Source of the DNA: Methylobacterium durans
Lineage (GTDB): Bacteria; Pseudomonadota; Alphaproteobacteria; Rhizobiales; Beijerinckiaceae
Assembly (NCBI RefSeq): GCF_003173715.1
Contig: NZ_CP029550.1
Coordinates: 2,170,001 to 2,234,000 of the forward strand
DNA: 64,000 nt
Direction of reading: 5' to 3'
Positions within the stretch are counted from its first letter, which is position 1. Each line of letters starts with the position of its first letter. Positions 1 to 64,000 of this stretch are shown here, piece after piece. Both the position numbers and the translations under genes were made by a program. Under the pieces are notes generated by a model. The model saw nothing but the letters and a program-made list of their open reading frames with translations, made no database searches and had not been told where the DNA came from.

Positions 1-558
1 ATGATCTGGCTGACCTGGTTCTTCGCGCTTCTCGGCTTCTACGGCCTGACCACGTGGCTCGGCGCCCTCCTGCAGGAGGCCGGCTACAGCGTCACCAAAT
101 CGGTCGTCTACACCATCCTGATCTCGCTGGCGGGCGTACCGGGCTTCATCACCTCGGCCATTCTCGTCGAGCGCTGGGGCCGCAAGCCGACCGCCGTCCT
201 GATGCTGCTCGGCAGCGCCGTGGCAGCCTACCTCTACGGTCACTCGCCCAGCTTCGAATGGCTCATCGCCTTCGGGCTGATGATGCAGTTCTTCCTGTTC
301 GGCATGTGGTCGGTGCTCTACGCCTACACACCGGAACTCTACCCGACCCGTGCCCGTGCGACCGGTGCCGGATGCGCCTCGGCCGTCGGCCGCGTCGGAT
401 CGCTCATCGGGCCCTACATTATCGGCATCATCCTGCCGTCACTGGGGCATGGCGGCGTCTTCGCGCTGGGTGCCGGCTCCTTCGTGATCGCGGCCTTGAG
501 CGTGGCCGTTCTCGGTATCGAGACGAAGGGTCAGTCGCTGGAGGCGATCTCCCGCTGA
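1..558 (+). CDS. MFS transporter, C-terminal half (cut by window edge)
   Basis: This is the C-terminal half of a major facilitator superfamily permease. It shows about six hydrophobic segments, a motif-A-like cytoplasmic loop (ERWGRKPT, about residues 57-64) and a PELYPTRARATGAG signature typical of sugar porter and aromatic acid:proton symporter branches. MFS permeases run to about 440 residues and only 185 are visible, so the gene almost certainly begins before base 1. The ATG at base 1 is then an internal methionine. The substrate cannot be read from this half. It lies on the same strand as the hydroxylase gene 113 nt downstream, so the two could be functionally linked. Confidence 0.85.
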   Translation: MIWLTWFFALLGFYGLTTWLGALLQEAGYSVTKSVVYTILISLAGVPGFITSAILVERWGRKPTAVLMLLGSAVAAYLYGHSPSFEWLIAFGLMMQFFLFGMWSVLYAYTPELYPTRARATGAGCASAVGRVGSLIGPYIIGIILPSLGHGGVFALGAGSFVIAALSVAVLGIETKGQSLEAISR

Positions 559-623
559 CGGACGGACCCGGCATCGCCGCGTCCGGATCATTGCGCGACG
601 CGCATGCCCTTTCGATTTGCAAT

Positions 624-635
624 CTGATATATCAG
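624..635. promoter_or_regulatory. perfect 12-bp palindrome, candidate GntR-type operator
   Basis: CTGATATATCAG is a perfect palindrome in the gap between the MFS gene and the fatty acid hydroxylase gene, 36 nt before the hydroxylase start. AT-rich palindromes of the form TGATATATCA are common targets of FadR/FCD-type GntR regulators, but no GntR gene is visible in the window. The position suggests control of the rightward set at 672-3380. Chance occurrence cannot be excluded, although such an AT-rich palindrome stands out here. Confidence 0.4.
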
Positions 636-671
636 TGGTATCCTAAGGGATCGAAGAAGGGAGGAGATGCC

Positions 672-1457
672 ATGGAACTCGCGATCACGAGCATGAGCGA
701 GCGCCAGCGTGCCTACCGAGCGAATTACCGCCAGCGGGTCGCGGGCTGGTACAACGGTGTCCTGCACATCGCGATCATCTACACGATCGGCTTGACCGCG
801 CTGTACATCTACATCTCGAACATCAAGTCGCCGGGCTGGGCCGAGCTGGCGACGGTCCCGGTCGTATTCCTGTTCTGCAATTTCTTCGAATGGTGGCTGC
901 ACCGCTACGTGATGCATCGCCCCTCGAAGAACCCGATCGCGCGCGCGGTCTACAATCGGCACACGCTTCAGCATCATCAGTTCTTCACCGACCATGAGAT
1001 GCGCTTTGCCGATCACAAGGATTACCGGGTGACGTTCTTCCCGCCCTACGCGCTCGCCACTTTCACGCTGATGTCGATCCCGGGCGCCATCGTGCTCGGA
1101 AAAGTGTTCACGCCGAATGTCGGCTGGCTGTTCATAGCCACCACGACGAGCATCTACCTGATCTACGAGTTCATGCATTTCTGCTGTCACGTCGAGGACA
1201 ACTGGTTCGTCCGCAACATGCCGTTCATCAACACGAACCGGCGGCACCACACCGCCCATCACGACCAGTCGATCATGATGGAGCGCAACATGAACCTCAC
1301 CTTCCCGATCATGGACTGGCTGTTCGGCACCTCCGACCTCAACCGCGGACTGATCGGCACGCTCTTCAACGGCTACGACACCCGCTTCGTGAAGACCGAC
1401 ATGCGCAAGACCGCCCGCACGCCGGGATCGCCGGAGGCGATGCAGGCGGCCGAGTAG
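672..1457 (+). CDS. sterol desaturase / fatty acid hydroxylase superfamily protein
   Basis: This 261-residue membrane protein belongs to the di-iron fatty acid hydroxylase/sterol desaturase superfamily. The histidine clusters are visible as HRYVMH, then HTLQHHQF, then HFCCH and finally RRHHTAHHD. They fit the HX3H, HX2-3HH and HX2HH iron-ligand pattern, and hydrophobic segments lie between them. The reaction is expected to be an O2-dependent hydroxylation or desaturation of a lipid-like substrate. The ATG at 672 was chosen because a GAGGAG ribosome site lies five bases before it; the reading frame is open further upstream but lacks a signal there. It starts a rightward series of five genes. 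The substrate is unknown. Confidence 0.85.
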   Translation: MELAITSMSERQRAYRANYRQRVAGWYNGVLHIAIIYTIGLTALYIYISNIKSPGWAELATVPVVFLFCNFFEWWLHRYVMHRPSKNPIARAVYNRHTLQHHQFFTDHEMRFADHKDYRVTFFPPYALATFTLMSIPGAIVLGKVFTPNVGWLFIATTTSIYLIYEFMHFCCHVEDNWFVRNMPFINTNRRHHTAHHDQSIMMERNMNLTFPIMDWLFGTSDLNRGLIGTLFNGYDTRFVKTDMRKTARTPGSPEAMQAAE

Positions 1458-1513
1458 GGCCGCAACCGACGCAATCGGGCGGCGACGCCGCCATCAATCC
1501 GCGGGAGGCAGGC

Positions 1514-1903
1514 ATGGATATGATCGAACCGAACGTGGCGGCCCTGCTCTGGTTCGCCCTCTTCGCGGGCGTAGCCAGCATCGGCTTCTACGTGCTCACG
1601 GGCGTGTTCCCGCTCGAGACCCGTCCCGACCTGAGAAGCCGTCCGCTCGGCTTGGCCCTGATCGCGGCCAACGTCGTGCTGCTGCTCGCCCTCGTCGGTG
1701 GCAGCATGGTCTACGGCGCGGCGCATTTGCGTTGGACGAGCCTCGTCATCGTGGCCGGGTTCGCGGTTCTGTTCGCACCGGGTCTGTTCAACGTCTGGCC
1801 GCAGCGCTGGCGGGACGGAATGGCCGGCCTCGCCATCGTTCTCACCAGCTTCGGCGTGTCACTCGGCCTGCTCCAGCATGTGGGCGCCGTCTTCAGTCTC
1901 TGA
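1514..1903 (+). CDS. small four-helix membrane protein of unknown function
   Basis: I do not recognise a family for this 129-residue protein. It is strongly hydrophobic with about four predicted membrane segments and short polar loops, including RPDLRSRP after helix 1 and WPQRWRDG before helix 4. A clear GGGAGG ribosome site precedes the ATG. The gene is 56 nt after the hydroxylase and 27 nt before the next small membrane protein, so cotranscription is likely. It may be a membrane partner of the hydroxylase, for example in electron supply or anchoring, but no heme- or iron-binding motif is evident. Confidence 0.7.
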   Translation: MDMIEPNVAALLWFALFAGVASIGFYVLTGVFPLETRPDLRSRPLGLALIAANVVLLLALVGGSMVYGAAHLRWTSLVIVAGFAVLFAPGLFNVWPQRWRDGMAGLAIVLTSFGVSLGLLQHVGAVFSL

Positions 1904-1930
1904 CAACGAGCCATTCTCGGGAGGGATTCG

Positions 1931-2149
1931 ATGCCGTTTCCGATCAAGTTCGGCCTGTCGGTCGCGGTCGCCTTGGCCGCGCTCGGGGGTTGGTTCTACA
2001 TGGGCTATCTCGGCCAGAGCGGCCCGCAATGGGCCGTGGCCTTCCTCGGCCCCTTCATGATCGTCAGCCTGTGGATCTTCCCGGAGGTGATGCGCACCCG
2101 CTCCGAGGGCCGCACGCCGCGCCACCAGCTGAAGGGGGCGCGCCCGTGA
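1931..2149 (+). CDS. 72-residue membrane protein of unknown function
   Basis: This is a very small protein with two hydrophobic segments (about residues 6-27 and 34-52) and a basic C-terminal tail. No family is recognised. The stop codon overlaps the GTG start of the next gene in a GTGA arrangement, which points to translational coupling. GGGAGG lies just upstream of the ATG. Together with the preceding four-helix protein it could form a small membrane complex, which is only an inference from position. Confidence 0.65.
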   Translation: MPFPIKFGLSVAVALAALGGWFYMGYLGQSGPQWAVAFLGPFMIVSLWIFPEVMRTRSEGRTPRHQLKGARP

Positions 2150-2442
2150 CCAAGCACTACGCAGGCGACCGCACCATCGACGGCATCGTCGTCACCGTCG
2201 ATGGCGAGCCGCTCGACGAGCACACGGACAGCAAGTGCTACACGCGCAACGGCTTCGAGTGGAGCTACGAGGGCCCTGAGCCCTCGCAGCTCGCCTACGC
2301 ACTGCTCGTCGATCATCTCGGCGACCCCGCACGGGCGGAGGGGCTTCAGCCGGCCTTCATGCGCAGCGTCGTGGCCAACTTCCAGAACGAGTGGGAGATG
2401 ACCTCGGCCGACATCGACCGGATCCTCGCGCGCCTCGCCTGA
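2146..2442 (+). CDS. DUF6166-like protein
   Basis: This is a 98-residue soluble protein starting with GTG inside the stop codon of the previous gene. The N-terminal YAGDRTIDG followed by FEWSYEGPEPSQLAYALL resembles the DUF6166 family as I remember it, a family without known function. The C-terminal part is helical and acidic. There is no signal peptide. Coupling to a membrane protein upstream and a PanB-like enzyme downstream suggests a shared pathway. The family assignment is from memory and should be treated as moderate. Confidence 0.65.
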   Translation: MTKHYAGDRTIDGIVVTVDGEPLDEHTDSKCYTRNGFEWSYEGPEPSQLAYALLVDHLGDPARAEGLQPAFMRSVVANFQNEWEMTSADIDRILARLA

Positions 2443-2480
2443 GGCCGCACGCCGCCGGCACCGAACAGCGAGGGGCTGAC

Positions 2481-3380
2481 ATGAGTGCGGATACCGGATC
2501 GGGCGCCGGCAAGGCCGGGCAGCGACCCGAGAAGCGGACCATTCTCGACATCCGCGCGGCGAAGCGGACGGGCGAGAAGATCGTCTACATGTCGGTCCCG
2601 GACTACACGTCGGCCCGCTGGGCGGAGATGGCCGGCGTCGACGTCGTCGTCGTCGGCGACAGCCTGGCGATGGTCGCTCACGGGCACGCCAGCACCATCC
2701 CGGCGACGATGGACATGATGATCCTGCACGCCCAGGCGGTGCGGCGCGGGGCACCGAGCACGTTCGTGCTCGGTTGCATGCCCTATCAGAGCTACAACAC
2801 CGTCGACCGGGCCCTCACCAACGCCACACGCTTCATGCAGGAGGCGCTCTGCGACGCAGTGAAGCCGCAGGGTGGCAGGAGCCAAGCCCACATCCTGAAG
2901 GCGCTCGTCGACGCAGGCATCCCGACCGCCTCGCATATCGGGCTGACGCCGCACACCATCGCGACCTTCGGCGGCTTCAAGATCCAGGGTCGCACCGCCG
3001 AAGCTGCGATGAAGATCCTCGAAGATGCGCTCGCCATCGAGGATGCCGGCTGCTTCATGCTGGAATTCGAGGCCGTTCCGGCGCCGATCGCGACGTTGAT
3101 CTCCGAGCAGCTCACGATTCCGACGATCGGAATCGGCGCGGGCGCCGGATGCGACGGCCAGATCCTGCTGGCCTACGACCTGCTCGGCGTGTTCACGGAC
3201 TTCAAGCCGAAGTTCACGAAGCGCTACGCCAACCTCACCGAGGTGGCGGTCGCGGGGATCCGCACGTACGTCGAGGAGGTGAAGGCCGTTGCCTTCCCGG
3301 ACGACGACCATTCCTATCGCGTCGATCCGGCCGAGTACGAGAAGTTCCTGTCTCTGGTGGAGCACCGCAGGCAGATCTGA
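2481..3380 (+). CDS. divergent 3-methyl-2-oxobutanoate hydroxymethyltransferase (PanB family)
   Basis: This 299-residue protein aligns along its length with PanB, the ketopantoate-forming enzyme of pantothenate synthesis and a TIM-barrel member of the PEP mutase/isocitrate lyase superfamily. Shared segments include VVVGDS, HAQAVRRGAP, GLTPHTI, GGFKIQGR and IPTIGIGAG. By hand alignment with the E. coli protein, Asp45 is kept (D60), Lys112 is kept (K128) and the catalytic Glu181 is kept (E197). The Mg ligand Asp84 is Cys99 and Glu114 is Gln130. An ordinary PanB should keep these, so a changed reaction or metal dependence is likely. Its neighbours (hydroxylase, small membrane proteins) also do not suggest pantothenate synthesis. 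The first 20 residues are an extra polar extension. Confidence 0.85.
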   Translation: MSADTGSGAGKAGQRPEKRTILDIRAAKRTGEKIVYMSVPDYTSARWAEMAGVDVVVVGDSLAMVAHGHASTIPATMDMMILHAQAVRRGAPSTFVLGCMPYQSYNTVDRALTNATRFMQEALCDAVKPQGGRSQAHILKALVDAGIPTASHIGLTPHTIATFGGFKIQGRTAEAAMKILEDALAIEDAGCFMLEFEAVPAPIATLISEQLTIPTIGIGAGAGCDGQILLAYDLLGVFTDFKPKFTKRYANLTEVAVAGIRTYVEEVKAVAFPDDDHSYRVDPAEYEKFLSLVEHRRQI

Positions 3381-3462
3381 CGCGCGAAGTCCGCTCCCGG
3401 ATCACTCGGCCTGCAGCGTGTCTGATTGCGAGGGCCTGGCGTCCCTCGAACCGGCATCGGCT

Positions 3463-3951
3463 TCAGCCGACGGCGATCGCCGTATCGGCCTTCACGCGGT
3501 CCAGAGCGATGTTGGTGCGGTAATAGTCGACGAGCTCGTTCTCGGCGAACAGGCTGCGTGTCAGCGCCTCGTAGCTGCGCATGTCGCGGCTGATGATGAC
3601 GAGCACGAAACTGATGCCGCCCGTCACGTAGTAGCATTGCTGCACTTCGGGCGTGGCGCGGAACAGCGCCTTCGCCGCATCCACTGTGGCGGCCCGCTCA
3701 TCGCGCAGGCGCACCTCCACCAGCGCGGTGATCGCAAGCGAGAGCGCTTCCGGCTCCACGATGGCGACGTTCCGGACGATGACGCCGGCCGCCTCCATGG
3801 CCGTGATCCGCCGCTGCACGGCTGCCGGTGACAGGTTTACCGCCTCGGCGATGACGCGCTGCGGCGTCTTGTTGTCCCGCTGGACGACGCGGAGGATCGC
3901 CAAGTCGAACGCATCGAGCGCGCGCGGGGGAATCGTACGCTTAGGGGCCAT
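3463..3951 (-). CDS. Lrp/AsnC family transcriptional regulator
   Basis: This 162-residue protein has an N-terminal winged helix with the AsnC pattern (LDAFDLAILRVVQRD, then NLSPAAVQRRITAMEAAGVI) and a C-terminal RAM ligand-binding domain with the typical VQQCYYVTGGISFVLVI strand. The ATG at 3951 gives the usual family length; an in-frame ATG at 3987 would add twelve residues. It is transcribed away from an EamA exporter with only 74 nt between the two starts. This is the common layout in which an Lrp-type protein senses an amino acid and controls the neighbouring exporter. Confidence 0.9.
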   Translation of the reverse strand: MAPKRTIPPRALDAFDLAILRVVQRDNKTPQRVIAEAVNLSPAAVQRRITAMEAAGVIVRNVAIVEPEALSLAITALVEVRLRDERAATVDAAKALFRATPEVQQCYYVTGGISFVLVIISRDMRSYEALTRSLFAENELVDYYRTNIALDRVKADTAIAVG

Positions 3952-4025
3952 GTGGCGAGTGAAAGTCTCGTTTCGCCCGCCAATCAAGAGCCCTCGGCTC
4001 GCCGGGGTGATGATATCCCTCGATC

Positions 4026-5015
4026 ATGCAGACGACGATCCGACTTGCCCCGGCCGGCAATGCGAGCCCGGCCGGCATCGTGTGCGGCGTGGGAGCCGGT
4101 GCTCTCTGGGGTCTCGTCTTCCTCGCGCCGGAACTGGCACGCGGCTTCCAGCCTCTGGACCTGACGATCGGGCGCTACTTGGCTTTCGGCGCCATCTCCG
4201 CATGCCTGATCGCGCCCCGGCTGCGCACGCTCCTGCCCAAGCTCGGTCGACGGGAATGGCTCGACCTCGCCTGGCTCTCCCTGGCCGGCAACACGGTCTA
4301 CTACATCCTGCTGTCCGCGGCCGTGCAGACCGGCGGCATTGCCATGACCTCGCTGGTCATCGGCTTCCTCCCGGTCGCCGTGACGATGATCGGCAGCCGG
4401 GATCGCGATGCAGTGCCGCTCCGCAGGCTCGCCCTCTCGCTCCTCTTCTGCATCGGTGGCGCGGTCTGCATCGGCTGGCACGCGATCGCTGCGCCGACTT
4501 CAGGCTCCCTGACGGCCCAAGCGACAGGACTTGTCTGCGCGGTCGGCGCCCTCGTCTCCTGGACGAGCTACGCCGTCGGCAACAGCCGCTGCCTCGCGCG
4601 GCTGGGCGGCATCTCCGTGCATGATTGGAACCTGCTGACCGGCCTCGTGACCGGCGCGCAGGCTGTCGTGCTCATCCCAGTCGCGCTCCTCGTCGGGACG
4701 GCGCATCACGGCTCCGCCGCCTGGGCATGGTTCGCCGGCCTATCGATCGGGGTTGCGATCCTGGCCTCGATCGCCGGCAACGCACTCTGGAACCGGATGA
4801 GCCGGCTGCTTCCTCTGACCCTCGTCGGTCAGATGATCCTGTTCGAGACGCTCTTCGCGCTGCTCTACGGCTTCCTGTGGGAGCAACGCCTGCCGCGACC
4901 GCTGGAGGTGGCGGCCTTCGCTCTCGTCGCGCTCAGCGTGGTGACCTGCATCGCCGCGCACCGGAAGCTGCCGCGAACCTCCAAGGGTGAGGTCGCCGTG
5001 GCGGTCCCGGTCTGA
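4026..5015 (+). CDS. EamA/DMT family transporter
   Basis: This 329-residue inner-membrane protein has about ten hydrophobic segments arranged as two EamA repeats. The first repeat begins near GAGALWGLVFLAPEL and the second near GLVCAVGALVSWTSYAV. Family members export amino acids or related metabolites in drug/metabolite transporter fashion. The neighbouring divergent Lrp/AsnC gene suggests an amino acid or analogue as substrate. The C-terminus is a short basic tail. No membrane segment appears to be missing. The next 250 nt have no convincing gene. Confidence 0.88.
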   Translation: MQTTIRLAPAGNASPAGIVCGVGAGALWGLVFLAPELARGFQPLDLTIGRYLAFGAISACLIAPRLRTLLPKLGRREWLDLAWLSLAGNTVYYILLSAAVQTGGIAMTSLVIGFLPVAVTMIGSRDRDAVPLRRLALSLLFCIGGAVCIGWHAIAAPTSGSLTAQATGLVCAVGALVSWTSYAVGNSRCLARLGGISVHDWNLLTGLVTGAQAVVLIPVALLVGTAHHGSAAWAWFAGLSIGVAILASIAGNALWNRMSRLLPLTLVGQMILFETLFALLYGFLWEQRLPRPLEVAAFALVALSVVTCIAAHRKLPRTSKGEVAVAVPV

Positions 5016-5267
5016 GATCGCAGCGGGCCGCGAGCTTCTATCGTCCCAGTCACGGACGACATCGGCGCGGGTGGCCCGGAGCAGATCTCCCGCATCGATC
5101 GGATCCAGCCGAGTTCCGCCATCCGGAGCGGGGGCAGGTTCGGAGCGTTGCCCGGAGCCGCCGGTCAGAATCGCCGATGACGGAGCGTGCTGTTTCGCGC
5201 GCGAGCCGGAGCATCCATGCGAGGGAGCGCTCAAGCTGCGTTCGCCCCAACGCGTCCGCGCGGCGCT

Positions 5268-6557
5268 CTAGCCGAGGGTCGCGAGCGCCGCCGCGAGATC
5301 GGCCACCAGGTCGTCGGGATGCTCGATCCCAAGCGAGACCCGGATCGTCGCGTCCGTCACGCCCAGGCGATCACGCAGCGCCTTCGGCACGCCCGAATGG
5401 GTCGTCGAGGCCGGGTGACTGGCGAGCGATTCCGTGCCGCCGAGGCTGACAGCCAGTTTGAACAATTGCAGCGCGTTGAGGACCCGGAAGGCTTCCGCCT
5501 CGCCGCCGACGACGTCGAAGGAGAAGGTCGAGCCTGGCGCCGCGCATTGCTCGGCATAGACGCGGGCCTGATCCGAACCCGGCACGAGGTGAGCGAGATG
5601 GTGAAGGCGCGACACCTTCGGGTGCTCGGCCAACATCCGGGCGACGATCTCGCCATTGCGGTTGGCGGCGCTCATCCGCAGCGACAAGGTTTCGAGCGAG
5701 CGCCCGAGCATCCAGCAGGAATGCGGATCAAGTCCGGTCCCGATCGCCGAACGCAGCATCCGCACCGTCTTGATCCGCGTTGCCGTGCCGAGAGCGGCAC
5801 CGGCGACCAGATCCGAATGGCCACCGACATACTTCGTCAGCGAGTAGACCGAGATCTCGGCGCCGTGGCGCAGGGGGTGCTGGAAGAGCGGGCCGAGCAG
5901 GGTGTTGTCGCAGACCACCACCGGGGCCTCGCCGCCCTGACGGGCGCCGATCTCGTCGGCGACGGCGCGGATCAGCCCGAGATCGACGAGGGTGTTGAGC
6001 GGGTTCGAGGGGGTCTCGATCATGATGACGCTGACCCGCCCCGCCTCGGCGGCACGGTCTGCTGCGGCGCGCACGCTCGCCGGATCGATCCCATCGGCGA
6101 AGCCGATCGGCACGATTCCGAACCCTGCCAGGGTCTTGGCGATCAGCGTCTCGGTGCCGCCGTAGAGCGGCTGCGAATGCAGGATCACGTCGCCAGGCCG
6201 CGCGAAGGCCAGGATCGTGGTGGCGATCGCCGACATGCCGGAGGAGAAGACCAGCCCCGCCTCGGCTCCCTCGAACACGGCCAGCCGATCCTCGACGATC
6301 TCGCTGTTGGGATGATTGAAGCGCGAGTAGACCAGTCCGGCCGCCTCGCCGGCCGGCGGTTCACGGCGCCCCGAGACATAGTCGAAGAAGGCCTTGCCGT
6401 GCTCGGCCGAGGTGAAGACGAAGGTCGAGGTGAGGAAGACCGGCGGCTTCACGGCGCCTTCGGACAAGGCTGGATCGTAGCCGTAGCCGAGCATCAGGGT
6501 CTCGGGATGGAGCGGGCGGCCGCCCAAGGACTTCTTGTGATAGCGATTGTCGGACAT
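5268..6557 (-). CDS. cystathionine gamma-synthase family PLP-dependent enzyme
   Basis: This 429-residue protein is a Cys/Met-metabolism PLP enzyme of fold type I. The Schiff-base lysine sits in [14 protein letters not shown], the GMSAI loop and the YSRFNHPN motif are present, and IETPSNP follows. Such enzymes do gamma-replacement or gamma/beta-elimination on homoserine esters or cystathionine, so the exact reaction (MetB, MetZ or a lyase) cannot be fixed here. The ATG at 6557 directly precedes the family start; upstream in-frame codons have no family similarity. It is followed upstream by an aldo/keto reductase on the same strand with a 133-nt gap. Confidence 0.88.
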
Positions 6558-6690
6558 TCGGGCCTCGCTCGGACAGGGCGCCAGTCCGGAGCCTAACGGT
6601 CGGATCGCTCTTCGCGTCCGGTCTCTCGAACGCGGGAGCATCGCATAGGCCGCACCCGATGCTTGGCGCGAACAGACGGCACGGCCCGTC

Positions 6691-7722
6691 TCACCAGATG
6701 GTCGGCTTCGGGTTGCGCTCGTCGAAGCCCTTCTGGTGCCAGTAGGGATAGATCGGCGTCTCCTGGCTCGCCGCGTCCAGCCGTGCAACCTGCTCGGGTG
6801 TCAGCGTCCAGCCGAGCGCGCCGAGATTCTGCTTCAGCTGGTCCTCCGTGCGGGCACCGATCAGGACGTTGCACACGGTCGGCCGGGTCAGCAGCCAGTT
6901 CAGCGCGACCTGCGCCATGGTTCTGCCGGTCTCGTCCGCCACCGCCTCGAGGACATCGAGCACGCCGAACAGGTAAGCGTCGGAAACCCGTGGCCCGCCC
7001 CGCGCGCCGCCCGCCGCGATGCGCCCGCGCTGCGATGCCTGGCCGCGGCGGATCTCGCCGGTGAGCCGCCCCCAGCCGAGCGGGCTCCACACCATCAGGC
7101 CGATGCCCTGATCGAGCCCGAGCGGCATCAGTTCCCACTCGTAGTGCCGCCCGATCAGCGAATAATAGCCCTGGTAGGCGACGTAGCGCGCGAGCCCGTA
7201 GCGCTCGGAGGTGGCGAGCGCCTTCATGAGCTGCCAGCCGGAGAAGTTCGAGGCGCCGATATAGCCGATCTTGCCCGCGCGGATGAGGTCGTCGAGCGCC
7301 CGCAGCGTCTCCTCGACCGGGGTCAGCGCGTCGAAGCCGTGCATGAAGTAGACGTCGATGTGGTCGGTGCCGAGCCGCCTCAGGCTGGCCTCGCAGGCGC
7401 GCGTCAGGTGATAGCGCGAGGAGCCGACGCCGTTGGCATCCTCGCCGCAGCGGAACGTCGCCTTGGTGGAGATCAGCGCGCGGTGCCGCCGGCCCTTGAG
7501 CGCTTGGCCGAGGATCTCCTCCGCGGCGCCATCCGAGTACATGTCGGCCGTGTCGAAGAAGTTGGCACCCGCCTCGAGGCAGAGATCGACGAGACGCTCC
7601 GCCTCGGCGGCATCCGTTCGCCCCCAGCGCTCGAAGAACGGGCCGACGCCGCCGAAGGTCGCCGTCCCGAAGCCGAGGACGGGCACCTTCAGCCCGGATC
7701 GCCCAAACTGCCGATGCTCCAT
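6691..7722 (-). CDS. aldo/keto reductase
   Basis: This 343-residue (alpha/beta)8-barrel oxidoreductase carries the NADPH-dependent aldo/keto reductase tetrad: Asp and Tyr in [14 protein letters not shown], Lys in LISTKATF and His in VYFMHGFD. The C-terminal cofactor region contains [15 protein letters not shown]. The start at 7722 ([19 protein letters not shown]) matches the conserved N-terminus. Substrates are probably aldehydes or ketones, as usual for this family, and nothing nearby narrows them down. Confidence 0.92.
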
Positions 7723-7963
7723 GCAAGCCTCCGCTTGAGCTCTTCCGTTTCCGTCCCTGGAGCAACGACGTCCGACACTCGGTTTCGTAGCATGCCCAGG
7801 AGCGGACAGTCTGCAGAGGTCTGACGCCGGTGCATTCCGGTCGGCCGGCATCGATCAGCAGCACGCGCATGCGCGACCTCGCGCAGGCGCGGAGATCCGG
7901 ACGCAGGAGGGGGCATGCTCGCGCTCTGGACCAGCGCGCGAGAAGCGGCCTGTGCGCCCCGCG

Positions 7964-8284
7964 TCAGGGCCGCGTCAGGAAGCCGATCGGCTCGCGGGCC
8001 GGCTGGCCGAGCCAGAGCAGGATCGCACCGAGGCCAAGCCCCAGGAGCGAGGCCGGCGCCAGCGTCAGCGGCAGCACCAGCACCTGCCACAGCCAGGGCG
8101 CGACCCCTTCGACCGTCGCCTGCAGGGCGCTCGCCTTGTCCTTGAACAGGGTGAAGATGAGATCGCTCAGCGGCGTGATCCGCAGGCCGTTGTTCGCGAT
8201 CGAGCGGGCGCCGTCATAGACCAGGGCGACGAAGCCGCCGGCGAGGAGGAGGTAGCCGAGGAAGCGGAGCAGGAAGCGGAACAT
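7964..8284 (-). CDS. small membrane protein, PetM-like annotation family
   Basis: This 106-residue protein has an N-terminal membrane helix (LRFLGYLLLAGGFVALV), a conserved-looking middle (DGARSIANNGLRITPLSDL) and a second hydrophobic region near the C-terminus ending in a short basic tail. Similar Hyphomicrobiales proteins are sometimes labelled PetM family of cytochrome b6f complex subunit 7, a name that probably has no functional meaning in a non-photosynthetic context. I give it from memory only. It is divergent from the HAD phosphatase gene. Confidence 0.65.
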   Translation of the reverse strand: MFRFLLRFLGYLLLAGGFVALVYDGARSIANNGLRITPLSDLIFTLFKDKASALQATVEGVAPWLWQVLVLPLTLAPASLLGLGLGAILLWLGQPAREPIGFLTRP

Positions 8285-8446
8285 CGCGCGTCTTCGACCT
8301 CGGGCCCCATGGCGCGGCCCGCAGGGACCGCCCTCGGCGGTGGAGTAGGGGCGCGGCCGCCCCTGCGCAAGCGACGATGGGACCGATTGCCCCCTCGGTA
8401 CCGCCGTGCCACAGGGCGCCCGAGGCTCAGCGGAGGGGTTCTGCGC

Positions 8447-9157
8447 TTGGACGGAATTGGAGGCGGCGGCCTGACGGCCGCGGCGGAGACGGGTGGACCC
8501 GCGCTCGTGATCTTCGACTGCGACGGGGTGCTCATCGACAGCGAGCCGATCAGCCTCGGCTGCCTCACCGCCGCCCTCAACGGAATCGGCGTCACGATCG
8601 ACGTTGACACGGTGCGGGCGCGGTTTGCCGGCACCTCGATGCCCTCGATCATGGCGCACGTGGCCCGAGATTACGGGGTTGTTGCCCCTGACGGCTTCGT
8701 GGAGCGGGTCAAGGCCGACACCCTCGCGGCCTTCGACCGAGAGCTCAGCGCGATGGCGGGCGTCGCGGAGGCGGTTCGCGCCCTGGGCGTCCCGACCTGC
8801 GTCGCCTCGAGCAGCGACCCCGTCCGCCTGCGCCATACGCTGACGCTGACCGGCCTCATGCCGCTCTTCGAGGGGCGCGTCTTCTCGTCCGCGGAGGTCG
8901 CCCGCGGCAAGCCCTTCCCGGACCTGTTCCTGCACGCGGCGGCGCGGATGGGTGCCGAGCCCGCCGCCTGCCTCGTCATCGAGGACAGCGTGCCCGGCGT
9001 CACCGCCGCCCGCGCCGCGGGCATGAGCGTCGTCGGCTTCACGGGCGGCGGCCACTGGGCACACGACCCCTCGGGCGCCGACCTCGCGGCGGCCGGCGCG
9101 ATGCGGGTCTTCCGCGACTACCGCGACCTCCTGACCGTGATCGCCGCCCTGGCCTGA
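8447..9157 (+). CDS. HAD family phosphatase (beta-phosphoglucomutase-like)
   Basis: This 236-residue HAD hydrolase has motif I FDCDGVLIDSEP, motif II CVASSSD, motif III lysine in GKPFPDLF and motif IV VIEDSVPGV. The helical cap lies between motifs I and II as in the beta-phosphoglucomutase/phosphoglycolate phosphatase subclass. The start is a TTG at 8447, chosen because GGAGGGG lies eight bases before it; a GTG at 8507, just before motif I, is the alternative. The substrate is a small phosphorylated metabolite that cannot be predicted here. Confidence 0.85.
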   Translation: MDGIGGGGLTAAAETGGPALVIFDCDGVLIDSEPISLGCLTAALNGIGVTIDVDTVRARFAGTSMPSIMAHVARDYGVVAPDGFVERVKADTLAAFDRELSAMAGVAEAVRALGVPTCVASSSDPVRLRHTLTLTGLMPLFEGRVFSSAEVARGKPFPDLFLHAAARMGAEPAACLVIEDSVPGVTAARAAGMSVVGFTGGGHWAHDPSGADLAAAGAMRVFRDYRDLLTVIAALA

Positions 9158-9561
9158 CGCGGGACGAAGGAAGCGGTCGTGCGGACCCGGCATGGGCCCA
9201 TGTCCCTCCTACGGACACGCTTGCATTCGAAAAACCTTGCCATTGACGAAAACGGTTGGCAGCACCATCCTAAACCTGTCGGGCGATGTCTTCCGATGTC
9301 GTTCGGCCGCGGTGATTTGAAGTGTGTAGCTTGCGCCGCGTCACCAAACGCTAAAGCACCGCGAAGCGCTCGCGCCTCGTGGTCCTTCAACGAAAGGATG
9401 ACTTGCCGTGACCGTTGGTCAGATCTTTTCGGGACTCTCCGTTGCTCGCGCCAAGCCGCGCCTACTCCGCGACTGCTGTCGACGCTGACGCTCATTCCAC
9501 CGTCACATCGTCCAGCTATCGCACGGCCGGCCCCGTTCCGGCCCAGGGAGTTCTTCGTCCG
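9158..9561. other. 404-nt intergenic stretch without a firm gene
   Basis: The stretch contains the perfect palindrome CATGGGCCCATG at 9191-9202 shortly after the HAD gene, then a less GC-rich segment around 9220-9340, which may hold the promoter of the gene at 9562. A possible leader ORF at 9408-9488 is listed separately. I see no RNA gene or transposon remnant. Confidence 0.5.
9408..9488 (+). CDS. possible 26-codon leader ORF ending in Cys-Cys-Arg-Arg
   Basis: A GTG start with AAAGGA nine bases upstream opens a 26-codon frame ending RLLRDCCRR and then TGA, about 70 nt before the next gene. Short upstream ORFs with a terminal Cys pair can act as cysteine- or metal-sensing leaders in some bacteria. 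Here only the ribosome site, the position and the Cys-Cys suggest it. It could easily be a chance frame. Confidence 0.25.
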   Translation: MTVGQIFSGLSVARAKPRLLRDCCRR

Positions 9562-9885
9562 ATGTCCCATCCTCACGCCGGCAGCCACGCCCTCGCCGAG
9601 TCGCTGACGCTCGCCGAGCCGTTCACCGTTTCCCAGCCGGGCCGCGCCCGGCCCCTCGCCGAGCGAGCGCCGACCCGCATCATCGAGATCGGCGAGCAGA
9701 CCGCGGGCATCGCCGTGCCCGAGCACGGCGGCGTGCGCTTCTTCTCTTCGTCGCGCGATTTCGACGCCCTCGACGGCACGGTCTTCCGCAGCGTCGAGCA
9801 GGCGGCCCGGGCCGCCCGCGAGCGCGCCCGTCGCGGCGCGCACCGCCCTCGCCACGAGGCGGCGCGGCGGTTGCAGGCGGTGTGA
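9562..9885 (+). CDS. hypothetical protein, 107 residues
   Basis: No family is recognised. The protein has a low-complexity N-terminal third rich in Ala, Ser and Leu, a middle part that looks like a small folded unit (RIIEIGEQTAGIAVPEHGG then RFFSSSRDFDALDGTVF), and an Arg/Ala-rich helical tail that may bind nucleic acid. The ATG at 9562 is chosen because the coding pattern of the folded part starts just after it. It converges on the ialB gene with two strong hairpins between them. Confidence 0.6.
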   Translation: MSHPHAGSHALAESLTLAEPFTVSQPGRARPLAERAPTRIIEIGEQTAGIAVPEHGGVRFFSSSRDFDALDGTVFRSVEQAARAARERARRGAHRPRHEAARRLQAV

Positions 9886-9970
9886 CGGCAGGGCGTCCAG
9901 GGTGGCCCTTCCCGATGGCTGGGCTGCCTGCGGCGAGATTCGAAGCCAGCGCTTGATCTGAAACACAGAT

Positions 9971-10020
9971 CCTCTTCCCCTCCGGGGAGAGGGAAGCTTC
10001 GCGGCCCGGAGACCGGGCCG
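9971..10020. terminator. two hairpins between convergent genes
   Basis: Two adjacent stem-loops lie between the convergent genes ending at 9885 and 10025. The first has arms CCTCTTCCCC and GGGGAGAGG (9971-9991) and resembles one arm of the palindromic repeat family found at 19.5, 24.3 and 31.3 kb. The second is CGGCCCGG-AGA-CCGGGCCG (10002-10020). There is no T-run, so intrinsic termination is unproven, but the position suits a two-way transcription stop. Confidence 0.45.
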
Positions 10021-10024
10021 GCCG

Positions 10025-10696
10025 CTACTTGCACTCCTCGCGCGTCTTCTTCATGGCCTCCGCGAAGCCTCCGAGCGCGTACTCGTCGCTCGTCGGGTTG
10101 CCGCGCAGCGAGGTCGTCTTGATGACGAGCTTGGGGTTGCGCGCGCTCATCTCGGCGACCACGCGGGCCTCGTCGGCCGGGTTCTGCAACCACGCGTTGC
10201 CGTCCTTCACCACAAGGCCGTAGCGCGTGCTGCCGAGGTTGAGCGTCGGGTCCGTCGCCGCCGGGGACGCGCCCGGCTTCACCTGGGTGGCCGCCGGCTT
10301 GGAGGGGAAGCCCAGCATCACCGCGACCTCGTTCTGGACGTTCTCGCCCTTCCGCACCGTCACGAAGAAGTAGGCGGTGTCGCGCTTGAGGGTGCCGGGG
10401 GAGCGCGCCGTCGGCTGGGCGATGGCGTAGCACATCCGCGCCCTGCCCTGCCCGTTCACGAAGACGTTCCAGTCCCCGTAGGTCGCGAGCGGCACGGCCT
10501 GCTGCGTGCCGGGCGGGGCCACGGCCGGCTTCGCCGCCCCACGCTCGCGTCCGCGCCGCCGCGACGTCGGCGCCGGCTCGGCCTCCTGCGCGAGCGCAGC
10601 CGTCACGGCGACGCCGGACCCTGCGGGAAACACCGGGGCTGCGAGACCCGCCAGGGCGAGGGATCCGGCGGTGAGGCAGCGCGCAACACGAAGCAT
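10025..10696 (-). CDS. invasion-associated locus B (IalB) family secreted protein
   Basis: This 223-residue protein has an N-terminal signal-like segment (about residues 8-36, ending near ALAQEAEP), a basic low-complexity linker (SRRRGRERG) and an IalB domain beginning at YGDWNVFVNG. Typical IalB strands MCYAIAQP and YFFVTVRKGE follow, and the C-terminus ends in the single cysteine of EECK. The family is widespread in Hyphomicrobiales periplasm; in Bartonella a member aids erythrocyte entry, but in free-living species its role is unknown. ATG 10696 gives the signal peptide directly. Confidence 0.85.
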   Translation of the reverse strand: MLRVARCLTAGSLALAGLAAPVFPAGSGVAVTAALAQEAEPAPTSRRRGRERGAAKPAVAPPGTQQAVPLATYGDWNVFVNGQGRARMCYAIAQPTARSPGTLKRDTAYFFVTVRKGENVQNEVAVMLGFPSKPAATQVKPGASPAATDPTLNLGSTRYGLVVKDGNAWLQNPADEARVVAEMSARNPKLVIKTTSLRGNPTSDEYALGGFAEAMKKTREECK

Positions 10697-10891
10697 CGAC
10701 ACATCCTGAAGTGGCGGCACGCACCGTCGCCGCCCAAACGCCGAGAAGGCGCGGGCGCGGCGATCCCTACGCCGCGGCAGGGCTCGTTCGCGCAACTTGT
10801 GAAGCTTGGGCGCGCGATGGGCAAGGGGCGCACCGGATGAACGGCCGGCCCGATGCCGTGGAGAGCGGCGGAGGCGCCGCTCCGCGATCCT

Positions 10892-11164
10892 TCAGGGCGC
10901 GTGAATCTCGGCAGGCGGAACACTGAGCGCGGCGATCACGGCCGGTGCGGGCAGCTCAGGCGGCGCTGCCGGGATCTCGACGGCGGCGGCCCGCTTGCGC
11001 GGCGGCGGATCGTTGTAGGGCGTGTTGTAGGCCTTGCGCACGGAGGCCCAGTAGGCCTCGCGGTCCGTCGACGGATGGCCGGTCAGGGCCGCGTCGATCT
11101 GCGCCCGCGCGGCCGCCGCGAGGGCGGCCGTCTCGTCCGGCGTGATGCAACTCTCCAGGGGCAT
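10892..11164 (-). CDS. hypothetical protein, 90 residues
   Basis: This short protein is not assigned to a family. Residues 1-55 look like a small helical unit with a central DREAYWASVRKAYNTPYNDPP segment; the rest is Pro/Ala-rich and probably disordered. There is no signal peptide or membrane segment. It is 95 nt downstream of argH on the same strand and could be the last gene of that transcript. Confidence 0.5.
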   Translation of the reverse strand: MPLESCITPDETAALAAAARAQIDAALTGHPSTDREAYWASVRKAYNTPYNDPPPRKRAAAVEIPAAPPELPAPAVIAALSVPPAEIHAP

Positions 11165-11259
11165 GTACGATCTCCGATGCGCTCGGACCGCCTCTTAGCG
11201 AGGTTCACATAGCTGAGCCGTGAACGCACGCGGATAGGTGGAGGTTGCCTGCACGTTTT

Positions 11260-12651
11260 TCAGGCTTTTTCCCCGCCAAGTTGCGCGAGCCAGCGCTCGG
11301 CCTGGGCACGGACGTTGGCCGGCGCGGTGCCGCCGTAGCTGGTCCGGCTCGTCACCGAGTTCTCGACGCCGAGCACCGCGTAGACGGCCTCCGTGATGCG
11401 CGGCTCCGCCTCCTGCATCTCGGCGAGCGACAGCTCTTCCAGCCCGACGCCGCGGGCTGAGGCCGCGCCGACGAGGCGGCCGGTGACGTGATGGGCGTCG
11501 CGGAAGGGCAGGCCGAGCTCCCGCACCAGCCAGTCGGCGAGGTCCGTGGCGGTGGCGTAGCCGGAGCCGGCGGCTCGGATGAGGGTCTCCGGCACGGGCT
11601 CAAGGTCGCGCACCATGCCGGTCATCGCGGCAAGGCAGAGCGAGAGGGTCTGGAGCGCGTCGAAGGTGCCCTCCTTGTCCTCCTGCATGTCCTTCGAATA
11701 GGCGAGCGGCAGGCCCTTCATCACGATGAGGAGCCCCGAGAGCGCGCCGATGATGCGGCCGGACTTCGCCCGCACCAGCTCCGCCGCGTCCGGGTTGCGC
11801 TTCTGCGGCATGATCGAGGAGCCGGTGGTGAAGCCGTCCGACAGCCTCACGAAGCCGAACTGGGCCGAGGTCCAGACCACGAGCTCTTCGGCGAAGCGCG
11901 ACAGGTGCACGGCGCAGATCGCGGCCGCCGAGAGGGCTTCGAGGGCGAAGTCGCGGTCGGCCACGGAATCGAGGGAGTTCGCGGTCGGCCGGTCGAAACC
12001 GAGCGCTGCCGCCGTGGCGTGCCGGTCGATCGGGAAGGATGTGCCGGCGAGCGCCGCCGCGCCGAGCGGGCACTCGTTCAGCCGTGCGCGGGCATCGCGC
12101 AGGCGCCCGCGGTCGCGCCCGAGCATCTCAACATAGGCGAGGAGATGATGGCCGAAGGTGACGGGTTGGGCCGATTGCAGGTGGGTGAAGCCCGGCATCA
12201 CCGTGGCGGCATGAAGGAGCGCCTTCTCGGCCAGGGCGCGCTGCAGGTCTTCCGCCTGCGCGTCGAGGCTATCGAGGGTGTCGCGCACCCACAGCTTCAT
12301 GTCGGTGGCGACTTGGTCGTTGCGCGAGCGCGCAGTGTGCAGGCGCCCCGCCGTCGGGCCGACGATCTCGGTGAGCCGGCTCTCCACGTTCATGTGGATG
12401 TCCTCGAGCTCGCGCTTGAAGGCGAGCTGCCCGGACTCGATTTCCGCCTGGACCGACTTGAGCCCCGCCTGAATCGCGGCCACATCTTCCGCCGGCAGGA
12501 TGCCGGTCTCGCCCAGCATCGCCACATGCGCCAGCGAGCCGCGGATGTCCTGGGGCGCGAGGCGCTTGTCGAACCCGATGGAGGCGTTGATCTCCTCCAT
12601 GATCTCGGCGGGGCCGCTCGCGAAGCGCCCGCCCCACATCCGGTTGCTCAT
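11260..12651 (-). CDS. argH: argininosuccinate lyase
   Basis: This 463-residue enzyme of the fumarase/aspartase superfamily cleaves argininosuccinate to arginine and fumarate in the last step of arginine synthesis. The superfamily signature [12 protein letters not shown] is present near residue 278, with the N-terminal MWGGRF and [13 protein letters not shown] regions that form the active site across the tetramer. Length and start fit the family. It is divergent from a TlpA-type gene (48 nt between starts), an arrangement repeatedly seen in alphaproteobacteria. Confidence 0.97.
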
Positions 12652-12699
12652 GACCTGTCAGACCCTCTCGCCGCACCGGCCCATCGCGGGATCGCAAGG

Positions 12700-13350
12700 A
12701 TGAGGCCCAGCCGCCTCGCCTCCTTCGCCGTGGGAGCCGCCCTCGTCACCGCGCTCGGCGCCGGCCTCGCCCTATACGGGACGGGCCGCGGCGGCAACGG
12801 GCCCGAGGCCGGCGGCCCCTGCCCGGGTGCCGCCGAGGCGATCACCCGGGCGGCCCCGCATACCCGCGGCGAGGTCGCAGCGATGCAACTCCTTGACGTG
12901 CCGAAGCCCGCGCCGGACCTCGTCTTCAAGGGGCCGGACGCCGCCGACACCTCGCTCGCGGCGCTGAAAGGTCGGGCGCTCCTCGTCAATCTGTGGGCGA
13001 CGTGGTGCGCGCCCTGCAAGGCGGAGATGCCGGCCCTCGACCGGCTGCAGGGCGAGCTCGGCGGCCCGGATTTCGCGGTCGTCGCGATCAACCTCGACAC
13101 CCGCAACCTCGACCGGCCGCCGGCCTGGATGCGCGACAACGGCATCACGCGGCTCTCCTACTACGCCGATCCGGGCGGGCGCGTCCTGCCGGCCGTGCAG
13201 CGCGACACGGGTTCGACCGGACTGCCGACGACGCTCCTCATCGACGCGGGCGGCTGCGAGATCGGCGTGATGAAGGGGCCGGCCGAGTGGTCGAGTGAGG
13301 ACGGCAAGCGCCTGATCCGCGCGGTGCTCGGCGCGAGCACGAAGTCCTGA
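12700..13350 (+). CDS. tlpA: TlpA-type thiol:disulfide interchange protein
   Basis: This 216-residue protein has an N-terminal signal anchor (about residues 7-27) and a periplasmic thioredoxin-fold domain with the active site WCAPC (Cys103 and Cys106). The pattern LLVNLWATWCAPC and the cis-Pro loop TGLPTTLLID are those of TlpA/ResA/CcmG reductases. In rhizobia TlpA supports cytochrome oxidase and other copper-site assembly. Extra cysteines at about residues 41 and 186 might form a second disulfide as in TlpA of Bradyrhizobium. Its location beside argH is the classical one. Confidence 0.88.
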   Translation: MRPSRLASFAVGAALVTALGAGLALYGTGRGGNGPEAGGPCPGAAEAITRAAPHTRGEVAAMQLLDVPKPAPDLVFKGPDAADTSLAALKGRALLVNLWATWCAPCKAEMPALDRLQGELGGPDFAVVAINLDTRNLDRPPAWMRDNGITRLSYYADPGGRVLPAVQRDTGSTGLPTTLLIDAGGCEIGVMKGPAEWSSEDGKRLIRAVLGASTKS

Positions 13351-13404
13351 CGCTGCTTGTCATCAAGGATTGATCCGCGGCCCGCGAGCGGGCAACCCGG
13401 CGCC

Positions 13405-14592
13405 ATGAACCGGTCCCGCCCCCTCTCCGCCATCCGCACCGCCCTCACCGGCGAGGCCGGGGGCGGCCTCGTCCTGATGGCGGCCGCGGCGTTCGCCCTC
13501 GCCGTCGCGAACTCGCCGCTCGCGGAGGTCTACGCCCACGCGCTCCACGTCCATCTCGGCCCGCTGAGCCTGCTCCACTGGATCAACGACGGCCTGATGG
13601 CCGTGTTCTTCCTGCTCGTCGGCCTGGAGATCAAGCGCGAGGCCCTCGACGGGCGCCTGCGCACCTGGCCCGCCCGGGCCCTGCCGGGCCTGGCCGCCCT
13701 CGGCGGCATGGTGGTGCCGGCTCTCGTCTACGTCGCCTTCAATGCAGGCGCCGGGACGCTGCGCGGCTGGGCGATCCCGGCCGCCACCGACATCGCCTTC
13801 GCCCTCGGCGTCCTGGCGCTCCTGGGAACGCGGGCGCCGGTCTCCCTCAAGATCTTCCTCAGCGCGGTGGCGATCGTCGACGACCTCGGCGCCGTGATCA
13901 TCATCGCCCTCTTCTACACGGGCGGGCTCGACGCGACGATGCTCGGGCTCGCCGCCCTGACGCTCGCCGGCCTGTTCGCCCTCAACCGGCTCGGCGTCGC
14001 GCGGCTGACACCCTACCTCGTCCTCGGTGCCGTCCTCTGGGTCTTCGTCCTGCGCTCCGGCGTGCACGCCACGGTGGCGGGCGTGCTGCTGGCCCTCGCG
14101 ATCCCGATCCGCCCGAGCCCCGGCCGCCCGGAGGACCCGGCCTCGCCGCTCCACATCTTGGAGCACGGCCTGACCCCGTGGGTCACCTATCTCGTCGTGC
14201 CGGTCTTCGGCTTCGCCAATGCCGGGGTGCGCCTCGTCGGCCTCACGGCCGAGGCGCTCCTTCATCCGGTCACCCTCGGCGTGGCGCTCGGGCTCTTCCT
14301 CGGCAAGCAGATCGGCATCTTCGCGAGCGTGCGCCTCGCCGTGGCGGCGGGACTCGCGTCGCGGCCTGCGGGGGCGACCTGGGCGCAGGTCTACGGCGTG
14401 GCGATCCTGTGCGGCATCGGCTTCACCATGAGCCTGTTCATCGGCGGCCTCGCCTTCGCGGACGCCGCCCACGAGACCGAGACCAAGCTCGGCGTGCTCG
14501 GCGGCTCGATCCTGTCGGGCATCGTCGGAGCCGCGTTGCTCGCCCTATCGGCGGACCGCGAGCGGACGGGGGCCGCACGGAGTTCGGCCTGA
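13405..14592 (+). CDS. nhaA: Na+/H+ antiporter NhaA
   Basis: This 395-residue antiporter has about twelve membrane segments. The ion-binding aspartate pair is visible in [19 protein letters not shown] and the helix-4 aspartate in [15 protein letters not shown], with the conserved [10 protein letters not shown] loop nearer the N-terminus. It exchanges external protons for internal sodium at alkaline pH. ATG 13405 is chosen since it precedes the conserved amphipathic N-terminal helix. The gene is 54 nt after tlpA but probably unrelated in function. Confidence 0.96.
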
Positions 14593-14671
14593 CCGTTGCG
14601 GTGCGGCCGCGCCGCCTGTAACCCCGCCGCCCATCCGGCCCCGCGCGGCCGACCGCACGGAGAGGCGCCCG

Positions 14672-16435
14672 ATGCGCTACTATCTCGGCCTCGCGACGAC
14701 CTTCCACGACCCGGCGCTGGCCCTCGTCGGACCGGACGGCGACGTCCTCTTCGCGGAGGCCGCGGAGCGCTACCTGCAGTACAAGCGGGCCCCGAATTGC
14801 GAGCCGGACCCGGCCTCGCGCATGGTCGGATTGCTGAAGGCCCATGTGCCGGACGGGGCCGAGATCGTGGTGGCCTCGAGCTGGGGCCCCCAGTTCACGG
14901 ACTTCCTGAAGGGCCAGGCCGGGAGCGGCGCCTTCGACCTCGAGGCCCTCGCCCGCCACCCGAACCATCTCAACCGCTCCTTCGTGCCCGAGCAGGCCGA
15001 GCGCATCTTCATCGCCGACCTCGCCCAGGCCCAGGCGCGGGCCGGCTACGGCACGCTGCTCGCCCTCAACCAGGAGATCCGCGGCGGCGGCGGCAGCCCC
15101 CGCGCCCGGATCAGCCAGCAGCGGCGCTACACCCATCACCTCACCCACGCCGCCTACGCCCTCTGGGGCAGCCCGTTCTCGGACGCGACGGCGCTGATCG
15201 TCGACGGCATGGGCGAGACGGGCGCCGCCGCCCTCTACCGGCTGCGCGAGGGCCGGATCGAGGAGGTGCGGCGCCATCGCGGGCGCGGCTCCGTCGGCTT
15301 CCTGTACGGGCTCGTGACGGATCTCGCCGGCTTCGACCAGGTGAAGGGCGAGGAGTGGAAGATCATGGGGCTCGCCCCCTACGGCCGCACCGATCCCGAG
15401 CTGATGGCGCTGCTGCGCCGCCTGTTCTCGGTCGAGGACGGGCGCCTGCGCTTCGCCGACGAGGCGAATGTGCAGGCGGTCGCCGCCGCGATCCTGGCAC
15501 GGCGCCCGGCCGACGCCCTCGAATCCGGCTGGGCCGACCTCGCCCGCTGCGGGCAGGACATCTTCGCGGAATTGATGGACGCCCTCGTCGAGGAGGCGTG
15601 GCGGCTCGCGCCCCACGAGAACCTCGTGATCGCGGGCGGTTGCGGGCTCAATTCCTCCTACAATGGCCGGGTGCTCGGCCGCTCCGGCTTCCGGCGCCTG
15701 CACGTGCCCTCGGCGCCGGGCGACGACGGAAACGCGGTCGGCGCGGCGTGGCTCGCCTACGCGGAGGACCATCCGGACTGGCGCGGCCCGCCCGGGACGG
15801 CGCGTCCGCTGACCCCCTATCTGGGCTCCCGCGTCTCGACGGAGCCCTTCGAGCGGATGGCCGCGTGGGAGCCGCGGGCGCGCCGGCTCGGGCATGACGG
15901 CGTGACCCGCGAGGCCGCCCGCATCCTGGCCGAGGGCGGGCTCGTCGGCTGGGTGCAGGGCCGGGCGGAATTCGGGCCGCGGGCACTCGGCAACCGCTCC
16001 ATCCTGGCGGATCCGCGCCCCGCCTGGGCCAAGGACGCGCTCAATGCCAAGGTGAAGTACCGGGAGGCGTTCCGCCCCTTCGCGCCCTCGATCCTGGCGG
16101 AAGCCGGCCCCGACTGGTTCGAGGATTACGCCGACAGCCCCTACATGGAGCGGACGCTCGTCTGGCGCGAGGCGGTGCGGGAGCGGGTGCCGGCGGTGGT
16201 GCACGAGGACGGCACGGGCCGGCTCCAGAGCGTGACGGCCGCGCGCAATCCGGCCTACGCCGCCCTGATCGGGGCGTTCCGGGACCTCACCGGCGTGCCG
16301 ATCCTCTTGAACACCAGCTTCAACGTGATGGGCAAGCCGATCCTCCACACGGCGGAGGACGCGATCCTGATGTTCTACACCACGGGGCTCGACGCCCTCG
16401 TGGTGGAGGACTGGCTCATGACGAAGGCGGGCTAA
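14672..16435 (+). CDS. carbamoyltransferase, NodU/CmcH/TobZ family
   Basis: This 587-residue protein has an N-terminal Kae1-like domain with the metal-binding THHLTHAAYALW motif (near residue 155) and IVDGMGETG phosphate loop, and a C-terminal carbamoyltransferase domain with GRAEFGPRALGNRSILADPR and KYREAFRPFAPS. Such enzymes make carbamoyl-adenylate from carbamoyl phosphate and ATP and transfer the carbamoyl group to a hydroxyl of a sugar or natural product. No glycosyltransferase or antibiotic gene is adjacent, so the acceptor is unknown. It is probably a single-gene unit. Confidence 0.92.
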   Translation: MRYYLGLATTFHDPALALVGPDGDVLFAEAAERYLQYKRAPNCEPDPASRMVGLLKAHVPDGAEIVVASSWGPQFTDFLKGQAGSGAFDLEALARHPNHLNRSFVPEQAERIFIADLAQAQARAGYGTLLALNQEIRGGGGSPRARISQQRRYTHHLTHAAYALWGSPFSDATALIVDGMGETGAAALYRLREGRIEEVRRHRGRGSVGFLYGLVTDLAGFDQVKGEEWKIMGLAPYGRTDPELMALLRRLFSVEDGRLRFADEANVQAVAAAILARRPADALESGWADLARCGQDIFAELMDALVEEAWRLAPHENLVIAGGCGLNSSYNGRVLGRSGFRRLHVPSAPGDDGNAVGAAWLAYAEDHPDWRGPPGTARPLTPYLGSRVSTEPFERMAAWEPRARRLGHDGVTREAARILAEGGLVGWVQGRAEFGPRALGNRSILADPRPAWAKDALNAKVKYREAFRPFAPSILAEAGPDWFEDYADSPYMERTLVWREAVRERVPAVVHEDGTGRLQSVTAARNPAYAALIGAFRDLTGVPILLNTSFNVMGKPILHTAEDAILMFYTTGLDALVVEDWLMTKAG

Positions 16436-16445
16436 TGCCCTGATC

Positions 16446-16787
16446 CTACTCGCAAACCTCGACCCGCTTGTAGACGAAATTGTCCTCGTCGAGCCATTCC
16501 TTGCGGCGCTCGTAGTGGCAGACGGGCGAGCGGCGCGGGCGCACCACGACGGTCTCCTCCTCCACGTAGACCGGCCGCGCCCGGTAGGCGGGCGGCGGCG
16601 GGGGCGCGGGCTGGGCGCCGTTGATGAGGGCGTTCGCCGCGACGCCGCCGAGGACGCCGCCGGCCACGCCCCCGAGGATCGCCGCGTTCATGCCGTCGCG
16701 GGCGAAGGCGCCCGGGACCCCGGCGCCGATGAGGAGGGCCGCCGCGAGGGCGGCCCGGACGAGGGTGACGGACGGGTTGAGGGACAC
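16446..16787 (-). CDS. secreted glycine-zipper-like small protein
   Basis: The 113-residue product has a signal peptide (about residues 1-29, ending at GAFA), then a glycine-zipper segment (AAILGGVAGGVLGGVAANALI), a proline-rich linker and a C-terminal part with a possible disulfide (PVCHYERR and the final VCE). A GTG start at 16787 is preferred because GGAG lies nine bases upstream; an ATG at 16826 would put extra residues before the signal sequence. Proteins of this plan are common in the alphaproteobacterial envelope and have no known function. Confidence 0.65.
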   Translation of the reverse strand: MSLNPSVTLVRAALAAALLIGAGVPGAFARDGMNAAILGGVAGGVLGGVAANALINGAQPAPPPPPAYRARPVYVEEETVVVRPRRSPVCHYERRKEWLDEDNFVYKRVEVCE

Positions 16788-17007
16788 GCTCGAAATCTCC
16801 GGTTCGCGTTGGGGCAAATCCAACACCCGGATGCTTAAGAATCCGCCAATGCGCCGCGCACGATCCGGTTGAGCGCGGCCGGAAGCGGACCTGCAAAATC
16901 AATCGTGCGTTGTGAGTGATCGCATCCACGCGATCACGTTTCGCGACGTCGGCGCGTAGATCGCGATCATCCCCGCGGCGGGCCGGAACGGCCCCCTCCG
17001 GGCGCCC

Positions 17008-17688
17008 TCAAGCCGGCACGAGCAGCGCGTCGAGGCTCCCGATCACGATCGTCGGCGGCAGGTCGGCGTACTCGTCGGGCGCGGCCCTTCGGTTCACCCA
17101 GGCGGTGGCGAAGCCGAAGGCGGCGGCGCCCGCGATGTCCCAGCGGTTCGAGGAGCAGAACAGCACGGCCTCCGGCCCGATCCCGAACCGGTCGCAGGCG
17201 ATGCGGTAGGCGGCCGGGCTCGTCTTGAAAGTCTGCGCCGGATCGACCGAGAGCGTCGCGTCGAGGTGGCGGCCGAGATCCGCCGAGGCGACGGCGCGTT
17301 CCAGCATGGCGGCGTCGCCGTTCGAGAGGATCGCGGTGCGCAGGCCCCGCGCGCGCAGGGCGTCGAGGGTGGCGGGCACCTCCGGATAGGCGTCGAGGTC
17401 GCGGTAGGCGTCGAGGAGGCGCCCCCGCAGGGACCGGTCGACGCCCGGGTACCGGGCGAGGGCGAAATCGAGGGCCGCCTCGGTCAGCGACCAGAAACTC
17501 CGGTAGCGCCCGGTCAGCCCGTAGACCCAGCTGTATTCGAGCTGCTTCGTGCGCCACGTCTCCGAGAGCGGGACGGCCTCGGGGCCGACGGCCCCCTCAT
17601 GGCGCTGCACCGCCGAATGCACGTCGAACAGGGTTCCGTAGGCGTCGAAGACGGCAAGGCACTTGCCGGCGAGCAGGGTCTCGGACAT
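17008..17688 (-). CDS. haloacid dehalogenase, type II
   Basis: The 226-residue protein is a HAD hydrolase of the L-2-haloacid dehalogenase group. The nucleophile is in VFDAYGTLFDVHSAV, the substrate-facing segment WRTKQLEYSWVYGLTGRY is typical, motif II is AILSNGD, the lysine is in DPAQTFKTSPAAY and the acidic end is CSSNRWDIAGAAAFGFATAWVNR. Members split halide from short 2-haloacids to give D-hydroxyacids. The natural substrate here could equally be another small acid. It lies 75 nt downstream of murJ on the same strand. Confidence 0.9.
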   Translation of the reverse strand: MSETLLAGKCLAVFDAYGTLFDVHSAVQRHEGAVGPEAVPLSETWRTKQLEYSWVYGLTGRYRSFWSLTEAALDFALARYPGVDRSLRGRLLDAYRDLDAYPEVPATLDALRARGLRTAILSNGDAAMLERAVASADLGRHLDATLSVDPAQTFKTSPAAYRIACDRFGIGPEAVLFCSSNRWDIAGAAAFGFATAWVNRRAAPDEYADLPPTIVIGSLDALLVPA

Positions 17689-17763
17689 GGGCGCGCACCG
17701 CGTCGGGTCGGGCCCCGGATATGGCGTAGCCTCGCCCCGCGGACAGGGGACGCGAGGCCGCCG

Positions 17764-19293
17764 TCACGCCCGCCGCAGGCGCAGGCCGAACAGGCGCAGC
17801 GTGGCGAGCAGGATGAGCCCGTAGAGCGCGAAGCCCGCGCCGCCGAGGAGGGCGAGCACGGCGACCTCGCGCAGGTGCGGCAGCGGCGGCACCAGCCGGT
17901 CGGCCAGCGGCAGGCCGTAGAGCGCGACGAGGCTCAAGCCCCCGCAGGCGATCACCACGCCGAGAATCGTGACGAGGAGGCCCCGGCCCGGCGCCGTCCA
18001 GCCGCGGCGCAGAGCGAGCACGACGAGCAGGAACAGGTTCACCCACTGGCTGACGGCCGTGGCGAGCGCGAGGCCGGTGACGCCGTAGGGGCCGGTGAGC
18101 AGGATTTTCAGGCCGACATTGACGGCGATCGCGGTCAGCGAGGCGATCAGCGGCGTCGCGGTGTCCTGGCGGGCGTAGAAGCTCGCGACCGCGCTGCGCA
18201 CCAGCACCACGGCCGGCAGCGCGAGCCCGTAGGCGGCGAGGACGGAAGCCGCGCGGGCGGCATCCTCCGCACTGAAGGCGCCGCGCTGGAACAGGGCCGC
18301 CATGATGAGTCCCGGCAGCGTCAGGAAGGCCACCGTGAAGGGGGCCGAGAGGGCGAGCGAGAAGCCCGCCGCCCGGTTCTGCGCCGCGTGGGCGCCCGCC
18401 ACGTCGCCGGCCGCGATGCGCCGGCTCATCTCGGGCAGCAGCACCGTGCCGGCGGCGATGGCGATGACGCCGAAGGGGAGCTGGTAGAGCCGGTCGGCGT
18501 AGTAGAGGGCCGAGACGGCGCCGGTCGGCAGCAGGCTCGCGATGATGGTGTCGGCAAACGCCGCGATCTGGAACCCGGCCGAGCCGATCACGGCGGGCCC
18601 GAGCACCTTGAAGAAGCGGAGCATGTCGGGGTCGGCGAGCCGCGGCCGGGCGAGGTGCGGGGCGATGCCGGCCCGCCGGCAATCCCACCAGACGAGGGCG
18701 AGCTGCAGGATTCCCGAGACGACGACGCCCCAGGCGGCGGCGTAGGCCGCGTTCGGGAACAGGAAGGCGAGGCCGAGAGACGCGAGCATCGCGAGGTTGA
18801 GGAGCACCGGCGCGCCGGCGGCCGCCGCGAAGCGCCGGTGCGCGTTGAGAACGCCGGACAGCAGCGTCACCAGCGTCATGAACAGGAGGTAGGGGAAGGT
18901 GATGCGGGTCAGCGCCACCGCGAGGTCGAAGCGGGCGGGGTCCTCCGCGAAGCCCGGGGCCAGCGCCCGCACCACGAGGGGCATCAGGGGCAGCGCGAGC
19001 GCGACGAGGATCGCCTGCACGATCAGCATCAGGGTGAAGACGCGGTCGGCGAAGGCGCGGGCCTCGCCCGCCGCCCCGGCCTCGGCCCGGCTCGCGTAGG
19101 CCGGCACGAAGGCGGTGTTGAAGGCCCCCTCGCCGAAGATGGCTCGGAAATGGTTCGGCAGCCGGAAGGCGACGACGAAGGCGTCGGCTACCGGGCCGGC
19201 GCCCATCACCGCGGCCATCACCACGTCGCGGGCGAAGCCCGTGACGCGGGAGACGAGCGTCCAGCCGCCGACGGAGAGGATGGAGCGGATCAC
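17764..19293 (-). CDS. murJ: lipid II flippase MurJ
   Basis: This 509-residue inner-membrane protein of the MOP superfamily moves the peptidoglycan precursor lipid II to the periplasmic face. The N-terminal ISVGGWTLVSR-like start, the RDVVMAAVMGAGPVADAFVVAF segment and the GEGAFNTAFVPAY signature are characteristic, and about 14 hydrophobic segments follow. The start is read as GTG at 19293, which gives the usual length and the canonical N-terminus; upstream in-frame residues are not membrane-like. Upstream lies a palindromic repeat and then the sod gene. Confidence 0.93.
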   Translation of the reverse strand: MIRSILSVGGWTLVSRVTGFARDVVMAAVMGAGPVADAFVVAFRLPNHFRAIFGEGAFNTAFVPAYASRAEAGAAGEARAFADRVFTLMLIVQAILVALALPLMPLVVRALAPGFAEDPARFDLAVALTRITFPYLLFMTLVTLLSGVLNAHRRFAAAAGAPVLLNLAMLASLGLAFLFPNAAYAAAWGVVVSGILQLALVWWDCRRAGIAPHLARPRLADPDMLRFFKVLGPAVIGSAGFQIAAFADTIIASLLPTGAVSALYYADRLYQLPFGVIAIAAGTVLLPEMSRRIAAGDVAGAHAAQNRAAGFSLALSAPFTVAFLTLPGLIMAALFQRGAFSAEDAARAASVLAAYGLALPAVVLVRSAVASFYARQDTATPLIASLTAIAVNVGLKILLTGPYGVTGLALATAVSQWVNLFLLVVLALRRGWTAPGRGLLVTILGVVIACGGLSLVALYGLPLADRLVPPLPHLREVAVLALLGGAGFALYGLILLATLRLFGLRLRRA

Positions 19294-19465
19294 GGGCAGG
19301 CGCCCCGTCTTCCGCCCACGGAGGCGGCCCGGGAATGCGCGCCGGCTTCGCGGCCTTCGATCGAACGGGAGGAAATGGCTCTGGCGCCCTGTCTCGGGCC
19401 GGGCCGGCCCGGCGGCGCGCATCAAGAGCCGGTTTCGCGCCGCATCTCAAGAGGCGCCGCACCCG

Positions 19466-19577
19466 CCTCTCCCGTTCGGGAGAGGTCGAGTGCGCAGGAT
19501 GCGGACCGGGTGAGGGATACAGGTCTTTCCGGAGAGGTCGCACCCCTCACCCCGACCCTCTCCCGAACGGGAGAGGG
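19466..19577. repeat. palindromic intergenic repeat, copy 1
   Basis: The element has two outer self-complementary arms, CCTCTCCCGTTCGGGAGAGG at 19466-19485 and its near mirror at 19557-19576, joined by a core that starts with GGGTGAGGG and ends with CCCTCACCCC, which also pair. The whole unit can fold as one long stem-loop or as three hairpins. Related copies lie at 24317-24388 and 31268-31378. It occupies most of the 381-nt gap between sod and murJ (19294-19674). The rest of that gap shows no gene. It probably belongs to a dispersed, non-coding repeat family. Confidence 0.85.
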
Positions 19578-19674
19578 GGCGCGTCGTGCCTCCCGTGTCG
19601 ACGGGGCAACGTCGACGCCTGGGAGGCGGGAACAGCGTAGCCCGGACGGAACCGGCCGGCTCGGGCCCGCCGGC

Positions 19675-20274
19675 CTACTTCGTCGCCTCGGCGTACATCT
19701 GCTCCACGTGCTCCCAGTTCACGAGGTTCTCGATGAAGGCCTTCAGGTAGTCGGGACGCCGGTTGCGGTAATCGATGTAGTAGGAGTGCTCCCACACGTC
19801 GACGCCGAGGATCGGCTTGGCGCCGTGCACGAGCGGGTTCTCGCCGTTCGGGGTCTTCAGGATGGCGAGCTTGCCGTCCTTGACCGCGAGCCAGGCCCAG
19901 CCCGAGCCGAACTGGCCGATTCCCGCCTGGATGAAGTCCGCCTTGAACTTCTCCGCGCCGCCGAGATCCTCGTCGATCTTCTTGGCGAGCGCGCCGGGGA
20001 TCGCGCCGCCGCCGTTCGGCTTCATCCACTGCCAGAAGTGGATGTGGTTGTAGTGCTGGCCGGCGTTGTTGAAGAGGGCCTGATTGGTGTTGTAGCTCGC
20101 CTTGACGATCTCCTCGACGCTCTTGCCCTGGAGATCAGTGCCCTCGAGCAGCTTGTTGCCCGTGTCCACGTAGGCCTTGTGGTGCTTGTCGTGGTGAAAC
20201 TCCAGGGTCTCCTTCGACATGTAGGGGCCGAGCGCGTCGTAGGCGTAGGGGAGTTCCGGCAGGGTGAAGGTCAT
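19675..20274 (-). CDS. sodB: superoxide dismutase, iron-type (Fe/Mn family)
   Basis: This 199-residue cytosolic enzyme converts superoxide to peroxide and oxygen. Metal ligands are in LEFHHDKHHKAYV, NHIHFWQWM and DVWEHSYYIDYRN. The NNAGQHYNH segment has Gln where Fe enzymes carry it, and the second-shell Gln seen in Mn enzymes (the ANQ segment) is absent, so an iron preference or cambialism is suggested. ATG 20274 is favoured over 20280 because GGAG lies eight bases before it. A palindromic repeat follows the gene. Confidence 0.95.
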   Translation of the reverse strand: MTFTLPELPYAYDALGPYMSKETLEFHHDKHHKAYVDTGNKLLEGTDLQGKSVEEIVKASYNTNQALFNNAGQHYNHIHFWQWMKPNGGGAIPGALAKKIDEDLGGAEKFKADFIQAGIGQFGSGWAWLAVKDGKLAILKTPNGENPLVHGAKPILGVDVWEHSYYIDYRNRRPDYLKAFIENLVNWEHVEQMYAEATK

Positions 20275-20610
20275 CGGCATCGCTCCGGGCGTGGGAGGCG
20301 GCCTCTCGCGAGGCCGCGTCCTCGGGTGAACCTGTGCCGGCGGCACGCCAGCGGCGCGCCGTCCTGAAGGCAACGGCCGCTTAGGTAAGTCGGTGCCACC
20401 GCCGCGGCAACGTCGGGCCGCCCCGCGCCTGTGCGAAAGCTTGGCCTTGGGCTAGGATGCCGGGGCGCGGCGGAGGTGGCTTTCCCCGGCGCGAAGTCCC
20501 GTGGACGAATCCGGACCTCGGCCGGTGAGGCCCCGTTTCGGATTTTGCAAAACCGGGCCAGGGTTTTACTGTTCCCGGGCCGGGCCGTCCGGCCAGTACC
20601 AGAGAGTATC
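20275..20610. other. 336-nt intergenic region between divergent genes
   Basis: This gap separates the starts of sodB and the frameshifted gene at 20611, so it should hold both promoters. A less GC-rich patch at about 20530-20575 (TTTTGCAAAA and GGGTTTTACTG) may be part of the rightward promoter. No further gene, RNA or repeat is seen. Confidence 0.5.
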
Positions 20611-21614
20611 ATGATCGTTGCGCTGCTCGCGCTCGCCGTCGCCATGATGATCGGCGGCACCGCCTCGGTGATCCAGGGTTTCCCCTTCGTGCGCCTGGAG
20701 AGCGGTCTCGCGATGGTGATCGCGGGGGCGACCGTGGCCTCGGCCGGCGCGGTCATCGCCGGCCTCGCGGTGGTGGCGGACCGGATCCGCCGGGTGGAGC
20801 GGGCGCTCGCCCTCGACGCGGCGGTGCCGGCCGCCCCCGATTTCGGCGCGCTGCCCCGATCCGGTGCACCGGCCTTCGCGGGCACCGGCTTCCCCGGCGC
20901 CGCCCTGCCGCCGGACGCCTTCGCGCCGCGGTCCGAACCGGCGGCGCCGGACGGGCCGAGAGGCCGCCCGTCGCTCGGCCTCGGCGCGGCCGCGCCCCTC
21001 GGCGGCGCGGCGTTCGGCGGGCTGGCGGCGGGCGCCGCGCTGTCCTCGGGCGGGGTCGCGTTGCCGGATCTCGGCACCGGGCCGAGCCGGGCCGCCGGGG
21101 CGGAGCGGCGCGGCGCGGAGCCCGAACTGCCCGAACTCGAACTTCCCGAGCCCGAACTGCCCCTGCCCGAGCCCGAGCAGACGGGCGATTCCGGACTCAG
21201 CGCCGACCGCCGCGAGCCCATCGTCGACGCCGTCCCGGAGCCGGATGACGGCATCGCCCCGAGGACGACCTGTTCGCGAGCCCGGAACCGGCCCCGCATC
21301 CTGCGGAGGACGACATCGCCCTGCGCCCGGCGCTTCGGGAGGAGCCGGCCGAAGGGACGGCCGAGGAGCGGGCGGAGGAGCGGGCAGCGGACGCGGGCCG
21401 CCCCGCCGAGGCGGATGTCGCGGAAGCCGCCCCCACCTCGCCGGCGCGCGAGATCGTCGGCACCCATTCCTCCGGCGGAAACACCTACGTGATGTACGCC
21501 GACGGCGGGATCGAGGCGGAGACGCCGCGGGGCCGCTACACCTTCAACTCCCTCGACGAGCTCAAGGCGTTCGTCGATTCCGGCGGCGAGGGCCAGACCC
21601 ACGGGGCCGCCTGA
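20611..21614 (+). pseudogene. membrane-anchored hypothetical protein broken by a one-base frameshift
   Basis: The first part, from ATG 20611, encodes two N-terminal hydrophobic segments and a long Ala/Pro/Glu-rich linker (with ELPELELPEPELPLPEPE). Around 21257-21260 the coding pattern leaves this frame and continues in the next one, giving an acidic linker and a compact C-terminal domain (SGGNTYVMYADGGIEAE, then GRYTFNSLDELKAFVD) ending at 21614. Adding one C to the CCCC run at 21257-21260 would restore a single frame of about 335 residues. It is either a sequencing error in a C-run or a true recent disruption. No family function is known. Confidence 0.75.
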
Positions 21615-21689
21615 GCGGCGGGACGCAGCGGGGGCTCCTCCCGTGGAGAGCGGAGCTTCGCCGGACGGGCGAAGGCTCGCCCGACCGCC

Positions 21690-23402
21690 TCAGACCAGCG
21701 GGTTCAGGGCCTCGTTGCGGGGCGGCAGGGGGGCCAGCATCGTCAGGCTGAAACCCTCGGGCGCGTAATCCGTCGTCACCTCGGCCTGGACCTGGGTGGT
21801 CAGCACCCGCTGCAGCAGGCGCGAGCCGAAGCCCTGGCGGCGCGGCGGCTCGACGGGCGGGCCGCCCGATTCCCGCCAAGCGAAGTGCAGGATGCCCGCC
21901 CTGCCTCCGGGCTGGACCGACCAGGAGACGGCGACGCGGCCGCCGCGGGTCGAGAGGGCGCCGTACTTCGCGGCGTTGGTCGTCAGCTCGTGGATCGCCA
22001 TGCCGATCGGCACCGCGATCTCGGAGGCGAGATCGACGGACGGCCCCGCGAGCGTCACGCGGCCGTCCGCGCCCCCGTCCATCGGCCCCTCGGCGTAGGG
22101 CTTCAGCTCGTTGACGAGGAGCGAGCGCAGGCTCGCCGTCTGCCACGTGTCCTCGGTCAGCACCGAGTGGGTGTGGGCGAGCGACATGATGCGGCCGACG
22201 AAGGCCTCGTAGAAGCTCTCGATGCTGGAGGCGGTCCGCGCCGTCGAGCCGACGATGGCCTGGACGGTCGCCAGCGTGTTCTTCACCCGGTGGTGCAGCT
22301 CGCGGATCAGGAGGCTCTGGCGCTCCTCGGCGAGGCGCCGGTCGGTCACGTCGGCGACGACGCCGATGAGGCGGCGCGGCAGGCGGTTCGGCGCGTCGCG
22401 CTCGAAGCGGCCGGCCATCTCGATCGTCCGCCACGCCCCGTCGCTCTTGCGGCGGATCCGGCCGGAGACGTGCAGGATCCCCTCCTCCCGGAGCGCGGCC
22501 GAGATCGCGCCGCGCACGGGCTTGCGGTCGTCCGGGTGCAGGACCTCGTTCAGGAATTCCGTCTTGCCGACGCTGCCGTCCTCGGGCGTGCGCCCGAAGA
22601 TCTCGAACATCCGCTCGTTCTCCCAGATCGCCTGATCGTCGAGCATGTGCCACTCGAAGATGCCGAGCCGGGCGAGCGAGGTCGCCACCCGCAGGCGCTG
22701 CTCGCGGCCGAGGAGGGCGTCGCGCGCCTCGACCCGGGTGGTGATGTCCTGCACCACCCCGACCATGCCGGAGAGCTCGCCCTCGGGCCCGGCGAGCGGC
22801 TGGCCGCGCACGCCGACGATCACCTCGCGTCCGTCCGAACGGACGATGCGGCTCTCGAAGAAGGAGGCGCGTCCCTGGGCGAGCGCGTCCCGCACGAGCC
22901 CGCCGATGCGGGCGCGCTCGGCCTCGCTGAGGCCCGCGCGCAGCGCCCGCCAGGTCAGCGAGGGCCCCGGCGGATGGCCGAGGATCTGGGCGGCGCGGCG
23001 CGACAGGGTGATGCGGCCGCTGCCCGCGTCCCAGCGCCACTCGCCGAGGCCGGCGGCCGTGAGGGCCTCGCGGTTCTGCTCGGCCCGCACCGCCTCGTCG
23101 GGGTCGAGCGCCTCGACGACGAGGGTGCGCCCGGCCGCCCCGGAGCGGGTGACGCGCACCTCGACGGCGCGGCCGTCCGCCCCGCGCCAGCTCTGGAGGC
23201 CCTCGGAGGTGAAGGGACGCGCGACGAGTTCGGAGAGCGGGAGACCGGTCAGATGCCCCGGCTCGTAGCCGAGGAGGCGGCACAGGTGCCGGTTGGCGTC
23301 GAGGATGCGGTTCTCGGCCGGCGACACGATGGCGAGGCCGACCGCCGCCTCCTCGAAGGCCGCGCGATGAAGATCGCCCGCATCCGCCGCCGGGTCGTCC
23401 AC
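21690..23402 (-). CDS. PAS-domain sensor histidine kinase, HWE/HisKA_2 type
   Basis: The 570-residue protein has no membrane segment and three PAS-like sections (about residues 10-110, 115-240 and 245-365) followed by a HWE/HisKA_2 phosphoacceptor region, LLIRELHHRVKNTLATVQAIV, and an ATPase domain with the HELTTNAAKYGAL motif. Such kinases in Methylobacterium and relatives often feed the PhyR/NepR/EcfG general stress response. The ligand or cofactor of the PAS sections is not evident, since a LOV cysteine motif (NCRFLQ) is absent. The start is uncertain: GTG 23402 just precedes the first PAS; the frame stays open to 23525. Confidence 0.87.
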   Translation of the reverse strand: MDDPAADAGDLHRAAFEEAAVGLAIVSPAENRILDANRHLCRLLGYEPGHLTGLPLSELVARPFTSEGLQSWRGADGRAVEVRVTRSGAAGRTLVVEALDPDEAVRAEQNREALTAAGLGEWRWDAGSGRITLSRRAAQILGHPPGPSLTWRALRAGLSEAERARIGGLVRDALAQGRASFFESRIVRSDGREVIVGVRGQPLAGPEGELSGMVGVVQDITTRVEARDALLGREQRLRVATSLARLGIFEWHMLDDQAIWENERMFEIFGRTPEDGSVGKTEFLNEVLHPDDRKPVRGAISAALREEGILHVSGRIRRKSDGAWRTIEMAGRFERDAPNRLPRRLIGVVADVTDRRLAEERQSLLIRELHHRVKNTLATVQAIVGSTARTASSIESFYEAFVGRIMSLAHTHSVLTEDTWQTASLRSLLVNELKPYAEGPMDGGADGRVTLAGPSVDLASEIAVPIGMAIHELTTNAAKYGALSTRGGRVAVSWSVQPGGRAGILHFAWRESGGPPVEPPRRQGFGSRLLQRVLTTQVQAEVTTDYAPEGFSLTMLAPLPPRNEALNPLV

Positions 23403-23561
23403 CCTGTCGCCCAATCCGTACCTCGCAAGGTCCCGGCGTCGCGGAGGCGGTCCGCGCCGACCTCCGCCGTGCCGGGCGGCCTCAAGATGGACGCAGGCTC
23501 GCGCAGCGGCAAGGCGAGGCCGCACATCGCCCTGTGCGCAGCGGCACCGACGCGCGTTTCG

Positions 23562-24272
23562 TCAGGTGCGGACGAATTCGAGGTAGGTCGGCCGCCGCCC
23601 CGCCGCGATCGCCTTCGCCTCGTAGCGGGTGCCCGGCCAGCCGGGATAGGGGCTCGTCCAGTCCGCGGCGGCCCGCGCCGTCCAGGCGAGGCCGGGGCAG
23701 CGGGCGGCCCGCACCAGGGTCCAGCCCGCGTAATCGTCGATGTCGCTGGCGAAGCGGAACAGGCCGCCGGGCTTCAGCACGCGGGCGATCTCGGCGAGCG
23801 ACGCGTCCGAGACGAAGCGGCGCTTGCGCTGGCGGCGCTTCGGCCAGGGATCCGGATAGAGCAGGTAGACCCGCGTCAGGCAGGCGTCGGGGAGCGCGGC
23901 CACGAGTGCCGTGACGTCCTCGTCGCGGACGCGGATGTTGGCGAGCCCGCCCTCGTCGATCTCCCGCAGGAGCTTGACGACGCCGTTGACGAAGGGCTCC
24001 GCGCCGATGAACCCGATCTCGGGATGGAGGCGGGCCTGATGGGCGAGGTGCTCGCCGCCGCCGAAGCCGATCTCGAGCCAGATCTCGCGCTTGGTGTCCG
24101 GGAACAGGGTGGCCGGGTCGAGGGGCGCGCCCGCTTCCGGCAGGCCGACGCGCAGCCGCGGCAGCAGCTCCGCGAGGCGCTGCTCCTGGGCCTCGCGCAG
24201 CCGCTTGCCCTTGCGCCGGCCGAAGAAGGCGCGCTCCGGCGCCTCAGGCGTGCTCCGCCCGGTTGTCGTCAC
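23562..24272 (-). CDS. trmB: tRNA (guanine-N7-)-methyltransferase
   Basis: This 236-residue SAM-dependent enzyme methylates G46 of tRNA. The SAM loop is WLEIGFGGGEHL, the acidic residue after strand 2 is in IGAEPFVNG, and the catalytic region YLLYPDPWPKRRQRKRRF is the TrmB hallmark. The N-terminal basic segment FFGRRKGKRLR contacts tRNA in the family. It follows metK on the same strand, as in many Hyphomicrobiales, with a palindromic repeat between them. Confidence 0.96.
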   Translation of the reverse strand: MTTTGRSTPEAPERAFFGRRKGKRLREAQEQRLAELLPRLRVGLPEAGAPLDPATLFPDTKREIWLEIGFGGGEHLAHQARLHPEIGFIGAEPFVNGVVKLLREIDEGGLANIRVRDEDVTALVAALPDACLTRVYLLYPDPWPKRRQRKRRFVSDASLAEIARVLKPGGLFRFASDIDDYAGWTLVRAARCPGLAWTARAAADWTSPYPGWPGTRYEAKAIAAGRRPTYLEFVRT

Positions 24273-24316
24273 GCAACGCTCCGTACGCGCGCCCGCTCGA
24301 TCGGGCGCGACAGGCT

Positions 24317-24388
24317 CCCTCTTCCGCGCGGGAGAGGGCTGGGGTGAGGGATACGCCGTATCCGGAGAGGCCGCGTCCCTCGCCCGGG
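24317..24388. repeat. palindromic intergenic repeat, copy 3 (one arm lost)
   Basis: One outer arm (24317-24338, with CCCTCTTCC and GGGAGAGGG halves) is followed by a core beginning GGGGTGAGGGATAC and ending CCCTCGCCC, matching the core of the copy at 19466. The far arm is missing. The element fills the gap between metK and trmB and could attenuate or stabilise the transcript between these two genes. Confidence 0.7.
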
Positions 24389-24395
24389 GCCGCGG

Positions 24396-25574
24396 TCAGG
24401 CCAGCGCCGATTTCAGCGCCTCGGCGAGGTCGGTGCGCTCCCAGGAGAAGCCGCCATCGGCCTCCGGAGCGCGGCCGAAATGGCCGTAGGCCGAGGTGCG
24501 GGCGTAGATCGGCCGGTTGAGGCCGAGCTTCGTCCGGATGCCGCGGGGCGAGAGATCCATCGCGTCCGTCAGCACGGCTTCGAGCTTCGCCTCGTCCACC
24601 GTGCCGGTCCCGTGCAGATCCACGTAGATCGAGAGCGGCTTGGCGACGCCGATGGCGTAGGCGAGCTGGATCGTGGCGCGGCGCGCGAGGCCGGCCGCGA
24701 CGACGTTCTTGGCGAGGTAGCGCGCCGCGTAGGCCGCGGAGCGGTCGACCTTGGTCGGGTCCTTGCCCGAGAAGGCGCCGCCGCCGTGGGGCGCCGCGCC
24801 GCCGTAGGTGTCGACGATGATCTTGCGGCCGGTGAGCCCCGCGTCGCCGTCCGGACCGCCGATCACGAACTTGCCGGTCGGGTTCACGTGCCAGACCGTG
24901 CCCTCGTTGACCCAGCCCTGCGGCAGCGCCTTCAGGATGTAGGGCTCGACGATGGCGCGCACGTCCGCCGAATCGAGGCTGTCGTCGAGGTGCTGGGTCG
25001 AGAGCACGATCTGCGTCACCTCGACCGGGCGGCCGTTGGCGTAGCGCACGGTGACCTGGCTCTTGGCGTCGGGGCCGAGAACGGCGGCCTCGCCCTGGCG
25101 CGCCTTGCGGGCGTCGGCGAGGTCCTTGAGGATCTTGTGCGCGTAGAAGATCGGGGCCGGCATCAGCTCCGGGGTCTCGTCGGCGGCGTAGCCGAACATG
25201 ATGCCCTGGTCGCCCGCGCCCTCGTCCTTGTTGCCGGCGGCGTCGACGCCCTGCGCGATGTCGGCCGACTGGGCGTGCAGGTGGATGGCGATGTCGTTGT
25301 TCTTCCAGTGGAAGCCGTCCTGCTCGTAGCCGATGTCCTTCACGGCCTCGCGGGTCAGGTGCTCCAGATCCTTGAAGGTCACGGAATCGGGGCCGCGCAC
25401 CTCGCCGGCGATCACGATGCGGTTCGTTGTCGCCAGCGTCTCGACGCCGAGGCGCGCCTCGGGCATCGCCGCCAGATAGGCATCCACGACGGTGTCGGAG
25501 ATCCGGTCGCACACCTTGTCGGGGTGGCCCTCGGAGACGGATTCGCTGGTGAACAGGTAGTCGGAACGCGGCAT
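24396..25574 (-). CDS. metK: S-adenosylmethionine synthetase
   Basis: This 392-residue enzyme makes S-adenosylmethionine from methionine and ATP. Signatures include [16 protein letters not shown] at the N-terminus, [12 protein letters not shown] and [22 protein letters not shown] 25574 matches the conserved start ([12 protein letters not shown]). It sits between an HTH regulator upstream and trmB downstream on one strand. The 137-nt leader has two hairpins and a palindrome, listed separately, which suggests specific control. Confidence 0.97.
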
Positions 25575-25616
25575 GGCGGCACCCCTCTTGCGGGCGCGCC
25601 CTGCACTCGGCGCTCG

Positions 25617-25657
25617 ACCCGGTCCAATGCCGGGTTCTCGCATCCGCGAGAGCGGAT
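25617..25657 (-). promoter_or_regulatory. two leader hairpins upstream of metK
   Basis: In the metK leader two stem-loops can form in the transcript: ATCCGC-TCTC-GCGGAT (25642-25657) and ACCCGG-CATTGGA-CCGGGT (25617-25635). They lie 43 to 83 nt before the metK start. The metK gene is often controlled by SAM-sensing leaders, but I could not fit this leader to the SAM-II or SAM/SAH consensus I remember. It is a candidate only. Confidence 0.35.
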
Positions 25658-25679
25658 GGTCAAGATGGAATGCCGAACG

Positions 25680-25697
25680 CGTCCGTTTTAACGGACG
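25680..25697. promoter_or_regulatory. palindrome between HTH gene and metK
   Basis: CGTCCGTT-TT-AACGGACG is an 8-bp perfect inverted repeat with a two-base centre, located 15 nt after the HTH gene and 106 nt before metK. The very short centre argues against a terminator hairpin and for a protein-binding site. The adjacent HTH protein is the natural candidate binder, by inference from position. Confidence 0.4.
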
Positions 25698-25711
25698 TCG
25701 TTGCCGTCCGA

Positions 25712-26122
25712 TCAGCCGTTCAGCTTGCGGTCGAGGGCGTGGACGGCCGCCGCGATGTCGCGCCGCGTATCCTCCGAGACGTTCTCGGAGAGGTGTCGGG
25801 CGAGCACGTCGACGAGCGCCTGGAGATCGCCGCTGCCGCCGATGTCCTGCTGGCGGTCCTCGCCGAAGCCCTGCGGCGGGATGTCGTCGAGGCGCTTCAT
25901 GCCCTGGAAGAAATGCTCCAGCGACACGCCGGTCATCCGCGCGAAGATCTCCAGATGCACGGCGCTGATGCGGTTCGTGCCCTTCTCGTATTTCTGGAGC
26001 TGGGCGGCCGACATGCCGAAGCTCTGGGCGACGCGACGCTGGGTGAGGGACGCGCGACGGCGCTCCTCGGCGATGCGCTGCCCGATATAGGCATCCCGAT
26101 CGTCGGTCTTCTGGCCTGCCAT
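25712..26122 (-). CDS. XRE-family helix-turn-helix regulator
   Basis: The 136-residue protein has an N-terminal Cro/CI-type HTH ([36 protein letters not shown], described here as residues 13-48 in two parts) and a C-terminal helical region without known ligand domain. Similar regulators sit directly upstream of metK in many alphaproteobacteria. Cotranscription with metK is possible, since only 137 nt separate them and both are leftward. A palindrome in that gap may be its operator. Confidence 0.88.
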
Positions 26123-26193
26123 GGATGTCTCGTCACGTCTGTCGGTCGCCGCCCTACGGGCAAGAGGCTGGCGCGCTACGCTTAAGGTTCGGG

Positions 26194-26208
26194 CGTGACT
26201 TTGTCACG
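26194..26208. promoter_or_regulatory. inverted repeat upstream of the HTH gene
   Basis: CGTGAC-TTT-GTCACG is a six-base inverted repeat with a three-base spacer, about 70 nt before the HTH gene start and in the non-coding gap 26123-26310. The arrangement fits a dimeric regulator site. The target and binder are unknown. Confidence 0.3.
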
Positions 26209-26310
26209 GCACGCCTTTCCGAATACGTAATACGCATCGCGGAGGCGTGCCACAATCGCCACAGGTTCGGGTTGCCCGCGGCCGTTCTGAAACATCTCGG
26301 ACCGGACGTC

Positions 26311-26826
26311 TCAGCGTTCGAGAAGCTGGTTCTTCACCAGGTACTTGATGCCGCGGTCGAAGGACTCGTCGGTGTTGCCGCGCAGATCGACGCTGTAGGC
26401 CTTCTCCTGCGCGCCCTCTCTCAGGGGCTTGTAGTAGACGTTCATGTTGAGGATCAGATTGGAGACCTTCTGAACCTCGCCGACGAAGATGCCGTCCGCG
26501 CCGAGCTTCCGGCCGAACGCATCGGCGCAGCCGCCGCACGCGCGCAGATCCGCCGTCCGTCCCACATCCTCCCGGACGGGCTCCGTGGACACCAGGGCAT
26601 ATCGGCCGCTGTCCTTGAGCAGGGTGCGGAACTCCTCGCTCGTGCGTTTCAGGCGCGCCCGATCCTCCTCCGTCGGAGCCACCGGGGTGCCGCCCGCGAA
26701 CTGGAAATCGAAGACCGCGACTTTCGCCGGCTCGGCCCCTGCCGCGCCCGCGAGCAGGATCACCGCCGCAGCCGAAGCTGCGGCCAGACTCACGGCCCGA
26801 GCCGACGTCCCGAACGGACTCCTCAT
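26311..26826 (-). CDS. DUF2380 domain secreted protein
   Basis: The 171-residue product has a signal peptide (about residues 1-31, AGAAGA then EPAKVAVFDF) and a DUF2380-like domain: KVAVFDFQF strand, then LLKDSGRYALVST, two cysteines in LRACGGCADAFGRKLGAD, and GEVQKVSNLILNMNVYY. The domain resembles periplasmic proteins that share the fold of the TolB N-terminal or FlgT-like part. Function is unknown. Its start overlaps the stop of the PAP2 gene by four bases, so both are likely translated together. Confidence 0.75.
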   Translation of the reverse strand: MRSPFGTSARAVSLAAASAAAVILLAGAAGAEPAKVAVFDFQFAGGTPVAPTEEDRARLKRTSEEFRTLLKDSGRYALVSTEPVREDVGRTADLRACGGCADAFGRKLGADGIFVGEVQKVSNLILNMNVYYKPLREGAQEKAYSVDLRGNTDESFDRGIKYLVKNQLLER

Positions 26827-27914
26827 GCGCCATCCTTCCTGTTCTGCCGGCGGCGGGGGCCGGGCTTTCCTCCGGGGAGGAACGCGGGAGCGGGCGGTTC
26901 GATGCCCCCGCCGCGCGCGAGCCGGCCGATCGCGGGAGCGGGGCCGCGCGGTCGCGACGCGATGAGGGCGAGGCCGGCGAGCAGCGCGCCGGCGGCGAGG
27001 TCGGGCAGGTAGTGGCCGCCCGCGCCGACCGTCCCGACGATGACGGCGGCGTTGAGCGCGATCGCCGCCGGACCGATCAGCCGCAGCGGGGCGAGCGCCC
27101 AGGCCGTGAGGATCGCGAGGCAGACGTGGAAGGACGGGAAGGTCACGAGGGCGCGGATGTCGCCCAGAGCCAGGAAGCGGAGGTTCCCACTCCGCAGGCG
27201 CTCCAGGGGCTCGAGGTGCCAGAACGCCCCGATGGTCTCCAGATATCCCGCCGGCACCCTGTCCGGCGCGTAATGGGCGTAGGGCCCGACGGCCGGCAGC
27301 AGCGCCGAGACCGCGATCACCACGAGGAGCGTGCCGGCAAACAGCCGGACGAACCGCCAGAGGCGGCCGAGCCGGCGCGCGGTGGCGAGCGCGATGACCA
27401 CGAGCGCGACCTGAGGACCGCTCGAATGGTAGGCGAGCGCCAGGCACCGCGACAGCGCGGGATGGTCTGCGAGAAACCCGAGATAGGCCGTCCAGTCGAA
27501 GCCGACGGCCGCCTCGATCCGGGCGAGCGCCGGGTCGACCAGCGGAAAGGACAGGGTGGCGGCGAGGAGGTGCAGAATTGCGGCGGAGAGCGTGAGCGCG
27601 ATCAGGCAGGCGCTCGCCAGCGCCATGCCCCGGAGCGTCGGCTCGGACCGGACGGAGCCCCAGAACGCGGAGGCGAGGAGGAGGGCCGCGACGAGGCCGG
27701 CGCAGGCGGCGAACCCGGCGGGCGCGACCGCGACGCGCAGGAATGCGAGCCAGAGCGCGTCGACGGCCACGACGCCGACGACGAGCGCCCAGAGGCCGAG
27801 GCCCGGGGCAGCGGTCGCGCGGGAAAGCCGGAGGAGGCGGCCGAGCCGGGACCTCGGATCCCATCGCCGTGCCCATGCGGGCCGATGAGCCGGGCCTAGG
27901 GTTCCTGCCGTCAT
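26823..27914 (-). CDS. PAP2-superfamily membrane phosphatase (PAP2_3 type)
   Basis: This 363-residue membrane protein has about seven to eight hydrophobic segments and the phosphatase motifs GPYAHYAPD, FPSFHVCLA and GGHYLPDLAAG. These match the PAP2_3 group (inositol phosphorylceramide synthase-like) rather than the classic group, whose KX6RP motif is absent. It may act on a lipid phosphate or transfer a headgroup. The C-terminal 35 residues are basic and Pro/Gly-rich. ATG 27914 is chosen as the last in-frame start before the basic N-terminal segment; upstream options are weak. It is the first gene of a two-gene unit with the DUF2380 protein. Confidence 0.85.
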   Translation of the reverse strand: MTAGTLGPAHRPAWARRWDPRSRLGRLLRLSRATAAPGLGLWALVVGVVAVDALWLAFLRVAVAPAGFAACAGLVAALLLASAFWGSVRSEPTLRGMALASACLIALTLSAAILHLLAATLSFPLVDPALARIEAAVGFDWTAYLGFLADHPALSRCLALAYHSSGPQVALVVIALATARRLGRLWRFVRLFAGTLLVVIAVSALLPAVGPYAHYAPDRVPAGYLETIGAFWHLEPLERLRSGNLRFLALGDIRALVTFPSFHVCLAILTAWALAPLRLIGPAAIALNAAVIVGTVGAGGHYLPDLAAGALLAGLALIASRPRGPAPAIGRLARGGGIEPPAPAFLPGGKPGPRRRQNRKDGA

Positions 27915-28041
27915 GTCCGAGGTCGCACTCCGCGTGAGGGCGACCGGATCCGGTTCCGCCCGCACGGAGATACGCGCGGCGGCCGGGATGGTTCGCGGGC
28001 GTACGCGCCGGCGGCCCGGCGGCAGCGATCGGAGAGGTGGA

Positions 28042-28359
28042 TGGCGTCCCCGGCAGGGCTCGAACCTGCGACCCCAGGTTTCATACCACCTCGGCTTTCG
28101 CCGCCGCCCGCGAGGGCGTTCGTGGCCTGGACTATCCCTTCGCCCTAGGCACCCCCGCGAGGGATGCCCTTAGGCGCCGCCCGTCTAGTCTCTACACCTT
28201 CCCGCCGGGCGAGCCGGCGGGCTTGGCTCGGGATCGGCAGGGCGCCTGCGCGCCGTGAGCTTTCCCCGAATTTGAGCGGATCCGTCGCGCGGTTTCCCGG
28301 CGCGACGCCCAATTTGGCCTTTAGGAAACCTGTGCTCTGTCCAGCTGAGCTACGGAGAC
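28042..28359 (-). tRNA. tRNA-Arg(CCU), interrupted by a group I intron
   Basis: The exons are 28323-28359 (37 nt) and 28042-28081 (40 nt including encoded CCA). Joined, they fold as a complete tRNA: acceptor stem GTCTCCG with CGGGGAC (one G-U pair), D stem GCTC/GAGC, anticodon stem CAGGT/ACCTG, loop TTCCTAA with anticodon CCU, and T arm GCAGG-TTCGAGC-CCTGC. The discriminator base is G. The intron splits the anticodon loop right after the third anticodon base. Without the intron the gene looks fully functional. The anticodon would read AGG codons. Confidence 0.95.
28082..28322 (-). ncRNA. group I intron (IC3-like) in the tRNA-Arg anticodon loop
   Basis: The 241-nt insert ends in G and the upstream exon ends in U, as in group I introns. 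Conserved core segments are AGAGACTAGACGG (28181-28193) and AAGGGATAGTCCA (28128-28140), which form P7 and the guanosine site, and a P2 hairpin with a GGGAAACC tip (28283-28307). GGG at 28308-28310 can pair with exon CCU, and the preceding AATT with exon AA. Several segments match the Azoarcus tRNA-Ile and Agrobacterium tRNA-Arg(CCU) introns as I remember them. It is too short to encode an endonuclease. Confidence 0.92.
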
Positions 28360-28439
28360 TGAACCGCCCCGTCCTTAGCACCATCGCCGAGCGAGGCCAA
28401 CCGGAGCGCGCGGGCGCGGCAGGGCCCGGCCGGGGGCGC

Positions 28440-28694
28440 TCATTCCGTCTGGAGGCCCGCCTCCGCGACGGCGAGGCCGGCGACGCCGCGCAGGCCGAGC
28501 TCCAGCGCCCGGACCCGATGCAGCAGGCTGATGCCGCGCATCGTCGCCGCCATCGCGGCCTCGCCGTATCCGTCGAGGAGGCGGGCCGCGCGCTCGATCT
28601 CCTCGGCGCACCACGCGTCGAGCTGCGGCGCCTCGCTGGGCGAGGCGACCTGAGCGATGATGGCGGGTTCCGGCATCTCATGCATCGGCAGCAT
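28440..28694 (-). CDS. small hypothetical protein, 84 residues
   Basis: No family is recognised. The protein is mostly helical, with a central stretch LDAWCAEEIERAARLLDGYGEAAMAATMRG and no signal peptide or membrane segment. Two possible ATG starts (28694 and 28685) share an upstream GGATAGG. The preceding region 28710-28760 is unusually AT-rich for this genome and probably carries its promoter. It is upstream of the tRNA on the same strand. Confidence 0.55.
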   Translation of the reverse strand: MLPMHEMPEPAIIAQVASPSEAPQLDAWCAEEIERAARLLDGYGEAAMAATMRGISLLHRVRALELGLRGVAGLAVAEAGLQTE

Positions 28695-28872
28695 CCTATC
28701 CGAAACTGTCTAGAAACACACATTACAACTTTCGTACAATCTGGTGTTGTGTTTCGCCCGGCGCGGCGCGCCGTCGCGCCTGTGGCACGACGGCCCCAAT
28801 CGCTGGAATTCAGCGTCGGCCGCCCGGTCCGGGCCCGGATTCCGCTACGATTCCGCGCTCTGATTCGGACCG

Positions 28873-29712
28873 ATGAGAGCCTGCCCCATCACCCGCCGCG
28901 CGGCCGGAGCCTGGCTCGGCGCCGTTCTCGCCGCCGCTCCGGCTGCGGCCGCGCCGCGCCTCGGCCCCGCCGAGTGCCGTGCCGCCCCGGCGCGCCGGGA
29001 CGCGCTGCAGGGCGTCGCCGCCCGCGGCGAGATCGTGCTCGCGTCCGGCACCCGCGCCGTGCTCGGCTCTCTGCGCTGGCCGGACGAGGCCGAGGCCGCG
29101 GCGGCCGCCGAGGCCTGGCTCGCGGGCCGTCGCGGCCGGCCGCTCGACGTCGTGGTGCGGGGCGAGCCCGACCGCTGGGGGCGGGTCCGGATCGACGCCG
29201 CGGATGCGGAGGAGGCGGTCGACCTCGCGGGCGGCCTCGTCGCGGCGGGATTCGCCCAGGTCGATGCGGGCGAGGGCGACGTGCTCTGCCGCCCGGCTCT
29301 CCTGCGCCTGGAGGAGGCACCCCGCCGGGCCGGAAGCGGCGTCTGGCGCCGACCGGTGCGGGAGGCTAAGGACGGAGCCGCGCTGCGGGAAGAGGCCGGG
29401 CGCTTCGTGGTGGCGCAGGGCCGCATCCGCAATGTCGGGGAGCGGCCTTCGCGCACCTATCTCGATTTCGTGCGCCGCGGCGAGGACGGGCTGACGGTGA
29501 CCGTGTCGAAACGCACTTGGCGCCGGCTGCAGGAACATGGTTTCCATGCGTCGGGGCTGACGGGACGCGTCGTCCGGGTGCGGGGCATCGTCGAGATCTG
29601 GCGCGGGCCGGTCCTCGACATCGCGAGCGCCGAGATGATCGAGGTTCTGGATTCGGACGGGACGGAACCGCGTGTGGCGGTTCCGGAGAGGGAGCGGGCG
29701 CTGCGGCGCTAG
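28873..29712 (+). CDS. secreted nuclease-like (SNase fold) protein, probably inactive
   Basis: The 279-residue protein has a signal peptide (ends near PAAAAPRL, about residue 27) and a domain resembling staphylococcal nuclease. The supporting segments are DRWGRVRIDAADAEEAVDLAGGLVAAGFAQVD and then DVLCRPALLRLEEAPRRAGSGVW, cited here in two parts. The catalytic Arg and the PE dipeptide expected after the first strands are missing (LGSLRWPDEAE instead), so nuclease activity is doubtful. A second beta-rich part follows (about residues 175-260). It is followed after five bases by the M48 protease gene, so the two are probably one operon. Confidence 0.75.
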   Translation: MRACPITRRAAGAWLGAVLAAAPAAAAPRLGPAECRAAPARRDALQGVAARGEIVLASGTRAVLGSLRWPDEAEAAAAAEAWLAGRRGRPLDVVVRGEPDRWGRVRIDAADAEEAVDLAGGLVAAGFAQVDAGEGDVLCRPALLRLEEAPRRAGSGVWRRPVREAKDGAALREEAGRFVVAQGRIRNVGERPSRTYLDFVRRGEDGLTVTVSKRTWRRLQEHGFHASGLTGRVVRVRGIVEIWRGPVLDIASAEMIEVLDSDGTEPRVAVPERERALRR

Positions 29713-29717
29713 ACGGC

Positions 29718-31235
29718 ATGGACGGGGTCTTGCAGGAAGCCGGTTCACGGGGCGCGCGCCGCAGGGCGCCGGCCTCGCGCGCGTGGCCTTTGCGCGCGCG
29801 CCTCTCCGCGGGATCGGCCGCCCTCGCGCTCGTCCTCACGGCCTGCGCCGGCGAGCACACAGGCGCCGTGCTGACGCCGGCCGCCGTGACGGTGCCGGCC
29901 GAGGCGCCGCGCACCACCGGGCGCGAGCGCTCCGCCTCGGACGCCGACCACGCCAAGCTCGTCGCCTCCTTCGGCGGGGAATACCGCGCCCCCGCGGCCC
30001 TGCGTCTCCTGAGCGACGTCACCGACCGCCTCGTCAAGGCGAGCGACCGGCCGGACCAGACCTACGTCGTGACGCTCCTCGATTCACCCGTCGTCAACGC
30101 CTTCGCCCTGCCGAGCGGGCGGCTCTACGCGACGCGGGGCCTCGTGGCGCTGGCGAGCGACACCTCCGAGATCGCCGCCGTCCTCGCCCACGAGATCGCG
30201 CACGTGACGCTCAGCCACGCGAACGCCCGGACGGAGCTGGAGCTGCGCTCGCAGCTCGTCAGCCGCGTCGTGGCCGACGTGCTGAACGATCCCGCGACCG
30301 GCGCGCAGCTCCAGAGCCAGTCCCGCTTCGCCATCGCCCGGTTCTCCCGCGACCAGGAGCTGGAGGCGGACGGGGCCGGCGTGCGCACCCTGGCGAAGGC
30401 CGGCTACGACCCGTTCGGCGCCGCCCGTTTCCTCACGGCCCTGAACAGGACGGTGGCGCTCAAGGCCGGAACCGGCAGCCCGGGCGAGCCGGACATGCTC
30501 GCCACCCACCCGGCCACCGCCGAACGGGTCGCCCTCGTCACCCGCGCCGCCCGACGCATCGGCGCCCCCGGCATCGGCAGCGACGACCGCGCCCGCTACC
30601 TCGCGGCGGTTGACGGGATCGCCTACGGGGACGATCCCGGCGAGGGCGTGGTGCGCGGGCGCCGCTTCGTCCATCCGAGCCTCGGCATCGCCTTCGACGT
30701 CCCGGACGGCTTCGCGATCGAGAACACCCGCAACGCGGTGCTCGGCACCACCAACGAGGGCAGCCGCCGCCTGCTGTTCGATCAGGTCGAGGCCAGACCC
30801 GGCCAGGGTCTCGACGCGGTGCTGAAATCCACCTGGAACGACGCGCTCGAGGCGGGCTCGGTCGAGAGCCGGACCATCGCCGGGCACGAGGGCGCGGTCG
30901 CGCTCTCCCGCGGCAAGGACTGGACCTTCCGCCTCGCCGCGATCCGGATCGGCGACACGGTGTTCCGGATGATCATGGCGGCCAAGGGCGCCACCGACCC
31001 GGACCCGGCCTTCCGCCGCTGGACGGGGAGCCTCGCGGCCCTGAACCCGGACGAGTCCCGCACCCTGAAGCCCCTGCGCATCCAGGTGGTCCAGGCGCCG
31101 TCCGAGAGCGCCGAGGAACTCTCCCGCCGCATGGCGGTCTCCGACCGCCCGCTCGAGCGCTTCCTCGTCCTCAACGGCCTGGAGAAGGGCGCGGCCCTGA
31201 AGGTCGGGCAAGGCTACAAGGTGGTGGTGGAGTAG
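29718..31235 (+). CDS. M48 family metalloprotease, lipoprotein
   Basis: This 505-residue lipoprotein has a lipobox LTAC (Cys43) and a zinc protease domain with HEIAH (residues 158-162) and the third ligand in QELEADGAGV. A middle domain and a C-terminal LysM-like part (ERFLVLNGLEKGAALKVGQGYKVVV) follow, which could bind peptidoglycan or organise the protein in the envelope. Related BepA-type proteases handle outer-membrane protein assembly. It is five bases after the nuclease-like gene and ends next to a palindromic repeat shared with the converging ABC transporter. Confidence 0.9.
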   Translation: MDGVLQEAGSRGARRRAPASRAWPLRARLSAGSAALALVLTACAGEHTGAVLTPAAVTVPAEAPRTTGRERSASDADHAKLVASFGGEYRAPAALRLLSDVTDRLVKASDRPDQTYVVTLLDSPVVNAFALPSGRLYATRGLVALASDTSEIAAVLAHEIAHVTLSHANARTELELRSQLVSRVVADVLNDPATGAQLQSQSRFAIARFSRDQELEADGAGVRTLAKAGYDPFGAARFLTALNRTVALKAGTGSPGEPDMLATHPATAERVALVTRAARRIGAPGIGSDDRARYLAAVDGIAYGDDPGEGVVRGRRFVHPSLGIAFDVPDGFAIENTRNAVLGTTNEGSRRLLFDQVEARPGQGLDAVLKSTWNDALEAGSVESRTIAGHEGAVALSRGKDWTFRLAAIRIGDTVFRMIMAAKGATDPDPAFRRWTGSLAALNPDESRTLKPLRIQVVQAPSESAEELSRRMAVSDRPLERFLVLNGLEKGAALKVGQGYKVVVE

Positions 31236-31267
31236 GGGTCTCCCGCTCCCTGGCGGGGCCAAGCCCA

Positions 31268-31378
31268 CCTCTCCCGTTCGGGAGAGGTCGAGTCGGCGAC
31301 AGCCGACCGGGTGAGGGGTGCGACCTTTCCGGAAAGACCTGGATCTCTCACCCCAGCCCTCTCCCGAACGGGAGAGGG
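31268..31378. repeat. palindromic intergenic repeat, copy 2
   Basis: Outer arms at 31268-31287 and 31358-31377 are identical to those of the copy at 19466. The spacer beginning TCGAGT is on the left in both copies. The central core (GTGAGGGGTGCGACC and on to TCTCACCCC) runs in the opposite direction relative to the copy at 19466. The element lies between convergent genes and could stop transcription from both sides. Confidence 0.85.
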
Positions 31379-31390
31379 AGCGCGCCGCCC

Positions 31391-33166
<1,776 letters not shown>

Positions 33167-33360
33167 CTCGATTTCAGCGGACCTGCGGGGCGGTGGGACG
33201 GGGCGTGACGGCGCACACGCGAAATTCATACCCGAGGCGGCAACGCAAAAGCGTCGCCATACGTTGCAAGCGCCCGCCCTCGCGATCCGTTTTATTCATC
33301 GAACCTGAACGCCAGTTGAGCGGCCCGCGTTTCCGGGCCCCTCGCGAGCGTACGCTTCCC

Positions 33361-34710
33361 TCACGCGCGCTCCGCACGGCGCGTCTCGGGCATGATGAGG
33401 GCGACGAGGCCGAAGGCGACGAGGCCGACCACGGCGAGGCCGAGGAAGGCGGTCTGGCTGCCGAACCGGTCGGCCATCAGCCCGGCGAGCGAGGTCGAGA
33501 GCGCCGCCCCGATCCCCATCGCGGTGCCGACCGCGCCCAGCGCGAGGTTGAAGCGGCCGGTCCCCCGGGTCGCGTCCGAGACGACGAGGGGCACCATCAC
33601 GCCGAGCACGGCGGCCGAGACGCCGTCGAGCACCTGGATCGCCACCAGCAGGGACGGGCTGTCGGTGTAGGCGAACAGGAGCCCGCGCAGGGGCAGCGCC
33701 GCGAAGCCGAGGAGCAGGACCGGGCGCCGGCCCCAGCGCTCGGCCGCGCGCCCGAGGGCCGGCGCGCAGACGGCGAGCACCGCCTGCGGGACCATGATGC
33801 AGGCCGCGATGAGCGCGGTCGCGGTCTCGCTCGTGCGCAGCGTCAGCACGCTGCCGACGAGGGGCAGCATGGCGGCGTTGGCGAGGAAGAACAGCGTCAT
33901 GCAGGCGGCGAAGCACAGGAGCGCCCGGTTCGTCATGAGCATGCGCAGGCCCCCGCTCTCCGCGGGCGCCGCGGCGCCGGCCTGGGGCGGGGCGTCGTGG
34001 ACGATCTCGTCGGCCCGGATGAAGGAGAGGGCGAGCAGCGTCGGCACGACGAGGGCGGCCGTCAGGTAGAAGACCGCGTCGTTCGAGAGGTAGTAGCCGC
34101 AGGCGCCCATTCCGGCCGCGGCGAGGGCGTTGCCGATCGCCTGGAAGCTGGCGTTGCGCCCGAGCCGCTCGCCCGCCCGCGCATGGCCGACGAGGCCGAT
34201 GCTGATCGCCGCGATCGCCGGCGTCAGCACGCAGCTCGCGGCCGAGTGGGCGGCCATGGCGAGGAGCACGACGAGGAAGCTCGGCCACATGGCGAGCGCG
34301 AAGGCGCTTCCCGAGATCGCGACGACCGAGAGGCCCGCAGCGAAGCGCTTCGAGCGCGCCACGTCGACGAAGGCGCCGCCGGGGACCTGGCCGAGCAGGC
34401 TGACGAGGCTGCCGACTGTCAGCGCGAAGCCGATATCGGCCTGGGTCCACTTGGCCTGCGTGAAGTAGACGGCGAGGAACGGCCCGAAGCCCGTCTGCAG
34501 GTTCGCGACGAAGAAGGCGAAGGCGTCGAGGCCCCGGCGGCTCGCGCGCGAGATCGTCTGCGAGACCGGGACGGGCTCGGGCATCACGTCCGGCGCCCCC
34601 TCCACGCTCACCTCGCTCAGTCGCACCGGGCGCGCCCGGTAGTCGGGTCTCGGGATATGGCGGTCCCGTGGCAGGTTGGCACGCCGGCTCTTCGGGCGCG
34701 GTGCCGTCAT
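33361..34710 (-). CDS. MFS transporter
   Basis: This 449-residue protein has about twelve hydrophobic segments and motif-A-like loops (GGAFVDVARSKR after helix 2 and ERWGRRPVLL between helices 8 and 9). The start at 34710 overlaps the stop of the PRC-barrel gene by four bases (ATGA), which supports this start although a methionine at 34584 directly precedes helix 1. The substrate is unknown. Translational coupling to a secreted PRC-barrel protein is an unusual pairing. Confidence 0.88.
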   Translation of the reverse strand: MTAPRPKSRRANLPRDRHIPRPDYRARPVRLSEVSVEGAPDVMPEPVPVSQTISRASRRGLDAFAFFVANLQTGFGPFLAVYFTQAKWTQADIGFALTVGSLVSLLGQVPGGAFVDVARSKRFAAGLSVVAISGSAFALAMWPSFLVVLLAMAAHSAASCVLTPAIAAISIGLVGHARAGERLGRNASFQAIGNALAAAGMGACGYYLSNDAVFYLTAALVVPTLLALSFIRADEIVHDAPPQAGAAAPAESGGLRMLMTNRALLCFAACMTLFFLANAAMLPLVGSVLTLRTSETATALIAACIMVPQAVLAVCAPALGRAAERWGRRPVLLLGFAALPLRGLLFAYTDSPSLLVAIQVLDGVSAAVLGVMVPLVVSDATRGTGRFNLALGAVGTAMGIGAALSTSLAGLMADRFGSQTAFLGLAVVGLVAFGLVALIMPETRRAERA

Positions 34711-35438
34711 CGATCCGGCGCCCTCTCGGGCGGCTTGTCGGCGGGGACGGGCGCGGCCGCCGAGCCCGGCGGAATGCCCTGCGGCGCAGCCTGCGGCGGC
34801 GGCTGGGGCGGCTGGGCGGCGGGCTGGGTCGCGGCGGGCTGCGCGGCCGGGGCCGCCGGATCACCGTCCGGCGCGGGGCCGCCGGGGCTCGCGGGCCCGA
34901 GGACCACGATGGGTTCGCCCGCCTTGTACTCGGGCGAGACCCGGACCTGATTCCGGCTGAGCTGCAGCACGACCCGGCCGGCCTTACCCTCGGGCGAGAA
35001 GCGCAGGGAGCGCCAATCCACGGCGATCTTGCGGGAGCCGACGCCGAGGAAGCCGCCGAAATCGATGATCGCGGCGCGGGGGCGCCCGTCCTTGTCGATG
35101 ATCACGTCGATGATGCGGCCGAGCTCGTCACCGTTGGCGGCCCGCACGCCCTTGCCGAGGACGCCCTCGTAATCCTGCGTGTCGAGCACCGTCGCGGGCG
35201 TGCCCTGCTGCGGGGCGGCGGGCGGAGCCGGCGCAGGGACGGGCACGGTCGCGACGGGAGGTGCGGCGGGCGGCGGCACCGGATTGGGCTGGGTGGGCGC
35301 GGAGGCCGGCGCGGGTTGTGTCGGGCTCGGGCTTGGGCTCGTCGCCGGCTCGCCGCCCGTGGGCGCCGTCTCCGCCGCCGCGCCCGCGGCCCACAGGACG
35401 GCCGTCGCGCTCGCGATGATCCGGAATGGTCTGAACAC
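34707..35438 (-). CDS. secreted proline-rich PRC-barrel protein
   Basis: This 243-residue protein starts with GTG (GAGG seven bases upstream), has a signal peptide ending near GAAAET, a long Pro/Ala linker (about residues 25-80), a PRC-barrel domain (DTQDYEGVLGKGVRAANGD to EYKAGEPIVVL, about residues 87-185) and a second Pro/Gln/Ala-rich tail. PRC barrels bind partner proteins or surfaces; in bacterial envelopes their job is largely unknown. The C-terminal tail ends at the ATGA junction with the MFS gene. Confidence 0.82.
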   Translation of the reverse strand: MFRPFRIIASATAVLWAAGAAAETAPTGGEPATSPSPSPTQPAPASAPTQPNPVPPPAAPPVATVPVPAPAPPAAPQQGTPATVLDTQDYEGVLGKGVRAANGDELGRIIDVIIDKDGRPRAAIIDFGGFLGVGSRKIAVDWRSLRFSPEGKAGRVVLQLSRNQVRVSPEYKAGEPIVVLGPASPGGPAPDGDPAAPAAQPAATQPAAQPPQPPPQAAPQGIPPGSAAAPVPADKPPERAPDR

Positions 35439-35739
35439 GCGGCATCCTCGATGAAGTGGTCGCACCGGCTCCGGGCACAACCGCGGCTGTTCGGGCGGGT
35501 TCCGCCGGGGCGCGGAGGGGCCCCTCTGCCCACCGACCAAGGCGAAGTTGTGAATCCGGCGGCCGGCACGGGGTGAAGGCCGCAAGATCCGGGCCGGTGT
35601 GTCCTCGCGGGGACGGCCGCCCGCTCGGATCAGACGGGCCCACGGCCAAGTCTGGTTTTCGCCAAAACGTCGTCGTACAGAGGCGCCGATCAGAACAAGA
35701 GGCCGTGTGTTCGAGGCGGCCACAGAGAGGATCAGACCC
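35439..35739. other. 301-nt region between divergent genes
   Basis: The gap lies between the starts of the PRC-barrel gene and the lipoprotein gene and must hold both promoters. A relatively AT-rich patch TCTGGTTTTCGCCAAAACG lies at 35651-35669. No gene or repeat is seen. Confidence 0.5.
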
Positions 35740-36129
35740 ATGTCTCTCCCGTCGCGATCCCTGCCGTCCAGAGCCTGTGCCGCGGCGCTCCTGGCGGCCG
35801 CACTGTCCGGCTGCCAAGCGCTCGGCGGCGGCGGCGGCGTGATGCCCGCCAGCGAGGTCGGGCCGCCCCCGTCGATGCGCAGCGGCCTGCCGAATCGGGA
35901 AGTTCGCGCCGCGACCGTCGACGCCGACGGCGCGCCCCTGCAGACGGCGCCGACGCGCCGCCTCGATCTGCCCAAGAACGCGCGCGGCGAATCGCGGACC
36001 GCCGATTCCGGCTCCCGCCGCATCCGCCGCGACGAACTCGAGGGCGGCAGCGAGGGCGGCTCCAGCTCCGGTGGCATGGCGCCGGCCCTCAGCGCCAGCG
36101 GCGGCGTCGGCCTGGGCGGGCGTTTCTGA
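35740..36129 (+). CDS. small lipoprotein, hypothetical
   Basis: The 129-residue product has a lipobox ALSGC (Cys25), followed by a glycine run and a low-complexity, Arg/Ser/Gly-rich mature part. GAGAGG lies upstream of the ATG. No domain is recognised. The short length and composition suggest a flexible outer-membrane-attached protein. Confidence 0.65.
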   Translation: MSLPSRSLPSRACAAALLAAALSGCQALGGGGGVMPASEVGPPPSMRSGLPNREVRAATVDADGAPLQTAPTRRLDLPKNARGESRTADSGSRRIRRDELEGGSEGGSSSGGMAPALSASGGVGLGGRF

Positions 36130-36172
36130 GGCAGGGTCTCCGGCCGCAGGCATCGGGCGCCGCGGCCCGGCC

Positions 36173-37252
36173 TCAGCGCATGTGCGCGATCGCGATGCTG
36201 ACCTCGATCAGGCGGAAGCCGACGCCCGCCTGCCGGAGTGCGTCGACGGCGGCGTGACGGCTGCGGGCGAGCGGTCCGTCTGCATCCTCCTCCAGCCGCC
36301 GGATCGTCGAGAGCGAGAGCTTGCTGGCGCTCGCGAGGTCGGCGAGCGTCCAGTCGAGGAGGCCGCGCGCCGCCCGCAGATGGGCGCCGCGGATCTGGTG
36401 CTGCACGTCGGAGCCGACGTCGGTCGCCGTCTCGCCCACCGTGGCCGACGGGGGAAAGGTCAGGCCCGTCCATTCCCGGATCGCATCCGAGCCGTTCTGC
36501 ACCGGCACGACGAGGGTTCGGAAGCTCGTGCGGCCTCCGCGGGCGACCTGCGCCTTGAAGTCAAGGGTGAAGGGCTGCCGCCTCTCGCGCATCGCCGCGT
36601 GCTGGCGCAGCACCTCCGCGCGCTCCTCCGGGACGATCGGAAGGTGCCAGTTCCGCAGCAGGTCTTCCGGGGCGAGGCCGGTCAATTCGCACCAGCCGGG
36701 GGCGTGGAGCACCTCGCCGTCGGCCGTCCAGACCCAGGAGACGATGGTGCCGTGCTCGAAGATCGCCCGCTGGCGGTCGTTCTGCGCGCGGATCGCCAGG
36801 GACACCCTCTGCTCGCTGGTGATGTCCACGACGACCCCTGCGGCGCCGGCCGGCCGGCCGTCCGGCGTGAAGTAGACGTCGCCGCGGCTGAGCACCATGC
36901 GCATGGTGCCGTCCGGGCGGATGATGCGGAACGTGTGGTCGCTCAGGATCCCCTCGTTGAGGATCTGACTCGCATCTTCCAGGACCGCCCGGTCCTCCGG
37001 ATGGATCAGGCTGCGGAAGAGTTCGTAATCGGGACGGATCGTCCCGTCCTCGATGCCGAACAGCCTGTAGAGGCCCGAAGACCACACGTACTCCTTGCGC
37101 GCGAAGTTCCAGCCCCAGTTGCCGGACAATCCGAAGGACTCGACCATGCGCAGGAATTCGCGTGACGAGAACGCAAGGGTCGGAGGATTCATCGCGGAAC
37201 GTTCGGGGATCAGTTGCAGCGACGGTTCGATGTTCGGCACGGCAGCACTCAT
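36173..37252 (-). CDS. PAS-PAS-HTH one-component regulator
   Basis: The 359-residue protein has two PAS sections (about residues 35-150 with WGWNFARKEYVWSSGLYRLFG, and 165-265 with SWVWTADGEVLHAPGWCELTG) and a C-terminal XRE-like HTH (LRAARGLLDWTLADLASASKLSLSTIRRLEED, about residues 300-332, quoted only to show position). It has no kinase domain, so signals sensed by PAS should act directly on DNA binding. ATG 37252 is chosen; the frame remains open to 37441 but the extra part is not protein-like. The ligand is unknown. The upstream region is an AT-rich island. Confidence 0.8.
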   Translation of the reverse strand: MSAAVPNIEPSLQLIPERSAMNPPTLAFSSREFLRMVESFGLSGNWGWNFARKEYVWSSGLYRLFGIEDGTIRPDYELFRSLIHPEDRAVLEDASQILNEGILSDHTFRIIRPDGTMRMVLSRGDVYFTPDGRPAGAAGVVVDITSEQRVSLAIRAQNDRQRAIFEHGTIVSWVWTADGEVLHAPGWCELTGLAPEDLLRNWHLPIVPEERAEVLRQHAAMRERRQPFTLDFKAQVARGGRTSFRTLVVPVQNGSDAIREWTGLTFPPSATVGETATDVGSDVQHQIRGAHLRAARGLLDWTLADLASASKLSLSTIRRLEEDADGPLARSRHAAVDALRQAGVGFRLIEVSIAIAHMR

Positions 37253-37839
37253 CGCGCGGCGTCTGAGGCGCGCGTGAGCGCGGGGCCAGGCGGAGGGCGC
37301 CCTCCGTCGCCGGCCGGTCCCGGCGCCGCGATCGCGATGTGACGGATGGGGTCGGCGCGCGACGATAAGCCCGTACCGGCTCTTTCGATCAGCGCCACTG
37401 AGCGGATTTTGCGCATCTTGGGTCTGATTGAGATTTTTCAATGATCAATTCGGCAGCGATAGGACAAAATTAGCCCAATTGCTGACCTTGCTTGATCAGA
37501 GCTACACCAAACCAAGTTTTATTCAAGGAAAAAGGCACACAACCGTACTCTGCCGCATCTCTTTGCTGCGCGCCCTCTTGCCGTCCTCGGACTCATGAGA
37601 TCAGCGCGCGAGACTATTCGCGGATCGTGCGTGCCAAATACGTTTGCAACTTCAAATTGATCTTTGAACAGAGGTCGGACGGGCCGCGGCTCGCGCCCTG
37701 CCCCTCGGCCGGGTTCGCTCGTCCGCGCGGAGTCCGCCGGAGACGCCCCTCGCACCGGCGCGTCTCGGCAGCGGTCTCGACGTCGGTCCCGTCGGCGCCG
37801 ATGCGTCCTCGGATCTATCGGCGCCGAGGGCGGGCGGCC
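37253..37839. other. 587-nt region with an AT-rich island
   Basis: This gap between the PAS-HTH and PRC-barrel genes contains a segment far below the GC level of its surroundings: by hand count 37381-37560 has 81 G or C in 180 bases (45%). It has no convincing ORF. It could be a promoter region for the leftward regulator, a small RNA gene, or a remnant of transferred DNA. No tRNA, IS end or clear repeat is visible. Confidence 0.55.
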
Positions 37840-38277
37840 TCAGGCGGTCGGGGCGAGGCGGCCGCCGTAGTAATCGTCGAGGCGCCCGCCATAGCCCGGG
37901 TCGGCGAAGGCGTCCTCGCCGGGACCGTGGCTCGGGGCGCCGGCGAGCGTGTCGCGGTCGAGATCGACCACGTAGCCGCCGAGCTCGACGCTGTAGGTGA
38001 GGGCGCGCCAGGGCAGGGGATAATGGCTCTCCCCGAGACCGAGGAAGCCGCCGAAGGCGAGCACGGCGTAGGCCACTTGGCCGGAAACCTTGTCGACCAT
38101 GAAATTGTGAACCGCGCCGAGATGCTCGCCGGCCCCGTTGTAGACCGTGGTGCCCTCGACCTTGTTCGAGGCGATCAGGCGCCGCGTCTCGTCGATCGGA
38201 ACGCCCTCGGCGGAGGGGTCGAGTTCCAGGGAGCCGGGCTTCCGCAGGCTGCGCTCGTTGGGCAAGTCCGTAGGCAT
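37840..38277 (-). CDS. PRC-barrel domain protein
   Basis: This 145-residue soluble protein carries a PRC barrel (LIASNKVEGTTVYNGAGEHLG to GYVVDLDRDTL, about residues 35-115) and a short Gly/Tyr-rich tail (DPGYGGRLDDYYGG). Such single-domain proteins are abundant in Methylobacteriaceae and often stress-induced; the function is unknown. ATG 38277 is preceded by GGGAGATCCT. It differs from the secreted PRC protein at 34707 in having no signal peptide. Confidence 0.85.
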   Translation of the reverse strand: MPTDLPNERSLRKPGSLELDPSAEGVPIDETRRLIASNKVEGTTVYNGAGEHLGAVHNFMVDKVSGQVAYAVLAFGGFLGLGESHYPLPWRALTYSVELGGYVVDLDRDTLAGAPSHGPGEDAFADPGYGGRLDDYYGGRLAPTA

Positions 38278-38789
38278 GGGAGATCCTGTCTCTTCTCTCG
38301 TCGCGGTCGATCCGGGAAAATTCCGCGTCGCCGGGCGGGTTCCGGATGCGGACCGGGTCCGGTCCCGAATCGACATGCCGGCTCCGGAGACCGGGGCGCG
38401 GTCGGCCGAGAGGCCGCGCAGGGCCCGCAGGCCGGGGCCGAGCGCCGGGCCGGGGGCGGCGCAGGCCCGGCGACGGACACGCTAACTCTTTGCACAGAAT
38501 GCGAATTCTTCTTGCGTACGGGACCGCTCCCGGCCCGGGCCGGTGCCGGGCCGAGGCTCGAAGTACAGTTGCTTGCGCTGCAAGTTTTCCGAGATCAGGA
38601 TGGATTATTGCATTCGGGTGAATCGCCGGAGGCTGGACCAGCATCCGCCAGACCTGTGGATGAGGCCGGGGACAACGACAGTTTCCCCTTGGAACGGTCG
38701 CAGCACCGCTTAGTTGTTGCAGCTATGCGCCCCGTCCCACGGGGCCGCCACGCGTCCGCGTTCTCGAGCGCGAGCATCGGAGGAAACCC
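38278..38789. other. 512-nt region between divergent genes
   Basis: The gap separates the PRC-barrel and SWIB starts. It contains a GC-rich part with possible hairpins around 38530-38555 and a less GC-rich part at 38480-38640. A candidate stress promoter for the SWIB gene is listed at 38692. No gene or RNA family is recognised. Confidence 0.45.
38692..38716 (+). promoter_or_regulatory. candidate EcfG-type promoter
   Basis: GGAAC at 38692-38696 is followed after 16 bases by AGTT, one mismatch from the GGAAC-N16/17-CGTT pattern of the alphaproteobacterial general stress sigma factor EcfG. It ends 73 nt before the SWIB gene. One short match of this sort can occur by chance. Confidence 0.35.
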
Positions 38790-39131
38790 ATGGCGACGAA
38801 GACGGAGACCAAGGCTGCGCCGAAGGCGAAGGCCGCCGCCCCCAAGGCGAAGGCTGCCGCTGCTCCCAAGGCCGGCGGCGCGACTAAGCCCAACGCCCTC
38901 CAGCAGCCCCTCAAGCCCTCGGCCGAGCTCGGCGCCATCGTCGGCACCAGCCCGCTCCCGCGCGGCGAGGTGGTGAGCAAGGTGTGGGACTACATCAAGA
39001 AAAACAATCTCCAGAACCCGCAGAACAAGCGCGAGATCCTCGCCGACGACAAGCTGAAGAAGGTCTTCGGCAAGGACAAGTGCACCATGTTCGAGATGAA
39101 CAAGCACCTCGCGGCGCACCTGAAGTCCTGA
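38790..39131 (+). CDS. SWIB/MDM2 domain protein
   Basis: The 113-residue protein has a basic Lys/Ala-rich N-terminal tail of about 35 residues resembling histone H1, followed by a complete SWIB domain (LQQPLKPSAELGAIVG to MFEMNKHLAAHL). SWIB domains are found in eukaryotic chromatin remodelers and in chlamydial and alphaproteobacterial proteins, some fused to topoisomerase. The tail suggests DNA binding and a nucleoid role. AGGAAA precedes the ATG. It is a single-gene unit. Confidence 0.9.
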   Translation: MATKTETKAAPKAKAAAPKAKAAAAPKAGGATKPNALQQPLKPSAELGAIVGTSPLPRGEVVSKVWDYIKKNNLQNPQNKREILADDKLKKVFGKDKCTMFEMNKHLAAHLKS

Positions 39132-39212
39132 TCTCGCGAAAGGCCAATCCCGGCTTCGTCGCAGCGGGTCCCCGCGGGATCCGCCGCGACGCCGCCGCGG
39201 CGGCCCGCCGGC

Positions 39213-40010
39213 TCAGCCGATGTGGCGCAGGAGGCCGCCGTCGACGCGCAGTGACGCGCCGCTCGTGGCGCTCGCCGCAGGACTGCACACGTAGGCGACC
39301 ATCGCCGCCACCTCCTCCACGCCGGCCAAGCGCTGGATGAGCGATGTCGGCCTGTGCTCGGCCACGAACTTCCGGCCCATCGCGTCGAGATCGGGATTCT
39401 CGGCGCCCCCCGCCATCTGCTTCATGAACTCGGCCACGCCCTCGGAGAGCGTCGGGCCGGGCAGCACGCTGTTCACGGTGACGCCGGTTCCGGCGACCGT
39501 CTCGGCCAGCCCGCGGGCGATGGCGAGCTGCGCCGTCTTCGTCATCCCGTAATGGACCATCTCGACGGGGATGTTGAGCGCCGACTCGCTGGAGATGAAG
39601 ACGACCCGGCCCCAGCCGCGCTCCACCATGCCGGGCATGTAGGCCCGAGACAGGCGCACGCCGCTCATCACGTTGACGTCGAAAAAGCGCTGCCAGTCGG
39701 CGTCGGGGATCTCGAAGACCGGCTTCGGCTCGAAGATCCCGGTGTTGTTGACGAGGATGTCGACGCTGCCGAGGCGCCCGACGAGGCCGTCGACGCCCTC
39801 GGCCGTCGCGACGTCGCCCGCGGCCGCGAAGACCGCGCCGGCCTTCGCCTCCGTCTTCAGGCGCGCGACTGCCGCCTCGACCCGCTCGGGCCCACGTCCG
39901 TTGATGCCGACGCTCGCGCCGAGATCGGCGAGTTCGCGGGCGATCGCGTAGCCGATGCCGCCGGTCGAGCCGGTCACGAGCGCGTGCCGCCCTGTGAGAT
40001 TCAAGTCCAT
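39213..40010 (-). CDS. SDR family oxidoreductase
   Basis: This 265-residue short-chain dehydrogenase has the nucleotide motif TGSTGGIGYAIA, the NNTG segment, and the catalytic Ser and YxxxK in FISSESALNIPVEMVHYGMTK. The C-terminal part has the typical SGASLRVDGG end. The preference for NAD or NADP is unclear from the sequence. It lies 61 nt downstream of a DHA2 efflux pump on the same strand, so a shared role in handling a toxic carbonyl compound is possible. Confidence 0.92.
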   Translation of the reverse strand: MDLNLTGRHALVTGSTGGIGYAIARELADLGASVGINGRGPERVEAAVARLKTEAKAGAVFAAAGDVATAEGVDGLVGRLGSVDILVNNTGIFEPKPVFEIPDADWQRFFDVNVMSGVRLSRAYMPGMVERGWGRVVFISSESALNIPVEMVHYGMTKTAQLAIARGLAETVAGTGVTVNSVLPGPTLSEGVAEFMKQMAGGAENPDLDAMGRKFVAEHRPTSLIQRLAGVEEVAAMVAYVCSPAASATSGASLRVDGGLLRHIG

Positions 40011-40071
40011 CTGCGTCCCCAGTCCTGAGAGCCCCCTGCCTGATCCCGACAACGCGCGAGGCGGCTGCCGG

Positions 40072-41469
40072 TTAACCGCGTTCGTCCGGGTGCCGCCGCA
40101 GCACGCTCGCGAGCCCCCCCATCGCCGCGAGCGCCACCGCCGACCAGAGCGCGAGGGCGACCGCGCGGCCGGGCTCCGCACCGTGGACGAGGCCGAACAG
40201 GACGGCAACGAGGGCCGCGCCCAGCGACTGCCCGGTGAGCCGCGCCGTCGATTGCATGCCGCTCGCGCCGCCGCTGCGCTCGCGCGGGGCACTCGTGATG
40301 ATGACCTTGTTGTTGGGCGCCTGGAACAGCCCGAAGCCGAGCCCGCAGAGCGTCAACCGCCAGACGGTGTCGGCGGTGGAGGGGGCGTCCGGCAGCAGGG
40401 TGACGGCGACGAGCCCCGCCGCCATCAGGCCGAGGCCGAGCCCGCCGAGGAGGCCCGGGGGCCAGCGGTCGGCGAGCCGGCCGGAGACCGGCGCCATCGC
40501 GGCGATGGCGATGGGCCAGGGCGTCAGCAGGAAGCCCGTCTGGGTGCTCGTGAGGTGCAGCACGTCCTGGAAGTAGAAGGGCAGCGCGATGTAGGCGACC
40601 ATCTGGCTCGCGAAGGCGGCGATCGAGGTCGCCATCGAGAGGGCGAAGGCCGGAATCCGCAGGAGATCGACCGGCAGGAGCGGCGCCGGGAGCCGGAGCT
40701 GACGGCGCACGAACGCGGTGCCGATGACGAGCGCCGCGCCGATCTCGGCGAGCGCCAGCGGCCGCGTTTCTGCGGAGCCCAGCCCGTCGATGCCGATGAT
40801 CAGGAGGCCGAAGGTGAGCGCGTTGAGGATCGCGCTCGACGGATCGAGCCGCGTCCCGCTCCGGGGCGTGGCGGGCAGGGTCCGCGAGGCGACGAGGAGG
40901 GCGACGAGTCCCACGGGCAGGTTCACGAGGAACAACCAGGGCCAGGACGCGGCGGACAGGATCGCGGCGGCGACGGTCGGGCCAGCGGCCGAGGCGACCG
41001 CCACCACGAGGGCGACGTTGCCGACGCCCCGCCCGATCATCCGGTGCGGGTAGACGAAGCGCACGAGTGCGATGTTGACGCTCATGATGCCGGCTGCCCC
41101 GAGCCCTTGCGCGATCCGCGCGGCGACGAGGAGGGTCAGGCTCGGCGCGAGGGCGCAGGCGACGGAGGCCGCCGTGAAGACGACGAGGCCGCCGAGATAG
41201 ACCCGCCGGTAGCCGAGGCTGTCGCCGAGCGAAGCCAGCGGCAGGAGCGCCGCCGTCACGGCGATCTGATAGGCGTTGACCACGAAGATCGCCTCGCCCG
41301 CGCCGACCGCGAGGTCCTTGGCCATCACCGGCAGGGCCACGTTGACGATGGCCCCGTCGAGGACCGCGAGCGTCATGGCGAGCCCGATCGCCAGCATCGC
41401 GAGCAGCCGCTCGCGCGCGGGCAGGCCGTCCTGGTGCCGGGCTGCGGCCTCGCCCGCCTTCTCGGCCAT
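40072..41469 (-). CDS. MFS transporter, DHA2 (EmrB/QacA) family
   Basis: The 465-residue pump has about 14 hydrophobic segments. Family signatures include LDGAIVNVALPVMAKDL in helix 1, LADRWPPG and the motif-C-like GAAGIMSVNIALVRF region. It should export drugs or toxic metabolites by proton antiport. ATG 41469 fits the family N-terminus. No regulator is adjacent on the upstream side; the next gene starts divergently 125 nt away. Confidence 0.93.
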   Translation of the reverse strand: MAEKAGEAAARHQDGLPARERLLAMLAIGLAMTLAVLDGAIVNVALPVMAKDLAVGAGEAIFVVNAYQIAVTAALLPLASLGDSLGYRRVYLGGLVVFTAASVACALAPSLTLLVAARIAQGLGAAGIMSVNIALVRFVYPHRMIGRGVGNVALVVAVASAAGPTVAAAILSAASWPWLFLVNLPVGLVALLVASRTLPATPRSGTRLDPSSAILNALTFGLLIIGIDGLGSAETRPLALAEIGAALVIGTAFVRRQLRLPAPLLPVDLLRIPAFALSMATSIAAFASQMVAYIALPFYFQDVLHLTSTQTGFLLTPWPIAIAAMAPVSGRLADRWPPGLLGGLGLGLMAAGLVAVTLLPDAPSTADTVWRLTLCGLGFGLFQAPNNKVIITSAPRERSGGASGMQSTARLTGQSLGAALVAVLFGLVHGAEPGRAVALALWSAVALAAMGGLASVLRRHPDERG

Positions 41470-41593
41470 TCAACCCTCGGCCATGCGCTGCACGCTCGCT
41501 CCGGCCCGCGGATAGCGCCCGCTCCGAGCCGCCTCAAGTGCCCTATGTCACCCCGCTGACGGCGCGCGGCGCCGCGTCATCCCGGGAGGTTGC

Positions 41594-42601
41594 ATGCGTT
41601 TCCCCGCCCTCGTCGTCGGCCTCGCCCTGGCGCTGTCGCCCCTGCCGGCCCCGGCCCAGGACGCGCCCGACGCGCCGCTCGGGATCGGGCTCGAAGGCTT
41701 CCCCTACCCCTATCCGGTGCGCTTCCTGCCGCTGCGGCGCGACCACGAGGCCCAGCGCCTCGCCTACATGGATGTGGCGCCGACCGGGACCGCCAACGGC
41801 CGAACGGTCGTTCTGCTGCACGGGCGCAATTTTCCGTCGAGCTACTGGCAGCCGGTGATCGCGGCCCTCAGCGGCGCAGGCTACCGGGTGGTGGCGATCG
41901 ACCAGCTCGGCTTCGGCAAGTCCTCGAAGCCCGTCGGTCCCTTCACCTTCGACGCGATGGCGGCCGACACGGTGGCGCTCCTCGACGCGCTCGGCCTGGA
42001 GCGGGTCGACGTCGTGGCCCACTCGATGGGCGGCATGCTGGCCGTGCGGCTCGCCCGCAACGCGCCCACCCGCGTCAACAGCCTCGTCCTCGAGGCGCCG
42101 ATCGGGCTGGAGGATTACCGCTTCAGCGTGCCGCCGGTGCCGAACGAGGTGCTCCTGAAGCGCGAGGGCGAGCTGACGGCGGACGCCTACCGCAAGCAGC
42201 TGATCACGAGCTACGCGCTCACCCTGCCGCCGGAGGCGATCGAGCCCTTCGTGTCGGTGCGCGAGCGGGTGAAGGGCTCGGGCGAATATCCGCGCTGGCT
42301 GCAATCCTTCGTGAATTCCTACTTCGCGATCTGGGGCCAGCCGGTCGTCCACGAGATCCCCCTCGTCGCCGCGCCGACCCTGTTCATCATGGGCGCCAAG
42401 GACCGCAACGCGCCGGGCAAGCCCTACGCCCCGCCGGAGCTGCAGGCCCGCATGGGCGACAATGCCGGCCATGCCCGGGCGCTTGCCGGGCAGATGCCGA
42501 ACGGCCGGGCCGAGGTGATCGAGGGCGTCGGCCACCTCGTCCACATGGAGGCGACCGAGCGCTTCAACGCGCTCAGCCTCGACTTCCTCAACAGCCACTG
42601 A
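41594..42601 (+). CDS. alpha/beta hydrolase, secreted
   Basis: The 335-residue protein has a signal peptide (about residues 1-21, ending PAQD) and an alpha/beta hydrolase domain with the oxyanion segment LLHGRNFPSSYW, the nucleophile elbow VAHSMGGML, an acidic residue region near IMGAKDRNAPG and the catalytic His in VEGVGHLVHME. It is an esterase or amidase of unknown substrate acting in the periplasm. The following dehydrogenase starts 11 nt downstream, so the two form an operon. Confidence 0.9.
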   Translation: MRFPALVVGLALALSPLPAPAQDAPDAPLGIGLEGFPYPYPVRFLPLRRDHEAQRLAYMDVAPTGTANGRTVVLLHGRNFPSSYWQPVIAALSGAGYRVVAIDQLGFGKSSKPVGPFTFDAMAADTVALLDALGLERVDVVAHSMGGMLAVRLARNAPTRVNSLVLEAPIGLEDYRFSVPPVPNEVLLKREGELTADAYRKQLITSYALTLPPEAIEPFVSVRERVKGSGEYPRWLQSFVNSYFAIWGQPVVHEIPLVAAPTLFIMGAKDRNAPGKPYAPPELQARMGDNAGHARALAGQMPNGRAEVIEGVGHLVHMEATERFNALSLDFLNSH

Positions 42602-42612
42602 CGGAGATGGCC

Positions 42613-43482
42613 ATGGATGTTGGATTCATCGGGCTCGGGCGGATGGGCCGGGCCATGGCGGGATGCCTCGTGCGGGCGGGCCACAGCGTCCGGGTCTGGA
42701 ACCGCTCGCCCGAGGCGGCGCGGGCGGTCGAGGGCGCGAACCCTGTCGCCACCGCCGCGGAGGCGTTTCGCGGGGACGTGGCGGTCACCATGCTGGCCGA
42801 CGACGCGGCGCTCCGCTCCGTGATCGTCGAGGGCGGCCTCCTCGACTGGGCGGAGCGGCCCGGGCTGCATCTCAGCATGAGCACGATCTCGGTGGCGCTC
42901 GCACAGGACCTCGCCGCGATCCACGCCCGCGCGGGCGTGCCCTACGTCGCCGCCCCCGTCTTCGGCCGGCCGGACGTCGCCGAGACGGGCGCGCTCAACA
43001 TCGTGGCGTCGGGCGAGGCGGAGGCGATCGCGCGGGCCGCACCCCTCCTCGACGCGATGGGCGCGAAGACCTGGCCCTTCGGGACCGAGCCGCAGCGGGC
43101 GAACGCCGTGAAGCTCGCCGGCAACTTCATGCTGGTCTCGGCGATCGAGGCGATGGGGGAGGCCGCGGCCTTCGCCGAGGGGCACGGCGTTGCGGGGGCC
43201 GACCTCCTCGATCTCCTGACCAACACCCTGTTCGCCTCGCCGGTCTACAAGGGCTACGGCGCCTCGATCGCGGCGAAACGCTACGAGCCGCCGGGTTTCA
43301 ACCTGCGGCTCGGCGCCAAGGACATCCGCCTCGCGCTCGCCGCCGCCGAGACGGTGGGCGTGTCGATGCCCTTCGCGAGCGCGCTGCGCGACAACCTCAT
43401 CGAGGCGATCGCGCAGGGCGACGGCGACAAGGATCTCGCCGCGCTCGCCCGCGTCGTGGCCCGCCGCAGCGGCCGGGGCTGA
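42613..43482 (+). CDS. NAD(P)-dependent oxidoreductase, 3-hydroxyisobutyrate dehydrogenase family
   Basis: This 289-residue beta-hydroxyacid dehydrogenase has the cofactor loop GFIGLGRMGRAMA, the substrate-binding segment (VFGRPDVAETGALNIV) and the catalytic lysine in NAVKLAGNFMLVS. Members reduce or oxidise 3-hydroxyisobutyrate, glyoxylate or similar short acids. ATG 42613 is favoured because GGAG is six bases upstream; ATG 42607 is the alternative. The gene follows the hydrolase closely. Confidence 0.92.
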   Translation: MDVGFIGLGRMGRAMAGCLVRAGHSVRVWNRSPEAARAVEGANPVATAAEAFRGDVAVTMLADDAALRSVIVEGGLLDWAERPGLHLSMSTISVALAQDLAAIHARAGVPYVAAPVFGRPDVAETGALNIVASGEAEAIARAAPLLDAMGAKTWPFGTEPQRANAVKLAGNFMLVSAIEAMGEAAAFAEGHGVAGADLLDLLTNTLFASPVYKGYGASIAAKRYEPPGFNLRLGAKDIRLALAAAETVGVSMPFASALRDNLIEAIAQGDGDKDLAALARVVARRSGRG

Positions 43483-43518
43483 GCGCAGCGTCTCCGATCG
43501 GGAAGGCTCGATGAACCG

Positions 43519-44004
43519 TCAGAGGGCCCCGTCGCGGATCGCGCCGGGATCGGCGAGCGTGTGCAGCAGCCCCGCCGCGCTGTGGGCGAAGCGCAGGGTC
43601 ACCGCCTTGCGGCGCGCGCCGCTCAAGGGATGCTCCTCAGGCTGGCGCAGGATCGCGCCGCCGAAGGCGTCGGCCACGATGAGGCCTGCCTCCTCCGGGA
43701 TCAGCTCGCAAGGCAGCGTGTGGGGAATCGCGAAGTAGAAGCGGTCGCAATAATCCCGGTAATCCGGCCACTTCTTGTCCGCCCGGAAATCGGCGACGCT
43801 CGACTTGATCTCGACGATGGTGAGCTTGCCGCAGGCCGTGAGGGCGATCACATCGGCGCGGCGGCCGTTCGCGAGCGAGAATTCGGGCAGGCTCACCTGG
43901 CCGAGCTCGGCGAAGAGGCGGCGCACACCGCGCTGCGTGGCGGCCGCGGTCGGCGATTGCCGGCGGTCGGGCGGGAGAAGGGCGGCGGCGAGGGCTGCGG
44001 ACAA
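43519..44004 (-). CDS. mmcB: MmcB family DNA repair protein
   Basis: The 161-residue protein belongs to MmcB (DUF1052). It shows PDRRQSPTAAATQRGVRRL, then a nuclease-like core with RRADVIALTACGKLTIVEIKSSVADFRADKKWPDY (quoted in two parts by position, residues 48-81) and FYFAIPHTLPCELIP. The D-EIK arrangement resembles a PD-(D/E)XK fold. In Caulobacter mmcB is damage-inducible and protects against mitomycin C. The start is TTG; no other start fits. I did not find a proper GTTC-N7-GTTC LexA box upstream. Confidence 0.9.
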   Translation of the reverse strand: MSAALAAALLPPDRRQSPTAAATQRGVRRLFAELGQVSLPEFSLANGRRADVIALTACGKLTIVEIKSSVADFRADKKWPDYRDYCDRFYFAIPHTLPCELIPEEAGLIVADAFGGAILRQPEEHPLSGARRKAVTLRFAHSAAGLLHTLADPGAIRDGAL

Positions 44005-44102
44005 GGCGGGATCTTGCGTGACGCGTCCCGAATCGGAACGGCCTCATCGAACCAGCCGCGGCCGCCCTTGTCGATGCGGCGCCGGCACCGCAGGCCGCGT
44101 GC

Positions 44103-44624
44103 CTAGCCCTGGAACCAGGTCAGGAGCCCGGCCCCGGGCGCGAGCAGCACGAAGGCCCAGACCAGGGCGGAGAGCACGTTCGCGATCTGGAAGTGCAGGC
44201 GCTCGACGCCGAACACGCCCGCGATCAGCGGCACCACGGCCCGCGCCGGGCCGAAGAAGCGCCCGAGGGCCACCGCGCCTGCGCCCCAGCGGTGCAGGAA
44301 CGCCTCGGCCTTGGCCACCATCTCAGGGTAGTTCCGCATCGGCCACATCCGCTTGGCGCCGGACTTGTAGTAGAAGCCGAACTCGTAGGAGATCCAGTCG
44401 CCGAGCGTAGCGCCGATCGCGGCGGCGAGCACCACGGGCCAGAACGGGATGTCGGCCGCGCCGACGAGAGCCCCGATCCCGACGAGGATCACGGTCGCCG
44501 GCACGAGCAGCGACAGGAAGGCGATCGATTCGCAGAAGGCGAGGATCCCGGTGATGACGGGCGTCCACGCCTTGTGTGCCTCCACGAAGCCGAGGGTCGC
44601 GGTGCGCAGGGCTTCGAAATCCAT
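44103..44624 (-). CDS. DedA family membrane protein
   Basis: This 173-residue protein has about four to five hydrophobic segments and the DedA/VTT features FCESIAFLSLLVPATVILVG, GDWISYEFG and the positively charged GRFFGPARAVVPLIAGV. DedA proteins move or maintain phospholipids such as undecaprenyl phosphate and affect envelope stability. ATG 44624 has AAGGA five bases upstream. It is slightly short compared with the roughly 200 residues usual for DedA. Confidence 0.9.
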   Translation of the reverse strand: MDFEALRTATLGFVEAHKAWTPVITGILAFCESIAFLSLLVPATVILVGIGALVGAADIPFWPVVLAAAIGATLGDWISYEFGFYYKSGAKRMWPMRNYPEMVAKAEAFLHRWGAGAVALGRFFGPARAVVPLIAGVFGVERLHFQIANVLSALVWAFVLLAPGAGLLTWFQG

Positions 44625-44845
44625 GGAGATCCTTGCAAATTCGGCTTCGGCCGGCTTGGCGGTTCGCCCCGATGTGGGCTCGCTCCGCGGAAGGGCAAGC
44701 GGGACGCGGCCGCGGATGCACGGCTTCCCGAAAGGCGCTAAGGGCTCCTCACGACATTCCCGACTCCCGGGGCCCGCCCGGCCACCTGGATGCAGTGGGC
44801 GTTTCGTGAGTGACATACCGGGGCGGGGCCGTCCCGCACCGCGTG

Positions 44846-44859
44846 GGGAGGCGCCTCCC
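44846..44859 (+). promoter_or_regulatory. palindrome covering the pdxY ribosome site
   Basis: GGGAGGCGCCTCCC is a perfect palindrome that contains the only Shine-Dalgarno sequence of pdxY and ends directly before its GTG start. In RNA it can form a GGGAG/CTCCC stem with a GCGC loop and so hide the ribosome site. Such a structure could keep translation low or make it responsive to a bound factor. Confidence 0.4.
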
Positions 44860-45708
44860 GTGAAGGTTCTGTCGATCCAGTCCCACGTCGCCTACGGGCA
44901 TGTGGGCAACGCCTCCGCCGTCTTCCCGATGCAGCGCCTCGGCGTCGAGGTCTGGCCGATCCACACGGTGCAGTTCTCGAATCATACCGGCTACGGCGCG
45001 TGGCGCGGCCGCGTCTTCGACGGACCTGCGATCGAGGATCTGGTCGCCGGCATCGCCGAGCGCGGCGTGCTCGGCCAGTGCGACGGCGTGCTCTCGGGCT
45101 ACATGGGCTCGCCCGACATCGGCACGGCGATCCTCGGGGCGGTGGCCGCTGTCCGCGCGGCGAACCCGGCGGCGCTCTATTGCTGCGATCCGGTCATCGG
45201 CGACACGGACCGCGGCATCTACGTGCGCCCCGGCATCGCCGAGCTGATGCGGGACCGCGCCCTGCCGGCCGCCGACATCGCGACGCCGAACGCCTTCGAA
45301 CTGAACCTGCTCTCGGGCCTGCCGACGGGCAGCCTGGAGGAGACGAAGCGGGCGGTCGCGGCCCTGCAGGCGATGGGCCCCCGGGTGGTGCTGGTCACCT
45401 CCCTCGTCACCGACGCGACGCCGGACGACGCGATCGACCTGCTCGCGGGTGAGGGCGGCGCCTTCTGGCGCCTGCGCACCCCGCGCCTGCACCTCGACGT
45501 GAACGGGGCGGGGGACGCCATCGCGGCCCTGTTCTTCGTGCATTACGCCCGCACCGGCTCGGCGGCGCTGGCGCTCGGCATGGCGGGCGCCTCGGTCTAC
45601 GGCCTCCTGCGCCGCACGGCCGAGGCGGGCTCCCGCGAGATCCTGACGGTCGCCGCGCAGGACGAGTTCGTGGCGCCGAGCGAGACCTTCCCGGTCGAGC
45701 CGGTGTGA
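44860..45708 (+). CDS. pdxY: pyridoxal kinase PdxY
   Basis: This 282-residue kinase of the ribokinase superfamily phosphorylates pyridoxal in the vitamin B6 salvage path. Signatures are VLSIQSHVAYGHVGNASAVF at the N-terminus, YCCDPVIGD, ATPNAFELNLLSG and the ATP-site NGAGDAIAALF. GTG 44860 is chosen because family members begin exactly here; an earlier GTG at 44806 would add an unlikely extension. The ribosome site is inside a palindrome. Confidence 0.94.
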   Translation: MKVLSIQSHVAYGHVGNASAVFPMQRLGVEVWPIHTVQFSNHTGYGAWRGRVFDGPAIEDLVAGIAERGVLGQCDGVLSGYMGSPDIGTAILGAVAAVRAANPAALYCCDPVIGDTDRGIYVRPGIAELMRDRALPAADIATPNAFELNLLSGLPTGSLEETKRAVAALQAMGPRVVLVTSLVTDATPDDAIDLLAGEGGAFWRLRTPRLHLDVNGAGDAIAALFFVHYARTGSAALALGMAGASVYGLLRRTAEAGSREILTVAAQDEFVAPSETFPVEPV

Positions 45709-45739
45709 GGCCGGCGCGACGTTTGGGGTCGAGCGCGGC

Positions 45740-46201
45740 TCAGGGCCGGAGGGCCGCCGCCCAGTAGCGCAGGCTGTCGGGGTTCACCGGTCCCCCGGCA
45801 GCCCGGTTCCGCTCCGTCACGAAGGCGTGGAAGGCTTGCGCCTCCTCGGGCGAGAGAAGATCGCGTAGCGCCGTCAGGATGCGGGTGATGCGCAGGTGGT
45901 TGTGGTCGAAAGCGCGCAGCCACGCATCCGTCCCGGCGTAGAAGCGGCGCATCCGCGCGAGGCCTGCGCGCAGGCCCGCCTGCGCCGCCGGGTCGGCGCG
46001 GATCGCCGCCGCCTCTGCGGGTGAGAGCACGGGGGCGCCCGGCACCGCCCGGCTCGCCTCCGGGAGGGGGAAGCACCATTGGATGAAGTCGTGCACGCCC
46101 TCGATTCGGGCATCGTCGAAGGCCAGCACCTCGGCGAGGCTGCGGCCGGCGCCGTCGCGCCCGGAGCCGTCGAGAAAGGCGTGGATCGGCCCCGCGCTCA
46201 C
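45740..46201 (-). CDS. opioid growth factor receptor (OGFr) N-terminal-like domain protein
   Basis: The 153-residue protein shows GVHDFIQWCFPLPEASRAVPGAPVLS and then FDHNHLRITRILTALRDLLSPEE, which match the OGFr N-terminal domain. This domain is best known from animal OGFr but occurs in scattered bacteria. Its function there is unknown. It is a cytosolic helical protein without visible catalytic residues. The GTG start overlaps the gpsA stop by four bases, making it the last gene of the tsaD operon. Confidence 0.88.
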   Translation of the reverse strand: MSAGPIHAFLDGSGRDGAGRSLAEVLAFDDARIEGVHDFIQWCFPLPEASRAVPGAPVLSPAEAAAIRADPAAQAGLRAGLARMRRFYAGTDAWLRAFDHNHLRITRILTALRDLLSPEEAQAFHAFVTERNRAAGGPVNPDSLRYWAAALRP

Positions 46202-47202
46202 TCGGCCTCTCCCTTGAGCGGGCGGGCGAGGAGCCGTGCGATCACCCCCTCGACGCTGGCCTCGCCCGAGACAATGGCGGCGACCGCCTCGGCCACCGGC
46301 ATCTCGACCGCGCGGGCGCGGGCGAGCGCCACCAGGGCCGCGGCGGTGAAGGCGCCTTCGGCGAGCTTGCCGCCGGCGGCGGCCTCCGGGCTCGCGCCCT
46401 CGCCGAGGCGCTGGCCGAAGGCGAAGTTGCGCGATTGCGGCGAGGAGGCGGTGAGGACGAGGTCGCCGAGGCCCGACAGGCCCATCAACGTCTCCGGGCG
46501 CCCGCCATAGGCGCGGGCGAACCGCATCAGCTCGGCGAAGGCCCGGGCGATCAGGGCGGCCCGCGCGCTCTCGCCGAGGCCGCGGCCGGCGACGATGCCG
46601 GAGGCGATGGCGAGCACGTTCTTGCCGGCGCCGCCCACCTCGACGCCGCGCACGTCGTCCGTGTGGTAGAGGCGCAGGGTGGGCCCCGAGAGCGTCCGGG
46701 CGAGGTCGGCCGCGAGCGTCCCGTCGGAGGCGGCGAGGGTGACGGCGGTCGGCAGGTTGCGGGCGACGTCGGCGGCGAAGCTTGGGCCGGAGAGCACGGC
46801 GACGGGCGTGCCCGCCCGCAGCACCTCGGCCGCCACAGCGCTCATGAAGGCGTCGCTGCCACGCTCGATGCCCTTGGCGCAGAGGACGACGGGCGCGCCG
46901 GCCGCGAAATGGGGCCCGAGCCTGCCGAGCACGCCCCGCATGGTCTGGGCCGGGGTGACGAGGAGGACGGCCCCCGCCCCGGCCAGCGCCTCGGCCTCGG
47001 CGGTCGCCCGAATGCCGGCATGCAGGGGCACGCCCGGCAGGTAGCGGGCGTTCTCGCGGCTCCGCTCCAGCCGGTTCGCGGCCTCGGCGTCGCGCAGCCA
47101 GAGGGTCACGGGATGACCGGCCGCCGCGGCGGCGTTGGCGAGCGCCGTGCCCCAGGCGCCCCCGCCGATGACGGCGATGGGCCGCGAGTCCGATCGCGTC
47201 AT
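46198..47202 (-). CDS. gpsA: glycerol-3-phosphate dehydrogenase [NAD(P)+]
   Basis: This 334-residue enzyme reduces dihydroxyacetone phosphate to sn-glycerol-3-phosphate for phospholipid synthesis. The cofactor loop is VIGGGAWGTALA, followed by LPGVPL, the CAKGIE strand, the GPSFAADVARNLPTAV segment and the catalytic lysine in GGAGKNVLAIASGI. Length and start are standard. Start and stop each overlap a neighbour by four bases. Confidence 0.97.
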   Translation of the reverse strand: MTRSDSRPIAVIGGGAWGTALANAAAAAGHPVTLWLRDAEAANRLERSRENARYLPGVPLHAGIRATAEAEALAGAGAVLLVTPAQTMRGVLGRLGPHFAAGAPVVLCAKGIERGSDAFMSAVAAEVLRAGTPVAVLSGPSFAADVARNLPTAVTLAASDGTLAADLARTLSGPTLRLYHTDDVRGVEVGGAGKNVLAIASGIVAGRGLGESARAALIARAFAELMRFARAYGGRPETLMGLSGLGDLVLTASSPQSRNFAFGQRLGEGASPEAAAGGKLAEGAFTAAALVALARARAVEMPVAEAVAAIVSGEASVEGVIARLLARPLKGEAE

Positions 47203-48131
47203 GCGCAGGCTCCGTTCGCGGCGCGAAACTCCGCCGCCGAGAGACGATACAGCACGTGGCGGCACAAGGGGTTCCCCTCGGGCAGGGCCGGATGATCGAA
47301 ATCCTCGGCTGCGTCGCGGCGCATGCCGAGGCGGTCCATCACCCGTCGCGAGGGCGCGTTGCCGAGGGCCGTGAAGGCGAGGACGTCCGCGATGCCGCAG
47401 CGACCGAAGAGGTCGGCGAGCGCGAGCCGAGCGGCGCGGGTGGCAAGCCCCCTCCCCCACCCGGCGCGGGCGAGGCGCCAGCCGATCTCGACGCCGGCGC
47501 CCGGGCGCTCGCCGCCGGCAAACGGCATCGGCCGGACGAGGCGCAGGGCGCCGACGAAGCCGAGGAAGGGCTCGCCCGGCATCTCCAGGACCCAGGGACC
47601 GAACCCGTCCGCCTCGAAGCGCCGGTCGAGGCTGCGCGCCTCCCACAGGCTCTCGGCCGGCGCCTTCGTCGCGGGGAAATGGCGCATCACCTCCGGATCC
47701 GCATTGAGGGCGGCGAAGGGAGCATCGTCCGCCCGTCGCCAGCGCCGCAGGATCAGCGGGCCGTCGCGCAGCGCGTCGGGGGCCGCTGGCGCCTTGCCCT
47801 TGCCGCCGCCCTTGCCGCCGCCCTTGCCGCGCCAGCCGAGGGAGCGGCGGTTGAGTAGAGCAAGATCGGCGCGGCCCGCCAGCACCGACTCGCCGAGCTC
47901 CGTCGCCGCGGCGAGGCGCTCGGCCGGCATGTTCGCCCAAGCCGGTGGGGCGACGCTCTCGCGCCAGGGGCCGCCGCAGGCATTGTCGAGGAGGATGCGC
48001 GCGAAGCAATGGTCGAGCCGCACCGGCCAGTCGGGCCGGGCCCCGGCCGCCTCCGGCAGGCGCCGGTCGACGAGGTCGCGCCAGCGCGCCTGCGCATCCG
48101 TCGCCGGGCAGCCCGTGCGCGGGAGCCTCAC
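47199..48131 (-). CDS. GNAT acetyltransferase fused to an N-terminal domain of unknown function
   Basis: The 310-residue protein has two parts. Residues 1-105 (with [18 protein letters not shown] and [11 protein letters not shown]) resemble a small conserved protein often encoded alone near tsaD in related bacteria, as far as I recall. A Gly/Lys linker (about residues 100-113) joins it to a GNAT domain ([54 protein letters not shown]). GNAT proteins use acetyl-CoA, here with the RimJ/L-like arrangement, so a protein N-terminus or small amine is a possible target. GTG start overlaps the tsaD stop by four bases. Confidence 0.85.
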
Positions 48132-49168
48132 GCGGCCTTCGGCTCGGCGAAGGGCCAGCGGGCCCGGGCCGGCGCCGTGAGGTCGTCGACGAGGCCGAGG
48201 CGCAGCCGCTCCAGGCCCGCCCAGGCGATCATGGCGCCGTTGTCGCCGCAGAGGTTGAGCGGCGGCGCGACGAAGGGGAGGCCCGCCTCACCGGCCTGGG
48301 CCGCGAGCGCCCGCCGGATCGCCCCGTTCGCCGAGACGCCGCCCGCGGCCACGAGGGCGGTCGGGTGGCCGGCGACCTCGGCGAAGGCGCGCAGGCCCAC
48401 CCGCAGACGGTCCACCACCACGTCGACGATCGCCGCCTGGAAGCTCGCGCAGAGGTCGGCGACGTCGCGCTCGGCGAGCGGCGCGATCCGTTCCGCTTCG
48501 ACGCGCAGGGCGGTCTTGAGGCCGGACAGGGAGAAGTTCGCCTCGCGCCGGCCGAGCATCGGCCGCGGCAGGGCGAAGCGCTCGGGATTGCCGCCCTCGG
48601 CCATGCGCTCCACCTCGGGACCGCCGGGATAGCCGAGGCCGAGGAGCTTGGCGACCTTGTCGAAAGCCTCGCCGATCGCGTCGTCGATGGTGGTGCCCAG
48701 CCGCACGTAGTCGCCGACGCCCTTCACGGCGACGAGCTGGGTGTGGCCTCCCGAGGCCAGCAGCAGGAGGTAGGGGAAGGCGAGCCCGTCGGTGAGCCGG
48801 GCCGTCAGGGCATGCGCCTCGAGATGGTTGACGGCCAGCAGCGGCTTGCGGGCGACGAGCGACAGGGTCTTGGCCGTGACGAGCCCGATCAGCACGCCGC
48901 CGATCAGGCCCGGCCCCGCCGCGACCGCGATCCCGTCGAGGTCCGAGAGCCGCATGCCGGCGGTGTCGAGGGCGCGGGCGATGAGCCGGTCGAGCACCTC
49001 CACATGGGCGCGGGCCGCGATCTCGGGCACGACGCCGCCATAGGCCGCGTGCTCGGCGATCTGGCTCAGCACCTCGTTCGCCCGGATCAGGCCGCGCCCG
49101 TCCTCGCCCGGGGCGACGATGGCGGCGGCGGTCTCGTCGCAGGTGGTCTCGATGCCGAGGACGTTCAT
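48128..49168 (-). CDS. tsaD: tRNA N6-adenosine threonylcarbamoyltransferase
   Basis: This 346-residue Kae1/TsaD enzyme adds the threonylcarbamoyl group to A37 of ANN-decoding tRNAs, working with TsaB and TsaE. Visible motifs are [15 protein letters not shown], the metal-binding [25 protein letters not shown] and the C-terminal [13 protein letters not shown]. It is the first gene of a four-gene unit with GNAT, gpsA and the OGFr-like gene, all with four-base overlaps. Confidence 0.97.
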
Positions 49169-49244
49169 GCGGGCTGTGATCCGGTACGGGAGGCGTACCC
49201 TACCCGGCCGGGCCGGGCAGGGGCAACGGACGAGCGGGCGCCCG

Positions 49245-49769
49245 TCACTCCGCGGGCGCGATGGCGATCCTGATCGTGTCGCGCTTCGCGCCGCTGACCT
49301 CGATGAGGATCGGCGTCGTGCCGAACTGGTAGCGCACGCTCTTGCGGATCGTCGGGCAGTCGCGCCTCACCGTGAAGGCGGTGGGCGGGCGCGTGGTCTG
49401 GCCGTCCTGGCTCACGTCGATCCAGGCATCCTCCGAGAGGGTGACCTGATAGAGCCCCGGCATCGTCAGCGCGGGAAAGCGCAGGATGCCGCCGTAGGTG
49501 CCGGGCGCCGGCGCCCTGGAGGGCGGCACCGGGAACGCCACCTCGGCGTCGGGGCGCAGCTTCAGGACGGCGCCGGGCATGTCGGGTGCGACGGTGGCGC
49601 CCGAGGCGAGTTCCGCGAGGCTCGACGCGGAGAACCACGCGAGCTCGCGCATCAGCGACCAGTCGAAGGCCGTGCAGGCCGGCGGGATCCCGGCCGAACC
49701 GGCCTCCTGCGCCCGCGCATCACCGGCGACGGCGAGGAGGGCGAGGCCGATCGCTGCTGCGCGACGCAT
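49245..49769 (-). CDS. secreted protein of unknown function
   Basis: The 174-residue product has a signal peptide (ends ARAQEAG, about residue 20). The mature part starts with [18 protein letters not shown] and continues as beta-rich sequence with [16 protein letters not shown] and [16 protein letters not shown], with two cysteines that could pair. The family is not recognised; it has the look of a small periplasmic beta-sandwich. The end of the upstream Mop gene (49774) is four bases from its start, so they are coupled. Confidence 0.7.
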
Positions 49770-49773
49770 CGGC

Positions 49774-49983
49774 TCAATCCACCGCCACCATCACGTCGGA
49801 GGCCTTCACGACGGCATAGGCCTGGGCACCGTTCGCGAGCTTGAGGGCGTCGACCGACTCGTTGGTGATCGCCGCGGTGACGACCTGGCCCGGCGCGACC
49901 TCGATCTTCACATGGGCGGTGGTGGCGCCCTTCTCGACGGAGACGACGGTGCCCTTGAGGACGTTGCGCGCGCTGATTTTCAT
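49774..49983 (-). CDS. molybdenum-pterin binding protein (Mop/TOBE domain)
   Basis: This 69-residue protein is a single TOBE/Mop domain: MKISARNVLKGTVVSVEKGATTAHVKI, then VVTAAITNESVDALKLANG, described by segments at residues 1-27 and 34-52. Such molbindins form hexamers and store molybdate or tungstate. Methylobacterium-type organisms need molybdate or tungstate for formate dehydrogenases, so a supply role is reasonable. It is the first gene of a two-gene unit with the secreted protein. Confidence 0.92.
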   Translation of the reverse strand: MKISARNVLKGTVVSVEKGATTAHVKIEVAPGQVVTAAITNESVDALKLANGAQAYAVVKASDVMVAVD

Positions 49984-50086
49984 CGATGGACTCCGGGTCT
50001 CTTCCGCTGCCGGCGCGGCTCGCGCCGGCCCGTCCTATACACGAGGTCGGCCGCCCGCACCCGCCGCGGCCGCGCCGGGCGGGACT

Positions 50087-50437
50087 TCAGGGCCGGTTCT
50101 CCCCATCCTCCGCCGCCTCTTCGGTGATCGGCGCCGCGCCCCAGGCGCGGAGGGTCTCGTTGAGATCGTCGAGGACGAAGTGGCGGGCGCTGTCGCGATC
50201 GTAACCCTCGTCCAAGAGATCGTCGTAATCCGTGAAGACATGCCGGGCATACGCGGTGAGCGCGAGGCGCGCGGCGGTCTCCGGCGCGGCCCCCCGCAGG
50301 CCCGGACTCGCCAGGGCCCGGTCGAGGGTCGCCTCGTGCTCGAAGGCGGGCATGCGGGGGGCGAGGCGGCGCAGCGCCCGGCCGACCGTCTCGCGTCTGT
50401 CGCGCGGCGGTCCCTCGTCCGATCCGATCCGCCTCAC
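50087..50437 (-). CDS. DUF2293 domain protein
   Basis: The 116-residue protein matches DUF2293: MPAFEHEATLDRALASPGLRG, ETAARLALTAYARHVFTDYD and LLDEGYDRDSARHFVLDDLNETLRAWG, given in sections. The family is common in Hyphomicrobiales and has no known function. GTG 50437 is selected because GGGAGG lies five bases before it. The protein is cytosolic and acidic at its end. Confidence 0.85.
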   Translation of the reverse strand: MRRIGSDEGPPRDRRETVGRALRRLAPRMPAFEHEATLDRALASPGLRGAAPETAARLALTAYARHVFTDYDDLLDEGYDRDSARHFVLDDLNETLRAWGAAPITEEAAEDGENRP

Positions 50438-50581
50438 GCCGACCTCCCGACCCGTGCGGGCCCGCACAGCACGACGCGCGCCCGCGCCATAATTCCCGCC
50501 CTCACCCGTGCTAACGCACGCGAAATGCCCCCGCCGATCCGCGACGATCGCGGCGCCGGGCGGATCTTTCGGGAGGCATCG

Positions 50582-50857
50582 ATGCCCATTCGCCGTCTTC
50601 TGGCAGCCGCCCTCGTCACGGCCCTCGCCCTTCCGGCCCTGGCCCAGCCGTCCGACAAGGGCGCGGCGCCGCAGGCGACCCGCAACGTGACCGCGACCGG
50701 GGTGACGAAGCCGCCGGCCGCCTCGACCGGCGGCAGCAACCTGAGCCCCTCCGTGCGCAGCGAGATGGCGAAGGCCGAGAAGGCCGCCGCCGAGCGCAAC
50801 CGGGCCTGGGACAACAAGATGCGCACCACGATGGGCTCGATCTGCCGGGGCTGCTGA
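50582..50857 (+). CDS. small secreted hypothetical protein
   Basis: The 91-residue product has a signal peptide (about residues 1-21, ending ALAQ) and a low-complexity mature part with a final helical segment rich in Lys and Glu (SEMAKAEKAAAERNRAW) and a terminal RGC. GGGAGG lies upstream of the ATG. No family is recognised. It is 33 nt before the ABC ATPase gene on the same strand. Confidence 0.65.
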   Translation: MPIRRLLAAALVTALALPALAQPSDKGAAPQATRNVTATGVTKPPAASTGGSNLSPSVRSEMAKAEKAAAERNRAWDNKMRTTMGSICRGC

Positions 50858-50890
50858 CCCGGACTTGGCCCGCGCCGGAGCGAGGCGCCC

Positions 50891-51838
50891 GTGATCCGGT
50901 TCGAGGCCGTCAGCAAGCGCTTTCCCGGTGCCCCCGGCCCGGCCGTCGACGACCTCGACCTGACCGTGCCGGAGGGCCGGACCTGCGTCCTGATCGGCCC
51001 TTCGGGCTGCGGGAAATCGACGACGCTGCGCATGGTCAACCGGCTGGTCGAGCCCGATACCGGGCGGATCTCGGTGGACGGCGCCGACATCCGGGCCGCG
51101 GATCCGATCGCGCTGCGCCGCCGCATCGGCTACGTGCTGCAAGGCGTCGGCCTGTTTCCCCACTACAGCGTCGGGCGCAACGTCGCCACCGTGCCCGAAC
51201 TGCTCGGCTGGACGCGGACCCGGATCGCCGAGCGCGTCGACGCGATGCTCGACCTCGTCGGGCTCGATCCCGGCCTCTACCGCGACCGGCGGCCCGAGTC
51301 CCTCTCGGGCGGCCAGCGCCAGCGGGTCGGCGTGGCGCGGGCCCTAGCCGCCGACCCGCCCGTGCTCCTGATGGACGAGCCCTTCGGCGCCGTCGACCCC
51401 GTGGCCCGCGCGCGCCTGCAGGCCGAGATCGGCGCGATCCTCATGCGGCTGTCCAAGACCGTCATCCTCGTGACCCACGACATCGACGAGGCGATGCGGA
51501 TGGGCGATCTCGTCGCGCTGATGCGGAACGGGCGCCTTGTCCAGGCCGACGCGCCCGAGCGGCTGCTCGCCGCTCCGGCCGATCCGTTCGTCGCCGATTT
51601 CGTCGGGCAGGATCGAGCCCTGCGCCGCCTCGCGCTCCTCACGGCGGGCGAGGCCGCACGCCCCGGGTTCGCGGCCTCGGGCCCGGAGATCGCGGCCGGA
51701 ACCTCGCTGCGGGACGCGCTCGCCCTGATGCTGGCGGCGGGAACGGACCGCGCCCGCGTCACAGGAGGTCCCGAGCCGGCGCTCCTGACCCTGGAGGCCA
51801 TCCGGGCGGCCGCCTCGGTGGAGAACGCGTCCGGTTGA
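50891..51838 (+). CDS. ABC transporter ATPase, osmoprotectant (OpuA/ProV-like) type
   Basis: This 315-residue subunit has Walker A GPSGCGKST, Q-loop VLQGVGLFPHYSV, signature LSGGQRQRVGVARALA, Walker B VLLMDEPFGAVDP and switch THDIDEA. The C-terminal extension is shorter than a full CBS pair. The sequence around the Q-loop and signature is typical of glycine betaine/proline/choline importers. No permease or binding protein gene is next to it; rpsD converges on it after 87 nt, so its partners must lie elsewhere. Confidence 0.9.
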   Translation: MIRFEAVSKRFPGAPGPAVDDLDLTVPEGRTCVLIGPSGCGKSTTLRMVNRLVEPDTGRISVDGADIRAADPIALRRRIGYVLQGVGLFPHYSVGRNVATVPELLGWTRTRIAERVDAMLDLVGLDPGLYRDRRPESLSGGQRQRVGVARALAADPPVLLMDEPFGAVDPVARARLQAEIGAILMRLSKTVILVTHDIDEAMRMGDLVALMRNGRLVQADAPERLLAAPADPFVADFVGQDRALRRLALLTAGEAARPGFAASGPEIAAGTSLRDALALMLAAGTDRARVTGGPEPALLTLEAIRAAASVENASG

Positions 51839-51863
51839 GCGCGTGCGGCCCGTTCGTTCGCGT

Positions 51864-51898
51864 CCAAAGAGAAAGGGCCGCCCCGGCGGGACGGCCCT
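51864..51898 (-). terminator. intrinsic terminator of rpsD
   Basis: On the minus strand AGGGCCG and CGGCCCT form a seven-pair stem (51874-51880 with 51892-51898) with an 11-base loop, followed by TTTCTCTTT. It lies 28 bases after the rpsD stop and may also stop the converging ABC gene. Confidence 0.85.
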
Positions 51899-51925
51899 CT
51901 CGAAACGCAGGTCCCGTGCGGACGC

Positions 51926-52543
51926 TCAGCGGGAGTAGAACTCGATGACGAGGTTCGGCTCCATCTGCACCGGGTAGGGCACCTCGGAGAGGCCCGGCAC
52001 GCGGGTGACGCGGGCGGTCATCTTCTGGTGGTCGACCTCGATGTAGTCCGGCACGTCGCGCTCGGCGAGCTGGCTCGCGACGACCACGATCTCGAGCTGG
52101 CGGGACGCCTCCTTCACCTCGATCACGTCGCCGGGCTTCACGAGGAAGCTCGGGATGTTCACGCGGCGGCCGTTGACCTTGACGTGGCCGTGGTTGACGA
52201 ACTGGCGCGCAGCGAAGGGCGTGGCGACGAACTTCGCGCGGTACACGACCGCGTCGAGACGGCGCTCCAGCAGGCCGATCAGGTTCTCGCCCGAGTCGCC
52301 GCGCAGGCGGATCGCCTCGGCGTAATAGCGGCGGAACTGCTTCTCGGTGATGTTGCCGTAATAGCCCTTGAGCTTCTGCTTGGCGCGCAGCTGCGTGCCG
52401 AAGTCGCTCATCTTGCCCTTGCGGCGCTGGCCGTGCTGGCCGGGGCCGTACTCGCGGCGGTTCACGGGGCTCTTCGGGCGGCCCCAGATGTTCTGGCCCA
52501 TGCGGCGATCGAGCTTGTGCTTCGCCTGAACGCGCTTCGACAT
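51926..52543 (-). CDS. rpsD: 30S ribosomal protein S4
   Basis: The 205-residue ribosomal protein S4 is a primary binder of 16S rRNA. The N-terminal [30 protein letters not shown] and the S4 RNA-binding domain ([14 protein letters not shown] to [11 protein letters not shown]) are complete. ATG 52543 gives the standard N-terminus [10 protein letters not shown]. The gene is alone rather than in the alpha operon, as is common in alphaproteobacteria. A clear terminator follows. Confidence 0.98.
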
Positions 52544-52642
52544 CGCGTATCCTCTCAACAGTCACTTACGAGGAACGCGCCCTCCTCTTCCGCCCGGAGG
52601 CGGACGACAGGGCGGGGTTGAGGCCGCCCACGGGTGCGTGTG

Positions 52643-52674
52643 AAAAAGCCACGGGGCCCCTCATCGGAGCCCCG
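52643..52674 (-). terminator. intrinsic terminator upstream of rpsD
   Basis: On the minus strand CGGGGC and GCCCCG (52669-52674 with 52652-52657) form a stem with an 11-base loop, followed by TGGCTTTTT. It ends the transcript of the small gene at 52737-52916 before the rpsD promoter. Confidence 0.75.
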
Positions 52675-52736
52675 CGAACTGCGCGTCCATAGTTCAAACG
52701 GGCGGACCCGTCAATCCGCCGGAGGGCGCCGAGCCC

Positions 52737-52916
52737 TCAGCGGGCGCCCTTCGAGGGCGTGCTCGGGTCGGTCGCCGAACCCGGATTGTTGCCGGAACTG
52801 GTGCTGGCGCCGCTGCTGTGGCCGCTGCTCGGCGCGTTGCCGGCGCCCTGGGCGAGCGCGAGGCTCGCGCTGCCCGCGATGAGGGCGAGCGCGATCAGGG
52901 GAGCGTGGAGCTTCAT
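52737..52916 (-). CDS. small secreted Ser/Gly-rich protein, 59 residues
   Basis: A signal peptide (about residues 1-22, ending LALAQ) is followed by a short mature part of Ser, Gly, Asn and Pro (SSGHSSGASTSSGNNPGS). AACGAGGAAA lies upstream of the ATG. There are no cysteines. No family is recognised. A terminator follows the gene, which supports that it is expressed. Confidence 0.6.
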   Translation of the reverse strand: MKLHAPLIALALIAGSASLALAQGAGNAPSSGHSSGASTSSGNNPGSATDPSTPSKGAR

Positions 52917-53106
52917 CGGTTTCCTCGTTCTTCGTTCGTGGCGGGCCTGCAATCCCGCGCCCTCAGGACGGGCGGCGGGTTCAACGGCCAACCGGCCGTG
53001 CGGCGCGCCTGTTCCACGACACAGGCGAGGACACGGGCGAGCCAACCTGCGCGACGCGCGTTGTGATGGATGGTCCGTCGACCGCCCAGCTTCAAGGAAC
53101 GACCCG

Positions 53107-53340
53107 ATGTCGCTTCGCCTCGCCTGCGCCGCCCTCCTCGCCCTCGCCACGGTGCTGCCGGTCGGCGCCCCGCAGCCGGCCGCGGCCGGCCCGGCGCAAT
53201 CCTACCTGTTCGGGGAGAAGCGCTTCCGGAATGCCTGTCGGCCGCCGCTCAAATACGCCGCCGGGACCTGCGTCCGCCGCTGCCCGGCCGGCTACCAGGA
53301 CATGGGCCGCACCTGCCGCTTCCGGAACATGCGCTGGTGA
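53107..53340 (+). CDS. small secreted cysteine-containing protein, 77 residues
   Basis: A signal peptide (about residues 1-27, ending AAAG) precedes a mature part of 50 residues with four cysteines (RNACRPP, GTCVRRCPAGYQ, GRTCRF). CxxxC-type spacing and the pattern CPAGYQDMGRTC look like a small disulfide-stabilised fold. The sequence GYQ-C resembles short EGF-like or chitin-binding repeats but no family is assigned. AAGGAACG lies upstream. Confidence 0.6.
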   Translation: MSLRLACAALLALATVLPVGAPQPAAAGPAQSYLFGEKRFRNACRPPLKYAAGTCVRRCPAGYQDMGRTCRFRNMRW

Positions 53341-53346
53341 GCGCCC

Positions 53347-54213
53347 CTACTGGAGGGTGAGGGGCATCGCCTCGACGGCGACCTCGTGCAGGCCGCGGCG
53401 GGCGAGCGACGCCCGCAGGGCCGGGCCGAGGCCGGCGCCGCCGGTGAAGGCGCCGATCACGGGCGCGTCGCCGGCCGCGCCAGAGCCGAGGAGCTGGATC
53501 ACGCGCCGCGCGATGGCCGGCGCCGGGTCGATCCAGGTCACCGGCCAGGGCGCGAGCCGCTCGAACCGGGCGAGCAGCAGCGGGTAATGGGTGCAGGCGA
53601 GGCAGACGACGTCGGTGCGCGCCCCGGCTTCGTCGGTGACGAAGCAGGGTGCGATCTCGGCGGCGAGCGCCCCGTCGTCCACCGGCCTGCCGGCGAGCTC
53701 GGCCTCGGCGTAGTTCGCGAGATTCGCCGAGCCGATGAGGCTGACCCGGCAGGCACCCGCGTAGGTCCGGATCAGATCGTGGGTGTAGGCGCGCGCCACC
53801 GTGCCGGGAGTGGCGAGCAGCGAGACGAGGCGCGAACGCGTCGTCTCCGCAGCCGGCTTGATCGGCGGCACCACGCCGACGAAGGGCGTCGGGAAGCGCT
53901 GGCGGAGCGCCGGCAGAACCAGGGTGGAGGCCGTGTTGCAGGCGATCACCACGAGATCCGGCCGGTGCCGCTCGAGGAGCCGCTCCATCACGGCGAGCAC
54001 GCGGGCGACGAGCGTCGCCTCCGCGAGTCGGCCGTAGGGGAAGGCCGCGTCGTCCGCGGCATAGACGTAGCGGGCGTCGGGCCGGGCGCGCCGCACCTGC
54101 TCCAGCACCGTCAGCCCGCCGAGCCCGGAATCGAACACGAGGATCAAGGGCTGCAGCGCCGGGTGGAGCGCTGCCGCGGAGAGGGTGGCCCCGGCCATGA
54201 GATCGATCCGCAT
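53347..54213 (-). CDS. murI: glutamate racemase
   Basis: The 288-residue enzyme makes D-glutamate for peptidoglycan. Both catalytic cysteines are visible, in VVIACNTASTLVL and VCLACTHYPLLL, with the N-terminal LVFDSGLGGLTVL and the YAADDAAFPYG segment. ATG 54213 gives a usual length with a short N-terminal extension; ATG 54198 is an alternative. It converges on the small cysteine-containing gene with only six bases between the ends. Confidence 0.94.
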   Translation of the reverse strand: MRIDLMAGATLSAAALHPALQPLILVFDSGLGGLTVLEQVRRARPDARYVYAADDAAFPYGRLAEATLVARVLAVMERLLERHRPDLVVIACNTASTLVLPALRQRFPTPFVGVVPPIKPAAETTRSRLVSLLATPGTVARAYTHDLIRTYAGACRVSLIGSANLANYAEAELAGRPVDDGALAAEIAPCFVTDEAGARTDVVCLACTHYPLLLARFERLAPWPVTWIDPAPAIARRVIQLLGSGAAGDAPVIGAFTGGAGLGPALRASLARRGLHEVAVEAMPLTLQ

Positions 54214-54503
54214 CTGAAACGCGCCCGGCACCGTGCAATCAGCCCGAGTGTCCGCGGCGGAGGGTTAAGGCCACCTCACTGAGGCTGCAAAAAGGCTGCC
54301 GTCTCCGTGAGCCTGTTCGTAACCCCGCGGTTGGGGCCGGCGTCGGGAGCCCGGTCGGTCCGCCCCCGCACCCTCCGGCTTGGCTGCGACGAACCAGCCG
54401 AGGTTGACGAGCGTTGCCGAACGAGGGGCGGCACATATCTCCTCAGACCGCATGCGTTTCGAGGACGGAATTCTCTTCCGCCCGCCAGAAGGGAAACAAC
54501 GGC

Positions 54504-55781
54504 ATGGCAGTGACTTCGGCAGCCGTCCTGGCGGCGGGTCCCGCGCCTCGCGAGCTGAGGCCCGCCTTCCCGCCCCCGCCGGTGACGGCCCGCCCCATCG
54601 ACCGCGATGCCTGGATTGCCGCCTTCCGCCATGTACGCGCCGAGACCGAGCGGCGGGCCGCGCCCCTCTCGCCGGAGGACCAGCAGGTCCAGTCGATGGC
54701 CGATGCCAGTCCCACGAAGTGGCACCGGGCCCATACGACGTGGTTCTTCGAGCAGTTCCTCCTGCGCGACCACAGGCCCGGCTACCGCATCTTCGACGAG
54801 CGGCTCCACTACCTGTTCAATTCCTACTACGTGGCCGCGGGCCCGAGGCAGCCGCGCATCAGCCGCGGCCTGATCACCCGGCCGACCGCCGCGGAGACCG
54901 CCGCCTACCGCGCCTACGTGGACGAGGCGGTGGAATCCCTCCTCGCCGAGGCTCCCCCGGAGGGTCTCGAGGCGGTGCTGCCGATCCTCGAGATCGGGCT
55001 CTACCACGAGCAGCAGCATCAGGAACTGATCCTCACCGACATCCTGCACGCCTTCGCGCAGAACCCGCTCGCGCCGGCCTACGACGCCGCATGGCGCTTC
55101 CCCGCTCCGCAGCCCGCGGAGGGGGGCGTCGTCCTGCCGGGCGGCATCGACCGGATCGGCCACGCGGGCGAGGGTTTCTCCTTCGACAACGAGTCGCCGC
55201 GCCACGACGTGCTGATCCTGCCCTGCCGGGTCGAGCGCGCCCTCGTGACCAACGCCGAATGGCTCTCCTTCATGGCGGACGGGGGCTACGCAAGGCCGGA
55301 ACTCTGGCTCTCCGACGGATGGATCGCGGCCCAGACGGAGGGGTGGGAGGCGCCGGGCTACTGGCGGCGCGAGGGCGCGGCGTGGCTCACCATGACGCTG
55401 GCCGGCTTGAAGCCGGTCGATCCCGACCTGCCCGTCACTCTTATCAGCTACTACGAGGCCGACGCCTACGCCCGCTGGGCGGGCCGCGACCTGCCGACCG
55501 AGGCGGAGTGGGAGGTCGCCGCCCGCGAGGGAGGACTCGCCGACGCGTTCGGCCTCGTCTGGCAATGGACGCGCAGCGCCTACAGCGCCTACCCGGGCTA
55601 CCGGCCTCTGCCCGGGGCGCTCGGCGAGTACAACGGCAAGTTCATGTCGAACCAGTTCGTGCTGCGCGGCTCCTCGGTCGCGACGCCCGCCGGCCACGCC
55701 CGCCTGCCCTACCGCAATTTCTTCTATCCCCAGCAGCGCTGGCAATTCACCGGCCTGCGCCTCGCGCAGGCCGGTGCCTGA
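54504..55781 (+). CDS. egtB: ergothioneine biosynthesis protein EgtB
   Basis: This 425-residue enzyme is a non-heme iron sulfoxide synthase that joins hercynine with a cysteine donor and oxygen. The DinB-like N-terminal part holds the iron site in KWHRAHTTWFFEQFLL and YHEQQHQELILTDIL, and the C-terminal part is a formylglycine-generating-like domain (YARWAGRDLPTEAEWE, VWQWTRSAY, RGSSVATP). ATG 54504 has GGGAAAC upstream. It is followed by egtD, 28 nt downstream. Confidence 0.96.
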   Translation: MAVTSAAVLAAGPAPRELRPAFPPPPVTARPIDRDAWIAAFRHVRAETERRAAPLSPEDQQVQSMADASPTKWHRAHTTWFFEQFLLRDHRPGYRIFDERLHYLFNSYYVAAGPRQPRISRGLITRPTAAETAAYRAYVDEAVESLLAEAPPEGLEAVLPILEIGLYHEQQHQELILTDILHAFAQNPLAPAYDAAWRFPAPQPAEGGVVLPGGIDRIGHAGEGFSFDNESPRHDVLILPCRVERALVTNAEWLSFMADGGYARPELWLSDGWIAAQTEGWEAPGYWRREGAAWLTMTLAGLKPVDPDLPVTLISYYEADAYARWAGRDLPTEAEWEVAAREGGLADAFGLVWQWTRSAYSAYPGYRPLPGALGEYNGKFMSNQFVLRGSSVATPAGHARLPYRNFFYPQQRWQFTGLRLAQAGA

Positions 55782-55809
55782 CATCGTCCTCGCGTTCCGG
55801 AGAAAGCCC

Positions 55810-56784
55810 GTGACCATCAAGCCCGTCTTCGCGGACGCGACGCCGATCAGCCGCCTGCCCGACGACCGGACCTTCCTCGACGACGTCGTCTCGGGACTGA
55901 GCGCGACCCGAAAATCCCTGCCCGCCAAGTATTTCTACGACGCGGCCGGCTCCGAGCTGTTCGAGGCGATCACCCGGCTGCCCGAATATTACCCGACCCG
56001 GACCGAGCTCGGCATTCTCGACGCGGCGGGCCCGGAGATCGCGGCCCTGCTGCCCCGCGCGGCGACCCTCGTCGAATTCGGCAGCGGCTCGACGGCCAAG
56101 GTCCGGCGCCTGCTGCGCCACCTGCCCGACCTCGGAGCCTACGTGCCCGTCGACGTCTCCGAGACGTTCCTGCGAAGCGAGGCCGAGATCCTGCGGGCCG
56201 ACTTCCCGGCACTGCGCATCGAGCCGGTGGCGGCCGATTTCACGAAGCCCTTCGCGCTGCCCGACGGCCTCGAGAGCACGGACGTTGCCGGCTTCTTCCC
56301 CGGCTCGACCATCGGAAACTTCGAGCCCGCCGAGGCGCGGCGCCTCCTCGCCCAGTTCGGCGCCGTGCTCGGCCCGGGCGCGGGCCTGATCGTCGGCGTC
56401 GACCTCGTGAAGGACCGGGCAGTGCTGGAGGCGGCCTACGACGATGCGGCCGGTGTGACGGGGGCCTTCAACCGCAACCTGCTCACGCGCATCAACCGCG
56501 AACTCGGTGGCGATTTCCCGGTCGGCAGCTTCACGCATCGAGCCCTGTTCAACGAGCGGGAATCGCGCATCGAGATGCATCTCGTCAGCGCGCGGGCGCA
56601 GACGGTCGAGGTCGCCGGCCGCCCGTTCCGCTTCGCGGACGGCGAGACGATCCACACAGAGAACAGCTACAAGTACACGGTGGACGGGTTCCGCAGCCTC
56701 GCGGCCTCGGCGGGCTGGACGCTGGGCACCGTCTGGACCGACCCCGAGCGCCTGTTCTCGGTGCACGCGCTGAAGCGGGCGTGA
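55810..56784 (+). CDS. egtD: L-histidine N(alpha)-methyltransferase EgtD
   Basis: This 324-residue SAM-dependent enzyme trimethylates histidine to hercynine, the first step of ergothioneine synthesis. Motifs are KYFYDAAGSELFEAITRLPEYYPTR (quoted by position, about residues 37-61), LVEFGSGSTAKVR, and FFPGSTIGNF. GTG 55810 is chosen because GGAG sits seven bases before it; the GTG at 55774 inside the end of egtB is a weaker option. The final EgtE-like lyase is not in the window. Confidence 0.95.
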   Translation: MTIKPVFADATPISRLPDDRTFLDDVVSGLSATRKSLPAKYFYDAAGSELFEAITRLPEYYPTRTELGILDAAGPEIAALLPRAATLVEFGSGSTAKVRRLLRHLPDLGAYVPVDVSETFLRSEAEILRADFPALRIEPVAADFTKPFALPDGLESTDVAGFFPGSTIGNFEPAEARRLLAQFGAVLGPGAGLIVGVDLVKDRAVLEAAYDDAAGVTGAFNRNLLTRINRELGGDFPVGSFTHRALFNERESRIEMHLVSARAQTVEVAGRPFRFADGETIHTENSYKYTVDGFRSLAASAGWTLGTVWTDPERLFSVHALKRA

Positions 56785-56799
56785 AGCTGTGGCTCCACG

Positions 56800-57069
56800 C
56801 TAGGCCCGCTTCTCCATCATCGCCTTGACCTGCATGAGCTGGTCCCAGACCTGGCCCGGCGAGGTGCCGAGGAGGTCGAAGCCGGCGGTGATGCCCCAGT
56901 AGATCCCGATGCAGATGATCGGCACCAGAACCCAGGCGAGAAGCTCCTCGCCCCGGCGGCGGCGCCTGCGGCGGCGGCGGCGCTCCTCGCGGCGCGTCAG
57001 CTTCTGGGGCGGCGGGGGTACGGAGCGGGCGACGGGCGTGAGGGGGCCCTCATGCAGCTCGCTGGTCAT
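56800..57069 (-). CDS. small membrane protein with a polyarginine segment
   Basis: The 89-residue protein has a Pro/Val N-terminal part, a very basic block ([18 protein letters not shown], about residues 22-39), one membrane helix (WVLVPIICIGIYWGITAGF) and a short C-terminal tail. The basic block should face the cytoplasm. ATG 57069 follows GGGGGG. No family is recognised. The arginine run reflects repetition of CGG/CGC codons and might vary in length. Confidence 0.65.
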   Translation of the reverse strand: MTSELHEGPLTPVARSVPPPPQKLTRREERRRRRRRRRRGEELLAWVLVPIICIGIYWGITAGFDLLGTSPGQVWDQLMQVKAMMEKRA

Positions 57070-57271
57070 GATGCCCCCCTCGTCTCGCGCGGGCCGCGGC
57101 GGCGCGCCTTCAGAGCCGTTTGCCAAACCCCCACCTGTCCGAGCGGGGGATCGCCCGGTCATCGGGCGTATCGCGTGTGGCTCTTAGCCCGTGTCGCGGG
57201 CGCGGGAAAGGACCCGAAAGCCTCAGCCGGACCCCGCCGTCGCGGATGTGACCGCGGGGTCCGGCTGCTCC

Positions 57272-59755
57272 TCAGGCGCGGACGAGCGGGACCTTCGGCA
57301 CGGTGCGCACCCCGCCCGAGCCGCTGGATCCGCCGCCCTTGTCCTTCTCCGCCTTCTTGCGGGTCGTGGCGCGGGGCTTCGAGCGCTTGTGCTTCTTGGC
57401 CGCGTTGGTCACGTCCTTCTCGGGTTTCGGCGTCACGGGCCCGGCCGGAAATTCGAAGCCGAGGCTGTCCTTGGCGCCGGCCTTCGCCTCCACGTCCTCC
57501 GGTTTCGTCACGACGACCCGCACCGCGCCGCCGTCCTTGAGGCGCCCGAACAGCACCTCGTCGGCAAGGGGCGTCTTGATGGTCGACTGGATGAGCCGTG
57601 CCATCGGGCGCGCGCCCATCGCGTCGTCGTAGCCGTGCTCGACCAGCCAGTCGCGGGCCTCGTCCGAGAGCTCGATCGTGACGTTGCGGTCGGCGAGCTG
57701 CGCCTCGAGCTGGAGGACGAACTTGTCGACGACCTTGGCGACGACCTCCTTCGGCAGATGGCCGAACGAGATGATCGCATCGAGGCGGTTGCGGAATTCC
57801 GGCGCGAACAGCCGGTTGATCGCCTCGACGTCATCGCCGGTGCGCTTGCTCTGCGTGAAGCCGTAGGCGGCCTTGGCGAGGTCGGAGGCGCCCGCATTCG
57901 ACGTCATGATGATGATGACGTTGCGGAAATCCACCTGCTTGCCGTTGTGGTCGGTCAGCTTCCCGTGGTCCATCACCTGCAGGAGGATGTTGAACAGGTC
58001 CGGGTGCGCCTTCTCGATCTCGTCGAGGAGCAGCACGCAATGCGGGTGCTGGTCGATCCCGTCGGTGAGCAGGCCCCCCTGGTCGAAGCCCACGTAGCCG
58101 GGGGGCGCGCCGATCAGGCGGCTCACCGTATGGCGCTCCATGTACTCCGACATGTCGAAGCGCAGCATCTCGACGCCGAGCGAGGCGGCGAGCTGCTTGG
58201 CGGCCTCGGTCTTGCCGACGCCGGTCGGGCCCGCGAACAGGTAGGAGCCGATCGGCTTGTCGGGGTCGCGAAGCCCTGCGCGGGCGAGCTTGATCGCCGA
58301 GGTCAGGGCCTCGATGGCATTCGACTGGCCGTAGACCACCCGCTTCAGGTTCTCGGTGAGATTCTGGAGAACCACCGCGTCGTCCTTCGAGACGGTCTTC
58401 GGCGGGATGCGGGCCATCGTGGCGATGGTCGCCTCGATCTCCTTGACGCCGATGGTGCGCTTGCGACGCGCCTCCGGCACCAGCATCTGCGAGGCGCCGG
58501 TCTCGTCGATCACGTCGATCGCCTTGTCGGGCAGCTTGCGGTCGTTGATGTAGCGCGCGGACAGCTCGACGGCCGCCTTCACGGCGTCGGTCGTGTACTT
58601 GAGCTTGTGGAATTCCTCGAAATACGGCCGCAGGCCCTTCACGATCTCGATCGCGTCCGGGATCGAGGGCTCGTTGACGTCGATCTTCTGGAAGCGGCGC
58701 ACCAGGGCCCGGTCCTTCTCGAAGTACTGGCGGTACTCCTTGTAGGTGGTCGAGCCGATGCAGCGCAGCGTGCCGGAGGCCAGCGCCGGCTTGAGAAGGT
58801 TCGAGGCGTCCATCGCGCCGCCCGAGGTGGCGCCCGCACCGATCACGGTGTGGATCTCGTCGATGAACATGATCGCGTTCGGATGCGCCTCGATCTCCTT
58901 CATTACCTGCTTGAGGCGCTCCTCGAAGTCGCCGCGGTAGCGGGTGCCGGCGAGGAGCGTGCCCATGTCGAGGGAGAAGACGGTTGCGTCCGCCAGAACC
59001 TCCGGCACCTCGTGCTGGATGATCTTGCGGGCGAGCCCTTCCGCGATAGCGGTCTTGCCGACGCCGGGGTCGCCGACGAGGAGCGGGTTGTTCTTCTGGC
59101 GGCGGCACAGCACCTGGATCGTGCGCTGCACCTCGGCCTCGCGGCCGATCAGCGGGTCGATCTTGCCGTCGCGCGCCTTCTTGTTGAGGTTGACGCAGTA
59201 GGCGTCGAGGGCGTCGCCCTTCTTCTTGCTCCGTCCCTCGCCCTCGTCGCCGCTCGGACGCTCGGACGAGCCCTCCTCGTCGGCGCCGCGCACGGGCTTG
59301 GCTTCCGAGGCGCCCGGCCGCTTGGCGATGCCGTGGCTGATGTAGTTGACCGCGTCATAGCGGGTCATGTCCTGCTCCTGCAGGAAGTAGGCGGCGTGGC
59401 TCTCGCGCTCGGCGAAGATCGCCACGAGCACGTTCGCCCCCGTCACCTCCTCGCGGCCGGACGACTGGACGTGGATCACCGCCCGCTGGATCACGCGCTG
59501 GAAGCCGGCCGTGGGCTTGGCGTCCTGGCGCCCGTCGCCGGTGAGGTTGGAGAGTTCGGTGTCGACGTACTCGACGAGGCTGCGCTTCAGGGCGTCGATC
59601 TCGACGTTGCAGGCCCGCATCACGGCGGCCGCGTCCTGATCGTCGACGAGGGCGAGGAGCAGGTGCTCCAGCGTCGCGTATTCGTGCCGGCGCTCGCCGG
59701 CGAGCGCCAGGGCGCGGTGGAGGGCTTGTTCTAGGCTGCGTGAGAAGCTGGGCAA
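57272..59755 (-). CDS. clpA: ATP-dependent Clp protease ATP-binding subunit ClpA
   Basis: The 827-residue AAA+ unfoldase has an N-domain (about residues 1-145), ATPase 1 with GDPGVGKTAIAEGLA, and ATPase 2 with GPTGVGKTEAAKQLA and the ClpP-contacting loop after it. The C-terminal 75 residues (KKHKRSKPRATTRKKAEKDK) are an extra Lys-rich tail not found in the 758-residue E. coli protein. The start is TTG 59755: GAGG lies seven bases upstream and the N-terminus matches the family. It forms an operon with clpS. Confidence 0.96.
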   Translation of the reverse strand: MPSFSRSLEQALHRALALAGERRHEYATLEHLLLALVDDQDAAAVMRACNVEIDALKRSLVEYVDTELSNLTGDGRQDAKPTAGFQRVIQRAVIHVQSSGREEVTGANVLVAIFAERESHAAYFLQEQDMTRYDAVNYISHGIAKRPGASEAKPVRGADEEGSSERPSGDEGEGRSKKKGDALDAYCVNLNKKARDGKIDPLIGREAEVQRTIQVLCRRQKNNPLLVGDPGVGKTAIAEGLARKIIQHEVPEVLADATVFSLDMGTLLAGTRYRGDFEERLKQVMKEIEAHPNAIMFIDEIHTVIGAGATSGGAMDASNLLKPALASGTLRCIGSTTYKEYRQYFEKDRALVRRFQKIDVNEPSIPDAIEIVKGLRPYFEEFHKLKYTTDAVKAAVELSARYINDRKLPDKAIDVIDETGASQMLVPEARRKRTIGVKEIEATIATMARIPPKTVSKDDAVVLQNLTENLKRVVYGQSNAIEALTSAIKLARAGLRDPDKPIGSYLFAGPTGVGKTEAAKQLAASLGVEMLRFDMSEYMERHTVSRLIGAPPGYVGFDQGGLLTDGIDQHPHCVLLLDEIEKAHPDLFNILLQVMDHGKLTDHNGKQVDFRNVIIIMTSNAGASDLAKAAYGFTQSKRTGDDVEAINRLFAPEFRNRLDAIISFGHLPKEVVAKVVDKFVLQLEAQLADRNVTIELSDEARDWLVEHGYDDAMGARPMARLIQSTIKTPLADEVLFGRLKDGGAVRVVVTKPEDVEAKAGAKDSLGFEFPAGPVTPKPEKDVTNAAKKHKRSKPRATTRKKAEKDKGGGSSGSGGVRTVPKVPLVRA

Positions 59756-59777
59756 AGCTCGTGCCTCTGTTGGGGGC

Positions 59778-60191
59778 CTACTTCTTTTCCATAACGCACT
59801 GGAGAGGATGTTGGTGTTTGCGGGCAAAGTCCATGACCTGCGTCACCTTGGTCTCCGCGACCTCGTAGGTGAACACGCCGCACTCGCCGACGCCGTTGTG
59901 ATGCACGTGCATCATGATCTGGTAAGCGTCCTCGTGGCTCTTGTTGAAGAACCGTTCCACGACGTGGACGACGAATTCCATCGGCGTGTAGTCGTCGTTG
60001 AGGAGCAGGACCCGGTAGAGGTTCGGCCGCTTCGTCCGCGGCTTGGTGCGGGTGATGATGGCCGTGTTCGCGCGGTCGTCGCCGCCCGGCCCGCGGGGGT
60101 TCGAGGCCGCCACCGTCACGGTTCTCTCGCTGCCCGGCCGCGATGCGGCGGGCGAGAATGCGGTGCCCCGCATCATCGGGCCCTGAGACAT
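59778..60191 (-). CDS. clpS: ATP-dependent Clp protease adaptor ClpS
   Basis: The 137-residue adaptor delivers N-degron proteins to ClpAP. The conserved core is [22 protein letters not shown] and then [24 protein letters not shown], with the substrate-binding residues (NDDYTPME) intact. An N-terminal Arg/Pro-rich extension of about 45 residues is longer than usual. The start is uncertain between 60191 and the methionines at 60176 and 60173. clpA begins 22 nt downstream. Confidence 0.95.
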
Positions 60192-60382
60192 CTGAATCGC
60201 ACCGACCCCATCTGGCGGCAACATCACGCTCGCGGGGCGCGCCGGCGAGGCGCGCTCGCTTCGACGGCAATCTATAGGCCGGGGCGCGACTTCGCCAGAC
60301 GGCTGCGCGCACTTGTCCGTGTCTCTCCCGCGGCGGGGCCGGCGCTCCGTGGATCGACGGGCGCGGGGCATGCCCCGCACCG

Positions 60383-60412
60383 GAAGAGAAGGGCCGGCGC
60401 GGAAGCCGGCCC
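60383..60412 (-). terminator. intrinsic terminator of the phasin gene
   Basis: On the minus strand GGGCCGGC and GCCGGCCC pair over a six-base loop and are followed by TTCTCTT. A second perfect palindrome GCGGGGCATGCCCCGC follows at 60363-60378. Both lie between the phasin stop and the clpS region. Confidence 0.75.
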
Positions 60413-60431
60413 GTCCGCGGCGATGCCCGCC

Positions 60432-60788
60432 TCAAGCGGCCTTCGGCAAGCCGAAGCTCTCGAAGGGCTTCGCCAGATCCTTGGCCAGCGCCACGTGGAG
60501 GTCACGCAGCGACGCGGCCTGGGCGAGCCCGCGCTCGAAGGAACCCTTCAGGTATTCGGTCTGGATCTCCAGCGCCTTGGCGAAGGTGCCGGCCTTGGAG
60601 AGCTTCTCGGCGGTGGCCGCGGAATGCTCATAGGATTCCTTCGCGAAGCCGGCCCACTCGATGCCGATGGTCTGGGCGGTCTTCGAGGCGGCGCTGATGC
60701 CGGCGAGCAGCGATTCCACGCCGGTCTTCATCGCGGCCTCGGCCTTCGCGACGGTCGCTTCGGTCTTCTCGAGGGTCTTCGTCGTCAT
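60432..60788 (-). CDS. phasin family protein
   Basis: This 118-residue amphipathic protein is a phasin (TKTLEKTEATVAKAEAAMKTG; GIEWAGFAKESYEHSAATAEKLSKAGTFAKALEIQ, by segments). It coats polyhydroxyalkanoate granules or acts in their regulation. ATG 60788 gives the typical length. Its upstream region has TGCA-rich inverted repeats that resemble PhaR sites. A terminator follows. Confidence 0.9.
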   Translation of the reverse strand: MTTKTLEKTEATVAKAEAAMKTGVESLLAGISAASKTAQTIGIEWAGFAKESYEHSAATAEKLSKAGTFAKALEIQTEYLKGSFERGLAQAASLRDLHVALAKDLAKPFESFGLPKAA

Positions 60789-60892
60789 CGTGTCTGTCCG
60801 GCACCCCGGCGGGGCACCCCTCTGCTGCGAGTTGCAAAAGCGCCGGAACGGACTTGCGAGAGCGAGCCTGCCGGCAAGCCGAATATGTGCAC

Positions 60893-60922
60893 TGCAACAT
60901 AATTCGTCAAGCTCATGTTGCA
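60893..60922. promoter_or_regulatory. TGCAACAT inverted repeat upstream of phasin, candidate PhaR site
   Basis: TGCAACAT (60893-60900) and ATGTTGCA (60915-60922) form a perfect eight-base inverted repeat with a 14-base spacer, next to further TGCA/GCAA motifs (GTGCACTGCA). PhaR, which represses phasin genes in several alphaproteobacteria, prefers TGCA-rich sites. The repeat lies 105 to 134 nt before the phasin start. Confidence 0.45.
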
Positions 60923-61086
60923 TTGCGAAATCAGTCTCGAAATGACCGAAGCCCATTAACCGCGCCGTAACCGCGCCGACTTACGGTTTTCGACTGAAGC
61001 AGCGAGGCCACGGTGCCGCGGCACGGGCTCGCCGAGATGGTGCGATGCGTCCGGCAGGGTCGGACGGGCAGGGGCAGTCAGTCGTG

Positions 61087-62568
61087 ATGCGTAGCGTTCC
61101 AAGCCGCTCCCGGACATCCCGCGCCCTTCCGGCCGCCCTCGCGGCGGCTGCGATCCTCACCGCCCTCGCCTCCCCCGCCGAGGCGCGCCGCCGCCACCAC
61201 GCCCGGGCCGGCGGCGGCTACAACCCGCCCTACGCCGCGATGGTCGTCGACGTGAAGACGGGCAAGACTCTGCACGCGGTCAACGAGGATTCGCTGCGCC
61301 ACCCGGCCTCGATCACCAAGGTGATGACCCTCTACATGCTCTTCGAGCAGATGGAGCGCGGCCGCTTCGCCCTCGATTCGGAGCTGACGATCTCGGCCCG
61401 CGCCGCGGCGCAGGCGCCCTCGAAGCTCGGCCTGCGGCCCGGCTCGACCATCGAGGTCGAGGACGCCATCAAGGCGATCGTGACGAAATCGGCCAACGAC
61501 GTGGCCTGCGCCATCGGCGAGAACATCGCGGGCTCCGAGGAGCGGTTCGCCCAGATGATGACCGAGAAGGCGCGGGCCCTCGGGATGAGCCGGACCCGCT
61601 ACGCCAACGCCTCGGGCCTGCCGGACGCCGACCAGATCACCACCGCGCGCGACCTGACGATCCTCGCCCGGGCGATCCAGGACCGCTTCCCGCGCTACTA
61701 CCGCTATTTCCAGACCCGCTCCTTCGCCTTCCGCGGCCGGGTCATCGGCAACCACAACCGCCTGCTCGGGGCTGTGCAGGGCGTCGACGGCATCAAGACG
61801 GGCTACACGCGTGATTCGGGCTTCAACCTGATGACGGCGGCGAAGTCCGACGACCGCCAGATCGTCGCGATCGTGCTCGGGGGCAAGTCGGGCGCGAGCC
61901 GCGACCGGATCATGGCTGATCTCGTGCGCTCGAACCTCCCCCGTGCCTATGCGGGCGCGCGCCAGACCGGCTCGGTCGTCGAGGTCGCCGAGCGGACCCG
62001 GCCCGCGGTGGTTGCCGACGCGATCTCCCGCACCCGCACGCAGGTCGCCTCCGCCGACGACGACGAGGTCGACACCACCGCCTCGACGGACCGCAACCAG
62101 CCCCTCGACATCTCCCCGAGTCGCGCCACCACGACACCCGGCAGCGCCGGCCTCGGCGCGCGGACGGCCCCCGCCCTGCCCAAGGCCGCGCAGGCCTACG
62201 CGGCGAGCGCGAGCCAGGCGCCGTTCCCCGGGTCGGTCAAATCCGAGGCGCGCCTCGCCTCCGTCGACGGCCCGGCCCGCGCCGAGGCTCCGAAATCCCT
62301 GTCCGGCCCGCGGGTCGTGCCGACGGCCTGGGTGATCCAGCTCGGTGCGATGGACGACGAGGACAAGGCGAAGTCGATGCTGGCGGATGCCCGCGCCCGA
62401 GGCGGCGGGGCTCTCTCCAAGGCCGCGCCCTACACGGTGAAGGTGGAGCACGGCGGCGCGACCCTCTTCCGGGCCCGCTTCTCGGGCTTCTCCGAGCAGG
62501 ATTCGGCGCAGGACGCCTGCAAGGCGCTGAAGCGCAGCGGCTTCAACTGTTTCGCGACCCGGAGCTGA
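61087..62568 (+). CDS. D-alanyl-D-alanine carboxypeptidase (S11) with SPOR domain
   Basis: This 493-residue penicillin-binding protein has a signal peptide (about residues 1-33), a transpeptidase-fold domain with SITK (Ser75), SAN (Ser135) and KTG (Lys237), a long low-complexity linker and a C-terminal SPOR domain (TAWVIQLGAMDDEDKAKSML to CKALKRSGFNCF). It trims the terminal D-Ala of muropeptides, and SPOR binds denuded glycan at the septum. ATG 61087 or the adjacent GTG 61084 is the start. Confidence 0.95.
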   Translation: MRSVPSRSRTSRALPAALAAAAILTALASPAEARRRHHARAGGGYNPPYAAMVVDVKTGKTLHAVNEDSLRHPASITKVMTLYMLFEQMERGRFALDSELTISARAAAQAPSKLGLRPGSTIEVEDAIKAIVTKSANDVACAIGENIAGSEERFAQMMTEKARALGMSRTRYANASGLPDADQITTARDLTILARAIQDRFPRYYRYFQTRSFAFRGRVIGNHNRLLGAVQGVDGIKTGYTRDSGFNLMTAAKSDDRQIVAIVLGGKSGASRDRIMADLVRSNLPRAYAGARQTGSVVEVAERTRPAVVADAISRTRTQVASADDDEVDTTASTDRNQPLDISPSRATTTPGSAGLGARTAPALPKAAQAYAASASQAPFPGSVKSEARLASVDGPARAEAPKSLSGPRVVPTAWVIQLGAMDDEDKAKSMLADARARGGGALSKAAPYTVKVEHGGATLFRARFSGFSEQDSAQDACKALKRSGFNCFATRS

Positions 62569-62686
62569 GGGTCGCGCCGCGCGCCTGACCGGGCGCCGCA
62601 TTCAGGATCTCGAGAGGCGCCGTTCGCGCCGATCCCGCCGGCCCGGCGGGACTCGATAGCTCATGTCTGGCAACGCGCGTGGAGTA

Positions 62687-63391
62687 TCAGCGATGTCGGT
62701 TCAAAAGCCTGTCCCGGGCCGCGTTGACGCGGGCCGCAAGCCCGGCGGTTCCGCCCTGGTCCGGATGGATCCGCTTCATCAGCGTGCGGTGAGCCGCGCG
62801 GATCTGTTCTGGGGACGCCCCGCGCTCAAGCCCCAGGATCTCGTGAGCCTCCTCCTCCGTCATCGCCCCTGGTTGCGCCGGGCGGCCCGTCCGCGCGTCG
62901 CGGTCTCCCTCAGCGTCTACACGCCAGCCGGGAAGCCGGCGGTCGAGATACATCTCTAGGCCCGTCGCACCCGCGGGATCCTGCCTCCGGCAGGCTCGCA
63001 GGAGGTCGCGCAGGGCAGGCGGCGGCAGCTCGCTCAGGTTCCGGCCGGCGAGCGGGCCCGCCAGGACCCGGCCGTCGCCGGGGCTTCCGTCCGGCAGGAA
63101 CGTGAACGCGATCAGCGGCGCGTTCCGCGCGCGGCCGGTGAGGCGGCGCCAAGTATCGCCGAAGCGCTGCCCCGCGGCCCGGCCACCGTCGAGGAACCAG
63201 ACGCCCGCGAGGCCGAGGACGAGGGCGAGATCCGCCCGTCCGCGCAGGCCGAGCAGGAAGGCCAGCGCCAGCGCCCCCCAGCCGCCGACGCGGCGCAGCA
63301 GCGGCCAGAACCGGCTGGCGTCGAAGCGGCCGTTGCGGCGGGAGAACCACCACAGGGCGAGACAGGCGAGAACGCCGAGGGCCAGCGCCAT
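62687..63391 (-). CDS. membrane J-domain protein (DnaJ-like)
   Basis: The 234-residue protein has two N-terminal membrane segments (residues 1-15 and about 38-66), a cytoplasmic middle part and a C-terminal J domain (AHEILGLERGASPEQIRAAHRTLMKRIHPDQGG, residues about 180-212) with the HPD motif. It should recruit and stimulate a DnaK-type chaperone at the membrane, similar in plan to TIM14/Pam18-like proteins in other alphaproteobacteria. It is three bases downstream of the 82-residue protein gene. Confidence 0.88.
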   Translation of the reverse strand: MALALGVLACLALWWFSRRNGRFDASRFWPLLRRVGGWGALALAFLLGLRGRADLALVLGLAGVWFLDGGRAAGQRFGDTWRRLTGRARNAPLIAFTFLPDGSPGDGRVLAGPLAGRNLSELPPPALRDLLRACRRQDPAGATGLEMYLDRRLPGWRVDAEGDRDARTGRPAQPGAMTEEEAHEILGLERGASPEQIRAAHRTLMKRIHPDQGGTAGLAARVNAARDRLLNRHR

Positions 63392-63394
63392 GGT

Positions 63395-63643
63395 CTAACG
63401 CCGCACGCCGAAATCGGCGCTCGCGCGACCGCCGATCCGGACCTCGACTCCGTTGCCGAGATCGACGAAGCCGTCGCTGCGGGCGGGCACCCGGACCGGC
63501 TCGCGCCCGCAGCCCGGCCGGTTCGGAAGGCGAACGCCCTCGGGCGCGTCCTCCGGGCAGAGGCGCGGGCGTGCCGAGCGGTCGCCGGCGAGGGCGGGGT
63601 TCACCATCAGGGCGAGCGCGAGGCCGAGGCGGAGCGATCTCAC
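63395..63643 (-). CDS. small secreted hypothetical protein, 82 residues
   Basis: The GTG start overlaps the stop of the protease gene by four bases. A signal peptide (about residues 1-19, ending ALAGD) precedes a mature part with two cysteines (PRLCPEDAPEG and NRPGCGRE) and a C-terminal beta segment (VDLGNGVEVRIGG). No family is recognised; the coupling suggests a role with the protease. Confidence 0.7.
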   Translation of the reverse strand: MRSLRLGLALALMVNPALAGDRSARPRLCPEDAPEGVRLPNRPGCGREPVRVPARSDGFVDLGNGVEVRIGGRASADFGVRR

Positions 63644-64000
63644 AGCCGGTTCTCCGCCACGTCCGTCGTGGTGACGCGGACCGTGCGGGTGCGGCCGCCC
63701 CGCTCGATCACGAGGTCGACGCTCTGGCCGAGGCCCGCGGCCTCGATCGCCGCGGTCAGATCCGCGAGCCGGTGCACCGGCTTGTCGCCGACGCCGACGA
63801 TGACGTCGCCGATCTCGCCCGTCTGCAGGTCGACGCCGCGCAGGCCCGCATTGGCGGCCGGCGAACCGCGCAGCACCCGCAGAACCACGACGCCGTCGAT
63901 GCCGAGGCGCGAGGCCGTCGCCTCCTGTCCGGCGATGATGCCGATGCCGGGATTGCGCACGCGGCCATTGCGGATGAGGTCCGGCACCACCCGGTTCACC
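63640..64000 (-). CDS. trypsin-like (Deg/HtrA family) protease, C-terminal PDZ part, cut by window edge
   Basis: Only the last 119 residues are visible. They begin in NRVVPDLIRNG, the linker typical of HtrA/Deg proteases, and continue with a PDZ domain (GVVVLRVLRGSPAANAGLRGVD; DVIVGVGDKPVHRLADL; VDLVIERGG). The protease domain must lie beyond base 64000. It is a periplasmic serine protease or chaperone, and its stop overlaps the start of the next gene. Confidence 0.85.
   Translation of the reverse strand, partial: VNRVVPDLIRNGRVRNPGIGIIAGQEATASRLGIDGVVVLRVLRGSPAANAGLRGVDLQTGEIGDVIVGVGDKPVHRLADLTAAIEAAGLGQSVDLVIERGGRTRTVRVTTTDVAENRL

What the first reader, a model, noticed from the sequence alone, without database searches (positions are those of the whole stretch)
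28042..28359. tRNA-Arg(CCU) gene split by a 241-nt group I intron
Seen: two exons rejoin to a perfect tRNA with CCU anticodon, and the insert has group I core segments, a U at the 5' splice site and a terminal G. Known: group I introns occur in tRNA-Arg(CCU) of Agrobacterium and tRNA-Ile of Azoarcus. Inference: this is a self-splicing IC3-like intron without endonuclease. The AGG-reading tRNA depends on splicing, which could limit decoding of rare AGG codons.
Basis: partly seen in the sequence, partly recalled or inferred. Interest (0 to 1): 0.7.

Follow-up and report, generated by a model that had tools for sequence, protein, structure and literature searches.

The report
Self-splicing intron splitting a tRNA gene
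In a Methylobacterium genome, the gene for one arginine transfer RNA is interrupted by a small RNA insert that very probably cuts itself out; inserts of this kind in this very gene are already known from related bacteria.

Summary
On the minus strand a 77-nt tRNA-Arg(CCU) gene with encoded CCA (exons 28359-28323 and 28081-28042) is split by a 241-nt insert (28322-28082) directly after the anticodon; ARAGORN in intron mode returns exactly this. The insert folds as a P1-P9 group I intron of IC3 type; in 30 introns of the genus 93.4% of pair cells hold and covariation exceeds every shuffle. Rfam RF00028 alone is weak (24.8 bits, gathering 50), but introns in 4 of 20 loci scanned pass the cut-off, and the window-based model finds all four at 135-165 bits. 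The intron is in 64 of 65 Methylobacterium genomes searched; the exception has an intact tRNA-Arg(CCU) closed at the predicted junction. tRNA-Arg(CCU) introns are a known alphaproteobacterial family; the Bartonella member self-splices in vitro and splices in vivo (PMC7717549, passages). So: a new member of a known kind. The AGG-decoding idea is weakened, because the genome also has tRNA-Arg(UCU). Related introns sit in nine tRNA species, with guides that match each exon end.

The parts
28323..28359 (-). 5' exon of tRNA-Arg(CCU), 37 nt, ending in anticodon CCU
   Evidence: ARAGORN intron mode
28082..28322 (-). group I (IC3-type) intron, 241 nt, terminal G at 28082
28042..28081 (-). 3' exon of tRNA-Arg(CCU), 40 nt, with encoded CCA
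28308..28310 (-). internal guide sequence GGG, pairs with exon CCU (28325-28323) to form P1 with a U-G wobble at the splice site
   Evidence: invariant in 30 of 30 aligned genus introns; guide matches exon end across host tRNAs
28283..28307 (-). P2 stem capped by GG-GAAA-CC (L2 GAAA tetraloop)
   Evidence: 99.3% of cells paired, helix 1; GAAA in 30 of 30
28274..28279 (-). P3 5' strand CCGCUC (3' strand 28182-28177)
   Evidence: 100% paired; one pair changed on both sides in one sequence (G-C to A-U)
28264..28269 (-). P4 5' strand UCGGGG (3' strand UCCCGA 28233-28228)
   Evidence: invariant; aligned to RF00028
28186..28190 (-). P7 5' strand GACUA (3' strand UAGUC 28134-28130), pseudoknotted with P3; expected guanosine-binding site
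   Evidence: invariant in 30 of 30; guanosine-site role from general knowledge
28141..28176 (-). P8 stem-loop
   Evidence: second pair of the basal stem is G-C in 5 and A-U in 24 of 30
28086..28125 (-). P9 with two branch hairpins; GAAA tetraloop at 28099-28096
   Evidence: loop GAAA or GGAA in 30 of 30

Best explanation
A group I intron of the tRNA type (IC3), without an endonuclease gene, sits in the only tRNA-Arg(CCU) gene that I found in this Methylobacterium genome. Shown here: the exon-intron layout, the conserved P1-P9 architecture with covariation, the homologous family, the near-fixation in the genomes searched and one natural empty allele. Inferred from characterised relatives: the precursor folds so that exon CCU pairs with guide GGG. 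A guanosine bound at P7 attacks the U|A 5' splice site, the freed 5' exon attacks after the terminal G, and the ligated tRNA-Arg(CCU) plus a linear intron are released. Within the genus it seems mainly inherited with the host chromosome, and it has at least once been lost or replaced precisely.
For: ARAGORN intron mode gives the exact gene. RF00028 aligns the P3-to-P7 region (model 50-157 of 253) at E 3.9e-4 in a 701-nt search. The 67-pair structure: 93.4% of cells paired vs 88.9% shuffled and 34-45% slid, 99 both-side changes vs 39.3, 0 of 500 shuffles as high. The model built on it has matches at E <= 0.001, most of them full-length, in 49 of 385 class genomes, 97 of 397 family genomes and 40 of 398 phylum genomes. 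RF00028 gathering is met by introns in 4 of 20 loci scanned (L031, L091, L095, L108), which that model matches at 153, 165, 160 and 135 bits. The empty site in G754 joins CCT directly to AAACC at the syntenic place. [quoted passage not shown] Intron and metK distances correlate (r 0.38, 2 of 5000 permutations as high, 18 genomes).
Against: No RNA data for this species. Below Rfam gathering. Folding energy not exceptional. P4, P7 and P9 never vary in the 30 genus introns, so they give no covariation evidence there. The structure was written by hand from the window sequence, so the percentage paired leans towards it. 16 of 20 loci with such introns, the window's own among them, stay below RF00028 gathering.
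Confidence: 0.95

Rival explanations
1. A degenerate, no longer splicing group I intron that leaves a tRNA-Arg(CCU) pseudogene, with AGG read by tRNA-Arg(UCU).
For: tRNA-Arg(UCU) is present, so loss might be tolerated; the Rfam score is low.
Against: Core helices P3, P4, P7, P9, the guide and the terminal G are intact and the exons form a complete tRNA. All 30 aligned introns (window plus 29 congeners) keep the core although loops have diverged, which a dead element would not be expected to do.
Confidence: 0.03
2. An intron whose splicing is regulated and that gates the supply of tRNA-Arg(CCU), retained for that reason.
For: Present in 64 of 65 genus genomes searched; AGG is rare (50 of 14,803 codons).
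Against: One congener lacks it cleanly; tRNA-Arg(UCU) offers an alternative reader; no extra conserved domain is seen: the outer parts of P5, P6, P8 and P9 vary in sequence and length.
Confidence: 0.04
3. An intron removed by tRNA-splicing endonuclease, or an unrelated insertion.
For: The position beside the anticodon is where endonuclease-spliced introns also lie (PMC4033280, passage).
Against: 241 nt with a full group I core and family-wide covariation; archaeal-type tRNA splicing is not a bacterial pathway (general knowledge).
Confidence: 0.01

Closest known systems
Alphaproteobacterial tRNA-Arg(CCU) group I introns (Agrobacterium; Bartonella bacilliformis BbgpI, PMC7717549)
   Same: Same host tRNA and group I stems P1-P9; BbgpI is called a member of this alphaproteobacterial family (passages read).
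   Different: Another genus and a GC-rich sequence. I did not align the Bartonella or Agrobacterium sequences themselves; none was identified by name here.
Azoarcus BH72 pre-tRNA-Ile(CAU) intron (IC3, solved structure)
   Same: Same layout, with a GAAA-capped P2, a GAAA loop in P9, a 3-bp P1 with U-G at the splice site and a near-identical AGACUA core (Azoarcus details recalled, not compared here; its crystal structures are cited in PMC3984707, passage read).
   Different: Different tRNA and guide (GUG for CAU, recalled; here GGG for CCU).
Cyanobacterial and plastid tRNA-Leu(UAA) and tRNA-fMet introns
   Same: Group I introns in tRNA genes at or beside the anticodon (PMC4033280, passage read).
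   Different: Different host tRNAs and lineage; not compared by sequence here.
tRNA-Leu(UAA) introns in related families (for example L031, G059)
   Same: Matched by the window-based model at 153 bits; RF00028 62.4 bits, above gathering.
   Different: Exon end CUU and guide GAG instead of CCU and GGG.

Membership tests
Group I intron | P3-P8 and P4-P6 domains with P7 pseudoknotted to P3 | tested here: met
   P3, P4 and P7 each 100% paired in 30 of 30; P3 and P8 show both-side changes; RF00028 alignment.
Group I intron | U at the 5' splice site paired with guide G (P1) and a terminal G | tested here: met
   Sequence; 30 of 30 aligned genus introns keep guide GGG and terminal G.
Group I intron | Score against the Rfam RF00028 covariance model | tested here: inconclusive
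   24.8 bits, E 3.9e-4 in a 701-nt search, below gathering 50. Of 20 loci with introns of this family (window's own included), 14 match at E <= 0.1 and 4 exceed 50 bits; model R1 matches those 4 at 135-165 bits.
Group I intron | Guanosine-dependent self-splicing | not testable with these tools
   Self-splicing reported for the Bartonella relative only (PMC7717549, passages read).
IC3 subgroup (bacterial tRNA introns) | Compact intron with GNRA loops on P2 and P9 and no large P5abc or P7.1 domains | tested here: met
   241 nt; L2 GAAA 30 of 30 and L9 GAAA or GGAA 30 of 30. That these features define IC3 is recalled, from no call.
Alphaproteobacterial tRNA-Arg(CCU) intron family | Group I intron in tRNA-Arg(CCU) directly after the anticodon, homologous to those of other alphaproteobacteria | tested here: met
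   13 of 56 tree rows are tRNA-Arg(CCU) introns, 8 of them outside the genus.
Homing-endonuclease-carrying mobile intron | Intron-encoded endonuclease ORF | tested here: not met
   No ORF of 20 aa or more lies wholly inside the intron.

The most novel reading that the evidence does not exclude
The Methylobacterium intron is one resident branch of a single intron lineage in Pseudomonadota that has moved between at least nine tRNA species, exchanging two or three guide bases where the exon end demands it: Arg(CCU), Arg(UCU), Leu(UAA), Leu(CAA), Thr(GGU), Thr(CGU), Thr(UGU), Lys(UUU) and Lys(CUU). It did so without an endonuclease where I looked (the window), presumably by reverse splicing. In Methylobacterium it has become almost fixed (64 of 65 genomes searched), with a natural precise loss available as a ready-made control.
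Probability: 0.5. Interest if true: 0.45.

Novelty: new member of a known kind. Interest (0 to 1): 0.25.

Why it matters
It is a sound but expected find: a tRNA gene that the default tRNA and Rfam scans here missed or misnamed is intact once spliced, in nearly every genome of the genus searched. The usable new points are a near-fixed endonuclease-free intron with one clean empty allele in the same genus, and a lineage whose guide sequence matches a changing tRNA target. Together they would let the cost of the intron and the route of its spread be tested directly.

Tried and rejected
Rfam at gathering over the window found nothing; the relaxed scan was needed. A single-sequence fold was not informative. 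Pairing of the 5' exon GGUUUCCU with GGGAAACC inside the intron looks like an 8-bp P1, but I rejected it: that GGGAAACC is the GAAA cap of P2, and P2 is conserved and co-varies at one pair.

The guide-exon control with wobbles allowed was weak: 66 of 66 own pairs against 1292 of 2808 cross-host pairs, and own pairing had been required when sites were chosen. With U-G at the splice site and Watson-Crick pairs at the next two positions it is 63 of 66 own, 341 of 2808 cross-host (several hosts share exon end CUU) and 51 of 2522 where the exon ends differ. Rows dropped before that count: 11 of 62 and 6 of 41 had no consistent site or a cut end; 14 rows with a shifted guide or 3' end were left out; the window's second appearance was left out; L103, L123, L215, L185 and L186 were left out as ambiguous; L034, L077 and L200 were set by hand to the CCU junction. 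Hosts of L102, L103, L108, L110, L115, L116, L118, L119, L123 and L125 were assigned by hand. The intron tree is poorly resolved (24 of 53 inner branches under 80, bootstrap not settled; 15 host changes counted on that tree, two rows of unknown host included). The first guide script ended in an error and was rewritten. The metK tree had no outgroup and held 36 of 61 loci; the rest lacked enough of the fragment.

The RF00005 list of tRNAs in the own genome is incomplete: 43 tRNAs named, no Ile tRNA and no Ala(UGC) among them. 'No second CCU tRNA' therefore rests mainly on a pattern search with 0 hits, which covers only loops reading TTCCTAA. first listed these tRNAs mixed with those of other loci; one search repeats it for the own genome alone.

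Paper searches. Searches (Methylobacterium, 3 papers listed; tRNALys and proteobacteria, 2 papers listed) showed no title on bacterial tRNA introns. The library lacks most subscription papers, so this is not proof of absence. Passages of PMC11782384 added nothing.

Full report
What is there. The window is part of a single-contig 6.79 Mb genome (G000:C1:2170001-2234000). The genus is Methylobacterium: the 14 named genome contigs stretches that match a pattern of the intron start are 13 Methylobacterium records and one Methylobacteriaceae MAG. The best match among 36 congeners searched, G021 (95% over the locus), lies on a contig of 19,531 bases, the length of the M. oxalidis record NZ_BJZU01000047.1. 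On the minus strand, exons 28359-28323 and 28081-28042 make a 77-base tRNA-Arg(CCU) with CCA, and a 241-nt insert lies right after the anticodon. ARAGORN without intron mode instead names a 'tRNA-???' made of the 3' exon and the intron end.

Structure. The Rfam model RF00028 aligns at 24.8 bits (gathering 50), model positions 50-157 of 253, E 3.9e-4 for a 701-nt search. I aligned 30 genus introns, the window's included, of 222-267 nt and wrote the group I structure by hand from the window sequence. Of 1955 cells 93.4% form standard pairs (shuffled 88.9%). 21 pairs have changes on both sides, against a shuffled mean of 13.7; 99 cells do, against 39.3; 0 of 500 shuffles reach either. Sliding partners by 1-3 columns drops pairing to 34-45%. 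Both-side changes sit in P2, P3, P8 and the outer stems of P5, P6, P8 and P9; P4, P7 and the base of P9 never vary. Guide GGG, the L2 GAAA loop and the terminal G are invariant in 30 of 30, and the P9 hairpin loop is GAAA or GGAA. No ORF of 20 aa or more lies wholly inside the intron.

Distribution. The DNA search found the intron in 37 of 37 genus genomes of its set, the window's included. The model R1 found it in 44 of 45 genus genomes of another draw (that listing is ordered by kinship and shows one same-genus miss). The union is 64 of 65. The miss, G754, holds an uninterrupted tRNA-Arg(CCU) in the same place beside metK. A metK-fragment tree of 36 rows (midpoint root, no outgroup) puts G754 beside two intron-bearing genomes (support 98/94), so its state is most simply derived. 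Its T-arm also differs from theirs: the sequence was in 1 of 216 loci, its own, and in 1 of 4 genomes searched, its own. Replacement by an intronless allele is thus as possible as precise loss. In 18 genomes intron distance follows metK distance (r 0.38, 2 of 5000 permutations as high), moderate support for inheritance with the chromosome. G029 carries a 318-nt version with a longer P6 region.

Relatives. R1 matched 49 of 385 genomes of the class, 97 of 397 of the family and 40 of 398 of the phylum. All 57 matches listed by the class search were fetched; from the family and phylum searches host tRNAs were examined for 40 matches, 20 of them from the 53 other-genus genomes of the family search. 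Host tRNAs were resolved for 51 of 62 matches in one set and 35 of 41 in the other, the window's own locus being in both. After hand checks the hosts include Arg(CCU), Leu(UAA), Leu(CAA), Thr(GGU), Thr(CGU), Thr(UGU), Lys(UUU), Lys(CUU) and Arg(UCU); Arg(UCU) rests on one intron, Thr(CGU) and Thr(UGU) on two each. Guide and exon end match: CCU-GGG, CUU-GAG, GGU-GCC, CGU-GCG, ACU-GGU; CUU-GAG serves several hosts. With U-G plus two Watson-Crick pairs, 63 of 66 own combinations pair against 51 of 2522 between introns whose exon ends differ and 341 of 2808 between different hosts. Own pairing was part of choosing sites, so only the contrast counts. The intron tree, poorly resolved, shows 15 host changes. 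Introns in 4 of 20 loci scanned pass RF00028 gathering and R1 matches them at 135-165 bits, which ties the window intron to accepted group I introns; the other 16, the window among them, do not pass.

Decoding. Besides the split CCU gene the genome has tRNA-Arg(ACG), (CCG) and (UCU) among 43 tRNAs named (list incomplete). A search for an uninterrupted CCU loop gave 0 hits. AGG is 50 of 14,803 codons in 43 predicted window genes, and 24 of them use it. The CCU tRNA therefore needs splicing, but AGG need not depend on it alone.

Neighbours. PAP2, DUF3280, HTH, S-adenosylmethionine synthetase and Methyltransf_4 (trmB-like) proteins lie on the same strand downstream; an M48 peptidase lies on the other strand, upstream; 7 of 9 neighbours scanned have a Pfam match. 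None of these points to mobility.

Literature. [quoted passage not shown] It cites Paquin, Heinfling and Shub 1999 (J Bacteriol), whose title speaks of sporadic distribution, horizontal transmission and transposition; that paper is not held and I saw only its title. [quoted passage not shown] PMC3984707 (passages): review.

Verdict. Confirmed, ordinary in kind, well placed in a known family. Interest lies in the genus-wide residence with one empty allele and in the guide-host matching of the wider lineage, not in the window intron itself.

Noticed in passing
L156:1501-1577 (G754): The one genus genome of 65 searched without the intron: an intact tRNA-Arg(CCU) closed at the predicted junction, with a differing T-arm; a natural empty allele.
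   Followed up: partly
L031, L081, L098, L105, L106, L109, L120, L193, L212: Related introns in tRNA-Leu(UAA), Thr(GGU), Lys(CUU), Lys(UUU), Leu(CAA), Thr(CGU), Arg(UCU) and Thr(UGU), with guides that pair with each exon end; some genomes carry two or three.
   Followed up: partly
L189, L190, L192: Related introns outside the class whose 3' side starts CATAATCC, perhaps a CAU-anticodon tRNA; splice sites not resolved.
   Followed up: no
window 28042-28117: ARAGORN without introns calls a tRNA-??? here, so the true tRNA-Arg(CCU) may be missed in default annotation.
   Followed up: yes
L032 (G029): A 318-nt version of the intron with a longer, repetitive P6 region.
   Followed up: no
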